Part shown: in pieces, positions 1 through 36,660 of the stretch
Numbering within the stretch: the first letter of the stretch is position 1
How the letters are laid out: the number at the start of each line of letters is the position of its first letter
Source: a virus
Length of the DNA stretch: 36,660 nt
Reading direction: 5' to 3' (one strand)
IMG/VR virus record: IMGVR_UViG_3300032294_000821
Coordinates: 1 to 36,660 of that record
Notes under the pieces: model-generated
Told to the model about the DNA's origin: nothing
What the model saw: the letters and a program-made list of their open reading frames with translations, nothing else
Databases searched by the model: none
Made by a program: the position numbers and the translations under genes

Positions 1-48
1 GATGATTGGGGTGCTGGATTATTTGATAATGATAGTGAAGAACAGTAG
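1..48 (+). CDS. 3' end of the small acidic-tailed protein gene (partial, assembly overlap)
   Basis: The first 15 codons and a TAG stop encode DDWGAGLFDNDSEEQ, the C-terminus of the 68-residue protein whose full copy lies at 36379-36585. It is not a separate gene. It is cut by the window edge and joins to the other end of the circular genome. Confidence 0.9.
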   Translation, partial: DDWGAGLFDNDSEEQ

Positions 49-123
49 AATATATGAAGTCGTTAACTCAAAGGGGATTTCATGGAAACTACAGTTCTAA
101 AAATAGTACGTATCGCAATTACA
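1..123. repeat. Terminal direct repeat, left copy (assembly overlap)
   Basis: These 123 bases are identical to positions 36538-36660. The repeat begins inside one gene and ends inside the next, which is what a circular or circularly permuted genome gives when an assembler leaves an overlap at the contig ends. It is less likely to be a biological terminal repeat, because it has no gene boundary or packaging-site features. The unique genome length would be 36,537 bases. Confidence 0.95.
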
Positions 124-309
124 GTTCTTTCAGAGAGGCTTTTGACCATCCTATGTATGAGCATGGCGTTCTCCCTAGCGTGTTGGGCAATGTGGGACCC
201 GATGCAAGGACGGTTGATAACTCTAGGATTATTTGCAATACTCGTGTATATCCCGCTAATGCTACAGCAAAGGAAGAAAAATGAAGACCCTCCAAGCCAA
301 AGTGAGTGA
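82..309 (+). CDS. Small two-helix membrane protein (75 aa)
   Basis: This 75-residue protein has two hydrophobic segments, at about residues 18-38 and 45-61, followed by a charged tail (QQRKKNEDPP), so it is probably an inner-membrane protein with both ends on the same side. The start is chosen because a strong AAAGGGG Shine-Dalgarno lies 6 bases upstream of the ATG. It stands between the tiny basic proteins and the lysis genes of the late operon. A small two-span protein in that place could be a second holin or an antiholin, but it matches no family I can name. Its function is unknown. Confidence 0.75.
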   Translation: METTVLKIVRIAITVLSERLLTILCMSMAFSLACWAMWDPMQGRLITLGLFAILVYIPLMLQQRKKNEDPPSQSE

Positions 310-439
310 AGTTACTTTAATCAAAGGCACCACTGTTGTTCCACAGAAAATGCCTAATAAGCAAGTAAATCCAAACTTCTGCCAGTACTACGGTCCTTAC
401 GGCGGTACTACTAAGCCTGAAAAGAACAGAAAGATTTAA
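281..439 (+). CDS. Small conserved-type phage protein (52 aa)
   Basis: A 52-codon gene starts inside the end of the preceding membrane-protein gene and ends directly against the ATG of the next gene (TAAATG). The product is soluble, with a basic C-terminus and the Gly/Tyr-rich stretch CQYYGPYGG at residues 34-42. The tight packing on both sides supports a real gene. I do not recognise the family. It may be a small virion or assembly protein, judged only from its place in the late operon. Confidence 0.6.
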   Translation: MKTLQAKVSEVTLIKGTTVVPQKMPNKQVNPNFCQYYGPYGGTTKPEKNRKI

Positions 440-787
440 ATGGCAAACAATATCCCATTTCAAGAGATGGGCAAAACGGTTCGGATTAATGTATCTACTG
501 CAGCTAATACCGTAGCGGTTATTGCCGATTCTCCATGCAATCAACTCCGTATCCACAATGGTACGGCTGGCGAGGTGTTTATTCGTTGTGGCACAACATC
601 CACATCCAATGTTGCCATTCCTGTTGCTGGAACGTCAAATTATGGAACGGTTTTACACAACAATGCTACCAATATTTTTACAGCTCCACGCATAGCAACC
701 ACTGAAGGTGGATATACATTTTATGTATCTGCAATCGTAGCATCAGGAAATGCAGTCGTTTATGTAACGCCGGGTGAAGGTTTGTAA
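440..787 (+). CDS. Small beta-rich virion protein, paralogue of the 23400-23729 product
   Basis: The 115-residue protein is rich in Val, Thr, Ala and Gly with alternating beta-strand patterns and no membrane segment. It aligns along its length with the 109-residue product at 23400-23729. Both have G-K/N-TV near residue 11, then NQ-x-R, VF and GTT, and they end in SGNAVVYVTPGEGL and AGNAVVYITPGDGL. The two are therefore paralogues that lie far apart in the genome. The other copy sits among tail-fibre genes, so a role as a tail or capsid decoration subunit is likely, but this is inference from context. The gene follows directly on the preceding stop codon. Confidence 0.7.
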   Translation: MANNIPFQEMGKTVRINVSTAANTVAVIADSPCNQLRIHNGTAGEVFIRCGTTSTSNVAIPVAGTSNYGTVLHNNATNIFTAPRIATTEGGYTFYVSAIVASGNAVVYVTPGEGL

Positions 788-793
788 TGATGT

Positions 794-1246
794 ATGTCAG
801 ACGAACTGGGGTTATCTGCTGGCGCTAAAGGCATCAGCGAGGGGATTAAAACTGGTCGTGAAGCTGGTCGTGAGATTGGCAAGAACATTGAAGAAGTACA
901 GAAGGAAGCAGTCGATGTAGCAAGACAAAGAGCGCAAGCAAAGATTCGTGAGCGCAGAGAAGCAGAGTTAAAGAAGGAACGGGCTATATATAAAGCCCTT
1001 GAGGAGTACAAACACCGTAAGCAAATATCGGATGAGGAGTACAAATTAAGGGTAGAGTTTGTAAAGAAGTACGGTACTAAAGAATGGGATAAATTAATCC
1101 AGATTAAGGTTGAGATTGAGAAGTTAGAAAAGGCAGACAAAGATTACTTTGATGCCGAGCTGTCAAAAGTAAGGTGGGTGCAGTTCTGGTGTTTTTTGGT
1201 TGCTGGATATATAGCTTATTTCATTGTATGGGGTGGTAAAAAATGA
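794..1246 (+). CDS. Long coiled-coil protein with C-terminal membrane anchor (150 aa)
   Basis: Residues 1-35 are Gly/Ser-rich and small. Residues about 36-125 are highly charged and heptad-like, consistent with a long coiled coil, and a single hydrophobic segment lies at about 132-147 before GGKK. The polarity is reversed compared with a classical Rz inner-membrane spanin, which has its anchor at the N-terminus. It overlaps the next gene by ATGA and sits in the lysis cassette, next to another membrane/coiled-coil protein, a holin and an M15 peptidase. It may take part in envelope disruption or be a tail-anchored virion protein. The exact function is unknown. The start has only a weak ribosome site and probably depends on coupling to the gene before it. 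Confidence 0.7.
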   Translation: MSDELGLSAGAKGISEGIKTGREAGREIGKNIEEVQKEAVDVARQRAQAKIRERREAELKKERAIYKALEEYKHRKQISDEEYKLRVEFVKKYGTKEWDKLIQIKVEIEKLEKADKDYFDAELSKVRWVQFWCFLVAGYIAYFIVWGGKK

Positions 1247-1503
1247 ATATGCAAGATGTACTAAAAGCGGTAATACCGATATTAGTAGCCTGTATAGCGT
1301 GGCTACTCGGTCAAGTATCCTCATTTCAGACCCGCCTAACTCAAATTGAGGGCAAGATGCCAGCCCTAATTACTAACGAAGGCGTGCCAACAGATAGTCC
1401 TATTTCAGCCGAGCGTAGAGCAAAGATGCGTGAAGAACTGTACAAAGAACTCCATGACCTCCATGTGCGTGTCAAACTTCTTGAAGAAAGGGCTAAAAAA
1501 TAA
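1243..1503 (+). CDS. Putative inner-membrane spanin-like protein (86 aa)
   Basis: This 86-residue protein has one N-terminal hydrophobic helix (about residues 7-24, VIPILVACIAWLLG) followed by a charged region that ends in a coiled-coil stretch (REELYKELHDLHVRVKLLEE). That is the layout of Rz-type inner-membrane spanins. It overlaps both neighbours by ATGA-like junctions, between the coiled-coil membrane protein and the holin. No obvious outer-membrane lipoprotein partner with a lipobox is seen nested or next to it, so the spanin call is tentative. Confidence 0.6.
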   Translation: MNMQDVLKAVIPILVACIAWLLGQVSSFQTRLTQIEGKMPALITNEGVPTDSPISAERRAKMREELYKELHDLHVRVKLLEERAKK

Positions 1504-1919
1504 TGTTTCCATTGACCGCCATATTTGATGTAGGAATGAAAATACTAGACAAGTTTATTCCTGACCCAGAAGCCAAAGCTAAAGCCCAGCAAGAGTTAGT
1601 TAAGATGCAACAGGAAGGCAGACTAGCCGAGTTGCAAGCCGATAACATTGAAGCTCAAGAGATAACCAAGCGCCAACAGTCCGACATGGCTAGTGATAGC
1701 TGGCTATCGAAGAACATCCGTCCAATGACATTAATTGCTATTTTGGCTGGTTACTTCATTTTTGCTGGCATGAGCACGTTTGGCATGAACGCCAATGAGA
1801 AGTACGTGGAGTTGCTAGGTCAGTGGGGTATGCTTATCATGTCGTTTTACTTCGGTGGAAGAACGCTGGAGAAAATCATTGATATGAAAAGCAAAACAAA
1901 TGGCAGCCAAACTAACTGA
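1503..1919 (+). CDS. Putative holin (3TM-type holin family)
   Basis: The 138-residue protein begins with an amphipathic N-terminal region that contains DKFIPDPEAKAKAQQEL, then a charged helix. Two hydrophobic spans follow, at about 74-92 and 102-118, with a basic tail. This arrangement resembles the phage/GTA holin family often labelled 3TM holin, including the I-P-D-x-x-A-K-A motif near residue 19 and the R-P that precedes the first membrane span. Holins form the inner-membrane lesion that times lysis and releases endolysin. The gene starts one base before the stop of the spanin-like gene ends and overlaps the M15 peptidase gene, giving a compact lysis cassette. Confidence 0.75.
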   Translation: MFPLTAIFDVGMKILDKFIPDPEAKAKAQQELVKMQQEGRLAELQADNIEAQEITKRQQSDMASDSWLSKNIRPMTLIAILAGYFIFAGMSTFGMNANEKYVELLGQWGMLIMSFYFGGRTLEKIIDMKSKTNGSQTN

Positions 1920-2358
1920 AAACTTTACCCTAGAAGAACTTACCCATTCCGAAACTGCTTTGCGTCTAGGCTTTGAGAATAGTCCTAGCCCAGCAGCGTA
2001 TGAGAACCTTATCCGTCTAGCCCAGTTGCTAGAGCAAGTACGTAAGCTCTTAAACAAACCAATCCTCATTAACTCAGGCTACCGTTCCAAGCCAGTCAAT
2101 GATGCTGTTGGCAGCAAGGATTCTAGCCAGCATCGGGTTGGTTGTGCAGCAGACTTCCGAGTGCCCGGCATGAGCCCAAAGGAGGTATGCGAGGCTATCA
2201 TTGCTAGCGACATTCAGTTTGACCAGCTCATCCGTGAGTTCTGGGAGGAAAGCAAAGGCGGTGGCTGGACGCACATTAGCGTAACCAATACCCCTAATTT
2301 GACACCACGAGGACAAGCCCTCATCATAGATAAAAACGGAACTAGACCCTATGCCTAA
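1900..2358 (+). CDS. Endolysin: M15-family D-Ala-D-Ala-type peptidase
   Basis: This 152-residue protein carries the signature of zinc M15 peptidases: SGYRS at residues 59-63, the S-x-H-x-x-G-x-A-x-D motif with His78 and Asp85, and W-T-H at 123-125 with His125 as the third zinc ligand. Such enzymes cut peptidoglycan stem peptides and serve many phages as endolysins. It has no signal peptide, in keeping with release through a holin, and its gene overlaps the holin gene just upstream. The length is typical of single-domain M15 endolysins without a cell-wall-binding domain. Confidence 0.92.
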   Translation: MAAKLTENFTLEELTHSETALRLGFENSPSPAAYENLIRLAQLLEQVRKLLNKPILINSGYRSKPVNDAVGSKDSSQHRVGCAADFRVPGMSPKEVCEAIIASDIQFDQLIREFWEESKGGGWTHISVTNTPNLTPRGQALIIDKNGTRPYA

Positions 2359-2614
2359 AAAAAGCACTAGCCTGTCGATTGGACGTGGAGAGAAGCTCCC
2401 AGCCTCTCGTGGGGCTGGCTTGACTGCCAAAGGTAGGGCTAAGTTAAATCGAGCCACAGGAAGCAATTTAAAGGCTCCAGCACCTAACCCTCGCACTAAG
2501 TCCGAGAAAGGGCGTAAAGCCTCATTCTGTGCCCGAATGGCTGGCGTTGTGCGTAAGGCTAAAGGACCAGCGACTAGAGCTAAAGCATCGTTAAGGAGAT
2601 GGAAATGCCGGTAA
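2351..2614 (+). CDS. Small basic conserved phage protein (DUF6321-like)
   Basis: The 87-residue protein is strongly basic and Gly/Ala/Lys-rich. It contains GLTAKGRAKLNRATGSNLKAP, FCARMAGV and a C-terminal SLRRWKC. These blocks resemble a widespread small phage family that I recall as DUF6321; the label is from memory and was not checked. Its role is unknown; nucleic-acid binding is plausible from the charge. The gene overlaps the end of the endolysin gene by 8 bases. Confidence 0.75.
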   Translation: MPKKSTSLSIGRGEKLPASRGAGLTAKGRAKLNRATGSNLKAPAPNPRTKSEKGRKASFCARMAGVVRKAKGPATRAKASLRRWKCR

Positions 2615-2751
2615 AGAAGGGTTTGTACTACAACATCAATAAGCGTAGAGAGAAGGGCTTACCACCTAAGAAGCCGGGACAGAAAGGCTATCCAACCAAG
2701 GAAGCCTTTATCCGTTCAGCTAAGACTGCAAAGCGTAAGGTTAGTCGATAG
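2605..2751 (+). CDS. Small basic conserved phage protein (48 aa)
   Basis: A 48-codon gene with AAGGAG placed 6 bases before the ATG; an in-frame ATG at 2599 is too close to that site. The product is very basic (MPVKKGLYYNINKRREKG, then TKEAFIRSAKTAKRK) and looks like a recurrent small phage protein with no known function. It is the last gene of the rightward block, and its stop lies 8 bases inside the oppositely oriented methyltransferase gene. The two transcription units therefore collide with coding sequence overlapping on both strands. Confidence 0.7.
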   Translation: MPVKKGLYYNINKRREKGLPPKKPGQKGYPTKEAFIRSAKTAKRKVSR

Positions 2752-3208
2752 GCTTTCTAAGTATTGTGATGAGGTGTGGTGACGACCACTCCTGATGTTC
2801 CACGTGAAACTTTCCCTTAAAACCGTACATCTTAGCTAGGCATCCTCCAGCAAAGTACATCGGGAATGTTTCCTCAGTAATGATGTTTACATGGGTTGGG
2901 TCACGAAACGCTGGCGAATGTGGATAGGCTGGAGTAAACGAGTACAGGCTACCATCCGACTTTAGCACCCGATAAATCTCATTCATCAGTTCTACAAAAG
3001 CAAAGCGTGGTTTACGGTCTAAGTAGATAACCCGTGGGATATGCTCAAGAAAGTCATAAGCACTAATGTAGTCCACGGAATTATCGTCATAAGGTATTGG
3101 CTCAATGGCTAAGTCAATGCCTGAACGCAAGTCAAAGCCATGAACCTCATCCGCATTAAATGGATTGCGTGGATTGGTTCCGCATCCTAGGTCAAGCGAG
3201 ATGGTCAT
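2741..3208 (-). CDS. Class I SAM-dependent methyltransferase
   Basis: From the ATG at 3208 the product is 155 residues. It has the SAM-binding motif I LDLGCGTNP (residues 5-13), an acidic loop GFDLRSG, and AYDFLEHIP followed by a YRVLKSDGSLYSFTP block, all typical of class I (methyltransferase type 11-like) enzymes. The substrate cannot be read off. The start is set by the ATGA overlap with the stop of the glycosyltransferase upstream, so the two are co-translated and probably act on the same product, such as a glycan. An in-frame codon further upstream would add 20 residues with no ribosome site. This is the last gene of the leftward block. Confidence 0.85.
   Translation of the reverse strand: MTISLDLGCGTNPRNPFNADEVHGFDLRSGIDLAIEPIPYDDNSVDYISAYDFLEHIPRVIYLDRKPRFAFVELMNEIYRVLKSDGSLYSFTPAYPHSPAFRDPTHVNIITEETFPMYFAGGCLAKMYGFKGKFHVEHQEWSSPHLITILRKPID
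2772..2793 (+). other. Stem-loop at the convergent gene junction
   Basis: AGG-t-GTGGT, loop GACG, ACCAC-t-CCT can form an 8-pair stem with one mismatch, 20 bases past the stop of the last rightward gene. No T-run follows on either strand, so it is not a standard intrinsic terminator. It could still slow or mark the end of the late transcript. It also lies inside the methyltransferase coding sequence, which limits confidence. Confidence 0.35.
2796..2811. promoter_or_regulatory. parS-like near-palindrome
   Basis: TGTTCCACGTGAAACT matches 14 of 16 bases of the chromosomal parS consensus TGTTTCACGTGAAACA, which ParB proteins bind. The site lies inside the methyltransferase coding region near the convergent junction. 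No parA or parB gene was seen in the window. It may be chance or a host-ParB binding site; function is not established. Confidence 0.35.
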
Positions 3209-3981
3209 TGGGTTTGGATTAAGTGTCCATCGAATAGGTATGAACCTAGATGTCCGAGCTGTACCCATGGTGCAGCCCAGACCTTAATGCCATTGTCCCT
3301 AGCTAGTTTGCAGAAGTGGTAGTCCTCTGATAGTAAGCGGTTAGTTCCCGGCTCAATGGAAGTAGTAAAGTACTCTTTGATTTCTTCCTCAACAAGCTGC
3401 TTGTTAATGTCATAGACATCGTTGGTATAGCTAGGAACCTTGTCTGCTAAGTCCTCGAATACCTTACGCTCAATCAACATAAAGCCAGTACCACCATTCC
3501 AAATCTCACATGGCTGGTTAATCGGTACAGTCACCTCGCCCTCATAGCCCACGAGGTTAACTACAAAGGAACCCGTAAAGTTCGATAGGTTTTCTGTTGG
3601 AATACCATGGTCAATGGCAGTCTTAACGGACTTCCAATTAATCTCTTTCTTCGGATAAATGCCACAGATAATCTCTTTCTTGGCAGTAATCATTGGAACA
3701 ATTTGCTCGGGATTGAACTTAATATCCGCATCAATGAACATTAGATGAGTCGCTGGACTCTGCAAGAACTTCTTAGTCAATCCATTCCTAGCCCGTGTAA
3801 TCAAGCTCTCATTGAACATAAAGGAAAAGCTCACATCAATGTCTGCTGAACGGCAAACTTTGATTAAGCTAATGATGGACTGGGTATAAAAGCCAGCACA
3901 CATTCCACCGTACATAGGAGTAGCTACAAAGATGTGTGGCTTCTCAGCGTTTTTTCTGTCTTCTGTTATAAATGTTGTCAT
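3205..3981 (-). CDS. GT-A-fold glycosyltransferase
   Basis: This 258-residue protein has the layout of a GT-A nucleotide-sugar transferase. A beta strand IFVATPMYGG lies near the N-terminus, and HLMFIDADIKF (79-89) holds a D-A-D metal-binding motif. Residues about 160-170 contain WNGGTGFMLI, followed by LLSEDYHFCKLARDNG (216-230) and a late His (GHLGSY). Related phage proteins are thought to move sugars onto phage or host molecules, but donor and acceptor cannot be told here. A TAGGGAT ribosome site precedes the ATG. The gene overlaps the methyltransferase by ATGA. A second, unrelated-looking glycosyltransferase plus methyltransferase pair lies at 12806-14118. Confidence 0.85.
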   Translation of the reverse strand: MTTFITEDRKNAEKPHIFVATPMYGGMCAGFYTQSIISLIKVCRSADIDVSFSFMFNESLITRARNGLTKKFLQSPATHLMFIDADIKFNPEQIVPMITAKKEIICGIYPKKEINWKSVKTAIDHGIPTENLSNFTGSFVVNLVGYEGEVTVPINQPCEIWNGGTGFMLIERKVFEDLADKVPSYTNDVYDINKQLVEEEIKEYFTTSIEPGTNRLLSEDYHFCKLARDNGIKVWAAPWVQLGHLGSYLFDGHLIQTQ

Positions 3982-4000
3982 TTCAATCCCTAGAATAAGT

Positions 4001-4026
4001 GCCGGTTGTCTGAATACCTGACCGGC
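4001..4026 (-). other. Intercistronic stem-loop between resolvase and glycosyltransferase genes
   Basis: GCCGGT at 4001-4006 pairs with ACCGGC at 4021-4026 across a 14-base loop, in the 50-base gap between the two minus-strand genes. There is no U-run after it, so it is not an intrinsic terminator. A similar GCCGGT/ACCGGC stem occurs at 8587-8606 in another gap of the same block, so this may be a recurrent RNA-processing or protein-binding element. Confidence 0.4.
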
Positions 4027-4031
4027 GCAAG

Positions 4032-4400
4032 CTACCTAATATCTCCTTCAGACTGGAGGGGGGTAATAACTACCATGGACTTCCCGCCTTTAACGGGCTT
4101 TCCACGTATGACGGTGAGGCTCTCTACTTGAGAATCATCGTCAAATACTCCAGCATCTTGCAAAGCGTCTAAGACTGCCTTCACTCGGTTGTCTATATCC
4201 GTCTTGCGTTTATCTCTTGGATGTAGCGTAATGTGAACATCAAGCGGTTCAGCACCTAACTTCGGCACTCGGTACTCAATGACATACTCCGATACATCCT
4301 CCTTGAACTTACGTCCTTCTGCTGAAATGAACCTACGATGACCATTCGCTCTCCAATAGCTATTGATAGAGGGTGGGTAAGGTAGGCTCAATATCAACAT
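4032..4400 (-). CDS. rusA: RusA-family Holliday-junction resolvase
   Basis: From the ATG at 4400 the protein is 122 residues, a normal RusA length. It has the N-terminal PYPPSINSYWR motif (7-17), then TDIDNRVKAVLDALQDAGVF and DDSQV. Asp68, Asp70, Lys74 and Asp88/89 correspond to the catalytic acidic residues and lysine of RusA. The enzyme cuts four-way DNA junctions made by recombination or replication and so readies concatemers for packaging. The start is set by a TGATG overlap with the stop of the secreted-peptide gene. It fits with the exonuclease, annealing protein and SSB-like protein of the same operon. Confidence 0.9.
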   Translation of the reverse strand: MLILSLPYPPSINSYWRANGHRRFISAEGRKFKEDVSEYVIEYRVPKLGAEPLDVHITLHPRDKRKTDIDNRVKAVLDALQDAGVFDDDSQVESLTVIRGKPVKGGKSMVVITPLQSEGDIR

Positions 4401-4540
4401 CAGCAAGTAATCGGTTTAAATGGACCTTGTGTTGTTGTATCCCAGCAACACATACCGCCTCGTCCATCAGGTTGGCATTTAATTGCAGCAAACGTATTGA
4501 ATGATAAAGCAACGAAAAGAACTGCGACCAATGTTTTCAT
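4400..4540 (-). CDS. Small secreted Cys-rich peptide (46 aa)
   Basis: A 46-codon gene with an excellent AAGGGGATTAGT ribosome site before the ATG. The product starts MKTLVAVLFVALSFNTFAA, a short basic head and hydrophobic core with a likely signal-peptidase site after TFA. A mature part of about 28 residues with four cysteines (22, 31, 32, 46) follows. It should be exported, with disulfides possibly forming in the periplasm. It is embedded between the SSB-like and resolvase genes and overlaps the latter by TGATG. I do not recognise it. Periplasmic effects such as superinfection exclusion or enzyme inhibition are only possibilities. Confidence 0.7.
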   Translation of the reverse strand: MKTLVAVLFVALSFNTFAAIKCQPDGRGGMCCWDTTTQGPFKPITC

Positions 4541-4558
4541 ACTAATCCCCTTGGTTGG

Positions 4559-4816
4559 TTAGAAAGGTACGTCTTGGTCATTACGAACTTCACGCTCAAT
4601 AGGACCACGTTCAGCACTAGACTGATAGGTGTCCAAAGACAGGCTGACCAAATGCCCGTATTGCGTATTCTTAATCCAGCCAGCTAACTTGTACATCTTG
4701 CCGTCTAGCATGACAGTACCCTTGTAGTCTGGGTGTGTGTCCTTCGTCTTCTTGTTTTGAAATAGCACCCCTTTGCCGTCTTGCGGTATAGATGCGCCTG
4801 ATTTTAAAATACTCAT
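4559..4816 (-). CDS. SSB-like single-stranded-DNA-binding protein candidate (85 aa)
   Basis: The 85-residue protein contains beta-rich stretches (DYKGTVMLDGKMYKLAGW, HLVSLSL) suggesting a small OB-type fold. It ends in NDQDVPF, which looks like the acidic tip (DDDIPF) by which bacterial SSB recruits repair and replication proteins. It is about half the length of E. coli SSB and otherwise not clearly of that family. A GGGAG ribosome site precedes the ATG, which overlaps the stop of the HTH reading frame by ATGA. The location beside the annealing protein, exonuclease and resolvase supports ssDNA binding. Confidence 0.6.
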   Translation of the reverse strand: MSILKSGASIPQDGKGVLFQNKKTKDTHPDYKGTVMLDGKMYKLAGWIKNTQYGHLVSLSLDTYQSSAERGPIEREVRNDQDVPF

Positions 4817-5001
4817 TTTCTTGCTCCCATTAAGTGATACTTCGCATACAGCGCACCAGACGGGCTACGCATATCTTCTTTGATAATGTTATGACCCTCT
4901 GACTTTAGGTCATACACTACTGCTGCTAACCGTGTGCAATTCATAAAGTCATACGCTTGCATCGGTGTTAGTCCGCCTTTTTCTCTTAGCCACCACAGCA
5001 C
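4813..5001 (-). CDS. Helix-turn-helix domain, probably reached by -1 frameshift from the annealing-protein gene
   Basis: From the GTG at 5001 this reading frame gives 62 residues that include TPMQAYDFMNCTRLAAVVYDL, a winged-HTH-like pattern seen in small phage proteins. The open frame extends upstream without a start codon, and the extension (LPLHLTQKEKVLWWL) reads as the natural first helix of the domain. The GTG start would cut that helix and has no good ribosome site. In the upstream gene the frames meet at an A AAA AAG slippery site at 5088-5082, so the domain may be made mainly as the C-terminal part of a 372-residue transframe protein. Alternatively it is a short independent protein. 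Confidence 0.6.
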   Translation of the reverse strand: MLWWLREKGGLTPMQAYDFMNCTRLAAVVYDLKSEGHNIIKEDMRSPSGALYAKYHLMGARK

Positions 5002-5057
5002 CTTTTCTTTTTGGGTTAGATGTAGCGGTAGGTTGGTTAGCTTTTGTTTTTCCTTGG

Positions 5058-5930
5058 CTACCCATTCTGCGTGGCTTCGTGCTTTTTTGTGTCTTCGGCG
5101 CTCCTGACGGTGGCAAACTTTGCGGTAAATTGTATGCGTTCATGGCTGCTGAGTCCGCTGGTGTTTTGCTCGTTAGCATTAGCCAATTCACGAAGTTTTT
5201 TATGCTTTTCCACATCATCTAGTTTCCTATTGTTAATAATCTTGTCGCACAGTTCAAACATTCCAGCCTTGTAATCCTCATAGCTTGGATACACAGCATA
5301 GGGTTGTTCCATGTTTGGCACCCATAACTTCCATGCTCCCTCGGGTGCAGCATTTAATTCAAACTCGTCCGATGGGATATCTTCCAGTGATACCACTTGT
5401 TGATTGGTCGGGTTCTGAAGCTGAAGTTCCACCCTCTGCGCTTGGGGAATGGTTTCCGTTTCACTCTCATCGAGCATACCCAGCCCACAGTGGGCGAGTA
5501 CAGTGCGCCTAATAGCCTTGGTTGTAGCTTTGAGTATGGCATTTGCGAGTACATCGCCTTTAAGCGAACCGATGGAGACTGCACCCTGATTCTCCGATAC
5601 ACGCCCATCTTTACCCGTACATCTCGTGGATACCAAATAGATGTCGTCAACCTTTTCACGGTGCGTAATTTGCGTTGATAGCCCATGTATCGCACATAGC
5701 TGTTGAGTGGCGCTGGCGTTTGCATAGAGAACCTCTTTCCCGTTTAGTCGTAATAAATCGAATGGTTTAGCCGCTGGGTCTAGTCCGGCTTGCTGGCAAC
5801 GGTAGTTGTAATACATTACCTTTTGCTCAGGCTTTAGTTTGGATAAGTCCCCATTGATAACCAATGACTCAATTACTGCTGGGTCTAAGGCAATCGGTGG
5901 TGCGGTGTTCTTTACTTGAATTTGCGACAT
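5058..5930 (-). CDS. Putative ssDNA-annealing recombinase (RecT/Rad52-like phage family)
   Basis: The start at 5930 gives 290 residues and has AAAGGGGATT placed before it; an in-frame ATG at 5969 lacks such a site. The N-terminal half contains LSKLKPEQKVMYYNYRC, GLDPAAKPFDLLRLNGKEVLY and LANAILKATTKAIRRTVLAHCGLGMLDE, blocks I associate with a common phage protein found beside exonucleases and RusA. The C-terminal third is variable and charged. The function is inferred: annealing of ssDNA exposed by the neighbouring exonuclease, as in lambda Red. A -1 slippery signal lies 8 codons before the stop. Family assignment is from memory. Confidence 0.65.
   Translation of the reverse strand: MSQIQVKNTAPPIALDPAVIESLVINGDLSKLKPEQKVMYYNYRCQQAGLDPAAKPFDLLRLNGKEVLYANASATQQLCAIHGLSTQITHREKVDDIYLVSTRCTGKDGRVSENQGAVSIGSLKGDVLANAILKATTKAIRRTVLAHCGLGMLDESETETIPQAQRVELQLQNPTNQQVVSLEDIPSDEFELNAAPEGAWKLWVPNMEQPYAVYPSYEDYKAGMFELCDKIINNRKLDDVEKHKKLRELANANEQNTSGLSSHERIQFTAKFATVRSAEDTKKHEATQNG
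5082..5105 (-). promoter_or_regulatory. Candidate programmed -1 frameshift signal
   Basis: Reading the minus strand, AGGAG (5105-5101) is followed after 12 bases by the heptamer A AAA AAG (5088-5082) in the zero frame of the annealing-protein gene (ACA AAA AAG). The same heptamer, with an upstream Shine-Dalgarno-like stimulator at similar spacing, drives frameshifting in E. coli dnaX. The -1 frame is open from here to 4813. No strong downstream stem was found by eye. Confidence 0.6.
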
Positions 5931-5965
5931 GTGTTTAATCCCCTTTAGGTAATTGCCTACGTGCT

Positions 5966-6862
5966 TCATTTAACCAAAAACCTTCTACTGCCTAACTGCT
6001 CAATTACAAACTTGTCATAAATATCGGGCATGGCTTGTTTGAATAGGTCTGCTGAGAATCGTTTAGAACTCTTAGCACTGCGCCACGTGGCTAGTATCTC
6101 GCCAGCCGGTGTCATCAAGTCTGAGGCGCTTTGCATATAGCCTTGAATAAATCCTTGCAACTTATCCTCTTGTTCCTCTAATGCCTTAATCTGCGTCTTA
6201 ATGTCCCGTAATTGCTGGCACATCACTTCCACGTTGCGGTTAGCAATCATGGTAGCCCCGTCATCTTTCTTCCACAGTAATCTAGCGTCCTCTGAGCTTT
6301 CAGGAAGTGGCGGGTTCTTCGCTTGGATATGACCCCACAGTTCAGCTAATGTCCTTATGAGCTGGTCTTTCTGCTCTTGGCTTACATTGACGGGAAAACA
6401 GCATAGCTCTTGCCCCCCAAATAAAACCCCTAAAACTACTTGGTCAACGTTATGCACAGTAGCTTCATGGATACATTGGGCTAGGTCTGCTGGCGGTATA
6501 AAGTCCGTACCATCATCGCCAAACTTATTGCGTACCCCAGCGTTGTAGTTCTTAACCTCTACAAGTACCTTTGCATCTGCTGAGATAAAGTCAAAGTGTG
6601 ATTTGATATAGGACTCTTTTGGGTGAGTTAAGGCATAGTCCGCTTCTTTCAGTTCCATGCCTAGCTTTTGCCCTACATAGCGTCCAATCGTATCCTGTAA
6701 GCGCTTGCCCCACTGCACAGCCTCAATATGGTCTAAGTTCTCGATTGTCTTTTCTCCAATCTTTTCCAGATAAACCTCACCAGCTCGACCATTGGCTATC
6801 TTACGGGAGTCCCCACTCCACAAAGCCGAGCGCCTATTCTCAGGGCTAAAGTCATCACTCAT
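5966..6862 (-). CDS. YqaJ/lambda-exonuclease-like recombination nuclease
   Basis: This 298-residue protein has IEAVQWGKRLQDTIG (46-60) followed by SHFDFISADAKVLVEVK (88-104). That gives the D-x(n)-E-x-K core of the PD-(D/E)XK nucleases used by phage YqaJ-type recombinases (Asp91, Glu102, Lys104). Residues about 215-245 form a coiled coil (MCQQLRDIKTQIKALEEQEDKL). It likely resects double-stranded DNA ends so that the annealing protein encoded next can pair the strands. The two genes meet with only a short gap, and the start overlaps the end of a tiny membrane-peptide frame. The divergent first motif lowers certainty slightly. Confidence 0.8.
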   Translation of the reverse strand: MSDDFSPENRRSALWSGDSRKIANGRAGEVYLEKIGEKTIENLDHIEAVQWGKRLQDTIGRYVGQKLGMELKEADYALTHPKESYIKSHFDFISADAKVLVEVKNYNAGVRNKFGDDGTDFIPPADLAQCIHEATVHNVDQVVLGVLFGGQELCCFPVNVSQEQKDQLIRTLAELWGHIQAKNPPLPESSEDARLLWKKDDGATMIANRNVEVMCQQLRDIKTQIKALEEQEDKLQGFIQGYMQSASDLMTPAGEILATWRSAKSSKRFSADLFKQAMPDIYDKFVIEQLGSRRFLVK

Positions 6863-6932
6863 CTGAAAAGTCCATCATCTTGATAATCACGTGGAATACC
6901 CACGCAAAGAGTAGTAAGGATAAGTACATCAT
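6855..6932 (-). CDS. Tiny single-span membrane peptide (25 aa, tentative)
   Basis: A 25-codon frame opens with ATGATG overlapping the stop of the coiled-coil protein gene and ends 8 bases inside the exonuclease gene. It reads MMYLSLLLFAWVFHVIIKM plus an acidic tail, one clear hydrophobic helix. The overlaps on both sides are like those of accepted genes here, and without it this would be the only sizeable gap between the two neighbours. It is too short for any family call and could be chance. Confidence 0.4.
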   Translation of the reverse strand: MMYLSLLLFAWVFHVIIKMMDFSDE

Positions 6933-7198
6933 AGGTGTTCCACCAATCGTTTAATGATGTCTTTTAAGTGGCTAATGTCTAGCTCTAAAAAGGCGTTCTT
7001 TTCTTTTTGGTCTTTGAGATAGCCCTCTAGCTGTCTAATCTCATCTCGCATAATCTCTAGCGTATTGTCTTTACGCTCAAGCTCTTTCTCATACTGAGTC
7101 CATTGGTCAAATATTTCTGGCTTGAGAGTTTTTACAACATTATTCTTACTACCTCTAGGGCGACCTCGACCCTTTACCATTTTTACAGTGCTTTTCAT
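6929..7198 (-). CDS. AT-hook plus coiled-coil protein (89 aa)
   Basis: The N-terminus carries RGRPRGSK (residues 11-18), an AT-hook-type motif that inserts into the minor groove of AT-rich DNA. Residues about 35-85 form a long charged coiled coil (YEKELERKDNTLEIMRDEI and onward), suitable for dimerisation. An AAGGGGATTGT site precedes the ATG. A protein of this build could bind and bridge the AT-rich intergenic region at 9538-9960 of the same genome, acting in replication or silencing. That link is inference; no named family was recognised. Confidence 0.7.
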   Translation of the reverse strand: MKSTVKMVKGRGRPRGSKNNVVKTLKPEIFDQWTQYEKELERKDNTLEIMRDEIRQLEGYLKDQKEKNAFLELDISHLKDIIKRLVEHL

Positions 7199-7215
7199 AC
7201 AATCCCCTTGTTAAG

Positions 7216-7476
7216 TTAAGCGTGTGCTACCTTGTTGAAAACCTTATCCAGCCATCCGTCGTCATCTGTTGGGTGAATCGGCACATAGAATCTAGCTTCT
7301 AGTCCACAACCGCTAAAGTGCGATTGTCTGGCATCAGTAGCTAACAGCTTACGCATAGCCCCATTGACAGGATTCACGATAACGCTATTAGGGTGCATAC
7401 AAACCCCATGGCTAGGCGCATCTTCTGACTCTCCACTCGGTAGAGATAGGTACTTACAATCAATACATAACTTCAT
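7216..7476 (-). CDS. Small Cys-containing (probable zinc-binding) phage protein
   Basis: The 86-residue protein has Cys4 and Cys7 in a CIDC knuckle, Cys26 in a VCMHPN context and Cys57 in SGCGLEARFY. Similar small proteins with a C-x2-C start, a C-x-H-P middle and a CG-x-E-G/A end are common in phages and prophages and have no assigned function. One cysteine usually found before the R-x-S/H stretch seems replaced here (LATDARQSHF). The gene has a GGGGGAAGT ribosome site. Confidence 0.7.
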   Translation of the reverse strand: MKLCIDCKYLSLPSGESEDAPSHGVCMHPNSVIVNPVNGAMRKLLATDARQSHFSGCGLEARFYVPIHPTDDDGWLDKVFNKVAHA

Positions 7477-7512
7477 ACTTCCCCCTTTTTAGGTAGTTAG
7501 GTTAAATAGATA

Positions 7513-7743
7513 TTAGGTATTTACTATTAATATGTCAAGAGGGTGTACCTCAATTCCATAATGGGCTCGCTGGCGGGTAATGTACTTCTGATTACGTGTC
7601 GGCGGAGTCCAGCCTAGTTTTTCCCATGTGCGCCATAGATTAGTCTTAGACGAATGGATGTATGGACGACCATCTAGTAAGGTCTTAGGTGCTTCTGTCT
7701 GTACGTCTTCAACTACTTTTATTTTTGCGTTGGTCTTAGGCAT
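7513..7743 (-). CDS. Small hypothetical protein with possible wing/HTH-like fold (76 aa)
   Basis: A 76-residue basic protein containing PYIHSSKTNLWRTWEKLGWTPPT near the middle. The gene starts 25 bases inside the end of the preceding gene and has a GGGAG site before its ATG. It is unrecognised. The Trp-rich helix followed by basic residues (RNQKYITRQRA) would suit nucleic-acid binding, but there is no direct evidence. Confidence 0.6.
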   Translation of the reverse strand: MPKTNAKIKVVEDVQTEAPKTLLDGRPYIHSSKTNLWRTWEKLGWTPPTRNQKYITRQRAHYGIEVHPLDILIVNT

Positions 7744-7925
7744 CTGTTTACTCCCTGTGCATAATTTTGGTTTATTAAACTAATCGAATCTATCCGAATG
7801 TTAGGGTAAATACCTAGCGCATCTGCCCTAGCCTCATCAGGATTATGACCAAAAACTGTAATAGAGCAAGGCAAGCCGTGAGCATTGCGATACTCCACTA
7901 GATACTCGTTAAGGTATTCATTCAT
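7719..7925 (-). CDS. Small hypothetical protein (68 aa)
   Basis: A soluble 68-residue protein (NPDEARADALGIYPNIRID). Its ATG overlaps the stop of the upstream gene (ATGA) and its end overlaps the downstream gene, so it belongs to the same translationally coupled string. I do not recognise it. Confidence 0.6.
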   Translation of the reverse strand: MNEYLNEYLVEYRNAHGLPCSITVFGHNPDEARADALGIYPNIRIDSISLINQNYAQGVNRCLRPTQK

Positions 7926-8107
7926 AGGCTATCGTCTTCAATAGATTTAGCCCACTGGTCTAGCTCGTCCATCGTCATATGACCTAATAGCTCATCAATT
8001 AAATCAGACACCGGCGTGTCATATAGAACGTCCATCATATGCTCGTATACTTCCGGGCTATAGCGCTTTTCTAGCTTGTGCCGGGTTACAAATCCACCAA
8101 TTACCAT
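7922..8107 (-). CDS. Small acidic hypothetical protein (61 aa)
   Basis: A 61-residue protein with an acidic, helical C-terminal half (DELLGHMTMDELDQWAKSIEDD). The ATG has a GGGGGATTT ribosome site, typical of this block. Its acidic helices could mimic DNA or bind a host protein, but no family is recognised. Confidence 0.6.
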   Translation of the reverse strand: MVIGGFVTRHKLEKRYSPEVYEHMMDVLYDTPVSDLIDELLGHMTMDELDQWAKSIEDDSL

Positions 8108-8118
8108 AAATCCCCCAA

Positions 8119-8235
8119 TTAGTTATAAAAAGGGTCAACGCCGGTTAAAAACTCAGCAACGGCGTATCCCCCAAGTACAGCAAACATACAAAATAAAACG
8201 AATACTATTAATAGGCTTAATAATCTAATCATCAT
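8119..8235 (-). CDS. Small membrane peptide (38 aa)
   Basis: Starting at the paired ATGATG at 8235 the product has 38 residues: MMIRLLSLLIVFVLFCMFAV, then a Gly-rich turn and AEFLTGVDPFYN. It has a long hydrophobic helix that should insert in the inner membrane. A longer reading from an upstream codon would overlap the previous gene and add a non-homogeneous stretch, so the short form is preferred. It begins 7 bases after the stop of the upstream gene, with a weak ribosome site. Function unknown. Confidence 0.5.
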   Translation of the reverse strand: MMIRLLSLLIVFVLFCMFAVLGGYAVAEFLTGVDPFYN

Positions 8236-8242
8236 GGACTCA

Positions 8243-8563
8243 CTAGCTGGTAATGTAATAGCACTCGATAGCCGTTTTAACCAGCTCCACGGCGCTCTCA
8301 GAATAACCACCAATGTGCCATTCCTTTATATCGTCAACGTCTAATCCATCACTCCCACAATAATTTTTACCGTCCTTATAGTTGTAAATCGTCGCTATTG
8401 TGCCGTCTGAAAATTGAATATCCCATTCGGCGTCAGTTTTATAGTTGTCGCAATTTTCAGGGTTAGGTATCCCGAAAACCTCCACCAAATCAGAATAATT
8501 TGCGTCAATGTACCCTTGCAAGCTGGTACCAGTTACGCTCACGTTATCAGTCTTAAATTGCAT
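8243..8563 (-). CDS. Conserved-type phage protein of unknown function (106 aa)
   Basis: The 106-residue acidic protein contains YSDLVEVFGIPNP, DAEWDIQFSDGTIATIYNYKDG and DIKEWHIGG. I have seen this pattern in phage and plasmid proteins near ArdC-type genes but know of no function for it. The start has TTTGGGGGATTT before it. It follows the antirestriction gene, so it may be an early host-takeover protein. Confidence 0.7.
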   Translation of the reverse strand: MQFKTDNVSVTGTSLQGYIDANYSDLVEVFGIPNPENCDNYKTDAEWDIQFSDGTIATIYNYKDGKNYCGSDGLDVDDIKEWHIGGYSESAVELVKTAIECYYITS

Positions 8564-8586
8564 AAATCCCCCAAATTAAGTAAGTA

Positions 8587-8606
8587 GCCGGTAAAACGGT
8601 ACCGGC
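8587..8606 (-). other. Intercistronic stem-loop after the ardC gene
   Basis: GCCGGTA at 8587-8593 and TACCGGC at 8600-8606 form a perfect 7-pair stem with a 6-base loop, in the 62-base gap between two minus-strand genes. No U-run follows, so it is more likely an RNA stability or processing element than a terminator. It shares its stem core with the hairpin at 4001-4026. Confidence 0.45.
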
Positions 8607-8625
8607 AAACCGTTTAAAACCACGT

Positions 8626-9537
8626 TTAAGCCGCTTTTAGCTCTTCAGTGATACTATCCCCTAGCTCTTCATGCTTAACGAGCTTATCGAGGATTTTCTG
8701 AGCTTCAGCGCTTGCCTTTAGAATTGCCTTGCTATCCGCTTTTAATACCTTGAGCCATGAGCCCAAATAATTGGCGTGTTGGAGCTTACCGTCAATCCGC
8801 AAGTGAGCGCATAACATGGCGCTCCCGAGCTCCGCCACTAATTCCTCAAAAGCATAGGCATTGTCCCCAAATCGTTTAGATTTGCTGAAATCTCTATCTA
8901 GCCGGCTCTTGTGCCCCGTCCAATGGCTCAATTCATGTAAAACGGTACTGTAATAATCGGCATTGGTATTGAAAGCCGTTTTCTCGGGTAATTGGATAAA
9001 ATCAGAATCAGGAGCATAAAAAGCGCTATTCCCGCCATGCTTGATAGTGGCGCCAGTGCTAGCAATAAAGCGCTCACATTCCTCCAATGATTGAAATTCA
9101 TCAACCGTTACGGGCTCAATATCATCAACCGGCAAACCGTCAATAAAATCAGCATTAAACACGGTATAGGTTTTCAGCATTGGTATTACTTTTGAATCAT
9201 GTTGCATGGTTTCAGGATTGAGAGCCCCTTGAATGGTTAAGGGCTTATAGAAAATTACTTGTACGCCCTTACCCTTGGCTCGGCTGGTAACTTGAGCGCC
9301 CATTTTCTGAGCTTGGGCGTATGTCATCCAAATATTGCTAGAGCCATAAACGCCAGCACTTGAGAGCATGGTGAGCCAAAAGAAATTAGCGCCACGGTAA
9401 TAAGTGCCACTAGCCGGATTGTGTGGCGCTGACGTATCCACGTTAGACCATGGCTTAACCCATGGAGCTACGCCATTCTCTAATTGAGTAATTATGCTGT
9501 CAGTAATCTCTTGAGCTATGTTGCTGTTAGTTTTCAT
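8626..9537 (-). CDS. ardC: ArdC-like antirestriction protein
   Basis: This 303-residue protein has the two-part ArdC layout. The N-terminal ssDNA-binding region contains QLENGVAPWVKPW (18-30), YYRGANFFWL and the YAQAQKMGAQV block. The C-terminal zincin-like metallopeptidase has H-E-L-S-H at 201-205 and EELVAELGSAML (231-242) for the third ligand. ArdC proteins protect incoming DNA from host restriction, so a first-expressed place is sensible. It is the first gene of the leftward block, 47 bases after a predicted start point, with a GGGGGAT ribosome site. Confidence 0.92.
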   Translation of the reverse strand: MKTNSNIAQEITDSIITQLENGVAPWVKPWSNVDTSAPHNPASGTYYRGANFFWLTMLSSAGVYGSSNIWMTYAQAQKMGAQVTSRAKGKGVQVIFYKPLTIQGALNPETMQHDSKVIPMLKTYTVFNADFIDGLPVDDIEPVTVDEFQSLEECERFIASTGATIKHGGNSAFYAPDSDFIQLPEKTAFNTNADYYSTVLHELSHWTGHKSRLDRDFSKSKRFGDNAYAFEELVAELGSAMLCAHLRIDGKLQHANYLGSWLKVLKADSKAILKASAEAQKILDKLVKHEELGDSITEELKAA

Positions 9538-9590
9538 ATATCCCCCTTAGGTTAGGTAAGTTAAGCGCTTAGGTATAGCGCTATATATGA

Positions 9591-9619
9591 ATGTTATGAT
9601 GTTATATATATGATGTCAA
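9591..9619 (-). promoter_or_regulatory. Leftward sigma70-type promoter for the early block
   Basis: On the minus strand a perfect -35 TTGACA (9619-9614) is followed by a 17-base spacer and TAACAT (9596-9591), a 4-of-6 match to the -10 consensus. Transcription would start near 9584, about 47 bases before the ardC start, and read the whole leftward block. Confidence 0.65.
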
Positions 9620-9663
9620 TAGGTAAGATACAATTATTTTCTAGGTACTTTCCCTAATATATC

Positions 9664-9715
9664 TACATATAGATATAGTTAAAATATAGCTATTGTTAAA
9701 CTATATCTATATGTA
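9664..9715. repeat. Perfect 17-bp inverted repeat
   Basis: TACATATAGATATAGTT at 9664-9680 is exactly inverted at 9699-9715, with 18 bases between. Parts of the arm recur singly nearby (AACTATA words at about 9890). It could be a protein-binding or origin-unwinding element. Confidence 0.8.
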
Positions 9716-9809
9716 AACTATATATATATTTTAAATATAAGTATTTCATATAGTTAAAATAATACTTACTAAAAATAATATATTAAAGTTATACTATATT
9801 TTATATGTA

Positions 9810-9841
9810 GATATATAGAATACTAAAGTATTCTATATATC
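9810..9841. repeat. 32-bp near-perfect palindrome
   Basis: Arms of 15 bases, GATATATAGAATACT and its exact inverse, are separated by two bases (AA). It is AT-rich and lies 95 bases from the other inverted repeat, in the same gene-free region. It could be an operator or a cruciform-forming site. Confidence 0.8.
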
Positions 9842-10215
9842 GTAATATATGATATATCTATATTTAAACTATACATATATTTAAACTATCATATATTAGT
9901 ATGTAATAGTTTATATTAATACTATAACGATTGTGTGTAAGTGATTACTAACGTATATATTCTACAATCCGCCCTCCCCGCTTTTTGATATTCCTAATGG
10001 GCATGGGGTAATTGCATGGTAATTGTGCTCAAAACACTGGTTTATTTTGGGCATGGGTAGGCAAGCGCAAAACGTAATCAAAAACACGTTTCGCATGACC
10101 AGCGAATGGGACTTGACTTCTTTTTTTGCGTGCCCCCAACGGCTCTCCCCCCATAAAAAATTTATGTTTTTTGACTTACAATGAAAACTGTTTTGTTCAT
10201 TGATGTTCTTTTTAC

Positions 10216-10242
10216 GACCACCTCTTGCGGTGGTCTTTTTTT
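10216..10242 (+). terminator. Rightward intrinsic terminator in the leader of the virion operon
   Basis: GACCACC, loop TCTTGC, GGTGGTC form a 7-pair GC-rich stem followed directly by seven T bases (10236-10242), a textbook rho-independent terminator on the plus strand. No plus-strand gene lies before it, so it must end a short leader or noncoding transcript or act as an attenuator, 35 bases before the first rightward gene. Confidence 0.85.
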
Positions 10243-10277
10243 GTCTATAGAATGTTAGAAATATAGAGGAGTAAGTG

Positions 10278-10487
10278 ATGAATATAGAAAAGAACGTACC
10301 GATACGAGAAAGAAGGGCTGCTGTAGAGATTCCCTACAACGTCATGGAGATTGGAGATAGCATTTTGGTCACCGGCGCTTCCTTGCAAAACGTCTGTAAC
10401 CGAAACTGGAGGTGGGGTAAGAAGTTAGGTAGAGCCTACATTGCAAGAAAAGAGGGTGACGGCATACGGGTTTGGAGGACGGAATGA
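10278..10487 (+). CDS. Small conserved phage protein, first gene of the rightward block (69 aa)
   Basis: With the ATG at 10278 (AGGAG 6 bases before it) the product has 69 residues. It contains IPYNVMEIGDSILVTGAS, a basic WRWGKKLGR segment and GDGIRVWRTE at the end. The M-E-x-G-D-S and G-x-R-V-W-R blocks recur in small phage proteins that often stand near replication or terminase genes; their job is not known to me. The ATGA junction couples it to the next gene. Confidence 0.7.
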   Translation: MNIEKNVPIRERRAAVEIPYNVMEIGDSILVTGASLQNVCNRNWRWGKKLGRAYIARKEGDGIRVWRTE

Positions 10488-10642
10488 CAGACTTAAAGCC
10501 ATTAACCGATAAAGAAATAAAAAAGATTATTAGAGAAACGACTGATAAGTACATTAACAATATCCGTGTTATTGAATACAGACCTGAAATAAGGGATTTG
10601 TTAGTGGTTAAGGCTATTGAGAAAGCGCACGGTATTCTATGA
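10484..10642 (+). CDS. Small hypothetical protein (52 aa)
   Basis: A 52-codon gene with ATGA overlaps at both ends (10484-10487 and 10639-10642), so it is translated as part of a coupled chain. The product is helical and charged (LTDKEIKKIIRETTDKYINN). It is unrecognised. Confidence 0.6.
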   Translation: MTDLKPLTDKEIKKIIRETTDKYINNIRVIEYRPEIRDLLVVKAIEKAHGIL

Positions 10643-10923
10643 GTTTAGTGACGCTGCAAATGCAAGAGGCGCTAGAGAAAGCCCGTAAGTTTGACGACCT
10701 TTCCCTGTATTCCTACAAGCTCATTGAGTCTGCAAATAAAGCCATGGTTTTAAATGAAAAGAGTAAAGTGCTCTTAGAGGAATGTTTAAAAGAACTGACG
10801 TATTTGCAAGAATTGATTGATGGACGACCAGAAGAAGCTGTACAAAATAAGGGTGATGTTCAAGACCGAGATGCAAAGAGCCATATCCGCAAGAACGCCA
10901 AAGCAAAAAAGGCTGATAGCTGA
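10639..10923 (+). CDS. Small helical hypothetical protein (94 aa)
   Basis: The 94-residue product is mostly helical (LQMQEALEKARKFDDLSLYS) with a basic, low-complexity tail (KSHIRKNAKAKKADS). Its last third is overlapped by the next gene in the +1 frame. An A AAA AAG heptamer occurs four codons before the stop, but the -1 frame closes after one more codon. It may assist packaging, given its place before terL; this is unproven. Confidence 0.6.
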   Translation: MSLVTLQMQEALEKARKFDDLSLYSYKLIESANKAMVLNEKSKVLLEECLKELTYLQELIDGRPEEAVQNKGDVQDRDAKSHIRKNAKAKKADS

Positions 10924-11065
10924 TGAATGGAAGCATAAATACTCCGATGTTACCTACGGGGAGCTTATTCGCTTGGCTAGAAATAAGACCGCACGGCTTA
11001 AAGTTGCAGAATGGGACCTAGATGAATTTGATAAAGAAAGAAAGAAGCCATGGACTTCAACCTAA
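10820..11065 (+). CDS. Small basic helical protein directly before terL (81 aa)
   Basis: This frame overlaps the preceding gene by about 100 bases and the terminase gene by 16. The product (IADEWKHKYSDVTYGELIRLARNKTARLK) is basic and helical. The start is uncertain: ATG at 10820 has no clear ribosome site, while an in-frame ATG at 10856 has AAGGG two bases before it and would give 69 residues. A small DNA-binding protein upstream of terL is where a small terminase subunit often lies, but no family match can be claimed. Confidence 0.55.
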   Translation: MDDQKKLYKIRVMFKTEMQRAISARTPKQKRLIADEWKHKYSDVTYGELIRLARNKTARLKVAEWDLDEFDKERKKPWTST

Positions 11066-12813
11066 AGCAGTTCTACAAGTTCTGCTCGGAACTGAAAATC
11101 GAGACCAAAGAGCAAGGCTTACGGAAAATGGATACATTACTAGGTACGCAGACCTATGTAATGGACGAAATTGCGAAAGGATTAGCCGATGATGTCCACT
11201 TCTTCGTTATTCTTAAAGGGCGACAGCTGGGTATTACCACTATTTCGCTTGCGCTTGACTTGTATTGGCACTTCCTCAACCCGGGGCTGCAAGGAACTCT
11301 TACTACAGATACAGAAGAAAACCGAGATATGTTCCGCTCAACTCTCTCCATGTACATGGAGGGCTTACCAAAAGAATTTAGAATCCCATTACTCGCTCAC
11401 AACCGAAATCAGCTTTCCCTCAAAAACCGCAGCAGACTCTTTTATCAAGTGGCTGGACTCAGAGCGAAAGGCTCACTCGGTCGAGGTAAAGCTATCACCT
11501 ATTTGCACGGAACTGAAACAAGTTCTTGGGGAGACGAAGAAGGACTAGCTTCCTTGCTGGCTTCTCTAGCAGAGAACAACCCCATGCGGATGTACCTCTT
11601 TGAGAGTACCGCCCGTGGGTTCAATATGTTCCACGATATGTACACCACGGCTAAACGGGCTAAGACCCAACGGGCTATCTTTTGTGGCTGGTGGCGCAAC
11701 CAGTTTTACCAAGCCGACCCAGACTCCGACATCTACAAAGTCTATTGGGATGGAAAGCTAAGTCCTGAAGAAAAAGAATGGACAAAAGAGATTAAGAAGC
11801 TCTACAACTTTGAAATTAATTCCCGCCAAATGGCGTGGTGGCGTTGGAAGCTACACGAAGGCATTAAGGACGATGGGCTGATGTACCAAGAGTTTCCACC
11901 GACGGAAGACTACGCTTTTGTGATGACGGGAACCAGCTTCTTTTCAACCAACCGTTGTACGGAAGCAGCCAAGGTAGCCAAAGCTAAACAACCCGACTTT
12001 TATCGTTTTTCCATGGGAGCTAACTTTGAAGACACGGTACTACTCAAGAGCACGGAACGCATGGCAACGTTGTCCATTTGGGAGGAGCCGGTGGACACTG
12101 CTTATTACGTTATTGGTGCTGACCCCGCTTATGGCTCTAGTGATTGGGCTGACCGCCATTGCATACAAGTGTACCGTTGCTATGCTGACGGTTTGGACCA
12201 AGTTGCGGAATTTGCTACGTCGGAGTTAAACACCTACCAGTTTGCGTGGGTTATCTGTTACCTAGCGGGGGCGTACAAGAACTCAACCCTAAACTTGGAA
12301 GTCAATGGTCCAGGTCAAGCTGTCATTAACGAGATACGGAACTTAAAGCGCTATGCGACTGCAATGGGCGACCAGCGTGGAAAAGACTTGTACGCAGTGT
12401 TAGCACACATGCAAAACTACATTTGGAGGCGCAATGATTCATTTGGTGGCTGGTCTAATTCTCTAGGATGGGTGACGACCTCCGCCTCAAAAGAGCGGAT
12501 GCTCTCCTACATGAAGGACTTTTTTGAGCGTGGCATGATGAATGTGTTTTCCATGGATTGCTTAGAAGAAATGAAGTCCGTGGTTCGTGAAGGTGGCGTA
12601 ATTGCTGCCATGGGGCGTAACAAAGATGACCGTGTCATTGCAAGTGCTTTAGCGACAGCTGCCTTTGCAGAGCAAGTGCAACCACGCTTGATTAACCAAC
12701 GGGTTACTCGGATGACCAATAAACCCTTAGATAACTTAGACCCAGAGCAGATAGCCGTCGGTAAAAATGTAGCCAACTACTTAAAGCGCATTGGGATGTA
12801 CGGCAATGCCTAG
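11050..12813 (+). CDS. terL: Terminase large subunit
   Basis: The 587-residue protein carries an ATPase domain with the Walker A variant KGRQLGITT (56-64), a Walker B-like strand ITYLHGTE ending at Glu156, and the coupling motif FESTARG (184-190). A nuclease domain of RNase H type follows, with Asp358 in VIGADPAYG, Glu417 in LNLEVNG and Asp526/527 in DDRVIASALA. It cuts concatemeric DNA and drives it into the prohead through the portal. The Walker B acidic pair reads H-G-T-E, a variant found in some podovirus terminases. It overlaps small genes on both sides. Confidence 0.95.
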   Translation: MDFNLKQFYKFCSELKIETKEQGLRKMDTLLGTQTYVMDEIAKGLADDVHFFVILKGRQLGITTISLALDLYWHFLNPGLQGTLTTDTEENRDMFRSTLSMYMEGLPKEFRIPLLAHNRNQLSLKNRSRLFYQVAGLRAKGSLGRGKAITYLHGTETSSWGDEEGLASLLASLAENNPMRMYLFESTARGFNMFHDMYTTAKRAKTQRAIFCGWWRNQFYQADPDSDIYKVYWDGKLSPEEKEWTKEIKKLYNFEINSRQMAWWRWKLHEGIKDDGLMYQEFPPTEDYAFVMTGTSFFSTNRCTEAAKVAKAKQPDFYRFSMGANFEDTVLLKSTERMATLSIWEEPVDTAYYVIGADPAYGSSDWADRHCIQVYRCYADGLDQVAEFATSELNTYQFAWVICYLAGAYKNSTLNLEVNGPGQAVINEIRNLKRYATAMGDQRGKDLYAVLAHMQNYIWRRNDSFGGWSNSLGWVTTSASKERMLSYMKDFFERGMMNVFSMDCLEEMKSVVREGGVIAAMGRNKDDRVIASALATAAFAEQVQPRLINQRVTRMTNKPLDNLDPEQIAVGKNVANYLKRIGMYGNA

Positions 12814-13615
12814 TTTTAAAGACATTACCGTAGTCGCCATTCACGGCAATGGTGGCATTGAGCGTGAGATTCCAAGCCTGATGCACAGTCTTAGGGCATT
12901 ACCCGGTTCTCAGGGTTTGATTGTGACGGATAAGTTAGTAGATACTAACATTAGACAAATTGAGTTAGTCCAAGGTTTTGACTACATTGGATTCCAAGAC
13001 TATTTGATGTATTGCTTATTCCAGCACATTGAAACCGACTACGCTTTAATCGTCCAGTCAGACGGATGGGTGCTCAACGCTGATAACTGGCGCAACGAAT
13101 GGTTTGATTACGATTACATTGGCGGATATACCCACGCAGCATGGTCGCCTAAAGACAGTACCTTTCGGATGTATTACTCATGGGTTGGCATGGAAGACCA
13201 AGTGGTTGTACAAAACGGTGGGTTTTCCCTAAGAAGCCGACGTTTCCTAGAAGCCCCAACCAAATATGGAATTGTTAAACATTCTAAGGAACATCCCACC
13301 TTAAACAACGAGGACATTCAACTTTGTTGTTGGATGCGTGAGCCATTAGAACAAGTAGGTATGAAATTTGCACCAAGAGAGGAGTCCATGCTCTTTTCTT
13401 TTGAGCATTTGTCCCCCATATTGCATAAGGACATTGATTTACACAAAGTATTCGGGCATCACAGCCGTTTTCGCAGACTCACCGGGGAGTTAAAAATGAA
13501 CTGGGAGATGCCCGAAGAAATGTTCCATCAAATCCAATGGGAAGACCGGGTGTACGCCCTTTTCCAACATTACGGATACGATATATGTCACACCCAGCCC
13601 AACAAGATTTTATAA
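12806..13615 (+). CDS. DUF5672-like glycosyltransferase
   Basis: From the ATG at 12806 the product has 269 residues. It contains LIVQSDGWVLNADNW (81-95), FDYDYIGGY (100-108) and QNGGFSLRSRRFL (136-148), the pattern of DUF5672 proteins, which are GT-A-like sugar transferases found in glycan clusters and some phages. The S-D-G takes the place of the usual D-x-D. The gene starts inside the end of terL and overlaps the methyltransferase gene that follows, so the pair is made together. Its acceptor is unknown: virion protein, host surface glycan or DNA base are all possible. Confidence 0.8.
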   Translation: MPSFKDITVVAIHGNGGIEREIPSLMHSLRALPGSQGLIVTDKLVDTNIRQIELVQGFDYIGFQDYLMYCLFQHIETDYALIVQSDGWVLNADNWRNEWFDYDYIGGYTHAAWSPKDSTFRMYYSWVGMEDQVVVQNGGFSLRSRRFLEAPTKYGIVKHSKEHPTLNNEDIQLCCWMREPLEQVGMKFAPREESMLFSFEHLSPILHKDIDLHKVFGHHSRFRRLTGELKMNWEMPEEMFHQIQWEDRVYALFQHYGYDICHTQPNKIL

Positions 13616-14118
13616 AGTCTGTCCAACAAGTTTTCTTTGAGTACTTTATTAACACCAAAGTACTAGAGGTTGGCTCGCTAAATATCAACGGCACAGTCCG
13701 AGATTACTTTACAAACCCCGTCAAATACGTGGGTTGCGACTTGGGTGCTGGTCCGGGCGTAGATATTATCTCCAAGGCGCATGAGCTACCGTATGAAAAC
13801 GGTATATTTGACATTGCCGTTTCATGTAACTGTTTTGAGCATGATGAGCATTGGCAGCAAAGTTTTCAGAAAATGTACGACCTCTTGCGACCAGACGGAT
13901 TGTTGGTTTTTTCATGCGCTAGTACCGACACGCCAGAACACGGCACAACGGCAACCAGCCCAGAAGACGCTCCGTTTACCAATGACTATTACAAAAACCT
14001 AGTCCAAGAGGACTTCTCTAGCGTTTTTAACTTGCCAGCAATGTTCCATAACTTTAAGTTTCCAAATCCAGAGCAAAAGCGGGATTTATTCTTTTGGGGG
14101 CAAAAATGCAAAGAGTAA
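13585..14118 (+). CDS. Class I SAM-dependent methyltransferase
   Basis: From the ATG at 13585 the product has 177 residues. Motif I is KVLEVGSLNINGTVR (25-39), followed by VKYVGCDLGAGPGVD, FDIAVSCNCFEHDEHW and YDLLRPDGLLVFSC, typical of class I methyltransferases that act on small molecules or sugars. It has little likeness to the methyltransferase at 2741-3208 beyond the fold. The start codon lies 31 bases inside the glycosyltransferase gene, and the pair sits between terL and portal, an uncommon place for such genes. Confidence 0.85.
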   Translation: MSHPAQQDFIKSVQQVFFEYFINTKVLEVGSLNINGTVRDYFTNPVKYVGCDLGAGPGVDIISKAHELPYENGIFDIAVSCNCFEHDEHWQQSFQKMYDLLRPDGLLVFSCASTDTPEHGTTATSPEDAPFTNDYYKNLVQEDFSSVFNLPAMFHNFKFPNPEQKRDLFFWGQKCKE

Positions 14119-14498
14119 GAACGAAAGCAGAACTAATGCGCCAAATGAAGCGCTTTCTAGCTGACCATGACCGTGGTATTAGCATAGCCTTATTTGCAGA
14201 CCTTTGTGGGGTTAGTGATAGCTCACTTAAAAAAGTCTTTATTTATGAAACCGAGCCGTTTTCTGAACGCCTACAAATCCGTGTGGATAAGGCGCTAACC
14301 CATTACATGAACGGCGAAGTCGCCATTATGCGTAATCGGTACAACGGCAAAAAGCGGGTAACGTACCGAGAAAAGCCAGAGCCTAAAGCAAGGCGCACAT
14401 ACCAGTTGACCGTGGACGGTAAAGAAATTAAGTTAAAGGTTGGGCTTAAAGCTCGTGGAGATTACACGGACCCGTACCTAGACGAATTGCTCAAATGA
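14106..14498 (+). CDS. HTH-type phage DNA-binding protein (130 aa), small-terminase candidate
   Basis: With the ATG at 14106 (GGGGG 5 bases before it) the product has 130 residues. Residues about 24-60 (RGISIALFADLCGVSDSSLKKVF) fit a helix-turn-helix, followed by RLQIRVDKALTHYMNGEVAIM and a basic C-terminal half. It resembles a conserved phage protein found between terL and portal. The HTH and location make it a reasonable candidate for the DNA-recognising small terminase subunit or for a regulator; neither is shown. Confidence 0.7.
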   Translation: MQRVRTKAELMRQMKRFLADHDRGISIALFADLCGVSDSSLKKVFIYETEPFSERLQIRVDKALTHYMNGEVAIMRNRYNGKKRVTYREKPEPKARRTYQLTVDGKEIKLKVGLKARGDYTDPYLDELLK

Positions 14499-14513
14499 TG
14501 AAAGGGGAATAAT

Positions 14514-14939
14514 ATGGCGGTAAAGAATGATTACAAATGCGATGTTCATGGATATTTTGAGTCCACTGAACCGATTTGCCCACATGGGTGCGATACCGTA
14601 CAAGTGGTATTTTTGCAGCCAGTCGGTCTAAAATCGGAAAAGACTCGAAACAATGACCGCACTGTACAACAATTAGCGATGGACTTTGGTATGAGCGACA
14701 TTAAATCCGTTAAAGAAGGTGAGGCACAGCCTCCACGGTTTGCACCAAAGCAGCCGGATAATCCATTTGCTGTCCGTTGGGGTGCTCCAAACCAAATTAG
14801 CCAGTTCAATACTCGCTCGATTAATGGCGAAATGGTCAATGGCTTACAGGCTGTCAAGTCTTCTACAACGTTAAAAGGTCCTAAAACTGCCTCGTACATT
14901 GCAGACCATCAGAACCTAAGCATAAAGGATGCTTCGTGA
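14514..14939 (+). CDS. Zinc-ribbon-bearing phage protein (141 aa)
   Basis: The N-terminus has YKCDVHGYFESTEPICPHGC, with Cys8, Cys22 and Cys26 plus His11 or His24 as likely zinc ligands. The rest is polar and probably extended (QPPRFAPKQPDNPF, SSTTLKGPKTAS). Proteins of this kind stand just before portal genes in related phages, but no function is known to me. An AAAGGGG site precedes the ATG, and the end overlaps the portal GTG start by GTGA. Confidence 0.7.
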   Translation: MAVKNDYKCDVHGYFESTEPICPHGCDTVQVVFLQPVGLKSEKTRNNDRTVQQLAMDFGMSDIKSVKEGEAQPPRFAPKQPDNPFAVRWGAPNQISQFNTRSINGEMVNGLQAVKSSTTLKGPKTASYIADHQNLSIKDAS

Positions 14940-16576
14940 AAATCCCAAGTAATGACATTGAACGTGAACTGTTCTACATTAACCTAGCCTTTAAATGCAA
15001 TGTTACCCGTGAAACACGTCGCTCCGACTACATGGTTCAACGTTCGTTTTACTTGTTTGGTAGCGAACCTGAGGAACCACCAGCCTTATACAACAAGGTT
15101 TATCCGCACATTGACCAGCTTTCTAGCTTTATCTACTCGGCAGAAACCACCCGCTTTTCGATTAACCTAGGTGCAGCCGTCCCGCCAGCCGAACACCACA
15201 AGATTCCCGTACTGACTAAGGCGCTCAACAACGAGTGGATGAACTCTAATGCCGATGCCGTCTTTTCGATGGCGTTGAACTGGGCGCTTTGCTACAACTC
15301 GACCTTTATCAAGCTCGTGTACCGCAACGGTATTCAGCCGTATATGGTTGAGCCGGGCGCTATGGGAGTGCTGCGGGAGGACGTTACTGGCTTAGACCGT
15401 CAGGAAGCCGTATTGCAAACCTACTACATTACCAAGTCCGAACTGTATAACCGCCTCTATAGCCACCCCAAGCGGGAAGAAATTGTAGCTAGGGTTAATG
15501 CCGTACAGCATGAGCGTACCGAGATTCCTGAAGCAATGGACCGAATCATTACAAGTTCTGTCACACCAACCATTTACGGTAACGTCAACATGGATTTAGG
15601 CGGTATGAACAAGTACAAGCCTACCGTAGCCGAGGATACCGTAGAGATGCGGGAGCTTTGGGTATGGAATGACGATACCGAAGACTACCAGTGCGTTACG
15701 ATTGCTGACCCAGATGTGGTGATTTATGACCGTCCGGGCGAATCCTTGTTTTTAAAAGGCGAATTACCCTTTATTCAGATAGCTCCAAACCCACAATACG
15801 ACTACTTCTGGGGTCAATCCGAAGTCCAAATGCTGATTTTCTTACAGCAAATGCGTAATAAACGGATGACCGAGATACTAGATTTGCTCTCCAAGCAAGT
15901 CGCCCCACCAACCGCATTGATTGGATTTACAGGGATTCTCGATGAAAAGAACTTTGCCCTCAATCGAGCAGCTGGACTTCTCGCAACCGATAGTCCAAAT
16001 GCTAAAGTCGAACAGCTCGCCCCGTCCATACCTAACGATTCATTTCGGGAGATTGCTGAAATTGATGCTATGTTCGCAGAGGCTTCCGGCATTAGTTCTG
16101 TTTTACAAGGACGAGGAGAATCAGGGGTTCGCAGTGCTGGACACGCAAGCCAACTTGCCCGTTTGGGTTCATCCCGAGCCAAAAAGCGAGCATTGATTGT
16201 CGAAGACGCACTAGAAAAGGTAGCAACCCTGTATCTCAAGCTCATGCAAGTCTATGACAACACTAGATACGTAGATGACCGCAATATTCCGTTTATTGCT
16301 AATCAATTTACTGGCGATTACGTCGTAAAAGTAGATGCACATAGCAATAGCCCTATCTTTACCGAGGATTTACGGACATTGGCGTTTAATCTGTTCCAAG
16401 CTCAAGCCATTGACAGAGAATCTTTGCTTGACTTGCTAGAGCCACCAATGAAACAATTACTCATAGAGAAGTTGCGGATTCGAGAGCAAAAAGAGGCTGA
16501 GATGGCTGCAATGCAACCACCACAAGGCGCTCCAGAAGCTCCTCCACCCGCACCTGAAATGCCAACGGAGGGATGA
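14936..16576 (+). CDS. Portal protein
   Basis: This 546-residue protein is in the portal position between terL and the capsid genes and has the expected size for podovirus portals. Helical and WD-rich parts such as LNWALCYNSTFIKLVYRNG, YDYFWGQSEVQMLIFLQQMRNKRMTEILD and a C-terminal EQKEAEMAAMQPPQGAPEAPPPAPEMP tail agree with portal proteins, in which the long helix after the wing lines the channel. It forms the dodecameric ring at the head vertex for DNA entry and exit. It starts at GTG, with AAAGGA upstream and translational coupling to the previous gene. Confidence 0.88.
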   Translation: MKIPSNDIERELFYINLAFKCNVTRETRRSDYMVQRSFYLFGSEPEEPPALYNKVYPHIDQLSSFIYSAETTRFSINLGAAVPPAEHHKIPVLTKALNNEWMNSNADAVFSMALNWALCYNSTFIKLVYRNGIQPYMVEPGAMGVLREDVTGLDRQEAVLQTYYITKSELYNRLYSHPKREEIVARVNAVQHERTEIPEAMDRIITSSVTPTIYGNVNMDLGGMNKYKPTVAEDTVEMRELWVWNDDTEDYQCVTIADPDVVIYDRPGESLFLKGELPFIQIAPNPQYDYFWGQSEVQMLIFLQQMRNKRMTEILDLLSKQVAPPTALIGFTGILDEKNFALNRAAGLLATDSPNAKVEQLAPSIPNDSFREIAEIDAMFAEASGISSVLQGRGESGVRSAGHASQLARLGSSRAKKRALIVEDALEKVATLYLKLMQVYDNTRYVDDRNIPFIANQFTGDYVVKVDAHSNSPIFTEDLRTLAFNLFQAQAIDRESLLDLLEPPMKQLLIEKLRIREQKEAEMAAMQPPQGAPEAPPPAPEMPTEG

Positions 16577-16577
16577 T

Positions 16578-16760
16578 ATGGCAGCAGACGCACCAGTAAG
16601 CGGTTTAGCAAACACCGTAGGTCCTCAAGACCAGCCCCGTCTTGGTTCTAGGGCATTGACCCAGACCGAAAGACCAAGTTCACTCGGAATGACTCGCTCT
16701 ATTGCCCGTCAATCCAACATTTCTCAACCCCGTGGTATGCGGGATTACACAAGGAGATAG
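16578..16760 (+). CDS. Small polar hypothetical protein (60 aa)
   Basis: A 60-residue Ser/Arg/Pro-rich protein with no hydrophobic core (PRLGSRALTQTERPSSLGMT), probably disordered. It follows the portal stop by one base (TGATATG). Unknown family; it may be a minor head protein. Confidence 0.55.
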   Translation: MAADAPVSGLANTVGPQDQPRLGSRALTQTERPSSLGMTRSIARQSNISQPRGMRDYTRR

Positions 16761-16761
16761 C

Positions 16762-16809
16762 ATGATGTACAGCAGAAAAATGATGCGTGGTCGTAAAACT
16801 CGTCGCTAA
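16762..16809 (+). CDS. 15-residue Arg-rich micro-ORF
   Basis: AAGGAG lies 5 bases before an ATG that opens MMYSRKMMRGRKTRR and a TAA stop. Seven of 15 residues are Arg or Lys. The ribosome site is as good as that of any gene here, and no other start uses it. It may be a real basic micropeptide or a leader in front of the next transcript. Confidence 0.4.
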   Translation: MMYSRKMMRGRKTRR

Positions 16810-16826
16810 ACACGTGTGGGACTCCC

Positions 16827-16846
16827 GGTGGAGAGAAAATTCCACC
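16827..16846 (+). terminator. Possible weak terminator stem-loop after the portal region
   Basis: GGTGGA and TCCACC pair across an 8-base loop. The nearest T-run (16868-16875) is 21 bases further on, so this is not a classical intrinsic terminator. It lies just before a candidate promoter and may separate the packaging and capsid transcripts. Confidence 0.3.
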
Positions 16847-16853
16847 AACTAAT

Positions 16854-16900
16854 TTGTGCAAAATTATTTTTTTTGTTATAAAGCGAAGTAAGTACTTACA
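16854..16900 (+). promoter_or_regulatory. Candidate promoter with a palindromic operator for the capsid operon
   Basis: TTGTGC (16854-16859) as a weak -35 and TATAAA (16878-16883) as a good -10, 18 bases apart, put the start near 16890. The perfect 12-base palindrome GTAAGTACTTAC at 16889-16900 covers that start point, the usual place for a repressor operator. The next gene follows at 16912 with an AAAGG site. Confidence 0.5.
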
Positions 16901-16911
16901 AAGGTATATTT

Positions 16912-17373
16912 ATGGCGATGGAAGAAAAGTTGATGGAGCTAATGGCAGCTGGTCAAAAAGGACCACGCAAGATTAGTGAAATCGAAATTAAAGCTGAAGA
17001 AGAAGGTGGCGAGGAAGAAGGCGGCATGGATGCCGAGGAAACTCCTCCAATGGCTTCTCCCATGTCCACCCCAGAACCAAAGATGGGCTCCAAAGAGGGA
17101 GCCATGATTAATATTCAAATGGCACTAGACTTGTTACAACAGTCTTTGCCCGCTATCGGTAGTGATTCAAAAGAAGGTATGGAGCTAACCAAAGTTATTG
17201 GTAGCCTATCTAAAGCCTTCGGTCAGCGTGAAGCTAAGACCCGTGAGTTGATTCCAGCCGAGATTATGCAGATGATTCAATCCTTGCCTCAAGCTGGCGG
17301 AGCAACACCCGAACAGCGAGTCGCAGCATTAGCCCCGATTCCGGGAACACAACAACCACCAATTCCAATGTAA
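16912..17373 (+). CDS. Acidic scaffold-like head protein (153 aa)
   Basis: The protein begins with helices, then a very acidic Glu/Gly run (EIKAEEEGGEEEGGMDAEE, 25-43), a Pro/Met-rich linker, and a helical domain about 65-125 (INIQMALDLLQQSLPAIG). Acidic, helical, partly disordered proteins in this position, between portal and major capsid, often help prohead assembly. It is the first gene after the candidate promoter. No family is recognised by sequence. Confidence 0.6.
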   Translation: MAMEEKLMELMAAGQKGPRKISEIEIKAEEEGGEEEGGMDAEETPPMASPMSTPEPKMGSKEGAMINIQMALDLLQQSLPAIGSDSKEGMELTKVIGSLSKAFGQREAKTRELIPAEIMQMIQSLPQAGGATPEQRVAALAPIPGTQQPPIPM

Positions 17374-17382
17374 GGAGTAACC

Positions 17383-17568
17383 ATGGATTTGTTTAAACCA
17401 CGTGGAGCTGCAGCACCCCGTCGTCCAACCGACAACTCGCAGCAAAACGGTCAGATTACTAATACACCACGCTATAGCCAGTTTGGTGGATTAGACACCG
17501 CAAGCAAGATTGGCAAAAAGAATCAATATGCCATCGTGCCTCCCGGTGACGGTAAAAAAGTTATTTGA
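17383..17568 (+). CDS. Small basic hypothetical protein (61 aa)
   Basis: A 61-residue polar protein (PRGAAAPRRPTDNSQQNGQ) with AAGGAGTAACC before its ATG. No hydrophobic core is visible. It stands among head-assembly genes and is otherwise unrecognised. Confidence 0.6.
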   Translation: MDLFKPRGAAAPRRPTDNSQQNGQITNTPRYSQFGGLDTASKIGKKNQYAIVPPGDGKKVI

Positions 17569-17597
17569 AGTAATTTATTTTTAAAAGGGGATTAATT

Positions 17598-18128
17598 ATG
17601 TCATTAGAAGATTTGAGTTTAGAAGCCAGAGATGAATTGGCAGCGTTAGCTAAGAAATTAGCTGACAACCCCAAGACTCGTAAGGAATTTTTACGTTTGA
17701 CTAAATCAGTCAATCCAGACCTTCCTATTCCAGAGCTTGAGATTGAAGACCGTACTACTAGCGCTTTAGACCAAATGCGTGCTGAGAACGAATCTATCAG
17801 AGCAAAGCTGCGTGAAAAAGAAGCAATGGAAACCTTAGAAAAACGCAGAAATTCCCTTGTGAAGAAAGGCTTAGTTCAGTCTGAAGATGACATCCCACAA
17901 GTGGAAAAGGTCATGCTTGATAAAAAGATTGCTGACCATGAAACTGCTGCTGAGTATTGGCAGTGGATGAAGCAAACCGCTGAACCAACAGCGTCTAGCT
18001 ATCAACCCAATACGATGAGCAAGTGGGATTTGAGCAAGTTTATGAAGAACCCTGTCGGTGCAGCAAGGGATGAAGCGTTCAAGGCTTTACACGAATTGCG
18101 TAAACCAAACCGTCCGATAGGTCTGTAA
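17598..18128 (+). CDS. Putative scaffolding protein (176 aa)
   Basis: A charged, mostly helical 176-residue protein with a central coiled coil (DQMRAENESIRAKLREKEAM, about 58-77) and a basic C-terminus ending in ELRKPNRPIGL. It sits directly upstream of the major capsid gene. That position, size and make-up match phage scaffolding proteins, which template prohead assembly and contact the coat with a short basic helix-turn-helix tail. It has a strong AAAAGGGG ribosome site. Confidence 0.75.
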   Translation: MSLEDLSLEARDELAALAKKLADNPKTRKEFLRLTKSVNPDLPIPELEIEDRTTSALDQMRAENESIRAKLREKEAMETLEKRRNSLVKKGLVQSEDDIPQVEKVMLDKKIADHETAAEYWQWMKQTAEPTASSYQPNTMSKWDLSKFMKNPVGAARDEAFKALHELRKPNRPIGL

Positions 18129-18162
18129 TGGGGATTTATTTTTTTAATTTTGGAGAATAGCT

Positions 18163-19164
18163 ATGCCAATCGGCGGAGGTATTATTCCAGCAACAGGGTC
18201 AAGTCAGTATAACGAACTTACTTACGTAACTCGTCGTGCCTTTATCCCCAAGCTGGTCGTACAACTTTATAACTCGACTCCACTATTAGCTGCTCTACTG
18301 GCTAACAGCCAACAAGCTACTGGTGGTGTGTCGTCCGTAACCGTACCCGTTCAAGGGTCGCAATTCGTTAACGCTCAGTGGTCTGACTACAGCGGTTCGT
18401 TTGCACAGCCAGCAGTACAGCAAGGTGCATACAACGCTGAATTTGACCTCAAGCTGATGATTGCCCCAGTTCCTTTCCTCGGAATGGAAGGCGCAGTACA
18501 GCAAGACCATGCAATTATTCCTCTCATTGAAGCTCGTATGAACGACGCAACCAATGTGATGATGGATGCAATGGCTACTTCCTTGTACACCAACAGCACT
18601 GATACTCAGCAATTTACTGGCTTGCCAGCAGCGGTTTCCGCTTCAGGCACATACGGTAACATTGACCGTAGTGCATATAGCTGGTGGCAGTCCAAGGCTT
18701 ATGCAGCCGGTTCTGTTAACCCAACTCGTCAAAACGTTCTACAGTACATCTCTGGTACCGTTAAGAATGGCGCAGAAGTGCCAACCTTCGGTGTTTGCGG
18801 ATTCGGTACTTGGACCCTTTTGGCTCAAGACTACGTTGGACAAGAGCAATATGTCATCACCCCCGGTGCTGGCTTTAATGACTCTGCTGACGGTCCACAA
18901 GCTGCTTTCCGTGCATTGATGGTTGCTGGTGTTCCAATTTATCCAGACCCATATTGCCCAGAAGGTACTTTGTATCTCTTGAATACGAACTATATGTCCA
19001 TGTATGTACATGACCAAGGTTCTTTTGTATTCACTGGATTTGAGTCCACATTGCCTAACTGGCAAGTTGGTTATGTTGGTGCAGTTTTGACAATCGCTGA
19101 GTTGGTATCAACCAAGCCTAAGTCAATGACTGTAGTGACCGGTTATAACTCGTTAACACTGTAA
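18163..19164 (+). CDS. Major capsid protein (HK97-like fold expected)
   Basis: The 333-residue protein follows the scaffold gene and has N-terminal YVTRRAFIPKLVVQLYNSTPLL, a VTVPVQGSQFVNAQWSDYSG block, a long spine-helix candidate AIIPLIEARMNDATNVMMDAMATSLY (about 110-135) and beta-rich C-terminal parts. These fit the coat proteins of this class of phages, which build the icosahedral shell. A GGAGAATAGCT site precedes the ATG. The codon use and strong ribosome site suit high expression. The fold is inferred from context and general pattern, not from a structure search. Confidence 0.85.
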   Translation: MPIGGGIIPATGSSQYNELTYVTRRAFIPKLVVQLYNSTPLLAALLANSQQATGGVSSVTVPVQGSQFVNAQWSDYSGSFAQPAVQQGAYNAEFDLKLMIAPVPFLGMEGAVQQDHAIIPLIEARMNDATNVMMDAMATSLYTNSTDTQQFTGLPAAVSASGTYGNIDRSAYSWWQSKAYAAGSVNPTRQNVLQYISGTVKNGAEVPTFGVCGFGTWTLLAQDYVGQEQYVITPGAGFNDSADGPQAAFRALMVAGVPIYPDPYCPEGTLYLLNTNYMSMYVHDQGSFVFTGFESTLPNWQVGYVGAVLTIAELVSTKPKSMTVVTGYNSLTL

Positions 19165-19176
19165 GGAGAAAATAAC

Positions 19177-19518
19177 ATGGCACTCGCACTTAACAAAATC
19201 ATCCTAGCTGGCGCTGGTAGCAATACCCCCGGTGCGTATTTTCAAGCTGTAACAATTACTACTCGTGATACTGCTACTGCGAACACTCTAGTTCCAGCTG
19301 GTGCATACGTATTATTTGCTACTTCTAACGTTGCTATCCAAGCTACCCGTGATAACGGTTCTAACTGGGTAACTATCGTTGCGAAAAATACTTCGTCACC
19401 ATGGCTTGTTTCCGACGGCGTGAATGTACGCTTCCTCAACGACGCTGGCTCTAACGTCAACGTCACATTGTTAGAGGTTAACGGTGGCGAAGCAGCCCCC
19501 GGAACCTATAACGACTAA
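19177..19518 (+). CDS. Small beta-rich head protein, possible capsid decoration protein (113 aa)
   Basis: A 113-residue Ala/Thr/Val/Asn-rich protein with strand-like segments (AYVLFATSNVAIQATRDNGS, VNVTLLEVNGG), directly after the major capsid gene with AAGGAG before the ATG. Decoration or cement proteins often take this place. No family is recognised. Confidence 0.6.
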   Translation: MALALNKIILAGAGSNTPGAYFQAVTITTRDTATANTLVPAGAYVLFATSNVAIQATRDNGSNWVTIVAKNTSSPWLVSDGVNVRFLNDAGSNVNVTLLEVNGGEAAPGTYND

Positions 19519-19527
19519 GGAGCGAAC

Positions 19528-19944
19528 ATGGCGAATTTTAGTCACGTAGGTGCTGACACCCCAGACCAGTTTAGTAGATACCGTCTTGCTAAAGCTATCA
19601 ACATAAGCGTTGGTGCTACTGGCAATGCTGTAGCTTCTCTAGGTATTGAGGCTGGCACTTCTTACATTGTTCGCCAGATAACTGTTACTAACGCAAACAA
19701 ATCCATTGCAACGGCAAACGTTACCATCTTGACAACCAATGATGGTAACACTTCCAATGCAGTATCTAATAACGTAGTTTTATCAAGCATTGACGCAGCA
19801 ACAACCAAGTATCAAGATGTAGGCTTGGCGACTGCTGCAGCTTCCGCTGTATATACAGCTGGTAGCTTGTTCGTGAAGGTAAACACTGCAGTTAGTGGTG
19901 GAACTTGCGACATTTCAGTTTATGGCGACATAGTTACACTGTAA
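19528..19944 (+). CDS. Beta-rich virion protein (138 aa)
   Basis: A 138-residue protein of Thr/Ala/Val/Asn-rich strands (ANVTILTTNDGNTSNAVSNN) ending in SVYGDIVTL, with AAGGAG before the ATG. It follows the previous small protein and, like it, is probably a head surface or vertex protein. The stop overlaps the next start (TAATG). Confidence 0.6.
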   Translation: MANFSHVGADTPDQFSRYRLAKAINISVGATGNAVASLGIEAGTSYIVRQITVTNANKSIATANVTILTTNDGNTSNAVSNNVVLSSIDAATTKYQDVGLATAAASAVYTAGSLFVKVNTAVSGGTCDISVYGDIVTL

Positions 19945-20279
19945 TGATTTACGTTACCAACAACGGAAAAACGGATTTCTCTGCGGAGCATGCTTGTACA
20001 AAATACGAGTTCCCCGTAGGGAAAACCGTTGAACTTCCTGAGAAGGTAGCTAGTTTTATTTTTGGGTACGGCGTAGATGATAAATACACCGTACTGGTTC
20101 GTAACGGTTGGTTAAAGATGAGCAACGAATATTCTGTTGCTTTGGCAAAACTAGCTGAGTTTAGATTTACAACTGAACCTGTAAAGCATCACTTACAATC
20201 CCCGGTGATTGAGCGAGTAGCCCCTCCGCCATCGAAAGGTGGTAAGGGGGCAAAAGCCCAACAAGTACAACATGGATAA
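19944..20279 (+). CDS. Small head-tail region protein (111 aa)
   Basis: With the TAATG-coupled ATG at 19944 the product has 111 residues: YVTNNGKTDFSAEHACTKYEF, a possible small beta domain, then a basic Gly/Lys tail (PPPSKGGKGAKAQQVQHG). An upstream codon would add 13 residues from the other frame's end and is not favoured. The function is not known; the location suggests head completion. Confidence 0.6.
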   Translation: MIYVTNNGKTDFSAEHACTKYEFPVGKTVELPEKVASFIFGYGVDDKYTVLVRNGWLKMSNEYSVALAKLAEFRFTTEPVKHHLQSPVIERVAPPPSKGGKGAKAQQVQHG

Positions 20280-20282
20280 AAA

Positions 20283-20924
20283 ATGGCAATTTTCTTATCG
20301 GACTACATTACAGAATGTCGCAGACTTCTCCATGATGCCAACGGGAATTTTTATACCGACACGCAGTTAACCGATTACATCAATGATGCTAGGTCACATA
20401 CCGTACAGGATACGGGATGCCTACGCACCATTCAAACCCTAAATTTAGTTACAGGGCAAGAAGTCTATACTTTTGCTAATGACTTTCCTGAAGGCGACAA
20501 AACCCTTGATGTTTTAAACATCAACATTTATTGGGGTAATTCTCGTACTCCACTACGATATTTAGCATGGACTGACTTTAACGCTCAGTTACGCTATTGG
20601 CAGAACTATCGTGGCTTGCCGATTGCATTTTCCATGTACGGACAGGGCAGAATCTATATTGGACCCGTTCCACAAGAAAACTATACGGCTGAAGCGGACA
20701 CCGTTATTTTGCCAACACCGCTAGTTAACAGCACAACTCCTGACCAGCTAAAAGAGCCATACACTGAGCCAGTGGCTTTTTACGCTTGTTATAAAGCCAA
20801 GTACTACGAACAATCGTATGGAGAAGCAGAGATTTTTAAACAAGAATATGCCCGTCATGTTCAGGGAGTATTAACCAGTACGTTTACCCGTAGGATGCCA
20901 ACCCCCTATTCGACAGCGTACTAA
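20283..20924 (+). CDS. Head-tail adaptor protein (gp6/tail-tubular A-like)
   Basis: This 213-residue protein opens with DYITECRRLLHDANGNFYTDTQLTDYIND, the helical start typical of podovirus adaptor (tail-tubular A or P22 gp4-like) proteins, and continues with GLPIAFSMYGQGRIYIGPVP and a helical end (YYEQSYGEAEIFKQEYARHVQG). Such proteins bind beneath the portal ring and carry the tail hub. The gene directly precedes the gp10-like tail protein, the usual order. Confidence 0.75.
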   Translation: MAIFLSDYITECRRLLHDANGNFYTDTQLTDYINDARSHTVQDTGCLRTIQTLNLVTGQEVYTFANDFPEGDKTLDVLNINIYWGNSRTPLRYLAWTDFNAQLRYWQNYRGLPIAFSMYGQGRIYIGPVPQENYTAEADTVILPTPLVNSTTPDQLKEPYTEPVAFYACYKAKYYEQSYGEAEIFKQEYARHVQGVLTSTFTRRMPTPYSTAY

Positions 20925-20926
20925 TC

Positions 20927-22672
20927 ATGGCTTCCCCAGAACAGCGAAAACTTTATCAGGTTAGCAAAGAATTTAGGGGAATTAACACCAAGGCTAACCG
21001 CACGTCTATTGGAAAAGATGAGTTTTCATGGCTAGAAAATGCCATGCCTATTGGCTTTGCCAATATCAAAATCATTCCAAACTCAAGCAATGTAGCCATT
21101 GGCAATGCTGCTTTAAGTTGGGCAAATACCGTCACTTTTATGTCCACGACCAATATTGGTCTTAATGACTATGTGGTAGCTTTTGAACAAGATGGTAGGG
21201 CTGAGTATTACAACGTTACTACTGGCACTAAGGGCAATGTAGCCGTTACTGGAACTTTCTCTAATTCTGGTATTCAAACATCCCAATGGGAAAACGAGCG
21301 TTTATTGATTATTGACCCAGTTAAAGGCTACTTTACATGGGATGGAACAAACACCGTTTCAGTCGGTTCGATTGCTACGGTCAATATTACCTCTGGAGGG
21401 GGTGGTTACGTAACGGCTCCTAACGTTACTATTTCATCTACACAACAAACTGGTGGAATTAACGCCACTGCTACGGCAACCATTGTAAGCAACGTAGTTA
21501 CTAGCATTACTTTGACGGAATCTGGAACTGGCTACCTAAATGCAGCCAATGTGACGGTTACGATTGGGGCTAGTCCGACTGGCAATAATGCCTCGGCTAA
21601 CGTAACCTTATTTAGCCAAACAGGAACCGCTATACAGAGCTTTAGCGGGCGTGTATGGATTGCGGAAGGCAGAACTATCTACTACTCGGCTGCTGGCTCC
21701 TATAACGATTTTACGAGCGTATCCGCTGGCAATATCATCCTGACCGACGCTACGCTACACGGCTCAATCCAGCAGTTATTGTCAGCTAATAACTTTTTGT
21801 ATATTTTTGGCGATACATCGATTAACGTATTTTCCGATGTTCGAGTTGGCACATTAGGGAATACCCTATTTACCAATACAAACGTATCGGCTTCGGTTGG
21901 CTCTCAACTGCCTTACGCTATATTCCCGTACTTCCGTTCTGTTTTGTTTATGAACAACTACGGAGTCTATGCGCTAGTCGGTGCAACGACCACAAAACTA
22001 TCCGACCCACTGGACGGCATTATTCCTGACATTGACTTTAGTAAGCCAGTCTTTGCTGGACAAGTGTTGATTAATAACATTTTGTGCGCCGCATTTAACT
22101 TTTACTACACGGGTACTGGATACGGTTCAACCCCTTATAACAAGTACATTACAGCCGTTTTCTTTGAGAAAAAGTGGTTTTTTGCCGAACAGGGTGGAGA
22201 TTTAAAGTTTATTGTTTCCGTGCCAAATGAAGGTTTAATTACCATGTTTGGCTCTAATGGAACGAACCTAAAAGAGTTTTTTTCGGATTCTTCATCTAAT
22301 ATTGACAGCGTTGTGCAAACCGCCTTGCTTGCCTTTGACGACCCAATCCGAGATAAACAAGCCCTCAAGATTGGTGTGGAAGTTACCTCTGACTTTGGAA
22401 CTGACCTAGATGTTACAGTAGATGCTGAAAACCGTTCTTCTCCAGTTATTGACCTTACCACTTTTGTAAATTGGCAGAACATCAACTTGCAAAATATTCC
22501 GTGGACGAATAACCTTGGTAATCAAATAGGCTGGATTAATGCGGGTTACTTCCTGTACAAAAATGATGCACAGCAATATGGTAAATACCTAGGAATGACC
22601 ATAACTGCCGTTAGTCCAAACTTTGTGTACAACGGCATGAACTTTGAATATGAATTAAGAGCGAGATACTAA
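20927..22672 (+). CDS. Tail hub/nozzle protein (P22 gp10 or tail-tubular B-like)
   Basis: A 581-residue protein beginning QVSKEFRGINTKANRTSIGKDEFSWLENAMPI, the standard start of gp10-like stabilisation proteins in short-tailed phages. Beta-propeller-like repeats follow (RLLIIDPVKGYFTWDG, NFLYIFGDTSINVFSDV). Residues about 152-215 hold a Thr/Ser/Gly-rich inserted segment (TSGGGGYVTAPNVTISS) that reads like an extra beta domain. The C-terminal part again fits a tail nozzle (INLQNIPWTNNLGNQIGW). It forms the tail tube below the adaptor and is the best evidence for a podovirus-type tail. Confidence 0.8.
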   Translation: MASPEQRKLYQVSKEFRGINTKANRTSIGKDEFSWLENAMPIGFANIKIIPNSSNVAIGNAALSWANTVTFMSTTNIGLNDYVVAFEQDGRAEYYNVTTGTKGNVAVTGTFSNSGIQTSQWENERLLIIDPVKGYFTWDGTNTVSVGSIATVNITSGGGGYVTAPNVTISSTQQTGGINATATATIVSNVVTSITLTESGTGYLNAANVTVTIGASPTGNNASANVTLFSQTGTAIQSFSGRVWIAEGRTIYYSAAGSYNDFTSVSAGNIILTDATLHGSIQQLLSANNFLYIFGDTSINVFSDVRVGTLGNTLFTNTNVSASVGSQLPYAIFPYFRSVLFMNNYGVYALVGATTTKLSDPLDGIIPDIDFSKPVFAGQVLINNILCAAFNFYYTGTGYGSTPYNKYITAVFFEKKWFFAEQGGDLKFIVSVPNEGLITMFGSNGTNLKEFFSDSSSNIDSVVQTALLAFDDPIRDKQALKIGVEVTSDFGTDLDVTVDAENRSSPVIDLTTFVNWQNINLQNIPWTNNLGNQIGWINAGYFLYKNDAQQYGKYLGMTITAVSPNFVYNGMNFEYELRARY

Positions 22673-22673
22673 T

Positions 22674-23390
22674 ATGACAGCAAAAGTAACCGTACCGAAT
22701 ACCTTTGCGACTCAAACTACCGCTATTCCCCTAGCGCAGCTTGATTCCAACTTTACCCAAGTTAGCGGGGCTATTAACAATGCTGCCACTTACTCAAACT
22801 ATGCCGATGATATTGGCACTGCTAATAACTACTTTATCAATATTTCAGGGGTAACAACCACTTATGTAGCTGGAATCCGCTTTCAGTTCAAGGCTGCCAA
22901 TGACAATACTGGCAACTCTAGCCTAGATGTTAACGGACAGGGACCAAAAGGCATTGTTCAAAAAGACGGTACTGATATTCGTCCATATACCATTATTGCT
23001 AATCAAATTGTCGATGTTTTGTACAACGGCACTAACTTCCAGCTAATGAATTATGACTCTACTGGTATTGAAGTGGACTCGATTGTTAGCGCTGCAACCA
23101 TTACGCCACCGATTGATATATGTACTCAGTACAATGTAACCGCTTTAGCAACTCCAGCAACGGTAGCCGGTCCATCTGGAACCCCTTATTTGGGTCAAAA
23201 AATCATTATTCGCATTAAAGACAATGGAGTTTCTCAAGGATTGACTTGGGATACCGCTGTTGGTGGCTATCGTGAGATTGGCGTTACATTGCCAACGGCT
23301 ACCATTCCATCTAAAATTTTGTATGTCGGTTGTATTTACAACTTTGCGGACGACTATTGGGATGTTGTCGGTGTTGCTCAACAAGTTTAA
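22674..23390 (+). CDS. Tail fibre-like protein (238 aa)
   Basis: The N-terminus (PNTFATQTTAIPLAQLDSNFTQVSGAI) is the common opening of phage tail-fibre proteins that trimerise on the tail. Beta-rich modules include FQFKAANDNTGNSSLDVNGQGPKGI and a C-terminal lectin-like segment with YLGQKIIIRIKDNG and GLTWDTAVGG. That last module is repeated in form at 24241-24606. It probably touches the host surface or links other fibres. Confidence 0.75.
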   Translation: MTAKVTVPNTFATQTTAIPLAQLDSNFTQVSGAINNAATYSNYADDIGTANNYFINISGVTTTYVAGIRFQFKAANDNTGNSSLDVNGQGPKGIVQKDGTDIRPYTIIANQIVDVLYNGTNFQLMNYDSTGIEVDSIVSAATITPPIDICTQYNVTALATPATVAGPSGTPYLGQKIIIRIKDNGVSQGLTWDTAVGGYREIGVTLPTATIPSKILYVGCIYNFADDYWDVVGVAQQV

Positions 23391-23399
23391 GGATAAATT

Positions 23400-23729
23400 A
23401 TGGGAATTAATGCGTTCACAAAAACTGGCAACACGGTCGTTTTTACGGCAAGTACGACTGCTCCAGCTGCCGTCCAAGCTGTTTCCTCTACTCTAGGTGG
23501 AAACCAGTACCGGGTCGTTAATGCTGGAACGGTTACAGTTTTTCTAGGTTATGGCACAACGGTTGCCGCCGCTAATGCTGCAGCTACTATAGTGACCAGC
23601 TCTCAAGAGTCTTTCCCGCTACTATCTGGAACTGATGAGATTTTAAGTTTTGTGCCTAATGCGTACTTTACTGGTATTACTGCTGCGGGTAATGCAGTGG
23701 TTTACATTACTCCCGGAGATGGTTTGTAG
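23400..23729 (+). CDS. Small beta-rich tail-region protein, paralogue of the 440-787 product
   Basis: The 109-residue protein shares its whole layout with the product of 440-787: GNTV, NQYRVVN, VFLGYGTT and the end AGNAVVYITPGDGL. It lies among tail-fibre genes, between the fibre protein and the HNH gene. The two copies differ through much of their length, so the duplication is old. It may be a fibre-tip or decoration subunit. Confidence 0.7.
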   Translation: MGINAFTKTGNTVVFTASTTAPAAVQAVSSTLGGNQYRVVNAGTVTVFLGYGTTVAAANAAATIVTSSQESFPLLSGTDEILSFVPNAYFTGITAAGNAVVYITPGDGL

Positions 23730-23753
23730 ACCATCATGGGATTAAAAATGTTA

Positions 23754-23782
23754 TCATATAACTTTCTGGGAGAGTTATATGA
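23754..23782 (+). promoter_or_regulatory. Hairpin covering the start codon of the HNH gene
   Basis: TCATATAACT (23754-23763) pairs perfectly with AGTTATATGA (23773-23782) around a 9-base loop TTCTGGGAG. The ATG of the HNH gene (23779-23781) lies in the 3' arm and the GGGAG ribosome site in the loop. Folding would hide the start codon when the gene is read through from upstream. Start-region hairpins are known to limit the translation of phage homing endonucleases such as I-TevI. Confidence 0.7.
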
Positions 23783-24237
23783 AAGTTTGTGTAATTTGCA
23801 AAGAATTAAAACCTTTAGATTTTTATTACAAAGGTTATGCAAGGTGTAAAAGCTGTAGATATGAATGGACTAAAAAATATAGACAGTCAGAAAAGGGTAA
23901 GGAAGTAAGAAAAAAGGAAGCTATTAACGCAAGATTGCAAGGAAAAAAACAGATAAGGCAGAAGCGTTATGAACAAACTGAAAAGGGAAAGTTGCAACAA
24001 AAAAAGTATGATTTAAAAAGATATGGGAGTCCTGAAGGAAAAGCTAGACTAGCTGCAAAAAATGCTGTTAGATATGCTTTGAGAGTGGGAAAATTAGTTA
24101 AACAGCCGTGTTGGATTTGTGGAGAAAATATGTCAGAAGCGCATCATCCATCTTATGCACCAGATATGAGATTAGCAGTTTCTTGGCTATGCTCTTTTCA
24201 CCACAACCAAATTCACAATGTTCCACACAGTTTATAA
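23779..24237 (+). CDS. Free-standing HNH endonuclease (homing-type)
   Basis: This 152-residue basic protein has a zinc finger of Cys4, Cys7, Cys23 and Cys26 at the N-terminus and a Lys-rich helical middle. The HNH core contains CWICG (111-115), EAHHPSYAPD (120-129) and WLCSFHHNQIHN (136-147). It probably nicks or cuts DNA at a site in related phages. It interrupts the tail-fibre gene series and is A-rich with many AGA codons and Lys, unlike its neighbours, which points to recent mobile entry. A hairpin covers its start codon. Confidence 0.88.
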   Translation: MKVCVICKELKPLDFYYKGYARCKSCRYEWTKKYRQSEKGKEVRKKEAINARLQGKKQIRQKRYEQTEKGKLQQKKYDLKRYGSPEGKARLAAKNAVRYALRVGKLVKQPCWICGENMSEAHHPSYAPDMRLAVSWLCSFHHNQIHNVPHSL

Positions 24238-24240
24238 ATT

Positions 24241-24606
24241 ATGCTAAAAGTCGTCAGCACCTTTAACGATACCGACCTAAATCCACGGGTTGTCATTATT
24301 CCAAATGGTACTTCTGTCACCATTAATGCTGACACGACTGATTTAGCTATTCAGACCAATACTCAGCCAGCTGGTACGCTGACCATGAACGCCCCGACTG
24401 GTACGCCAGCTAACGGGCAACGGTTTATTTTTCGCTTGCAAAGCACTAACCAGCAAACCTTTTCTTGGAATGCTGCCTTTGAAGGCTCTGCTGATATTGG
24501 CTTACCTAGCCTTTCTTCTGGTGGCGACCAGTACGATTACATGGGATTTATGTGGAACTCTAGTTCTGGCACATGGCAATTACTTGGAAAAGTCTTTGGA
24601 TTTTAA
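24241..24606 (+). CDS. Tail fibre-associated beta-rich protein (121 aa)
   Basis: The 121-residue protein contains GTPANGQRFIFRLQSTNQQ, FSWNAAFEGSADIGLPS and SSSGTWQLLGKV. These match in order and spacing the C-terminal module of the 22674-23390 fibre (GTPYLGQKIIIRIK, LTWDTAVGG, DDYWDVVG). It is thus a second copy of the same lectin-like module as a stand-alone gene, probably part of the fibre tip. It follows the HNH gene directly. Confidence 0.65.
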   Translation: MLKVVSTFNDTDLNPRVVIIPNGTSVTINADTTDLAIQTNTQPAGTLTMNAPTGTPANGQRFIFRLQSTNQQTFSWNAAFEGSADIGLPSLSSGGDQYDYMGFMWNSSSGTWQLLGKVFGF

Positions 24607-24615
24607 GGAGTTATG

Positions 24616-24822
24616 ATGATTAAGATTGATTTTGAAATTACAAAGAATCGAATGACATTAAGAGATGCTATTCATTTGCCAGACAATCATCAGTACACCG
24701 ATGCTCAGATTGAAGCGATGAAAAAGAAACGATTTGACGACTGGTATGCGATTGTGACCGCTCCGCAAAAAGATGAGCCAGTTGACGAGCAACCCATAGA
24801 ACAACAAACATCTGAGGAGTAA
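24616..24822 (+). CDS. Small acidic-tailed protein before the large tail protein (68 aa)
   Basis: AAGGAG lies 5 bases before the second of two in-frame ATGs, giving 68 residues. The product starts MIKIDFEITKNRMTLRDAIHLPDNHQ and ends in an acidic tail (DEPVDEQPIEQQTSEE). Its middle (TDAQIEAMKKKRFDDWYAIV) resembles helper proteins found before fibre genes in some phages. It may be a fibre chaperone, but this is only context. Confidence 0.6.
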   Translation: MIKIDFEITKNRMTLRDAIHLPDNHQYTDAQIEAMKKKRFDDWYAIVTAPQKDEPVDEQPIEQQTSEE

Positions 24823-24824
24823 CC

Positions 24825-27800
24825 GTGGCTGACCGATATTGGGTAGGTGGTTCTGGTAACTGGGATGCTACAAGCACAGCAAATTGGTCAACATCATCAG
24901 GAGGTGCTGCTGGTGCTTCTGCTCCTACATCTGCCGACAATGTTATTTTTGATGCTGGTTCTAATACTGGAACAAACCCATTTACTGTAACTGTTGATGG
25001 AACGTCATCTGTTCCATCCGTATGCAATGACTTTTCTACTGGCGGTGCTGGTGGTGCATTAGATGGTGCAATGACATTATCTTTAGGAGCTACAGCATAT
25101 TTAAATTGCTATGGTTCTTTAACTTTACCAGCAACAAACTTTACATGGACTGGAGTTGCTGGATGTCAATTTATATTGAAATCTACCTCAACAGGAAAAA
25201 CAATTACAACAAATGGTGTAAGTTTAACTAATACATCGGTAGTTTTTGATGGTGTTGGAGGAGAATGGACTTTAGGTAGCGCATTTACTTCTACAGCTAG
25301 AAATATAACCATTACAAATGGTTCTTTTGTTACATCAAATTATAATATTACAGCACTTGCATTTGATATTGGGTCTAATAGTCAAACAAGGTCATTAACG
25401 CTTGGTTCTTCTACTCTTACTCTTAGCGGCACAAGTGTATTTAGTTATTCTGGAACAGGCTTTACACTTAACGCTGGCACATCCACAATTACTACTGCTA
25501 CTGCAGGCGCAGTATTTAGTGGCGGTGGACTGACTTTCTACAATGTATCGTTTACAAGTGGCGCTAGTGGAACAACCACAATCAATGGTGCAAATACATT
25601 TAATAATTTAAGCGTAACAAGTAGGTCTGCTGATGGTAATAGACGGGTTACGCTTGGAGCAAACCAAACCATTAGTGGCACATTAACTTTAGGCGCTACT
25701 AATACTGCTGTAAGAAGGGTTCAGGTTCAGTCTGATGTAGTTGGAACTCAACGCACAATTACACTTAACGGTACATTAGCAACTCTTGCTGATGTTGATT
25801 TTAAAGATATCAATGCTGCTGGTTCTGTAGCAACCCCTTGGACTGGAACTCGTTTGGGCGATGCTTTAAACAATAGCAATATTACTTTTGCAACACCAAA
25901 GACTGTTTATTGGAATTTGGCTGGTTCTCAGAACTGGTCAGCTGTAGCATGGGCAACTACCAATAATGGAACTCCAAATGTAAATAATTTTCCGTTACCT
26001 CAAGATACAGCAGTATTTACGGAAGCTGGCTCTGCTGGAACTGTAACAATTAATACATTTTGGTGGATTGGTTCTATTCAAATGGCTGATGGAGTATCTA
26101 ATCGAACAACAGCATTTACATTGGCAACAGGCACAAATATCCCCATTATTTATGGCAATGTAACTTTATTTAGTAGCCTTACTTTAACTGGAACAGGAGT
26201 AATAACGCTTTCTGGTCAAGGAACAACTCAAACCATTACATCTGCTGGAATAACATTTACTCAGCCAATTACGATTGATTCTCCATCTGGCACAGTTCAG
26301 TTATTAAATAATTTAACAACCAGCGGAACAGTTACATTAACTCAAGGAACACTAGACCTATCTAGCGGTAACAGAACTTTAACTTGTAATACATTTAGTT
26401 CATCCAACTCTAACACTAGAGCTATTGATTTTGGAACTGGCGAAATAAATATTACTGGTAATTCCACAACAATTTGGAACATTGCTACTGCCACAGGATT
26501 TACTTATACTGGCACACCTACAGTAAATTGCACATATTCTGGCTCTACAGGCACTAGAACTGTAAGACAAGGCTCAACTGCTGGAGGAAGCGAAAGCGGT
26601 TCTGTAAATTTTAATTTCTCCGCAGGTTCTGACATAGTTGATATTGGTAGATTTGTTAGAAATGTAAACTTTACAGGTTTTACAGGCACACTGGCTAATA
26701 CCGTTACCAACAATATTTACGGCAATTTGATCATATCTAGTGGTATGTCTTTAACTGCTGGTGCAAATGCAACAACATTTGCCGCCACATCAGGCACACA
26801 GCAAATTACAACCAATGGCATAACTTTAGATTTTCCAATTACACAAAACAACCCGGGAGCAACACTCCAGCTCCAAGACAATTTAACAATGGGTTCTACT
26901 CGTACCTTTACTTTAACTGCTGGAACATTGGATTTGTCTAGCGGTAATAGAACACTAAGCACAGGATTGTTTAGCTCTAGCAATAGTAATACAAGGGCTA
27001 TTGCTTTTGGCACTGGAAATATTACGCTTACTAATAATGATGCATCTATTTGGAACACTACTACAGCTACAAATTTTAGCTACACAGGAACTCCAACAGT
27101 CAATGCAACCTATAGCGGCTCTACAGGCACAAGAACAATTAATCATGGTGGGACAACAGGTGCTACTGAAGCAAACTCAATAAGCGTTAATGTTTCTGCT
27201 GGTTCAGATATTGTTGCGCTATCTCAATTTTTTAAAAATGTAAATTTTACTGGTTTTACAGGAACATTAAACGCCAATGGTAGGTCTATTTATGGAAATT
27301 TAATTTTATCTAGTGGAATGACTTTAGTTGCGGCTGGAGCTTCAACAACCACATTTGCAGCCACATCTGGAACTCAACAATTAACATCTAACGGTAAAAC
27401 ATTAGACTTTCCAGTTACTATTGATGGTGTTGGCACTACAGTTTCATTGCAAGACGCATTGACAATGGGTTCTAAAACTTTATTAATTAACAATGGAACA
27501 TTTACAACAAATAACTACAATGTAACTACTGGAAGAATAACTTTTGATACTGGAACAAAAGCTATTAACATGGGTTCTAGCTCATTTACGTTAATTGGAA
27601 CAGCTGGCAATGTTAGTTCTTGGAATGTTTTAGATGCTACTAATTTAACCATTAATGCTGGAACATCTACTATTAATTTAGCCGAGCCATACTCTGTTGG
27701 TGGAAAACAAAACTTTGTTGGCGGTGGATTTACATACTACAACTTAAACTTTAGCGGTGGTCAAGATTGTGAATTGTCTGGAAACAATACATTTAACAAT

Positions 27801-28106
27801 ATAAGCAATACCACGCAACCAGTTACCATTAAATTTGAGGCTGGCTCAACCCAAACAGTAAACAACTTTACGGTTAGTGGAAGTGCTGGAAACCTAGTCT
27901 ATCTTGAGTCTTTGACTCCCGGAACTATTTGGAATTTAACCAAAACCAGTGGTACAGTAACGGTAACCTATTGCGATATTACTGACTCCGATGCGAATGG
28001 CGGAGCAACATTTAATTGTATTAACGGTGTTAATGGCGGGAATAATACGGGCTGGAACTTCTCAAGCTCTTCATTCTCTAGTGGAAACTTTTTAGCTTTC
28101 TTCTAA
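24825..28106 (+). CDS. Large repetitive tail protein, putative receptor-binding beta-solenoid (1093 aa)
   Basis: The N-terminus YWVGGSGNWDATSTANWS is a widespread opening of phage tail proteins. The rest is almost all Thr/Ser/Asn/Gly with short strands, as in parallel beta-helices. Three tandem units of about 191 residues are visible: GTLDLSSGNRTL occurs near residues 508 and 700, and a degenerate form near 891, each followed by SSSNSNTRAI-like, YTGTPTVN-like and NVNFTGFTGTL blocks. It has no autocleavage or enzyme motif that I can see. GAGGAG precedes a GTG start. Codon use is more T/A-rich than that of the capsid genes. It is likely the main host-range determinant. Confidence 0.75.
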   Translation: MADRYWVGGSGNWDATSTANWSTSSGGAAGASAPTSADNVIFDAGSNTGTNPFTVTVDGTSSVPSVCNDFSTGGAGGALDGAMTLSLGATAYLNCYGSLTLPATNFTWTGVAGCQFILKSTSTGKTITTNGVSLTNTSVVFDGVGGEWTLGSAFTSTARNITITNGSFVTSNYNITALAFDIGSNSQTRSLTLGSSTLTLSGTSVFSYSGTGFTLNAGTSTITTATAGAVFSGGGLTFYNVSFTSGASGTTTINGANTFNNLSVTSRSADGNRRVTLGANQTISGTLTLGATNTAVRRVQVQSDVVGTQRTITLNGTLATLADVDFKDINAAGSVATPWTGTRLGDALNNSNITFATPKTVYWNLAGSQNWSAVAWATTNNGTPNVNNFPLPQDTAVFTEAGSAGTVTINTFWWIGSIQMADGVSNRTTAFTLATGTNIPIIYGNVTLFSSLTLTGTGVITLSGQGTTQTITSAGITFTQPITIDSPSGTVQLLNNLTTSGTVTLTQGTLDLSSGNRTLTCNTFSSSNSNTRAIDFGTGEINITGNSTTIWNIATATGFTYTGTPTVNCTYSGSTGTRTVRQGSTAGGSESGSVNFNFSAGSDIVDIGRFVRNVNFTGFTGTLANTVTNNIYGNLIISSGMSLTAGANATTFAATSGTQQITTNGITLDFPITQNNPGATLQLQDNLTMGSTRTFTLTAGTLDLSSGNRTLSTGLFSSSNSNTRAIAFGTGNITLTNNDASIWNTTTATNFSYTGTPTVNATYSGSTGTRTINHGGTTGATEANSISVNVSAGSDIVALSQFFKNVNFTGFTGTLNANGRSIYGNLILSSGMTLVAAGASTTTFAATSGTQQLTSNGKTLDFPVTIDGVGTTVSLQDALTMGSKTLLINNGTFTTNNYNVTTGRITFDTGTKAINMGSSSFTLIGTAGNVSSWNVLDATNLTINAGTSTINLAEPYSVGGKQNFVGGGFTYYNLNFSGGQDCELSGNNTFNNISNTTQPVTIKFEAGSTQTVNNFTVSGSAGNLVYLESLTPGTIWNLTKTSGTVTVTYCDITDSDANGGATFNCINGVNGGNNTGWNFSSSSFSSGNFLAFF

Positions 28107-28107
28107 C

Positions 28108-28329
28108 ATGGACTTACAGATATTATTTAATATTGCGGTAGCCATTGCTGGCTTTTTTGGCGGGTGGATTCTGAATAACATTAGCAGAACCATGAATAAG
28201 CTCGATGATGATGTCCGTGCTATGCCATTAAATTATGTAACTAAAGAAGACTACAAAAGCGACATTGCTGAAATCAAAGGAATGTTGTCGGAGATTTATA
28301 GAGAGTTACGCAACAAAGCGGATAGGTAG
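28108..28329 (+). CDS. Membrane-anchored coiled-coil protein (73 aa)
   Basis: An N-terminal hydrophobic helix (about residues 5-24, ILFNIAVAIAGFFGGWILNN) is followed by a charged helix (SDIAEIKGMLSEIYRELRNKADR). Similar small phage proteins are described as XhlA-like or spanin-like and act in or near the membrane during lysis. It follows the big tail protein by one base and lies far from the main lysis cassette, so it may be a second lysis-related or an injection-related protein. Confidence 0.65.
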   Translation: MDLQILFNIAVAIAGFFGGWILNNISRTMNKLDDDVRAMPLNYVTKEDYKSDIAEIKGMLSEIYRELRNKADR

Positions 28330-28344
28330 GGTAAATCTATCAAT

Positions 28345-28677
28345 ATGGAGACGCTGAGTATTGTAGAGTTTGGCAACGTAGAGTCGCTAAACGAGTTTTT
28401 ATTTGAAAATGGGGTTCAGCATTACCTTTTTTGGGAAACCCTAGCCGACTCTGACATCGTTTATCCCAAATATCCAATTACTGATGCTTATATTGAAAAC
28501 CTAGACGATTGGTTACTTGCTCATCAGCAAGAACATCAGGCTTTAGCCTTCAATCTAGGGCTTTCTGACCCCTTTAATATGCTCGATGTGGACTTTAATT
28601 CCGAGCAAGATTTTTATGACTGGTTGGGCACTCATCTGACGATTCACGAACAGATAGCGTCCGCCCTCGGATTATAA
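28345..28677 (+). CDS. Conserved-type phage protein with HxxxH helices (110 aa)
   Basis: An acidic 110-residue protein with two helical repeats: DDWLLAHQQEHQALAFNLGL near residue 53 and FYDWLGTHLTIHEQIASALGL at the end. It looks like a small phage protein seen downstream of tail genes in related phages, with no function assigned that I know. His-x3-His spacing could bind a metal, but this is weak. Confidence 0.65.
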   Translation: METLSIVEFGNVESLNEFLFENGVQHYLFWETLADSDIVYPKYPITDAYIENLDDWLLAHQQEHQALAFNLGLSDPFNMLDVDFNSEQDFYDWLGTHLTIHEQIASALGL

Positions 28678-28713
28678 AAATGTTTTATTGCAACGCAACA
28701 AAAAGGGGATTGT

Positions 28714-28995
28714 ATGGACCAAGTAGCACTTTTTAATGAGGTACTCATACTAGCTAGACCAGCTGCCGGAGATGAAGTAAAGGCAACCAGTCTGGATGAT
28801 GAGTTTTATAACATTGGCGTAGATAGCCTAGATGTCACCATGATTGTTTCGTATATGTCAGAAATATACGGAATTAGCAGTGAAAAAGCTATGTCGTTTA
28901 GTCCTAAGACTGTTGGTCAGCTCTTTGACTGCATCGACAAAGTAAAGACTAAAGACCCACAAACCGTTGAAGAAGCGTTAAGTGGTGTCAAATGA
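28714..28995 (+). CDS. Acyl carrier protein (phage-encoded)
   Basis: The 93-residue protein has the ACP signature: an acidic, helical domain with FYNIGVDSLDVTMIVSYMSEIYG and Ser38 in D-S-L, the serine that receives 4'-phosphopantetheine. ACPs carry growing acyl chains on the thioester arm and hand them to synthases and transferases in the cytoplasm. An acidic fourth helix is followed by an extra C-terminal tail (about 12 residues). The start has AAAAAGGGGATTGT before it. The stop overlaps the start of the ketoacyl synthase gene by ATGA, so the two are made in step. The host phosphopantetheinyl transferase would be needed to activate it. Confidence 0.9.
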   Translation: MDQVALFNEVLILARPAAGDEVKATSLDDEFYNIGVDSLDVTMIVSYMSEIYGISSEKAMSFSPKTVGQLFDCIDKVKTKDPQTVEEALSGVK

Positions 28996-30119
28996 AAATC
29001 TACCTAACCCAATACAGAACCGTATGCTCACGGGAAACTACGGTATTTACAGACGTTGTTTATCCACAACGAGTCCACTTAATTACTCAGTCTATGGCAA
29101 AAATCCATACTGGCTTTTCTTATGTTCCCCATGAGGTAGCCAATATGGTCATTACTAAAGACTTAATTCAATACGTCAAAAACAATCCAGTAGAAGGAAA
29201 GACTGGATTCTTGCTAGCTGGTGGCTCTCAAGGATGGGCTGGCGGTAAGTCAAAAGAAATGGATAAGCCAAGCCAGTCTTTAGACTATACCTTCAAGCTA
29301 GGCGTTTTAAGCATGACCAATATCTATGCTGGACGTATTGCTTCGGTCTTTGAAGCCTATGATTACGTAGCTACAGACGCTTCTGCGTGCGCTACTGGGA
29401 TTAAGTCCATGATGGATGTTAGGAACTTAATAGATTATATGGGTTTTGATAGAGTCATTGTTCTAGCCTTAGAAGACCAAGTGTCTAAATTAACCCTTGA
29501 GTTTTTTGGACAAGCAAAAGCCAATTTGCTTTTAAAAGATGAGGAAGCGGGGTCAATTCCTAGCGCTTTTGACAGTAAAAACCAAGGTTTTATTTTGGGA
29601 CAGGGGGCTGCTATTGCCATTTTTGAATCCGCTTCCGCCGTGGAAAAAAATTCCATAAATCCGAAAGCAGAGCTTTGCAGTGCTTGGGTCTCAGCCGAAA
29701 GATGCTCCAATCCAATCGGTCAAAGAGAAGACGGAGAGGGCTATCAACGGGCTATTCAAGGCGCTTTGCAAATGGCTAAAGTAAAACCAGAAGACATAAG
29801 GATTATTAAGACCCATGGCACTGGAACTAAAACTAATAATCAGTCAGAGAAAACAGCGATTACGACTATTTTTGACGATTTCATTGCAACGTCTTATAAA
29901 CAACATATTGGTCATACGGTGGCTGCTAGCGGACTTTTGGAAACTTGCCTAATGATTGACGACATTAATTCTGGAGTAATCCCAGCAATTAAGAACAGAA
30001 CAGAATCAGATGACAAGTTTCTATCAAAAGAGGAAAATGCACCTGAAGGCTTAATGTTGAGTTTAGCTGCTGGAATGGGTAATATATATGCAGCTGCAAT
30101 CCTAGATACGAGGGTGTAA
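28992..30119 (+). CDS. Beta-ketoacyl-ACP synthase-like enzyme (KAS I/II family)
   Basis: This 375-residue thiolase-fold protein keeps the catalytic triad: Cys133 in DASACATG, His275 in KTHGTGT and His308 in KQHIGHTVAASG, with Lys303 ahead of the last. GFILGQGAAIAIFE (199-212) matches the G-x-G-A-A block of FabF-like enzymes, and the end reads GMGNIYAAAIL in place of the usual GFGGTN. Such enzymes condense malonyl-ACP with an acyl chain in fatty-acid or polyketide synthesis. It is shorter than FabF (about 412 residues) and clearly divergent. It overlaps the ACP gene and lies in the late virion operon, with no reductase, dehydratase or malonyl transferase nearby. Confidence 0.9.
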   Translation: MKIYLTQYRTVCSRETTVFTDVVYPQRVHLITQSMAKIHTGFSYVPHEVANMVITKDLIQYVKNNPVEGKTGFLLAGGSQGWAGGKSKEMDKPSQSLDYTFKLGVLSMTNIYAGRIASVFEAYDYVATDASACATGIKSMMDVRNLIDYMGFDRVIVLALEDQVSKLTLEFFGQAKANLLLKDEEAGSIPSAFDSKNQGFILGQGAAIAIFESASAVEKNSINPKAELCSAWVSAERCSNPIGQREDGEGYQRAIQGALQMAKVKPEDIRIIKTHGTGTKTNNQSEKTAITTIFDDFIATSYKQHIGHTVAASGLLETCLMIDDINSGVIPAIKNRTESDDKFLSKEENAPEGLMLSLAAGMGNIYAAAILDTRV

Positions 30120-30569
30120 ATGTTAGTTGACAGCAAAACCAAAAAGTTAACCGTTCCTGAGATTGTTGCAATTGCAACAAAACAGACTAAATCTCAGTAT
30201 TCGCCAGCTGCGGTTCTTGCTAGTGTATATGAGGAGCTAAAACAACCACAAACTTATAGCATTATTGAAGGAAATACATTATTTGTTATTCACAAAGGCA
30301 AAGGTCGCAATGGAATGTTCCGTGCTTTAAACGCTGACACTCCACAAAATTACTTAAATAACTCTTTGGTTTTTTCTAGCGCTGCTTATAAATTGGGTTT
30401 TGACAATCTAATTACACAATTTAGGGACAAATCATTATTAAACATTTTTAGATTTGTTGAAAAAAACAGTAGTGAAGTAAATCCAAATATGGGATTTAAT
30501 GTTCGAAAAGCAGAGAATGGGGACTTTGTTGTATCAATTAAGTTAGGACCTGAAAGGGCTGGTGAATAA
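30120..30569 (+). CDS. Unknown late protein next to the ACP-KAS pair (149 aa)
   Basis: The 149-residue protein contains KLTVPEIVAIATKQTKSQYSP, FRALNADTPQNYLNNS, FDNLITQFRDKSLLNIFRFV and a C-terminal strand pair (GFNVRKAENGDFVVSIKLG). I associate the FRALNADT block with an uncharacterised phage family encoded before ejection-protein genes, but I cannot give it a function. The ATG directly follows the KAS stop, and its stop overlaps the next ATG, so it could belong to either the ACP module or the ejection genes. No acyltransferase motif is clear. Confidence 0.6.
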   Translation: MLVDSKTKKLTVPEIVAIATKQTKSQYSPAAVLASVYEELKQPQTYSIIEGNTLFVIHKGKGRNGMFRALNADTPQNYLNNSLVFSSAAYKLGFDNLITQFRDKSLLNIFRFVEKNSSEVNPNMGFNVRKAENGDFVVSIKLGPERAGE

Positions 30570-32044
30570 TGGGTGCAGTAGTAGAAGTCATAAGCAACGC
30601 TGTTTCCGATGTAGTTGAGGCTGCCGGCGACGTCGTTTCTGATGTTGGGCAAGCCGTTGAAAGCGTTGGTCAAACCGTTGGTAATATTGCACAAGCCGTT
30701 GCTAATGACCCATTGCCAGTGCTTGTATCTATTGCTGCTGCCCCAGTATTGGGACCAGCTGCTGTTGCCGTTGGTTTGCCTTCCGCTGTAGTTGCCCCAT
30801 TAACGGCTGCTGCCATTTCTGCCGCTCAAGGCAATTCGATTGAAGAAATTGCTTTATCTGCAGCCTCATCGTTTGTAGGCGGTCAAGTTGCTGGACAAGT
30901 AGCTAGTGCACTACCATCTGATGTTGCACAAGTAGTATCAGACATTGTTCCTAGCGCCGCTCAAGGTGCTGCACAAGCAGCAATTACTGGACAAGACCCA
31001 TTATTAGCTGCTTTAGGAAGTGGTATTGCTGGCGGAGTTGCTGGACAAGTTACTCCCGAATTAGGTCAAACTACTGGAACGATTGCTGGACAAGCTGCTG
31101 GAACGGCTGCCACTGGTGGAAATGTGGCTCAAGCAGTTGGCAGTGGTTTAGCTGGAGCTGCTATTGGTGAAGTTTCTGGAGCTTTAGGAGGCGCATTTGG
31201 TGGCGGTCAAGCACCAGCTCCTACAGATGTTGCTCAAGCAGAACAGCCAGAAGGTCAGTCTATGGATGAAATCTTGGCTGGAATGATTACTGAAGAAATG
31301 AATCAGCCATCTACACCATCGCCATATGCTCCACTTGCTGCTGGAGGAGCTGTATCTGATGTTTCTCCAACACCATTAGTACCAACAGGAACGGTTACTA
31401 CAGAATTTGTATCTCCCCCTACTCCAGTAGATGCGTTAGGTGGTGGAGAAGGAATTGCATTAGAGGATTTGCCAGAATTGCCAGAAGATACTAGTCAAGC
31501 TTATACCCCTCCAATATCTCAGGGGGCGCAGCAAGCATTTGATGTTGCACAAGGATATGCTGGAGGAACCCCTCCAATATCCGCTGGTCCAGTAACACAG
31601 CCTTCTACACAAGCTCCGACAATGGGTGGCGGTGGTATTAGTCCTCAAGACCAAGACTTGCTTGATTTAATCAATGCTGTTGAGGGCAGTCAGGGAACGC
31701 AGCCAAGCGCACCGTCTGGAACTGCAGTTAGCGGTGAAAGCATGGGAGTTACTGAAACGCCAACAGTTACAGAAGAAGATACAGAATTTGTTGATACTGG
31801 TCCAAAAGAGCCGGGAGAGCAGTTGCCAGCAGAAGGCGGAGTATCTACCGTAACCGTAATGGGTCCAGCTGCCACTCCAGTTAGAACAAGACGTGCTGGC
31901 TTTGCACCATCGGACAGTACTCTAAGCGCATTACTTGGAACTTCTTTATCTGAAGGGGCTGCAGAGCCAATTATGGGTGAAGACGAAAGTAAACGCAGAG
32001 CAGTTTGGAACATTGAATCTTTGAGAAACGCACTAGGAATCTAA
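30569..32044 (+). CDS. Gly/Ala-rich hydrophobic ejection (internal virion) protein (491 aa)
   Basis: The first 215 residues are Ala/Gly/Val-rich with many small-residue zippers (GSGIAGGVAGQV, AGTAATGGNVAQAVGSGLAG) and moderately hydrophobic parts such as PLPVLVSIAAAPVLGPAAVAVGL. The rest is Pro/Thr/Gln-rich and disordered. Such proteins are packed in podovirus heads and are sent into the host envelope during DNA entry. The last residues (ESLRNALGI) resemble the first residues of the next protein (IKNALGI). Position and composition are the only grounds. Confidence 0.65.
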   Translation: MGAVVEVISNAVSDVVEAAGDVVSDVGQAVESVGQTVGNIAQAVANDPLPVLVSIAAAPVLGPAAVAVGLPSAVVAPLTAAAISAAQGNSIEEIALSAASSFVGGQVAGQVASALPSDVAQVVSDIVPSAAQGAAQAAITGQDPLLAALGSGIAGGVAGQVTPELGQTTGTIAGQAAGTAATGGNVAQAVGSGLAGAAIGEVSGALGGAFGGGQAPAPTDVAQAEQPEGQSMDEILAGMITEEMNQPSTPSPYAPLAAGGAVSDVSPTPLVPTGTVTTEFVSPPTPVDALGGGEGIALEDLPELPEDTSQAYTPPISQGAQQAFDVAQGYAGGTPPISAGPVTQPSTQAPTMGGGGISPQDQDLLDLINAVEGSQGTQPSAPSGTAVSGESMGVTETPTVTEEDTEFVDTGPKEPGEQLPAEGGVSTVTVMGPAATPVRTRRAGFAPSDSTLSALLGTSLSEGAAEPIMGEDESKRRAVWNIESLRNALGI

Positions 32045-32045
32045 T

Positions 32046-33047
32046 ATGCCTAACATTAAAAATGCACTTGGAATAGACATGGCTGGGTTAGCCCAGTTAA
32101 TTCGCTCTCAAGGGCGTGGACGAGATACAGTTCTAGCGCACATTACCCCAAGAGAAGCTGCTTTATTAAAAGCTGCTGGAGGTTCTGGAACAACAAACCC
32201 CGTTACTGGCTTGCCTGAGTTTCAAGAAGAATTTGGTCCTACTTATGAGGAATTGGGTTATACGCCACCAGCATTTGAAGCTCCTGAAATTGATTACAGT
32301 GCGTATGCAGCTGCAACCCAACCAATGGCTGCTCCAGTAGAGCAATTTGACTTTAGCCAAATGGACATCGGTTTTGGACCCGGACAATTTCAACCGCCTA
32401 CCGCCCCCCAAGAAATTCAAGGAATGGGACCAGAGCAATTTGCTGGATTTGCTCCGCCCGTGACTCCATCCGAACTAGCTGCCACAACTCGACCGTCATT
32501 TTTAGAGCGTGGTGCAGAAGCCGTTAAAGAAAGACTTGGCAGAACTAAACTAGAAGACGTATTGCGTGTCGGTGGAATGGCTGGCTTGGGAGCTTTAGGA
32601 GCAACACGCAGCCGTCAAGGGCAACAACAAGCGGCTCAACTGCAATCTCAATTACAAAGTATGGCTGCTCCATACTATCAAACTGGTCAAGAGTATATTC
32701 AGCGTGGACAAACTGGAGCGTTACTACCAGCTCAACAGCAACAATTACAAGCTATGAGAGCGCAAGCCCGTCAGCAACAGGCTAGGGCTGGAACGACTAC
32801 TGGCACTATGGCTGCTCAATCTGAAGCCGCCATTGCTCGTCAATCTGACCTATTCCGTCAACAGTTAGTTGATTACGGATTTAAACTTACTGGTATTGGT
32901 GACCAAATTACTAAAGGCGCTATCCAAGCTGGTTACTCTGCAAGTCAAGATGCTCAAAACGCCGCTTCACAGTTTTATCGTGCAATGGCTTTAATGATTC
33001 CGGGTATTGGGTCAGAGGGTCAATCTGAAACAAAAGGTAAAAAATAA
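32046..33047 (+). CDS. Ejection/internal virion protein with GRGRDT-HITPREAAL motif (333 aa)
   Basis: Residues about 22-63 hold QGRGRDTVLAHITPREAALL and GGSGTTNPVTGLPEF, a recurring motif of phage internal or tail-associated proteins. A Pro-rich linker follows, then Gln/Ala-rich helices (QQQAAQLQSQLQSMAAPYY; QQQLQAMRAQARQQQARAG). That make-up fits a helical ejection protein of a short-tailed phage. The next gene starts on its stop codon (TAATG). The exact role is not known. Confidence 0.7.
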   Translation: MPNIKNALGIDMAGLAQLIRSQGRGRDTVLAHITPREAALLKAAGGSGTTNPVTGLPEFQEEFGPTYEELGYTPPAFEAPEIDYSAYAAATQPMAAPVEQFDFSQMDIGFGPGQFQPPTAPQEIQGMGPEQFAGFAPPVTPSELAATTRPSFLERGAEAVKERLGRTKLEDVLRVGGMAGLGALGATRSRQGQQQAAQLQSQLQSMAAPYYQTGQEYIQRGQTGALLPAQQQQLQAMRAQARQQQARAGTTTGTMAAQSEAAIARQSDLFRQQLVDYGFKLTGIGDQITKGAIQAGYSASQDAQNAASQFYRAMALMIPGIGSEGQSETKGKK

Positions 33048-34159
33048 TGGCTGAACCGACTGAAAATATACAAGTTACAGAAATGATGGAAAGCGTTCCA
33101 TCAGATTTGCAGTCTGCTATGGGAATGCGTGAACAAGCTGGACAAGAGTTTGCCGCTGAACGTGAAACAAAGCTTAAAGAACGGGCTACCGAAGAAATAG
33201 GCATACGCTCTGACTATGCTAAAAAAAGAGAAGAAGCTGTAAAAAAATATGAGGGTGAGGCGCTACCTCCAGACGCTTTTGTTCCTAGTAAGGAAACTGC
33301 TGGTGACTTAACTGGCTTATTTTCTACTGTTGCTCTTGCTACATTTTTGGGAGGTTCTGGTCAATATAGCGGTATTGCTGCGCTAAAAAATATGTCTGGA
33401 GCCATGGAAGGCTATCGCAAAGGTCGCAAGGATTTGTTTGACCGTGAAATGCGTCAATTTGAAAAAAATTTAAAAGTTCAACTTGAAACAAATAGGCTTT
33501 TGTCGGAAAAGCTAACTAGAACATTAGATACATTTTCTAAAAATAGAGATGATGCCCTAACTCAATTAAAGCTAATTGATGCTGAATTAGAAGGTGGAAA
33601 AATTAAATATGATGTTCGCTCTAAAAACATTGATGGAATTATTAAGTACATTAATGATGAAAGAGCGTCTGAAAGAGCCATAAATAAAACATTGGCTGCA
33701 CTAAAAGCAAAAAGCGAAATAGCTGAAAATAACCTCTCTCCTTCTGAACGCAAAGAAAAGCGTGGTGTTGAGAACCTTGAATACGCAGTAGATGAGTTAA
33801 GAAGAACGTTTAAACCTGAGTTTGCAAACATGAAGTTTGATACTTTAGGTCAAGGCAAAGCTTTCTTTGAAGAGCGTATTCGTAATAACCCTGAGATGGC
33901 TGAGTGGTGGAGGCGTTATGAAAATGTTGCCTTACCAGAACGTCATGCAATGTTCGGGGCAACCCTAACTGGTGGTGAAAGAGAGTCTTGGAGAAGGGCG
34001 TCTATTGGACCGGGTAACTCTACAACGTCTATTCAAAGTTGGCTTAATGATAAAACTTCTATGTTAGATAGAAAGAAAAGCCAGTTTAAGAATTTAAATA
34101 CTAGCCGTAATCAAGTTGGCAATGAAGTTGACCCACTAGATATTATGAGTCCGAGGTAA
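33047..34159 (+). CDS. Helical internal virion protein (370 aa)
   Basis: A 370-residue highly charged helical protein. A coiled-coil start (EQAGQEFAAERETKLKERAT) is followed by a short hydrophobic Gly-rich segment around 87-110 (LTGLFSTVALATFLGGSG) and long helices (RKDLFDREMRQFEKNLKVQL). It lies between two other ejection-protein candidates. Together they could form the trans-envelope channel for DNA, as the three ejection proteins do in P22 and T7. No enzymatic motif is seen. Confidence 0.65.
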   Translation: MAEPTENIQVTEMMESVPSDLQSAMGMREQAGQEFAAERETKLKERATEEIGIRSDYAKKREEAVKKYEGEALPPDAFVPSKETAGDLTGLFSTVALATFLGGSGQYSGIAALKNMSGAMEGYRKGRKDLFDREMRQFEKNLKVQLETNRLLSEKLTRTLDTFSKNRDDALTQLKLIDAELEGGKIKYDVRSKNIDGIIKYINDERASERAINKTLAALKAKSEIAENNLSPSERKEKRGVENLEYAVDELRRTFKPEFANMKFDTLGQGKAFFEERIRNNPEMAEWWRRYENVALPERHAMFGATLTGGERESWRRASIGPGNSTTSIQSWLNDKTSMLDRKKSQFKNLNTSRNQVGNEVDPLDIMSPR

Positions 34160-34161
34160 GC

Positions 34162-35886
34162 ATGGCAACATTAGATGATGTAAGACGCAAGTTTCCTCAA
34201 TACGCAAACTACAATGACGAGGCTTTAGCTGCTGCCGTATGGAATCAGCACTACAAAGATAGGCTCCCATTTGAAGAGTTTTCTCGTAGGATTGGCTATA
34301 CAACTGGTCAAATTCCTAGGGAAGCTCCTCCAGCAATGCCAGAAGACCCAACTAAAACAGATATTGTTTCTGATGCTGGCGGTCTTTTTGAAAGAATTAT
34401 GCAGAATGTTCAAGCAGTTCCTATTGTCGGTGGTGCTGCTGGCGCTATTTCTGCGTTATCTCGATTACCGGGAGCAAGCAAACTAGGTCGTGCTTTAGGG
34501 CAGGCTGCAGAGATTGTTAAACCAAGAACAGGCGGTCAGCTTGCTCGTCAAACTACCGCTGCTGCGGCACTAGCTCCAGTCGGTTTTGCTGGAGAGCAAT
34601 TAGCAGAACCGGCGGCTAGAGCTATTGGAGAAGTTTTGCCATTGCCTGAAGTTCGTGGCGAAGCTGGTCAACGGCAACTAGCAGAGGCATTACGTGTTCC
34701 ATTAGGTGTTGGTGCAGAGATTGGCGCTACAAGGCTTGGGGTTGGCGCAACTACGGCAGCACAAAGAAAATTAGCGCAAAGACCCGCTGGAGTTCCAGAA
34801 GAAAGGTTAGAGGCTGCAAGAAGCCTTAAAAGACAAGGTGGAGCATTGCCATCAAGCCAGTTATTGCGTGGTTCTGAGATTTCTAAAAACATGGAAGTCT
34901 TTAATAAAAGGTATAACTCATTGGTTGGAAATCCTGAATCTACAACTTTTGGAACTAAAGAGTTTGTAAACGCATTAAATAAACTCAAGTCAGACTACAA
35001 CACTTTGCTGTCAGGTAAAAAGGTTGTATTTGATGACCAGTTTTTTAATGACATTGGAGCGTTATTAGATAAGCAACGTAGCCTAGCATCTACAGGCGTA
35101 ATGTTTGCTGAGTCACGCCCAATTATTAATACCTTATCTCAAATCAAGCAGTTACCACAGGATTTACAGAATAGAATCAATTCCTTGCGTGATATTCCTG
35201 AAACCACTCAAGATATTAATGTAACTCAAAACGCATTAAAAGTAATTGATGATGCCCTTGGCTTCCTATCAACTAACCGTATTGAAATGGACGCTCCAAT
35301 CTATAACGAGCTTCGTTCTCAACTTGGTAGTTCAGCCTATCGCACAGGCGACCCTGAAAGGGCAAAAGTTCTTAGAAATATGCAAAAAGCATTTGATGAT
35401 GCAGCAGACCGCTCGTTACCAGAAGACGTTGTTGAAGGATTAAAAACAACCCGTAATCGTTGGGAAAACTTAAAAATCCTAGAAGAAGCTCAAAAGAAGT
35501 CAGAACCCGGTCTTATCTTGCCACAAACCATTGGACAAGTAGTTCGTGGTCGCTATGACAAAGGCGTTATTTATGGCGATAAAGAGATTTTTGACATTGG
35601 CGAGCAAGGTTTATCTTTAGGAATTAAGCCTTCTGGAGCCGGTCCTGAGTTTGATGTTCAACAAGTATTGCCAACTCAAGTTGGTGGTTATCGTCAAAAA
35701 GTTGGTATTGCTGAACGTGGCACTCGTGCCGTTACAGAACCAATAAAAGCGAAAGCAATGATGGCTGGTCCTAGAACTGAGGAGCAAGTTTTACGCAGAG
35801 AAGTTCCTCAAGAGGTCAGGGCAGCTGGTCAAGGTATTGAAGAACTAATGCAAGAAGACGCAACAGCCGAGTTTCAAAAGGAGTAA
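34162..35886 (+). CDS. Large internal virion/ejection protein (574 aa)
   Basis: The N-terminus ([22 protein letters not shown], then [11 protein letters not shown]) matches a short domain that begins many phage internal or tail proteins. A small hydrophobic/Ala-Gly region follows at about 85-200 ([20 protein letters not shown]), and the remainder is helical ([20 protein letters not shown]). No lysozyme or protease motif could be seen. As the last of four consecutive internal-protein candidates it probably enters the host with the DNA. An AAGCATGG context gives it a modest ribosome site. Confidence 0.7.
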
Positions 35887-35888
35887 TC

Positions 35889-36032
35889 ATGCCATTAATG
35901 AAAGGTAGTAGCGATAAAACTGTAAGCAAAAACATTAGCAAAATGATGAAGGAAGGTCGCCCTCAAAAGCAAGCCATTGCTATTGCATTGCGTACAGCCG
36001 GTAAACCAAAACCACGTAAATCTAGGAGATAG
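35889..36032 (+). CDS. Small basic phage protein (47 aa, DUF6496-like)
   Basis: The 47-residue basic protein has [19 protein letters not shown] and [18 protein letters not shown], the hallmark of a small phage/bacterial family that I recall as DUF6496; function unknown. AAGGAG precedes the ATG. It is the first of four tiny genes in a row. Confidence 0.75.
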
Positions 36033-36035
36033 TAA

Positions 36036-36203
36036 ATGAAGGACATGGAAAGAGAAATGACTGGGGCAACAACAACCCCGTCAGAGCGTAAAGAAATGGA
36101 AAAGGCTATGGAAAGAGATTCCGCTAGACAAATTTATAACCGTGGTGGAGCTACCACTACTAAAAATGAAATGAAACGCATGGCTCGCAAAGGAAAGCGA
36201 TAA
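36036..36203 (+). CDS. Small basic hypothetical protein (55 aa)
   Basis: A 55-residue Lys/Arg/Met-rich protein (MKDMEREMTGATTTPSERKE), with GGAG in the end of the previous gene as ribosome site. Its stop overlaps the next start (TAATG). The repeated GATTT motif (residues 10-14 and 38-42) hints at an internal duplication. Function unknown; it may bind DNA in the head. Confidence 0.6.
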   Translation: MKDMEREMTGATTTPSERKEMEKAMERDSARQIYNRGGATTTKNEMKRMARKGKR

Positions 36204-36379
36204 TGGATAAGAAACCATTGCAACCCGTAGAAGACAGAGGCAAGTCTGCAGACCAAATGGCTCGTGAAGGCGGTCAACGTGAGGCTGACGCTAGCCGTCA
36301 ATTTATGGACGCTGTTTATAAGCGTGAAGGCAACCGTGACATGGCTAAAGCCAAGTCTGGTCGTAAGATGAGGCGCTAA
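36203..36379 (+). CDS. Small charged hypothetical protein (58 aa)
   Basis: A 58-residue charged protein (QMAREGGQREADASRQFMDAVYKREG) ending in a basic KSGRKMRR. Both ends overlap neighbours by TAATG, so translation is chained. No family is recognised. Confidence 0.6.
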   Translation: MDKKPLQPVEDRGKSADQMAREGGQREADASRQFMDAVYKREGNRDMAKAKSGRKMRR

Positions 36380-36585
36380 TGGCTAAGAAGCCAAAGGGGA
36401 TTAATCCAGACCTAGAGGATGCTGTGAACTCGATGCTAGTGGAGGTCAGAACTAACCCTGACCTTTCACTGACCGACAAGATGAAGATTCTTGACCGGGC
36501 TCTGAAGCTAGAGGCTATCAAGCTCAAAGCGGACTCTGATGATTGGGGTGCTGGATTATTTGATAATGATAGTGAAGAACAGTAG
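36379..36585 (+). CDS. Small helical protein with acidic tail (68 aa)
   Basis: The 68-residue protein has MAKKPKGINPDLEDAVNSML, a helix KMKILDRALKLEAIKLKA and an acidic end (FDNDSEEQ). It begins on the stop of the gene before it (TAATG). Its last 15 codons are repeated at positions 1-48 because of the assembly overlap. The function is not known; it is small-terminase-sized at most and far from terL. Confidence 0.65.
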   Translation: MAKKPKGINPDLEDAVNSMLVEVRTNPDLSLTDKMKILDRALKLEAIKLKADSDDWGAGLFDNDSEEQ

Positions 36586-36660
36586 AATATATGAAGTCGT
36601 TAACTCAAAGGGGATTTCATGGAAACTACAGTTCTAAAAATAGTACGTATCGCAATTACA
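36538..36660. repeat. Terminal direct repeat, right copy (assembly overlap)
   Basis: Identical base for base to 1-123. It joins the two ends of the window into one circle and shows that the genome is complete. Confidence 0.95.
36619..36660 (+). CDS. 5' end of the small membrane-protein gene (partial, assembly overlap)
   Basis: The first 14 codons of the 75-residue membrane protein whose complete gene is at 82-309, with the same AAAGGGG ribosome site before the ATG. It is cut by the window edge and is not a second gene. Confidence 0.9.
   Translation, partial: METTVLKIVRIAIT

Follow-up and report, generated by a model that had tools for sequence, protein, structure and literature searches.

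A putative programmed -1 frameshift that adds a winged helix-turn-helix tail to phage single-strand annealing proteins

Programmed -1 ribosomal frameshifting very likely produces, in a family of Rad52-like single-strand annealing proteins (SSAPs) of phages, a minority form of the protein fused to a winged helix-turn-helix (wHTH) domain. We place the probability of this reading at roughly 0.9, and no protein product has been observed. The sequence elements involved, their conservation, the lack of a usable start for the HTH, the switch in coding periodicity, and a like arrangement behind a RecT core are all shown directly by the analysis.

The window, meaning the whole stretch of DNA analysed, is a virus record of 36,660 bases. 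Its recombination module lies on the minus strand and runs in the order exonuclease, annealing protein, HTH frame, SSB-like protein, and RusA. A YqaJ/RecE-like exonuclease (5966-6862, minus strand; phrog_434, E 1.8e-43) is the upstream partner of the annealing gene. The Rad52-like SSAP occupies the zero frame at 5058-5930 (minus strand), with 290 aa from the ATG at 5930, or 303 aa if the upstream ATG at 5969 serves as start. The -1 frame extension, which would be read after slippage, spans 4813-5082 (minus strand) and consists of 89 codons and a TGA (4815-4813); it holds the winged helix-turn-helix domain HTH_39 (PF14090; 4828-5016, minus strand, E 2.3e-10). The ATG of the SSB-like gene (4559-4816, minus strand; phrog_18154, E 4.7e-12) overlaps this TGA as ATGA, and a RusA-like Holliday junction resolvase (4032-4406, minus strand) belongs to the same module. 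Elsewhere in the window, the open reading frame at 8626-9537 (minus strand) encodes what looks, from its translation alone, like an ArdC-type protein with the zinc-peptidase motif HELSH.

At the end of the annealing gene, the zero frame on the minus strand reads GTC AGG AGC GCC GAA GAC ACA AAA AAG CAC GAA GCC ACG CAG AAT GGG TAG. This contains A AAA AAG, a slippery heptamer of the X_XXY_YYZ form aligned to the zero frame (5082-5088, minus strand), an AGGAG that is a possible internal Shine-Dalgarno (SD) stimulator, 5' of the heptamer with a 12-nt spacer (5101-5105, minus strand; CGGAG in relative L004), and the zero-frame stop TAG as the eighth codon past the heptamer (5058-5060, minus strand). 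The -1 frame is already open 51 nt upstream of the heptamer and continues to the TGA at 4815-4813. A shift at the heptamer would give 283 + 89 = 372 aa, compared with 290 aa without it. A lone heptamer of this kind is not above chance, with 14 copies of A AAA AAG on both strands of the window against 15.4 expected, and homologues were therefore needed; it is conservation that lifts the signal above chance.

The identity of the annealing protein rests on relatives and on structure. The window protein has no usable match in Pfam or PHROGs, with none in Pfam at E<=1, while Rad52_Rad22 of Pfam is matched at E<=1 by 23 of 26 aligned family members (best 1.2e-5), the window protein not among them. 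Its predicted structure has a mean pLDDT of 73 and a pTM of 0.51. Human RAD52 entries lead a Foldseek search of the PDB with this model (E 3.5e-4), and VIA-align also places RAD52 first (Z 8.5 over 90 residues, rmsd 3.8), followed by ribosomal chains at Z 8.0-7.3. Because the ribosomal chains score so close behind RAD52, the fold match alone is moderate evidence. Matches of the model in a viral structure library include SAK3, Bet, and ERF annealing proteins. The zero-frame product looks like a complete annealing protein, its Rad52-like nature and its annealing activity being inferred from relatives and model.

In the -1 frame HTH_39 scores 40.6 bits against a curated cut-off of 21.3, phrog_4973 also matches, and the AlphaFold model of the tail (mean pLDDT 85) returns winged-helix matches in structure searches. 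The only ATG, GTG, or TTG of the window's -1 frame before the HTH or in its first ten codons is a GTG at 4999-5001 (minus strand). This is residue 29 of the modelled -1 segment and lies inside predicted helix 25-36, the first helix of the HTH, and its valine is coded GTT in the near relatives L003 and L004. Among 60 -1 junctions of the family, an ATG before the HTH is absent from 59, and in 32 the stretch from the 5' stop that bounds the -1 frame to the HTH contains no ATG, GTG, or TTG; in four, none occurs even within the first ten HTH codons. The -1 frame opens just 6 nt ahead of the heptamer in 15 of the 60. Weak starts are possible in relatives: many -1 loci have an ATG in frame 42 or 48 nt past the heptamer, and a single subclade has a TTG at -15 that is itself preceded at 1 nt by AAGGAGG. 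Separate HTH genes begin MSQN or MTQN at the domain edge, the pattern of a normal start. Where no annealing gene adjoins the HTH, an ATG stands near the domain start in 99 of 110 distinct loci; of the 11 that lack it, several are contig ends.

An initial sequence-only reading had described the in-frame A AAA AAG with AGGAG 12 nt upstream and a stop eight codons later, an HTH in an open -1 frame without a credible start whose lone GTG cuts the first helix, and products of 290 and 372 residues. All of this held: the first on the sequence itself, the second by the structure model and the GTT codons of the two relatives, and the third by count from the reading frames, no protein having been detected.

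HTH_39 also occurs in other settings. As a separate gene it is found no more than two genes away from replication or helicase-loader genes in four named phages (L232, L292, L297, and L299), whose host genera are Burkholderia, Pasteurella, Mannheimia, and Pseudomonas. In Rhizobium phage RHEph21 (L234, 1305-2213) a 302-aa protein carries it C-terminally, behind an unrelated N-terminal region.

Conservation was assessed in the window and in loci drawn from phage records, from viral contigs, and from one contig of a bacterial genome: 219 loci with the gene and 97 distinct junctions. Homologue searches gave the best 80 of 216, 160, 233, 417, and 579 relatives, so the set leans towards the queries. 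The HTH lies in the -1 frame in 61 of the 97 distinct junctions, and 60 of these 61 have an in-frame A AAA AAR in the last 60 nt; in the remaining one, L229 on the L004 contig, the heptamer is present behind a premature TAA. None of nine junctions with the HTH in the +1 frame has A AAA AAR anywhere in the gene. Eight of the nine have their own ATG, and the ninth, L157 on the L020 contig, seems to differ from L018 by an indel and has its heptamer after a premature stop. The heptamer is likewise missing near the stop in all 18 junctions without an adjacent HTH (two A6 heptamers occur elsewhere in the gene, in L012) and in nine junctions at contig edges, but genes of the last group are truncated. 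No in-frame SSAP-HTH fusion was found among the 97 distinct junctions. One clade of relatives carries the HTH as a gene with its own ATG that overlaps the SSAP end, most with an SD-like sequence, and lacks the heptamer; this clade is therefore read as a natural control.

A wider count over the enlarged set of loci accepted any of A, C, G, or T for the first triplet and covered the last 75 nt. By this count a slip site is present in 57 of 57 distinct Rad52-like -1 junctions without an ATG, one of which (L385) has C CCA AAG, and in three of three with an ATG. It is found in none of ten +1 junctions (L020 included), none of 22 without an adjacent HTH, and none of nine at contig edges. Among the 22 are L004, in which a premature stop precedes the HTH, and L128, which is a piece of a disrupted -1 locus. 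One of the three junctions with an ATG, L346, has C CCA AAA at -61 and was not counted as frameshifting, its HTH having an ATGA start. In L004/L229, with an in-frame TAA, and L020/L157, with an apparent upstream indel, the annealing gene is cut in single environmental contigs, by decay or assembly error.

The match between heptamer and frame should not be taken for many independent events, because the junctions are related by descent. Tree counts require only two to four changes for the -1 state, and an independent-contrast test, from which L011 and L012 were dropped, found only one to two independent pairs and had no power. For the trees the -1 state was assigned manually to L229 and to L157 (of the L020 contig), and rows at contig edges were omitted.

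Codon use at the slip site is narrow. The Lys-Lys pair is AAA AAG in 59 of 60 junctions and AAA AAA in one, and the preceding codon is ATA in 40, GCA in 14, and ACA in six; elsewhere in the same genes ATA makes up 11.4% of Ile codons, GCA 31.8% of Ala codons, and ACA 19.7% of Thr codons. None of 66 other Lys-Lys pairs of these genes reads A AAA AAG. Such tallies, for the A AAA AAR and C CCA AAR sets alike, merely restate the heptamer because the rows were picked for having it; the unselected evidence for its conservation is the 60/61 and 57/57 of the Rad52-like family and 14/17 of the RecT-core relatives described below. The sequence-only reading had proposed a check for synonymous constraint, made here as a codon comparison without a formal rate test: among columns with an invariant residue other than Met and Trp, none of 98 uses a single codon throughout, with one reaching 98%. 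One clade, with 26 distinct sequences, never varies at the first base of the heptamer, but nor does it at five of 30 other zero-frame wobble sites, and the strength of the conservation consequently rests on the whole family and not on that base alone.

The reading frame under selection changes at the junction. Variation upstream of the heptamer peaks at the zero-frame wobble position, most positions just past the heptamer are fixed, and from about 30 nt downstream variation peaks at the -1-frame wobble position. Within its own clade, the window differs from L003 past the zero-frame stop by 19 synonymous and 10 nonsynonymous codon changes in the -1 frame; the base differences number 6 at the first codon position, 8 at the second, and 21 at the third. 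In one clade (L106 and kin), 18 of 23 positions at 7-29 nt after the heptamer are invariant, GCCAG downstream of the heptamer is invariant in 27 of 27 aligned sequences, and no stem accounts for the invariance.

Stimulatory elements are less consistent; an upstream SD is optional at -1 frameshift sites, and a downstream stem-loop or pseudoknot, though frequent, is missing from some bacterial sites. The 12-nt spacer of the window falls inside the 6-17 nt range searched for stimulatory SD sequences (PMC4066793). Upstream of the heptamer an SD-like match of a 5-mer or better occurs in 28 of 60 Rad52-like -1 junctions, and a match as good is found, on average, at 35% of the gene's codon positions. 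The SD is thus not above background across the Rad52-like set and is prominent in the RecT-core cousins. A conserved 3' stem was not found: an RNAalifold consensus of 27 sequences had 0 pairs (pseudoknots being outside the model), and Rfam gave no match at the junction. Single folds 3' of the heptamer gave z of -0.7 and -0.5 in the window, -2.1 in L043, -1.9 in L074, -1.7 in L080, and -0.3 to -0.9 in L016, L007, and L017. A consensus fold of ten C CCA AAG sequences had 16 pairs, one changed on both sides, and no convincing element; within one subclade of the C CCA AAG type the pairing AGTCCC/GGGACT turns up repeatedly. Because there is neither a family-wide SD signal nor a conserved 3' stem, the efficiency of frameshifting in the window may be low. 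Frameshift-prone motifs without stimulators shift at 2 to 10 times background (PMC4066793, PMC5009743).

A like arrangement occurs with a different annealing core. In a phage record (MW202825.1, L233, marked UNVERIFIED_CONTAM) and in viral contigs, a RecT-family protein is followed by HTH_39 in the -1 frame, with an in-frame C CCA AAG or C CCA AAA. The RecT assignment was supported in the three proteins scanned by Pfam RecT (E 1.4e-6 to 3.2e-5) and phrog_561 (4e-29 to 1e-26). C CCA AAR is present in 14 of 17 distinct RecT-core -1 junctions without an ATG, and with the Rad52-like core of L385 these make 15, a set selected for the heptamer from which L346 was dropped. In 14 of the 15 the heptamer is C CCA AAG and holds no single-base run longer than three. 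The codon ahead of the CCA varies, with seven kinds in the set, and CCA itself makes up 55 of the 197 Pro codons found in the rest of these genes. Twelve of the 15 have GGAGG or AGGAGG at 9-10 nt 5' of the heptamer, a match that a median of 2.4% of other codon positions in the gene equal. The -1 frame of L236 and L237 has its stop directly next to the heptamer.

The RecT-core set also holds exceptions. Among 19 distinct -1 junctions, three (L416-L418) have neither an ATG nor a slip site and stand against a universal slip-site rule, and two (L303 and L304) have an ATGA start. In L416 (stop 1450) and in L417 and L418 (stop 2507), a CTG overlapping the stop is a candidate HTH start. The G GGA AAG of L303 and L304 was not counted as frameshifting, the HTH there having its ATGA start. 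C CCA AAG also occurs near the stop in six of 39 RecT-core genes without an HTH and in one of seven at contig edges, and near relatives of the HTH-less genes, L244 and L250, read C CCA AAC. In L240, L243, L249, L253, L254, and L291, which have C CCA AAG near the RecT stop and no HTH, the -1 frame is open for about 60 codons counted from the heptamer; these sites may be chance or relics. On balance the RecT-core set supports frameshifting, less cleanly than the Rad52-like set does. The two cores do not align (hhalign probability 1.8%, with shallow profiles), and a C-terminal domain is common to both annealing proteins (hhalign 98.8% over 63 columns, L233 1662-2510 against window 5061-5930). A shared C-terminal domain behind non-aligning cores suggests that cores have been swapped in front of a common tail.

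The interpretation first proposed for the window, a -1 frameshift fusing the annealing protein to an HTH, is supported by this conservation of heptamer and frame relation in homologues. Its comparison of AGGAG with the dnaX element held in part, the motif being present in the window and not general in the Rad52-like family, and the likeness to dnaX is incomplete, with no conserved 3' stem-loop found and a shifted product that is longer, unlike that of E. coli dnaX. Two kinds of homologue had been named as refuting it. One, the HTH as a separate gene with its own start, does exist in the clade described above, but the heptamer is absent there. The other, a -1 frame that persists after the heptamer is lost, has no example among the Rad52-like junctions and three among those with a RecT core (L416-L418).

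In the proposed mechanism, most ribosomes would end translation with the Rad52-like annealing protein of 290 aa. In some ribosomes, the P- and A-site lysyl-tRNAs would re-pair one base back on A AAA AAG, perhaps assisted by pairing of AGGAG with 16S rRNA, and the slipped ribosomes would read 89 more codons to give the 372-aa protein with a winged-helix DNA-binding tail. Slippage in the host, its efficiency, and the function of the tail are all inferred. As a guess, annealing proteins form rings or filaments, so that minority fused subunits would yield mixed oligomers with a few duplex-DNA-binding heads, which might place the annealing complex at a particular site or structure. The same HTH is found as a separate gene at the same place in some relatives, which suggests that both parts act together and that covalent linkage is useful, not required.

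Other explanations were weighed against frameshifting. The HTH could be a separate, translationally coupled gene started inside the overlap, at GTG in the window and at TTG or ATG in relatives. In favour of this are the clade with the HTH under its own ATG overlapping the SSAP end, the ATGA overlaps of L303, L304, and L346, which likewise yield a -1 relation, the in-frame ATG at +42 or +48 in many -1 loci, and L416-L418, with a -1 HTH and neither slip site nor ATG. However, over half of the 60 junctions offer no ATG, GTG, or TTG before the domain and a few offer none in its first ten codons either, the GTG of the window sits within helix 1 and is GTT in L003 and L004, and an internal start leaves unexplained both the conserved heptamer and its absence where a +1 HTH has its own ATG. 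We consider this explanation highly improbable.

Transcriptional slippage at the A6 run, in which the mRNA loses or gains a base and the fusion is read without ribosomal slippage, is less credible still. Six A in a row can slip, and L066 has seven, but A6 is short for RNA polymerase slippage and the final G is kept in 59 of 60 junctions, though longer runs would favour slippage. Ribosomal rather than transcriptional slippage fits because there are two versions of the slip site, one of them (C CCA AAR) mostly without a run over three. Finally, an indel could have broken what was once an in-frame SSAP-HTH gene, through decay of the fusion or as a sequencing error, and L004/L229 and L020/L157 do carry apparent breaks elsewhere. 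This can for practical purposes be set aside, given the same frame relation in 61 distinct junctions, the lack of any in-frame fusion among 97, and the codon-position pattern of selection on the -1 frame between the window and L003.

Programmed -1 frameshifting itself is known, and several systems resemble the one proposed here. E. coli dnaX (tau/gamma) has the same heptamer A AAA AAG (PMC5009743), an upstream SD (PMC5600365), and two forms of a DNA-metabolism protein, but the dnaX shift shortens the protein (PMC4066793), whereas that of the window would add a domain, and dnaX needs a 3' stem-loop (from the title of a reference cited in PMC4066793), where no conserved stem was found at the annealing-gene junctions. 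Phage frameshift genes described in PMC5009743 are structural (tail chaperones, coat and tail proteins). The phage tail chaperone G/GT and capsid Ig-like extensions are likewise minority proteins of tailed phages, C-terminally extended by frameshift (PMC5009743), yet they are structural genes with other products and no role in DNA recombination. Transposases of the IS1 and IS3 families join parts of a DNA recombination enzyme by a -1 shift, most commonly at A AAA AAG or A AAA AAA (PMC4066793); there the fusion is needed for transposition, whereas the unshifted annealing product here looks complete. FseA of a mobile integrative element is a frameshift-made transcription activator controlling excision of the element (PMC5009743), but the shift is +1 and an annealing protein is not involved. 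Where phage Rad52-like or RecT annealing proteins are encoded next to an exonuclease, the operon position and the fold or family matches are shared, but no frameshifted DNA-binding tail was found for them in the literature searched. That search, including relevant sections of PMC5009743, PMC4066793, PMC3711429, PMC3945230, and PMC13313380, returned no frameshifted annealing protein, with the supplementary gene lists of two frameshift surveys and most subscription papers outside its scope. The annealing gene, the fusion product, and its recurrence with two annealing cores seem new, although the mechanism is not.

A bolder reading, which could go either way when all of its parts are taken jointly, is that phage annealing proteins repeatedly carry, as a module, a targeting head whose dose is set by frameshifting. 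The Rad52-like and RecT cores, themselves unrelated, would share a C-terminal domain, a slip site drawn from the most efficient bacterial -1 heptamers, and a -1 winged-helix tail, and a set minority of DNA-binding subunits in mixed oligomers would target the annealing complex, much as two frameshift-made forms set the composition of the clamp loader.

If the frameshift is confirmed, natural SSAP-wHTH fusions would be available to try in recombineering. It would also serve as a warning that gene callers miss frameshifted tails, as in MW202825.1, where the HTH is annotated only as a truncated gene. For the phages themselves, it would mean that they set the ratio of two forms of an annealing protein through a conserved frameshift in a recombination gene.

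Follow-up and report, generated by a model that had tools for sequence, protein, structure and literature searches.

The window, a virus record of 36.7 kb (36,660 nucleotides), carries beside its ejection genes a run of three genes encoding an acyl carrier protein (ACP), a beta-ketoacyl synthase (KAS) of a virus-only clade and a protein with the GNAT fold. The linkage of these three genes as a module is well supported, and with this linkage in hand they are best read as one functional, horizontally moving phage cassette. The module suggests that virion proteins of the phage are modified by it with groups resembling fatty acids, and an acylation cassette acting on an ejection protein is the best explanation and our leading hypothesis, one that we put at somewhat less than an even chance. 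The genes concerned are as follows.

28345..28677, + strand: upstream flanking gene, 110 aa, bounding the module on its left; retained at 67-71% identity by the sister phages without ACP, KAS and GNAT
28714..28995, + strand: ACP, 93 aa, attachment Ser38 in DSLD; PF00550 above cut-off
28992..30119, + strand: virus-clade KAS, 375 aa, Cys133-His275-Lys303-His308; PF00109/PF02801
30120..30569, + strand: GNAT-fold putative acyltransferase, 149 aa, beginning right after the KAS stop codon; AlphaFold2 model
30569..32044, + strand: ejection-block protein o491, which begins within the GNAT stop (TAATG); candidate acylation target: the amphipathic domain at its N-terminus, about residues 1-120
32046..35886, + strand: remaining presumed ejection block, proteins of 333, 370 and 574 aa, assigned by synteny

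The ACP and KAS genes are both open frames and share an ATGA overlap, as a sequence-only reading of this DNA had described, and the ACP with a D-S-L attachment serine (Ser38) that the same reading recognized was likewise borne out: PF00550 scores above the Pfam cut-off (E=4e-5, 24.2 bits against 20.8), and D37-S38-L39-D40 is present. The serine is kept in the family. DSLD occurs in 150 of the 152 clustered ACP relatives, the other two having DSLG and DSMD, with D-S in 152/152. The only viral locus that lacks an ACP, L127, lies on a contig starting about 100 bases before KAS, and an ACP with DSL is found at every remaining locus having sufficient upstream DNA. The window ACP shares 39% identity with that of MW202545. 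Having both a score above the Pfam cut-off and the DSL serine, it is assigned to the PP-binding proteins, and its phosphopantetheinylation is predicted.

Domains, fold and catalytic residues place the KAS in the beta-ketoacyl-ACP synthase superfamily, and condensing activity is predicted for it. It matches PF02801 (E=2e-19) and PF00109 (E=3e-9), both above cut-off, and its structure model (pLDDT 91.4) finds FabF as the best Foldseek matches (TMq about 0.8, best E 2e-23). The Cys133-His275-His308 triad, previously noted as apparently intact, is confirmed and is accompanied by Lys303, which aligns with the active-site lysine of FabF; all four residues are invariant in 83/83 viral loci, and since none of them was part of the search patterns, this invariance was not selected for. 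FabF and FabB (KAS I/II) thus have the same fold, Cys-His-His and Lys as the phage enzyme, whereas identity in structure alignments is about 17-21%, the N-terminal part of the phage protein is shortened, the DAYH loop is replaced by E-x-x-x-N-x-x-G-Q, and GFGGTN is replaced by GMGN(I/V)Y. This last feature had been regarded as a truncated end. However, it is common to 83/83 viral relatives, a count that is in part due to selection, since one of the two patterns searched for was this very motif, and it is a mark of the clade and no truncation; the protein is short mainly by about 30-40 residues missing after the first strand, relative to FabF. The score against the FabF equivalog TIGR03150 (NCBIfam) is 126 bits, against a cut-off of 493.75, the GFGGTN gate is absent, and the protein falls far below every NCBIfam KAS equivalog cut-off. 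An unnamed cluster, phrog_35856, matches KAS residues 3-324 (E=5e-40), and neither a function nor an ACP/GNAT context is recorded for it.

It had also been stated that no other fatty-acid gene is nearby, which overlooks the adjacent GNAT-fold gene at 30120-30569. Its product has no sequence match in Pfam, PHROG or PDB, and a single-protein scan with it gave three close relatives. In the AlphaFold2 model based on 58 relatives (pLDDT 95.9, pTM 0.89), the order of strands and helices is that of the GNAT fold, and GNAT acetyltransferases make up the 49 best matches among PDB structures (TM mostly 0.44-0.58, best E=3e-4). The fold is secure and the acyltransferase function putative. We assign the product to the GNAT fold only, and not to the CoA-using acetyltransferases, because the CoA loop [QR]-x-x-G-x-[GA] is absent; [RK]-A-x-N-x-D stands at that position, a replacement that may point to acyl-ACP or some other donor in place of acetyl-CoA. 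D73 is invariant in the 58 sequences and His58 is found in 48 of them, to be compared with the His/Asp dyad of HlyC/CdiC by residue type. A role as a malonyl-ACP decarboxylase like MadA was considered and dropped, as decarboxylation by MadA belongs to its hot-dog domain and not to its GNAT domain (PMC8666670).

The pair and its synteny recur widely in phage genomes. A single-protein scan of IMG/VR with KAS gave one close relative, a three-sequence profile gave 519 contigs, and a wider profile gave at least 566 contigs with KAS relatives. For linkage, 146 KAS loci with enough downstream DNA were used, some of them from the same contig, so that the counts are not fully independent. KAS stands in a virion context at 125 of these, and GNAT lies within 1.6 kb in 125/125. 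The other 21 loci have an early-region context after an SNF2-type helicase (seen in 19, the other two, from a contig without the helicase, being placed by downstream genes), and none has an adjacent GNAT. When loci were selected by GNAT instead, the best 80 contained KAS in 80/80 and ACP in 75/80, the five without ACP sitting near contig ends; the profile came from a subset alignment seeded throughout with KAS-linked sequences, and with retention limited to the 80 top-scoring loci, GNATs that are more distant and lack KAS could be missed. On one 33.9 kb contig (G002), ACP-KAS is in the early region and GNAT still stands directly before the ejection-block gene in the virion block. Another contig (L007, also G001) carries ACP-KAS-FabZ and was rejected as a GNAT-less counterexample, as it ends before the tail/ejection block. 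At L020:8097-8753, KAS and GNAT are separated by an inserted 218-aa gene that matches nothing in Pfam.

The sequence-only reading was right that the genes do not make up a full pathway. Neither FabG, FabD nor AcpS was found in 34 records, and a complete fatty-acid pathway was rejected; the one further fatty-acid gene seen alongside the module is a FabZ-like dehydratase (PF07977, E=6e-30) directly 3′ of ACP-KAS on two early-region contigs (L007:8130-8561 and L006 near 4201).

The family is viral and under constraint. In a tree with 33 cellular KAS sequences, the 34 viral rows form one group with support 100/100, the stem of which is about 5 changes per column long, in line with the long independent descent proposed earlier; the cellular side of the tree is a limited sample, mostly Desulfobacterota plus E. 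coli. Among 84,980 bacterial and archaeal genomes scanned, there is one close KAS relative, 48% identical, which a Balneolaceae MAG carries on a contig of 37.6 kb. This contig is probably a phage, because it shares small structural and tail genes, and also gene order, with the window, and bacterial contamination is ruled out as the source of the window genes. Apart from MW202545, the KAS matches in the phage collection have 23-31% identity, come mostly from unannotated records and resemble cellular KAS. The dN/dS of KAS does not exceed 0.115 in 25 pairs and is mostly 0.04-0.09 (0.086 for the window against L002), three pairs being saturated at synonymous sites. Together with the residue invariance in 83/83 loci, this rules out decay or chance for ACP-KAS; the relatives are intact and not decayed remnants.

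The nearest named phages by capsid and terminase, MW202753 and MW202825 (MCP 87-88%, TerL 76-78%), have no ACP, KAS or GNAT in profile searches of their sequence. In MW202825, the gene for an ejection-block protein starts one base after the 110-aa gene; this protein is unrelated to window o491 at its N-terminus but matches it over 35 residues at its C-terminus (E=6e-4). Conversely, when the window is compared with module contigs of other lineages, L164 being set aside as a nearer relative, matches recur for ACP, KAS and GNAT and, on some contigs, for the N-terminal portion of o491, and nothing else matches except, now and then, a VanY-like peptidase; a number of these contigs are incomplete, and missing capsid genes there say little. 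MW202545 (41 kb including the capsid) has no match to the capsid, portal or terminase of the window.

Several genes outside the module were noted in passing. The small proteins at 440-787 and 23400-23729 have similar C-termini (AGNAVVYVTPGEGL and AGNAVVYITPGDGL) and are apparently paralogous virion genes, with like ones in L002 and L164. By eye, glycosyltransferase-like and SAM-methyltransferase-like genes lie between terminase and portal at 12791-14118, the place where sister MW202825 has an annotated methyltransferase, and a possible HNH-type endonuclease lies amid the tail genes at 23779-24237. In MW202753.1, a long ejection-protein-like open frame ending VWNVASLK... occupies a gap in the deposited annotation (about 3058-3888).

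The placement of ACP-KAS between tail and ejection genes, recognized from the beginning, is correct. The first protein after GNAT is not firmly placed in any family. The gene that comes second after GNAT in relatives matches the PHROG family 'DNA ejection protein' (E=5e-7) and later genes match endolysin families, and the ejection block of MW202545 includes a transglycosylase SLT domain. The similarity of o491 across loci is N-terminal: 108 of about 136 matches start within residue 10, and none lies in the last 90 residues. Since a low-complexity filter reduces the matches from 137 to 30, the link between the module and the N-terminal domain of o491 is suggestive and not firm. The o491-type N-terminus is amphipathic. 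Two thirds of the distinct sequences are free of lysine up to residue 30, and Gly, Ser or Ala occupies position 2 in 97% of 108 members, a weak signal because another family of the block shows it too.

Acylation of a virion protein was one option of the sequence-only reading and is the one favoured here, with the GNAT gene suggesting the most specific mechanism. The donor, chain and target that we infer would act as follows. Host AcpS would add phosphopantetheine to the phage ACP to give holo-ACP, on which KAS would condense host-derived acyl and malonyl units, the latter from host malonyl-ACP; host FabG, FabZ and FabI would complete the chain. The GNAT protein would then take the acyl group from ACP and place it on an amine, for which the N-terminal residue (Gly2, Ser2 or Ala2) of the amphipathic domain of the ejection protein is the likeliest candidate; that the target lies at the o491 N-terminus is guessed from the order of the genes. 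Once acylated, the protein would go into the virion and, as the DNA is ejected, enter the host membrane by means of the chain. A widespread mobile phage system of this kind, a dedicated viral pathway of protein lipidation in which a chain made or selected on its own ACP-KAS is covalently attached to the ejection-protein N-terminus and helps DNA to cross the bacterial membrane, is a fuller claim that we advance more tentatively still. There are precedents in HlyC, CyaC and CdiC, which use acyl-ACP to acylate delivered proteins (PMC8510554). HlyC/RTX and class IV CdiC/CdiA, in which the acyltransferase activates the toxin, share the proposed logic of an acyl-ACP donor and an acyltransferase gene beside the delivered target; in contrast to the phage module, they use the host ACP, have no KAS of their own and modify lysine, and there is no sequence match between them and the GNAT protein, which sits in phages.

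The strongest competitor, which we consider unlikely, is that these are auxiliary genes of lipid metabolism: ACP-KAS would boost or redirect host fatty-acid synthesis for membrane remodelling, lysis or assembly lipids, and the GNAT-fold protein would be a mere neighbouring assembly factor. Studies of prophages and viromes report fab genes as auxiliary genes (PMC8224337, PMC10653327). Rhodobacteraceae prophages carry fabG-acpP-fabF, with ACP followed by KAS in a phage context as here, but the order is of host type with fabG and no GNAT/virion triplet is described, a distinction drawn from the published description (PMC8224337). The 21 loci with ACP-KAS elsewhere in the genome and the FabZ-like gene adjoining ACP-KAS in L006 and L007 also speak for such a role, and so does gene order. 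The arrangement of tail, small gene and ejection genes in the window is like that of P22 (10-26-14-7-20-16) and T7 (12-13-14-15-16), where gp14 (DUF2824) and gp13 hold the same slot as GNAT, directly before the ejection genes, and GNAT-fold proteins in that slot could be assembly factors. A DUF2824 protein is even among the structural neighbours of GNAT (TMq 0.51). However, P22 and T7 have no ACP-KAS at this place, and sequence homology of GNAT to gp14 or gp13 was not detected (hhalign probability below 1%, the profiles compared against being shallow, with 3 and 5 sequences). The all-or-none loss in the sister phages and the linkage in 125/125 and 80/80 loci likewise argue against a chance neighbour.

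Somewhat less likely again is a small-molecule product, whereby KAS would extend a chain on ACP and the GNAT protein would acylate an amino acid or another amine to produce an N-acyl lipid or signal, as do FeeM/FeeL and LuxI. FeeM/FeeL combine an ACP with a GNAT-fold protein taking an acyl-ACP donor, a pairing that the phage genes resemble. The use of acyl-ACP by GNAT-fold LuxI-type synthases (PMC8188788, PMC4234381), including AhyI (PMC8188788), is also as proposed here. Neither LuxI nor FeeM/FeeL is among the 50 best structure matches listed for the phage protein, however, and the phage gene lies in the virion block, directly before the ejection-block gene, and co-varies with the N-terminus of that protein. 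The early-region ACP-KAS copies and the FabZ-like neighbour fit an enzymatic role, and they would also fit a lipid or small-molecule product.

That the ACP, KAS and GNAT folds serve as structural or chaperone parts without catalysis is very improbable: they are encoded in the virion block, and the small GNAT-fold protein occupies an assembly-factor slot, but without catalysis the KAS active-site Cys, His, His and Lys would hardly be invariant, nor the ACP serine retained, and early-region copies exist. Least probable is a drain by which ACP-KAS consumes or decarboxylates malonyl-ACP and halts host lipid synthesis, since, although KAS enzymes can decarboxylate malonyl-ACP and part of the family is placed in the early region, most loci are in late virion operons and the GNAT linkage is tight.

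No description of the ACP-KAS-GNAT triplet was found in the open-access literature. Taken singly, the parts are all of known fold or family, and the combination would be new if acylation were demonstrated. Hundreds of uncultured environmental phages share the virus-only KAS and its ACP, with the GNAT-fold gene in most loci. If the cassette acylates the ejection protein, short-tailed phages would thereby have a new means of getting through the membrane, and the role of the small proteins encoded before the ejection genes in P22 and T7 would become testable. If the product is instead a lipid or a signal, the module would still be a conserved viral unit of acyl metabolism with its own carrier protein.
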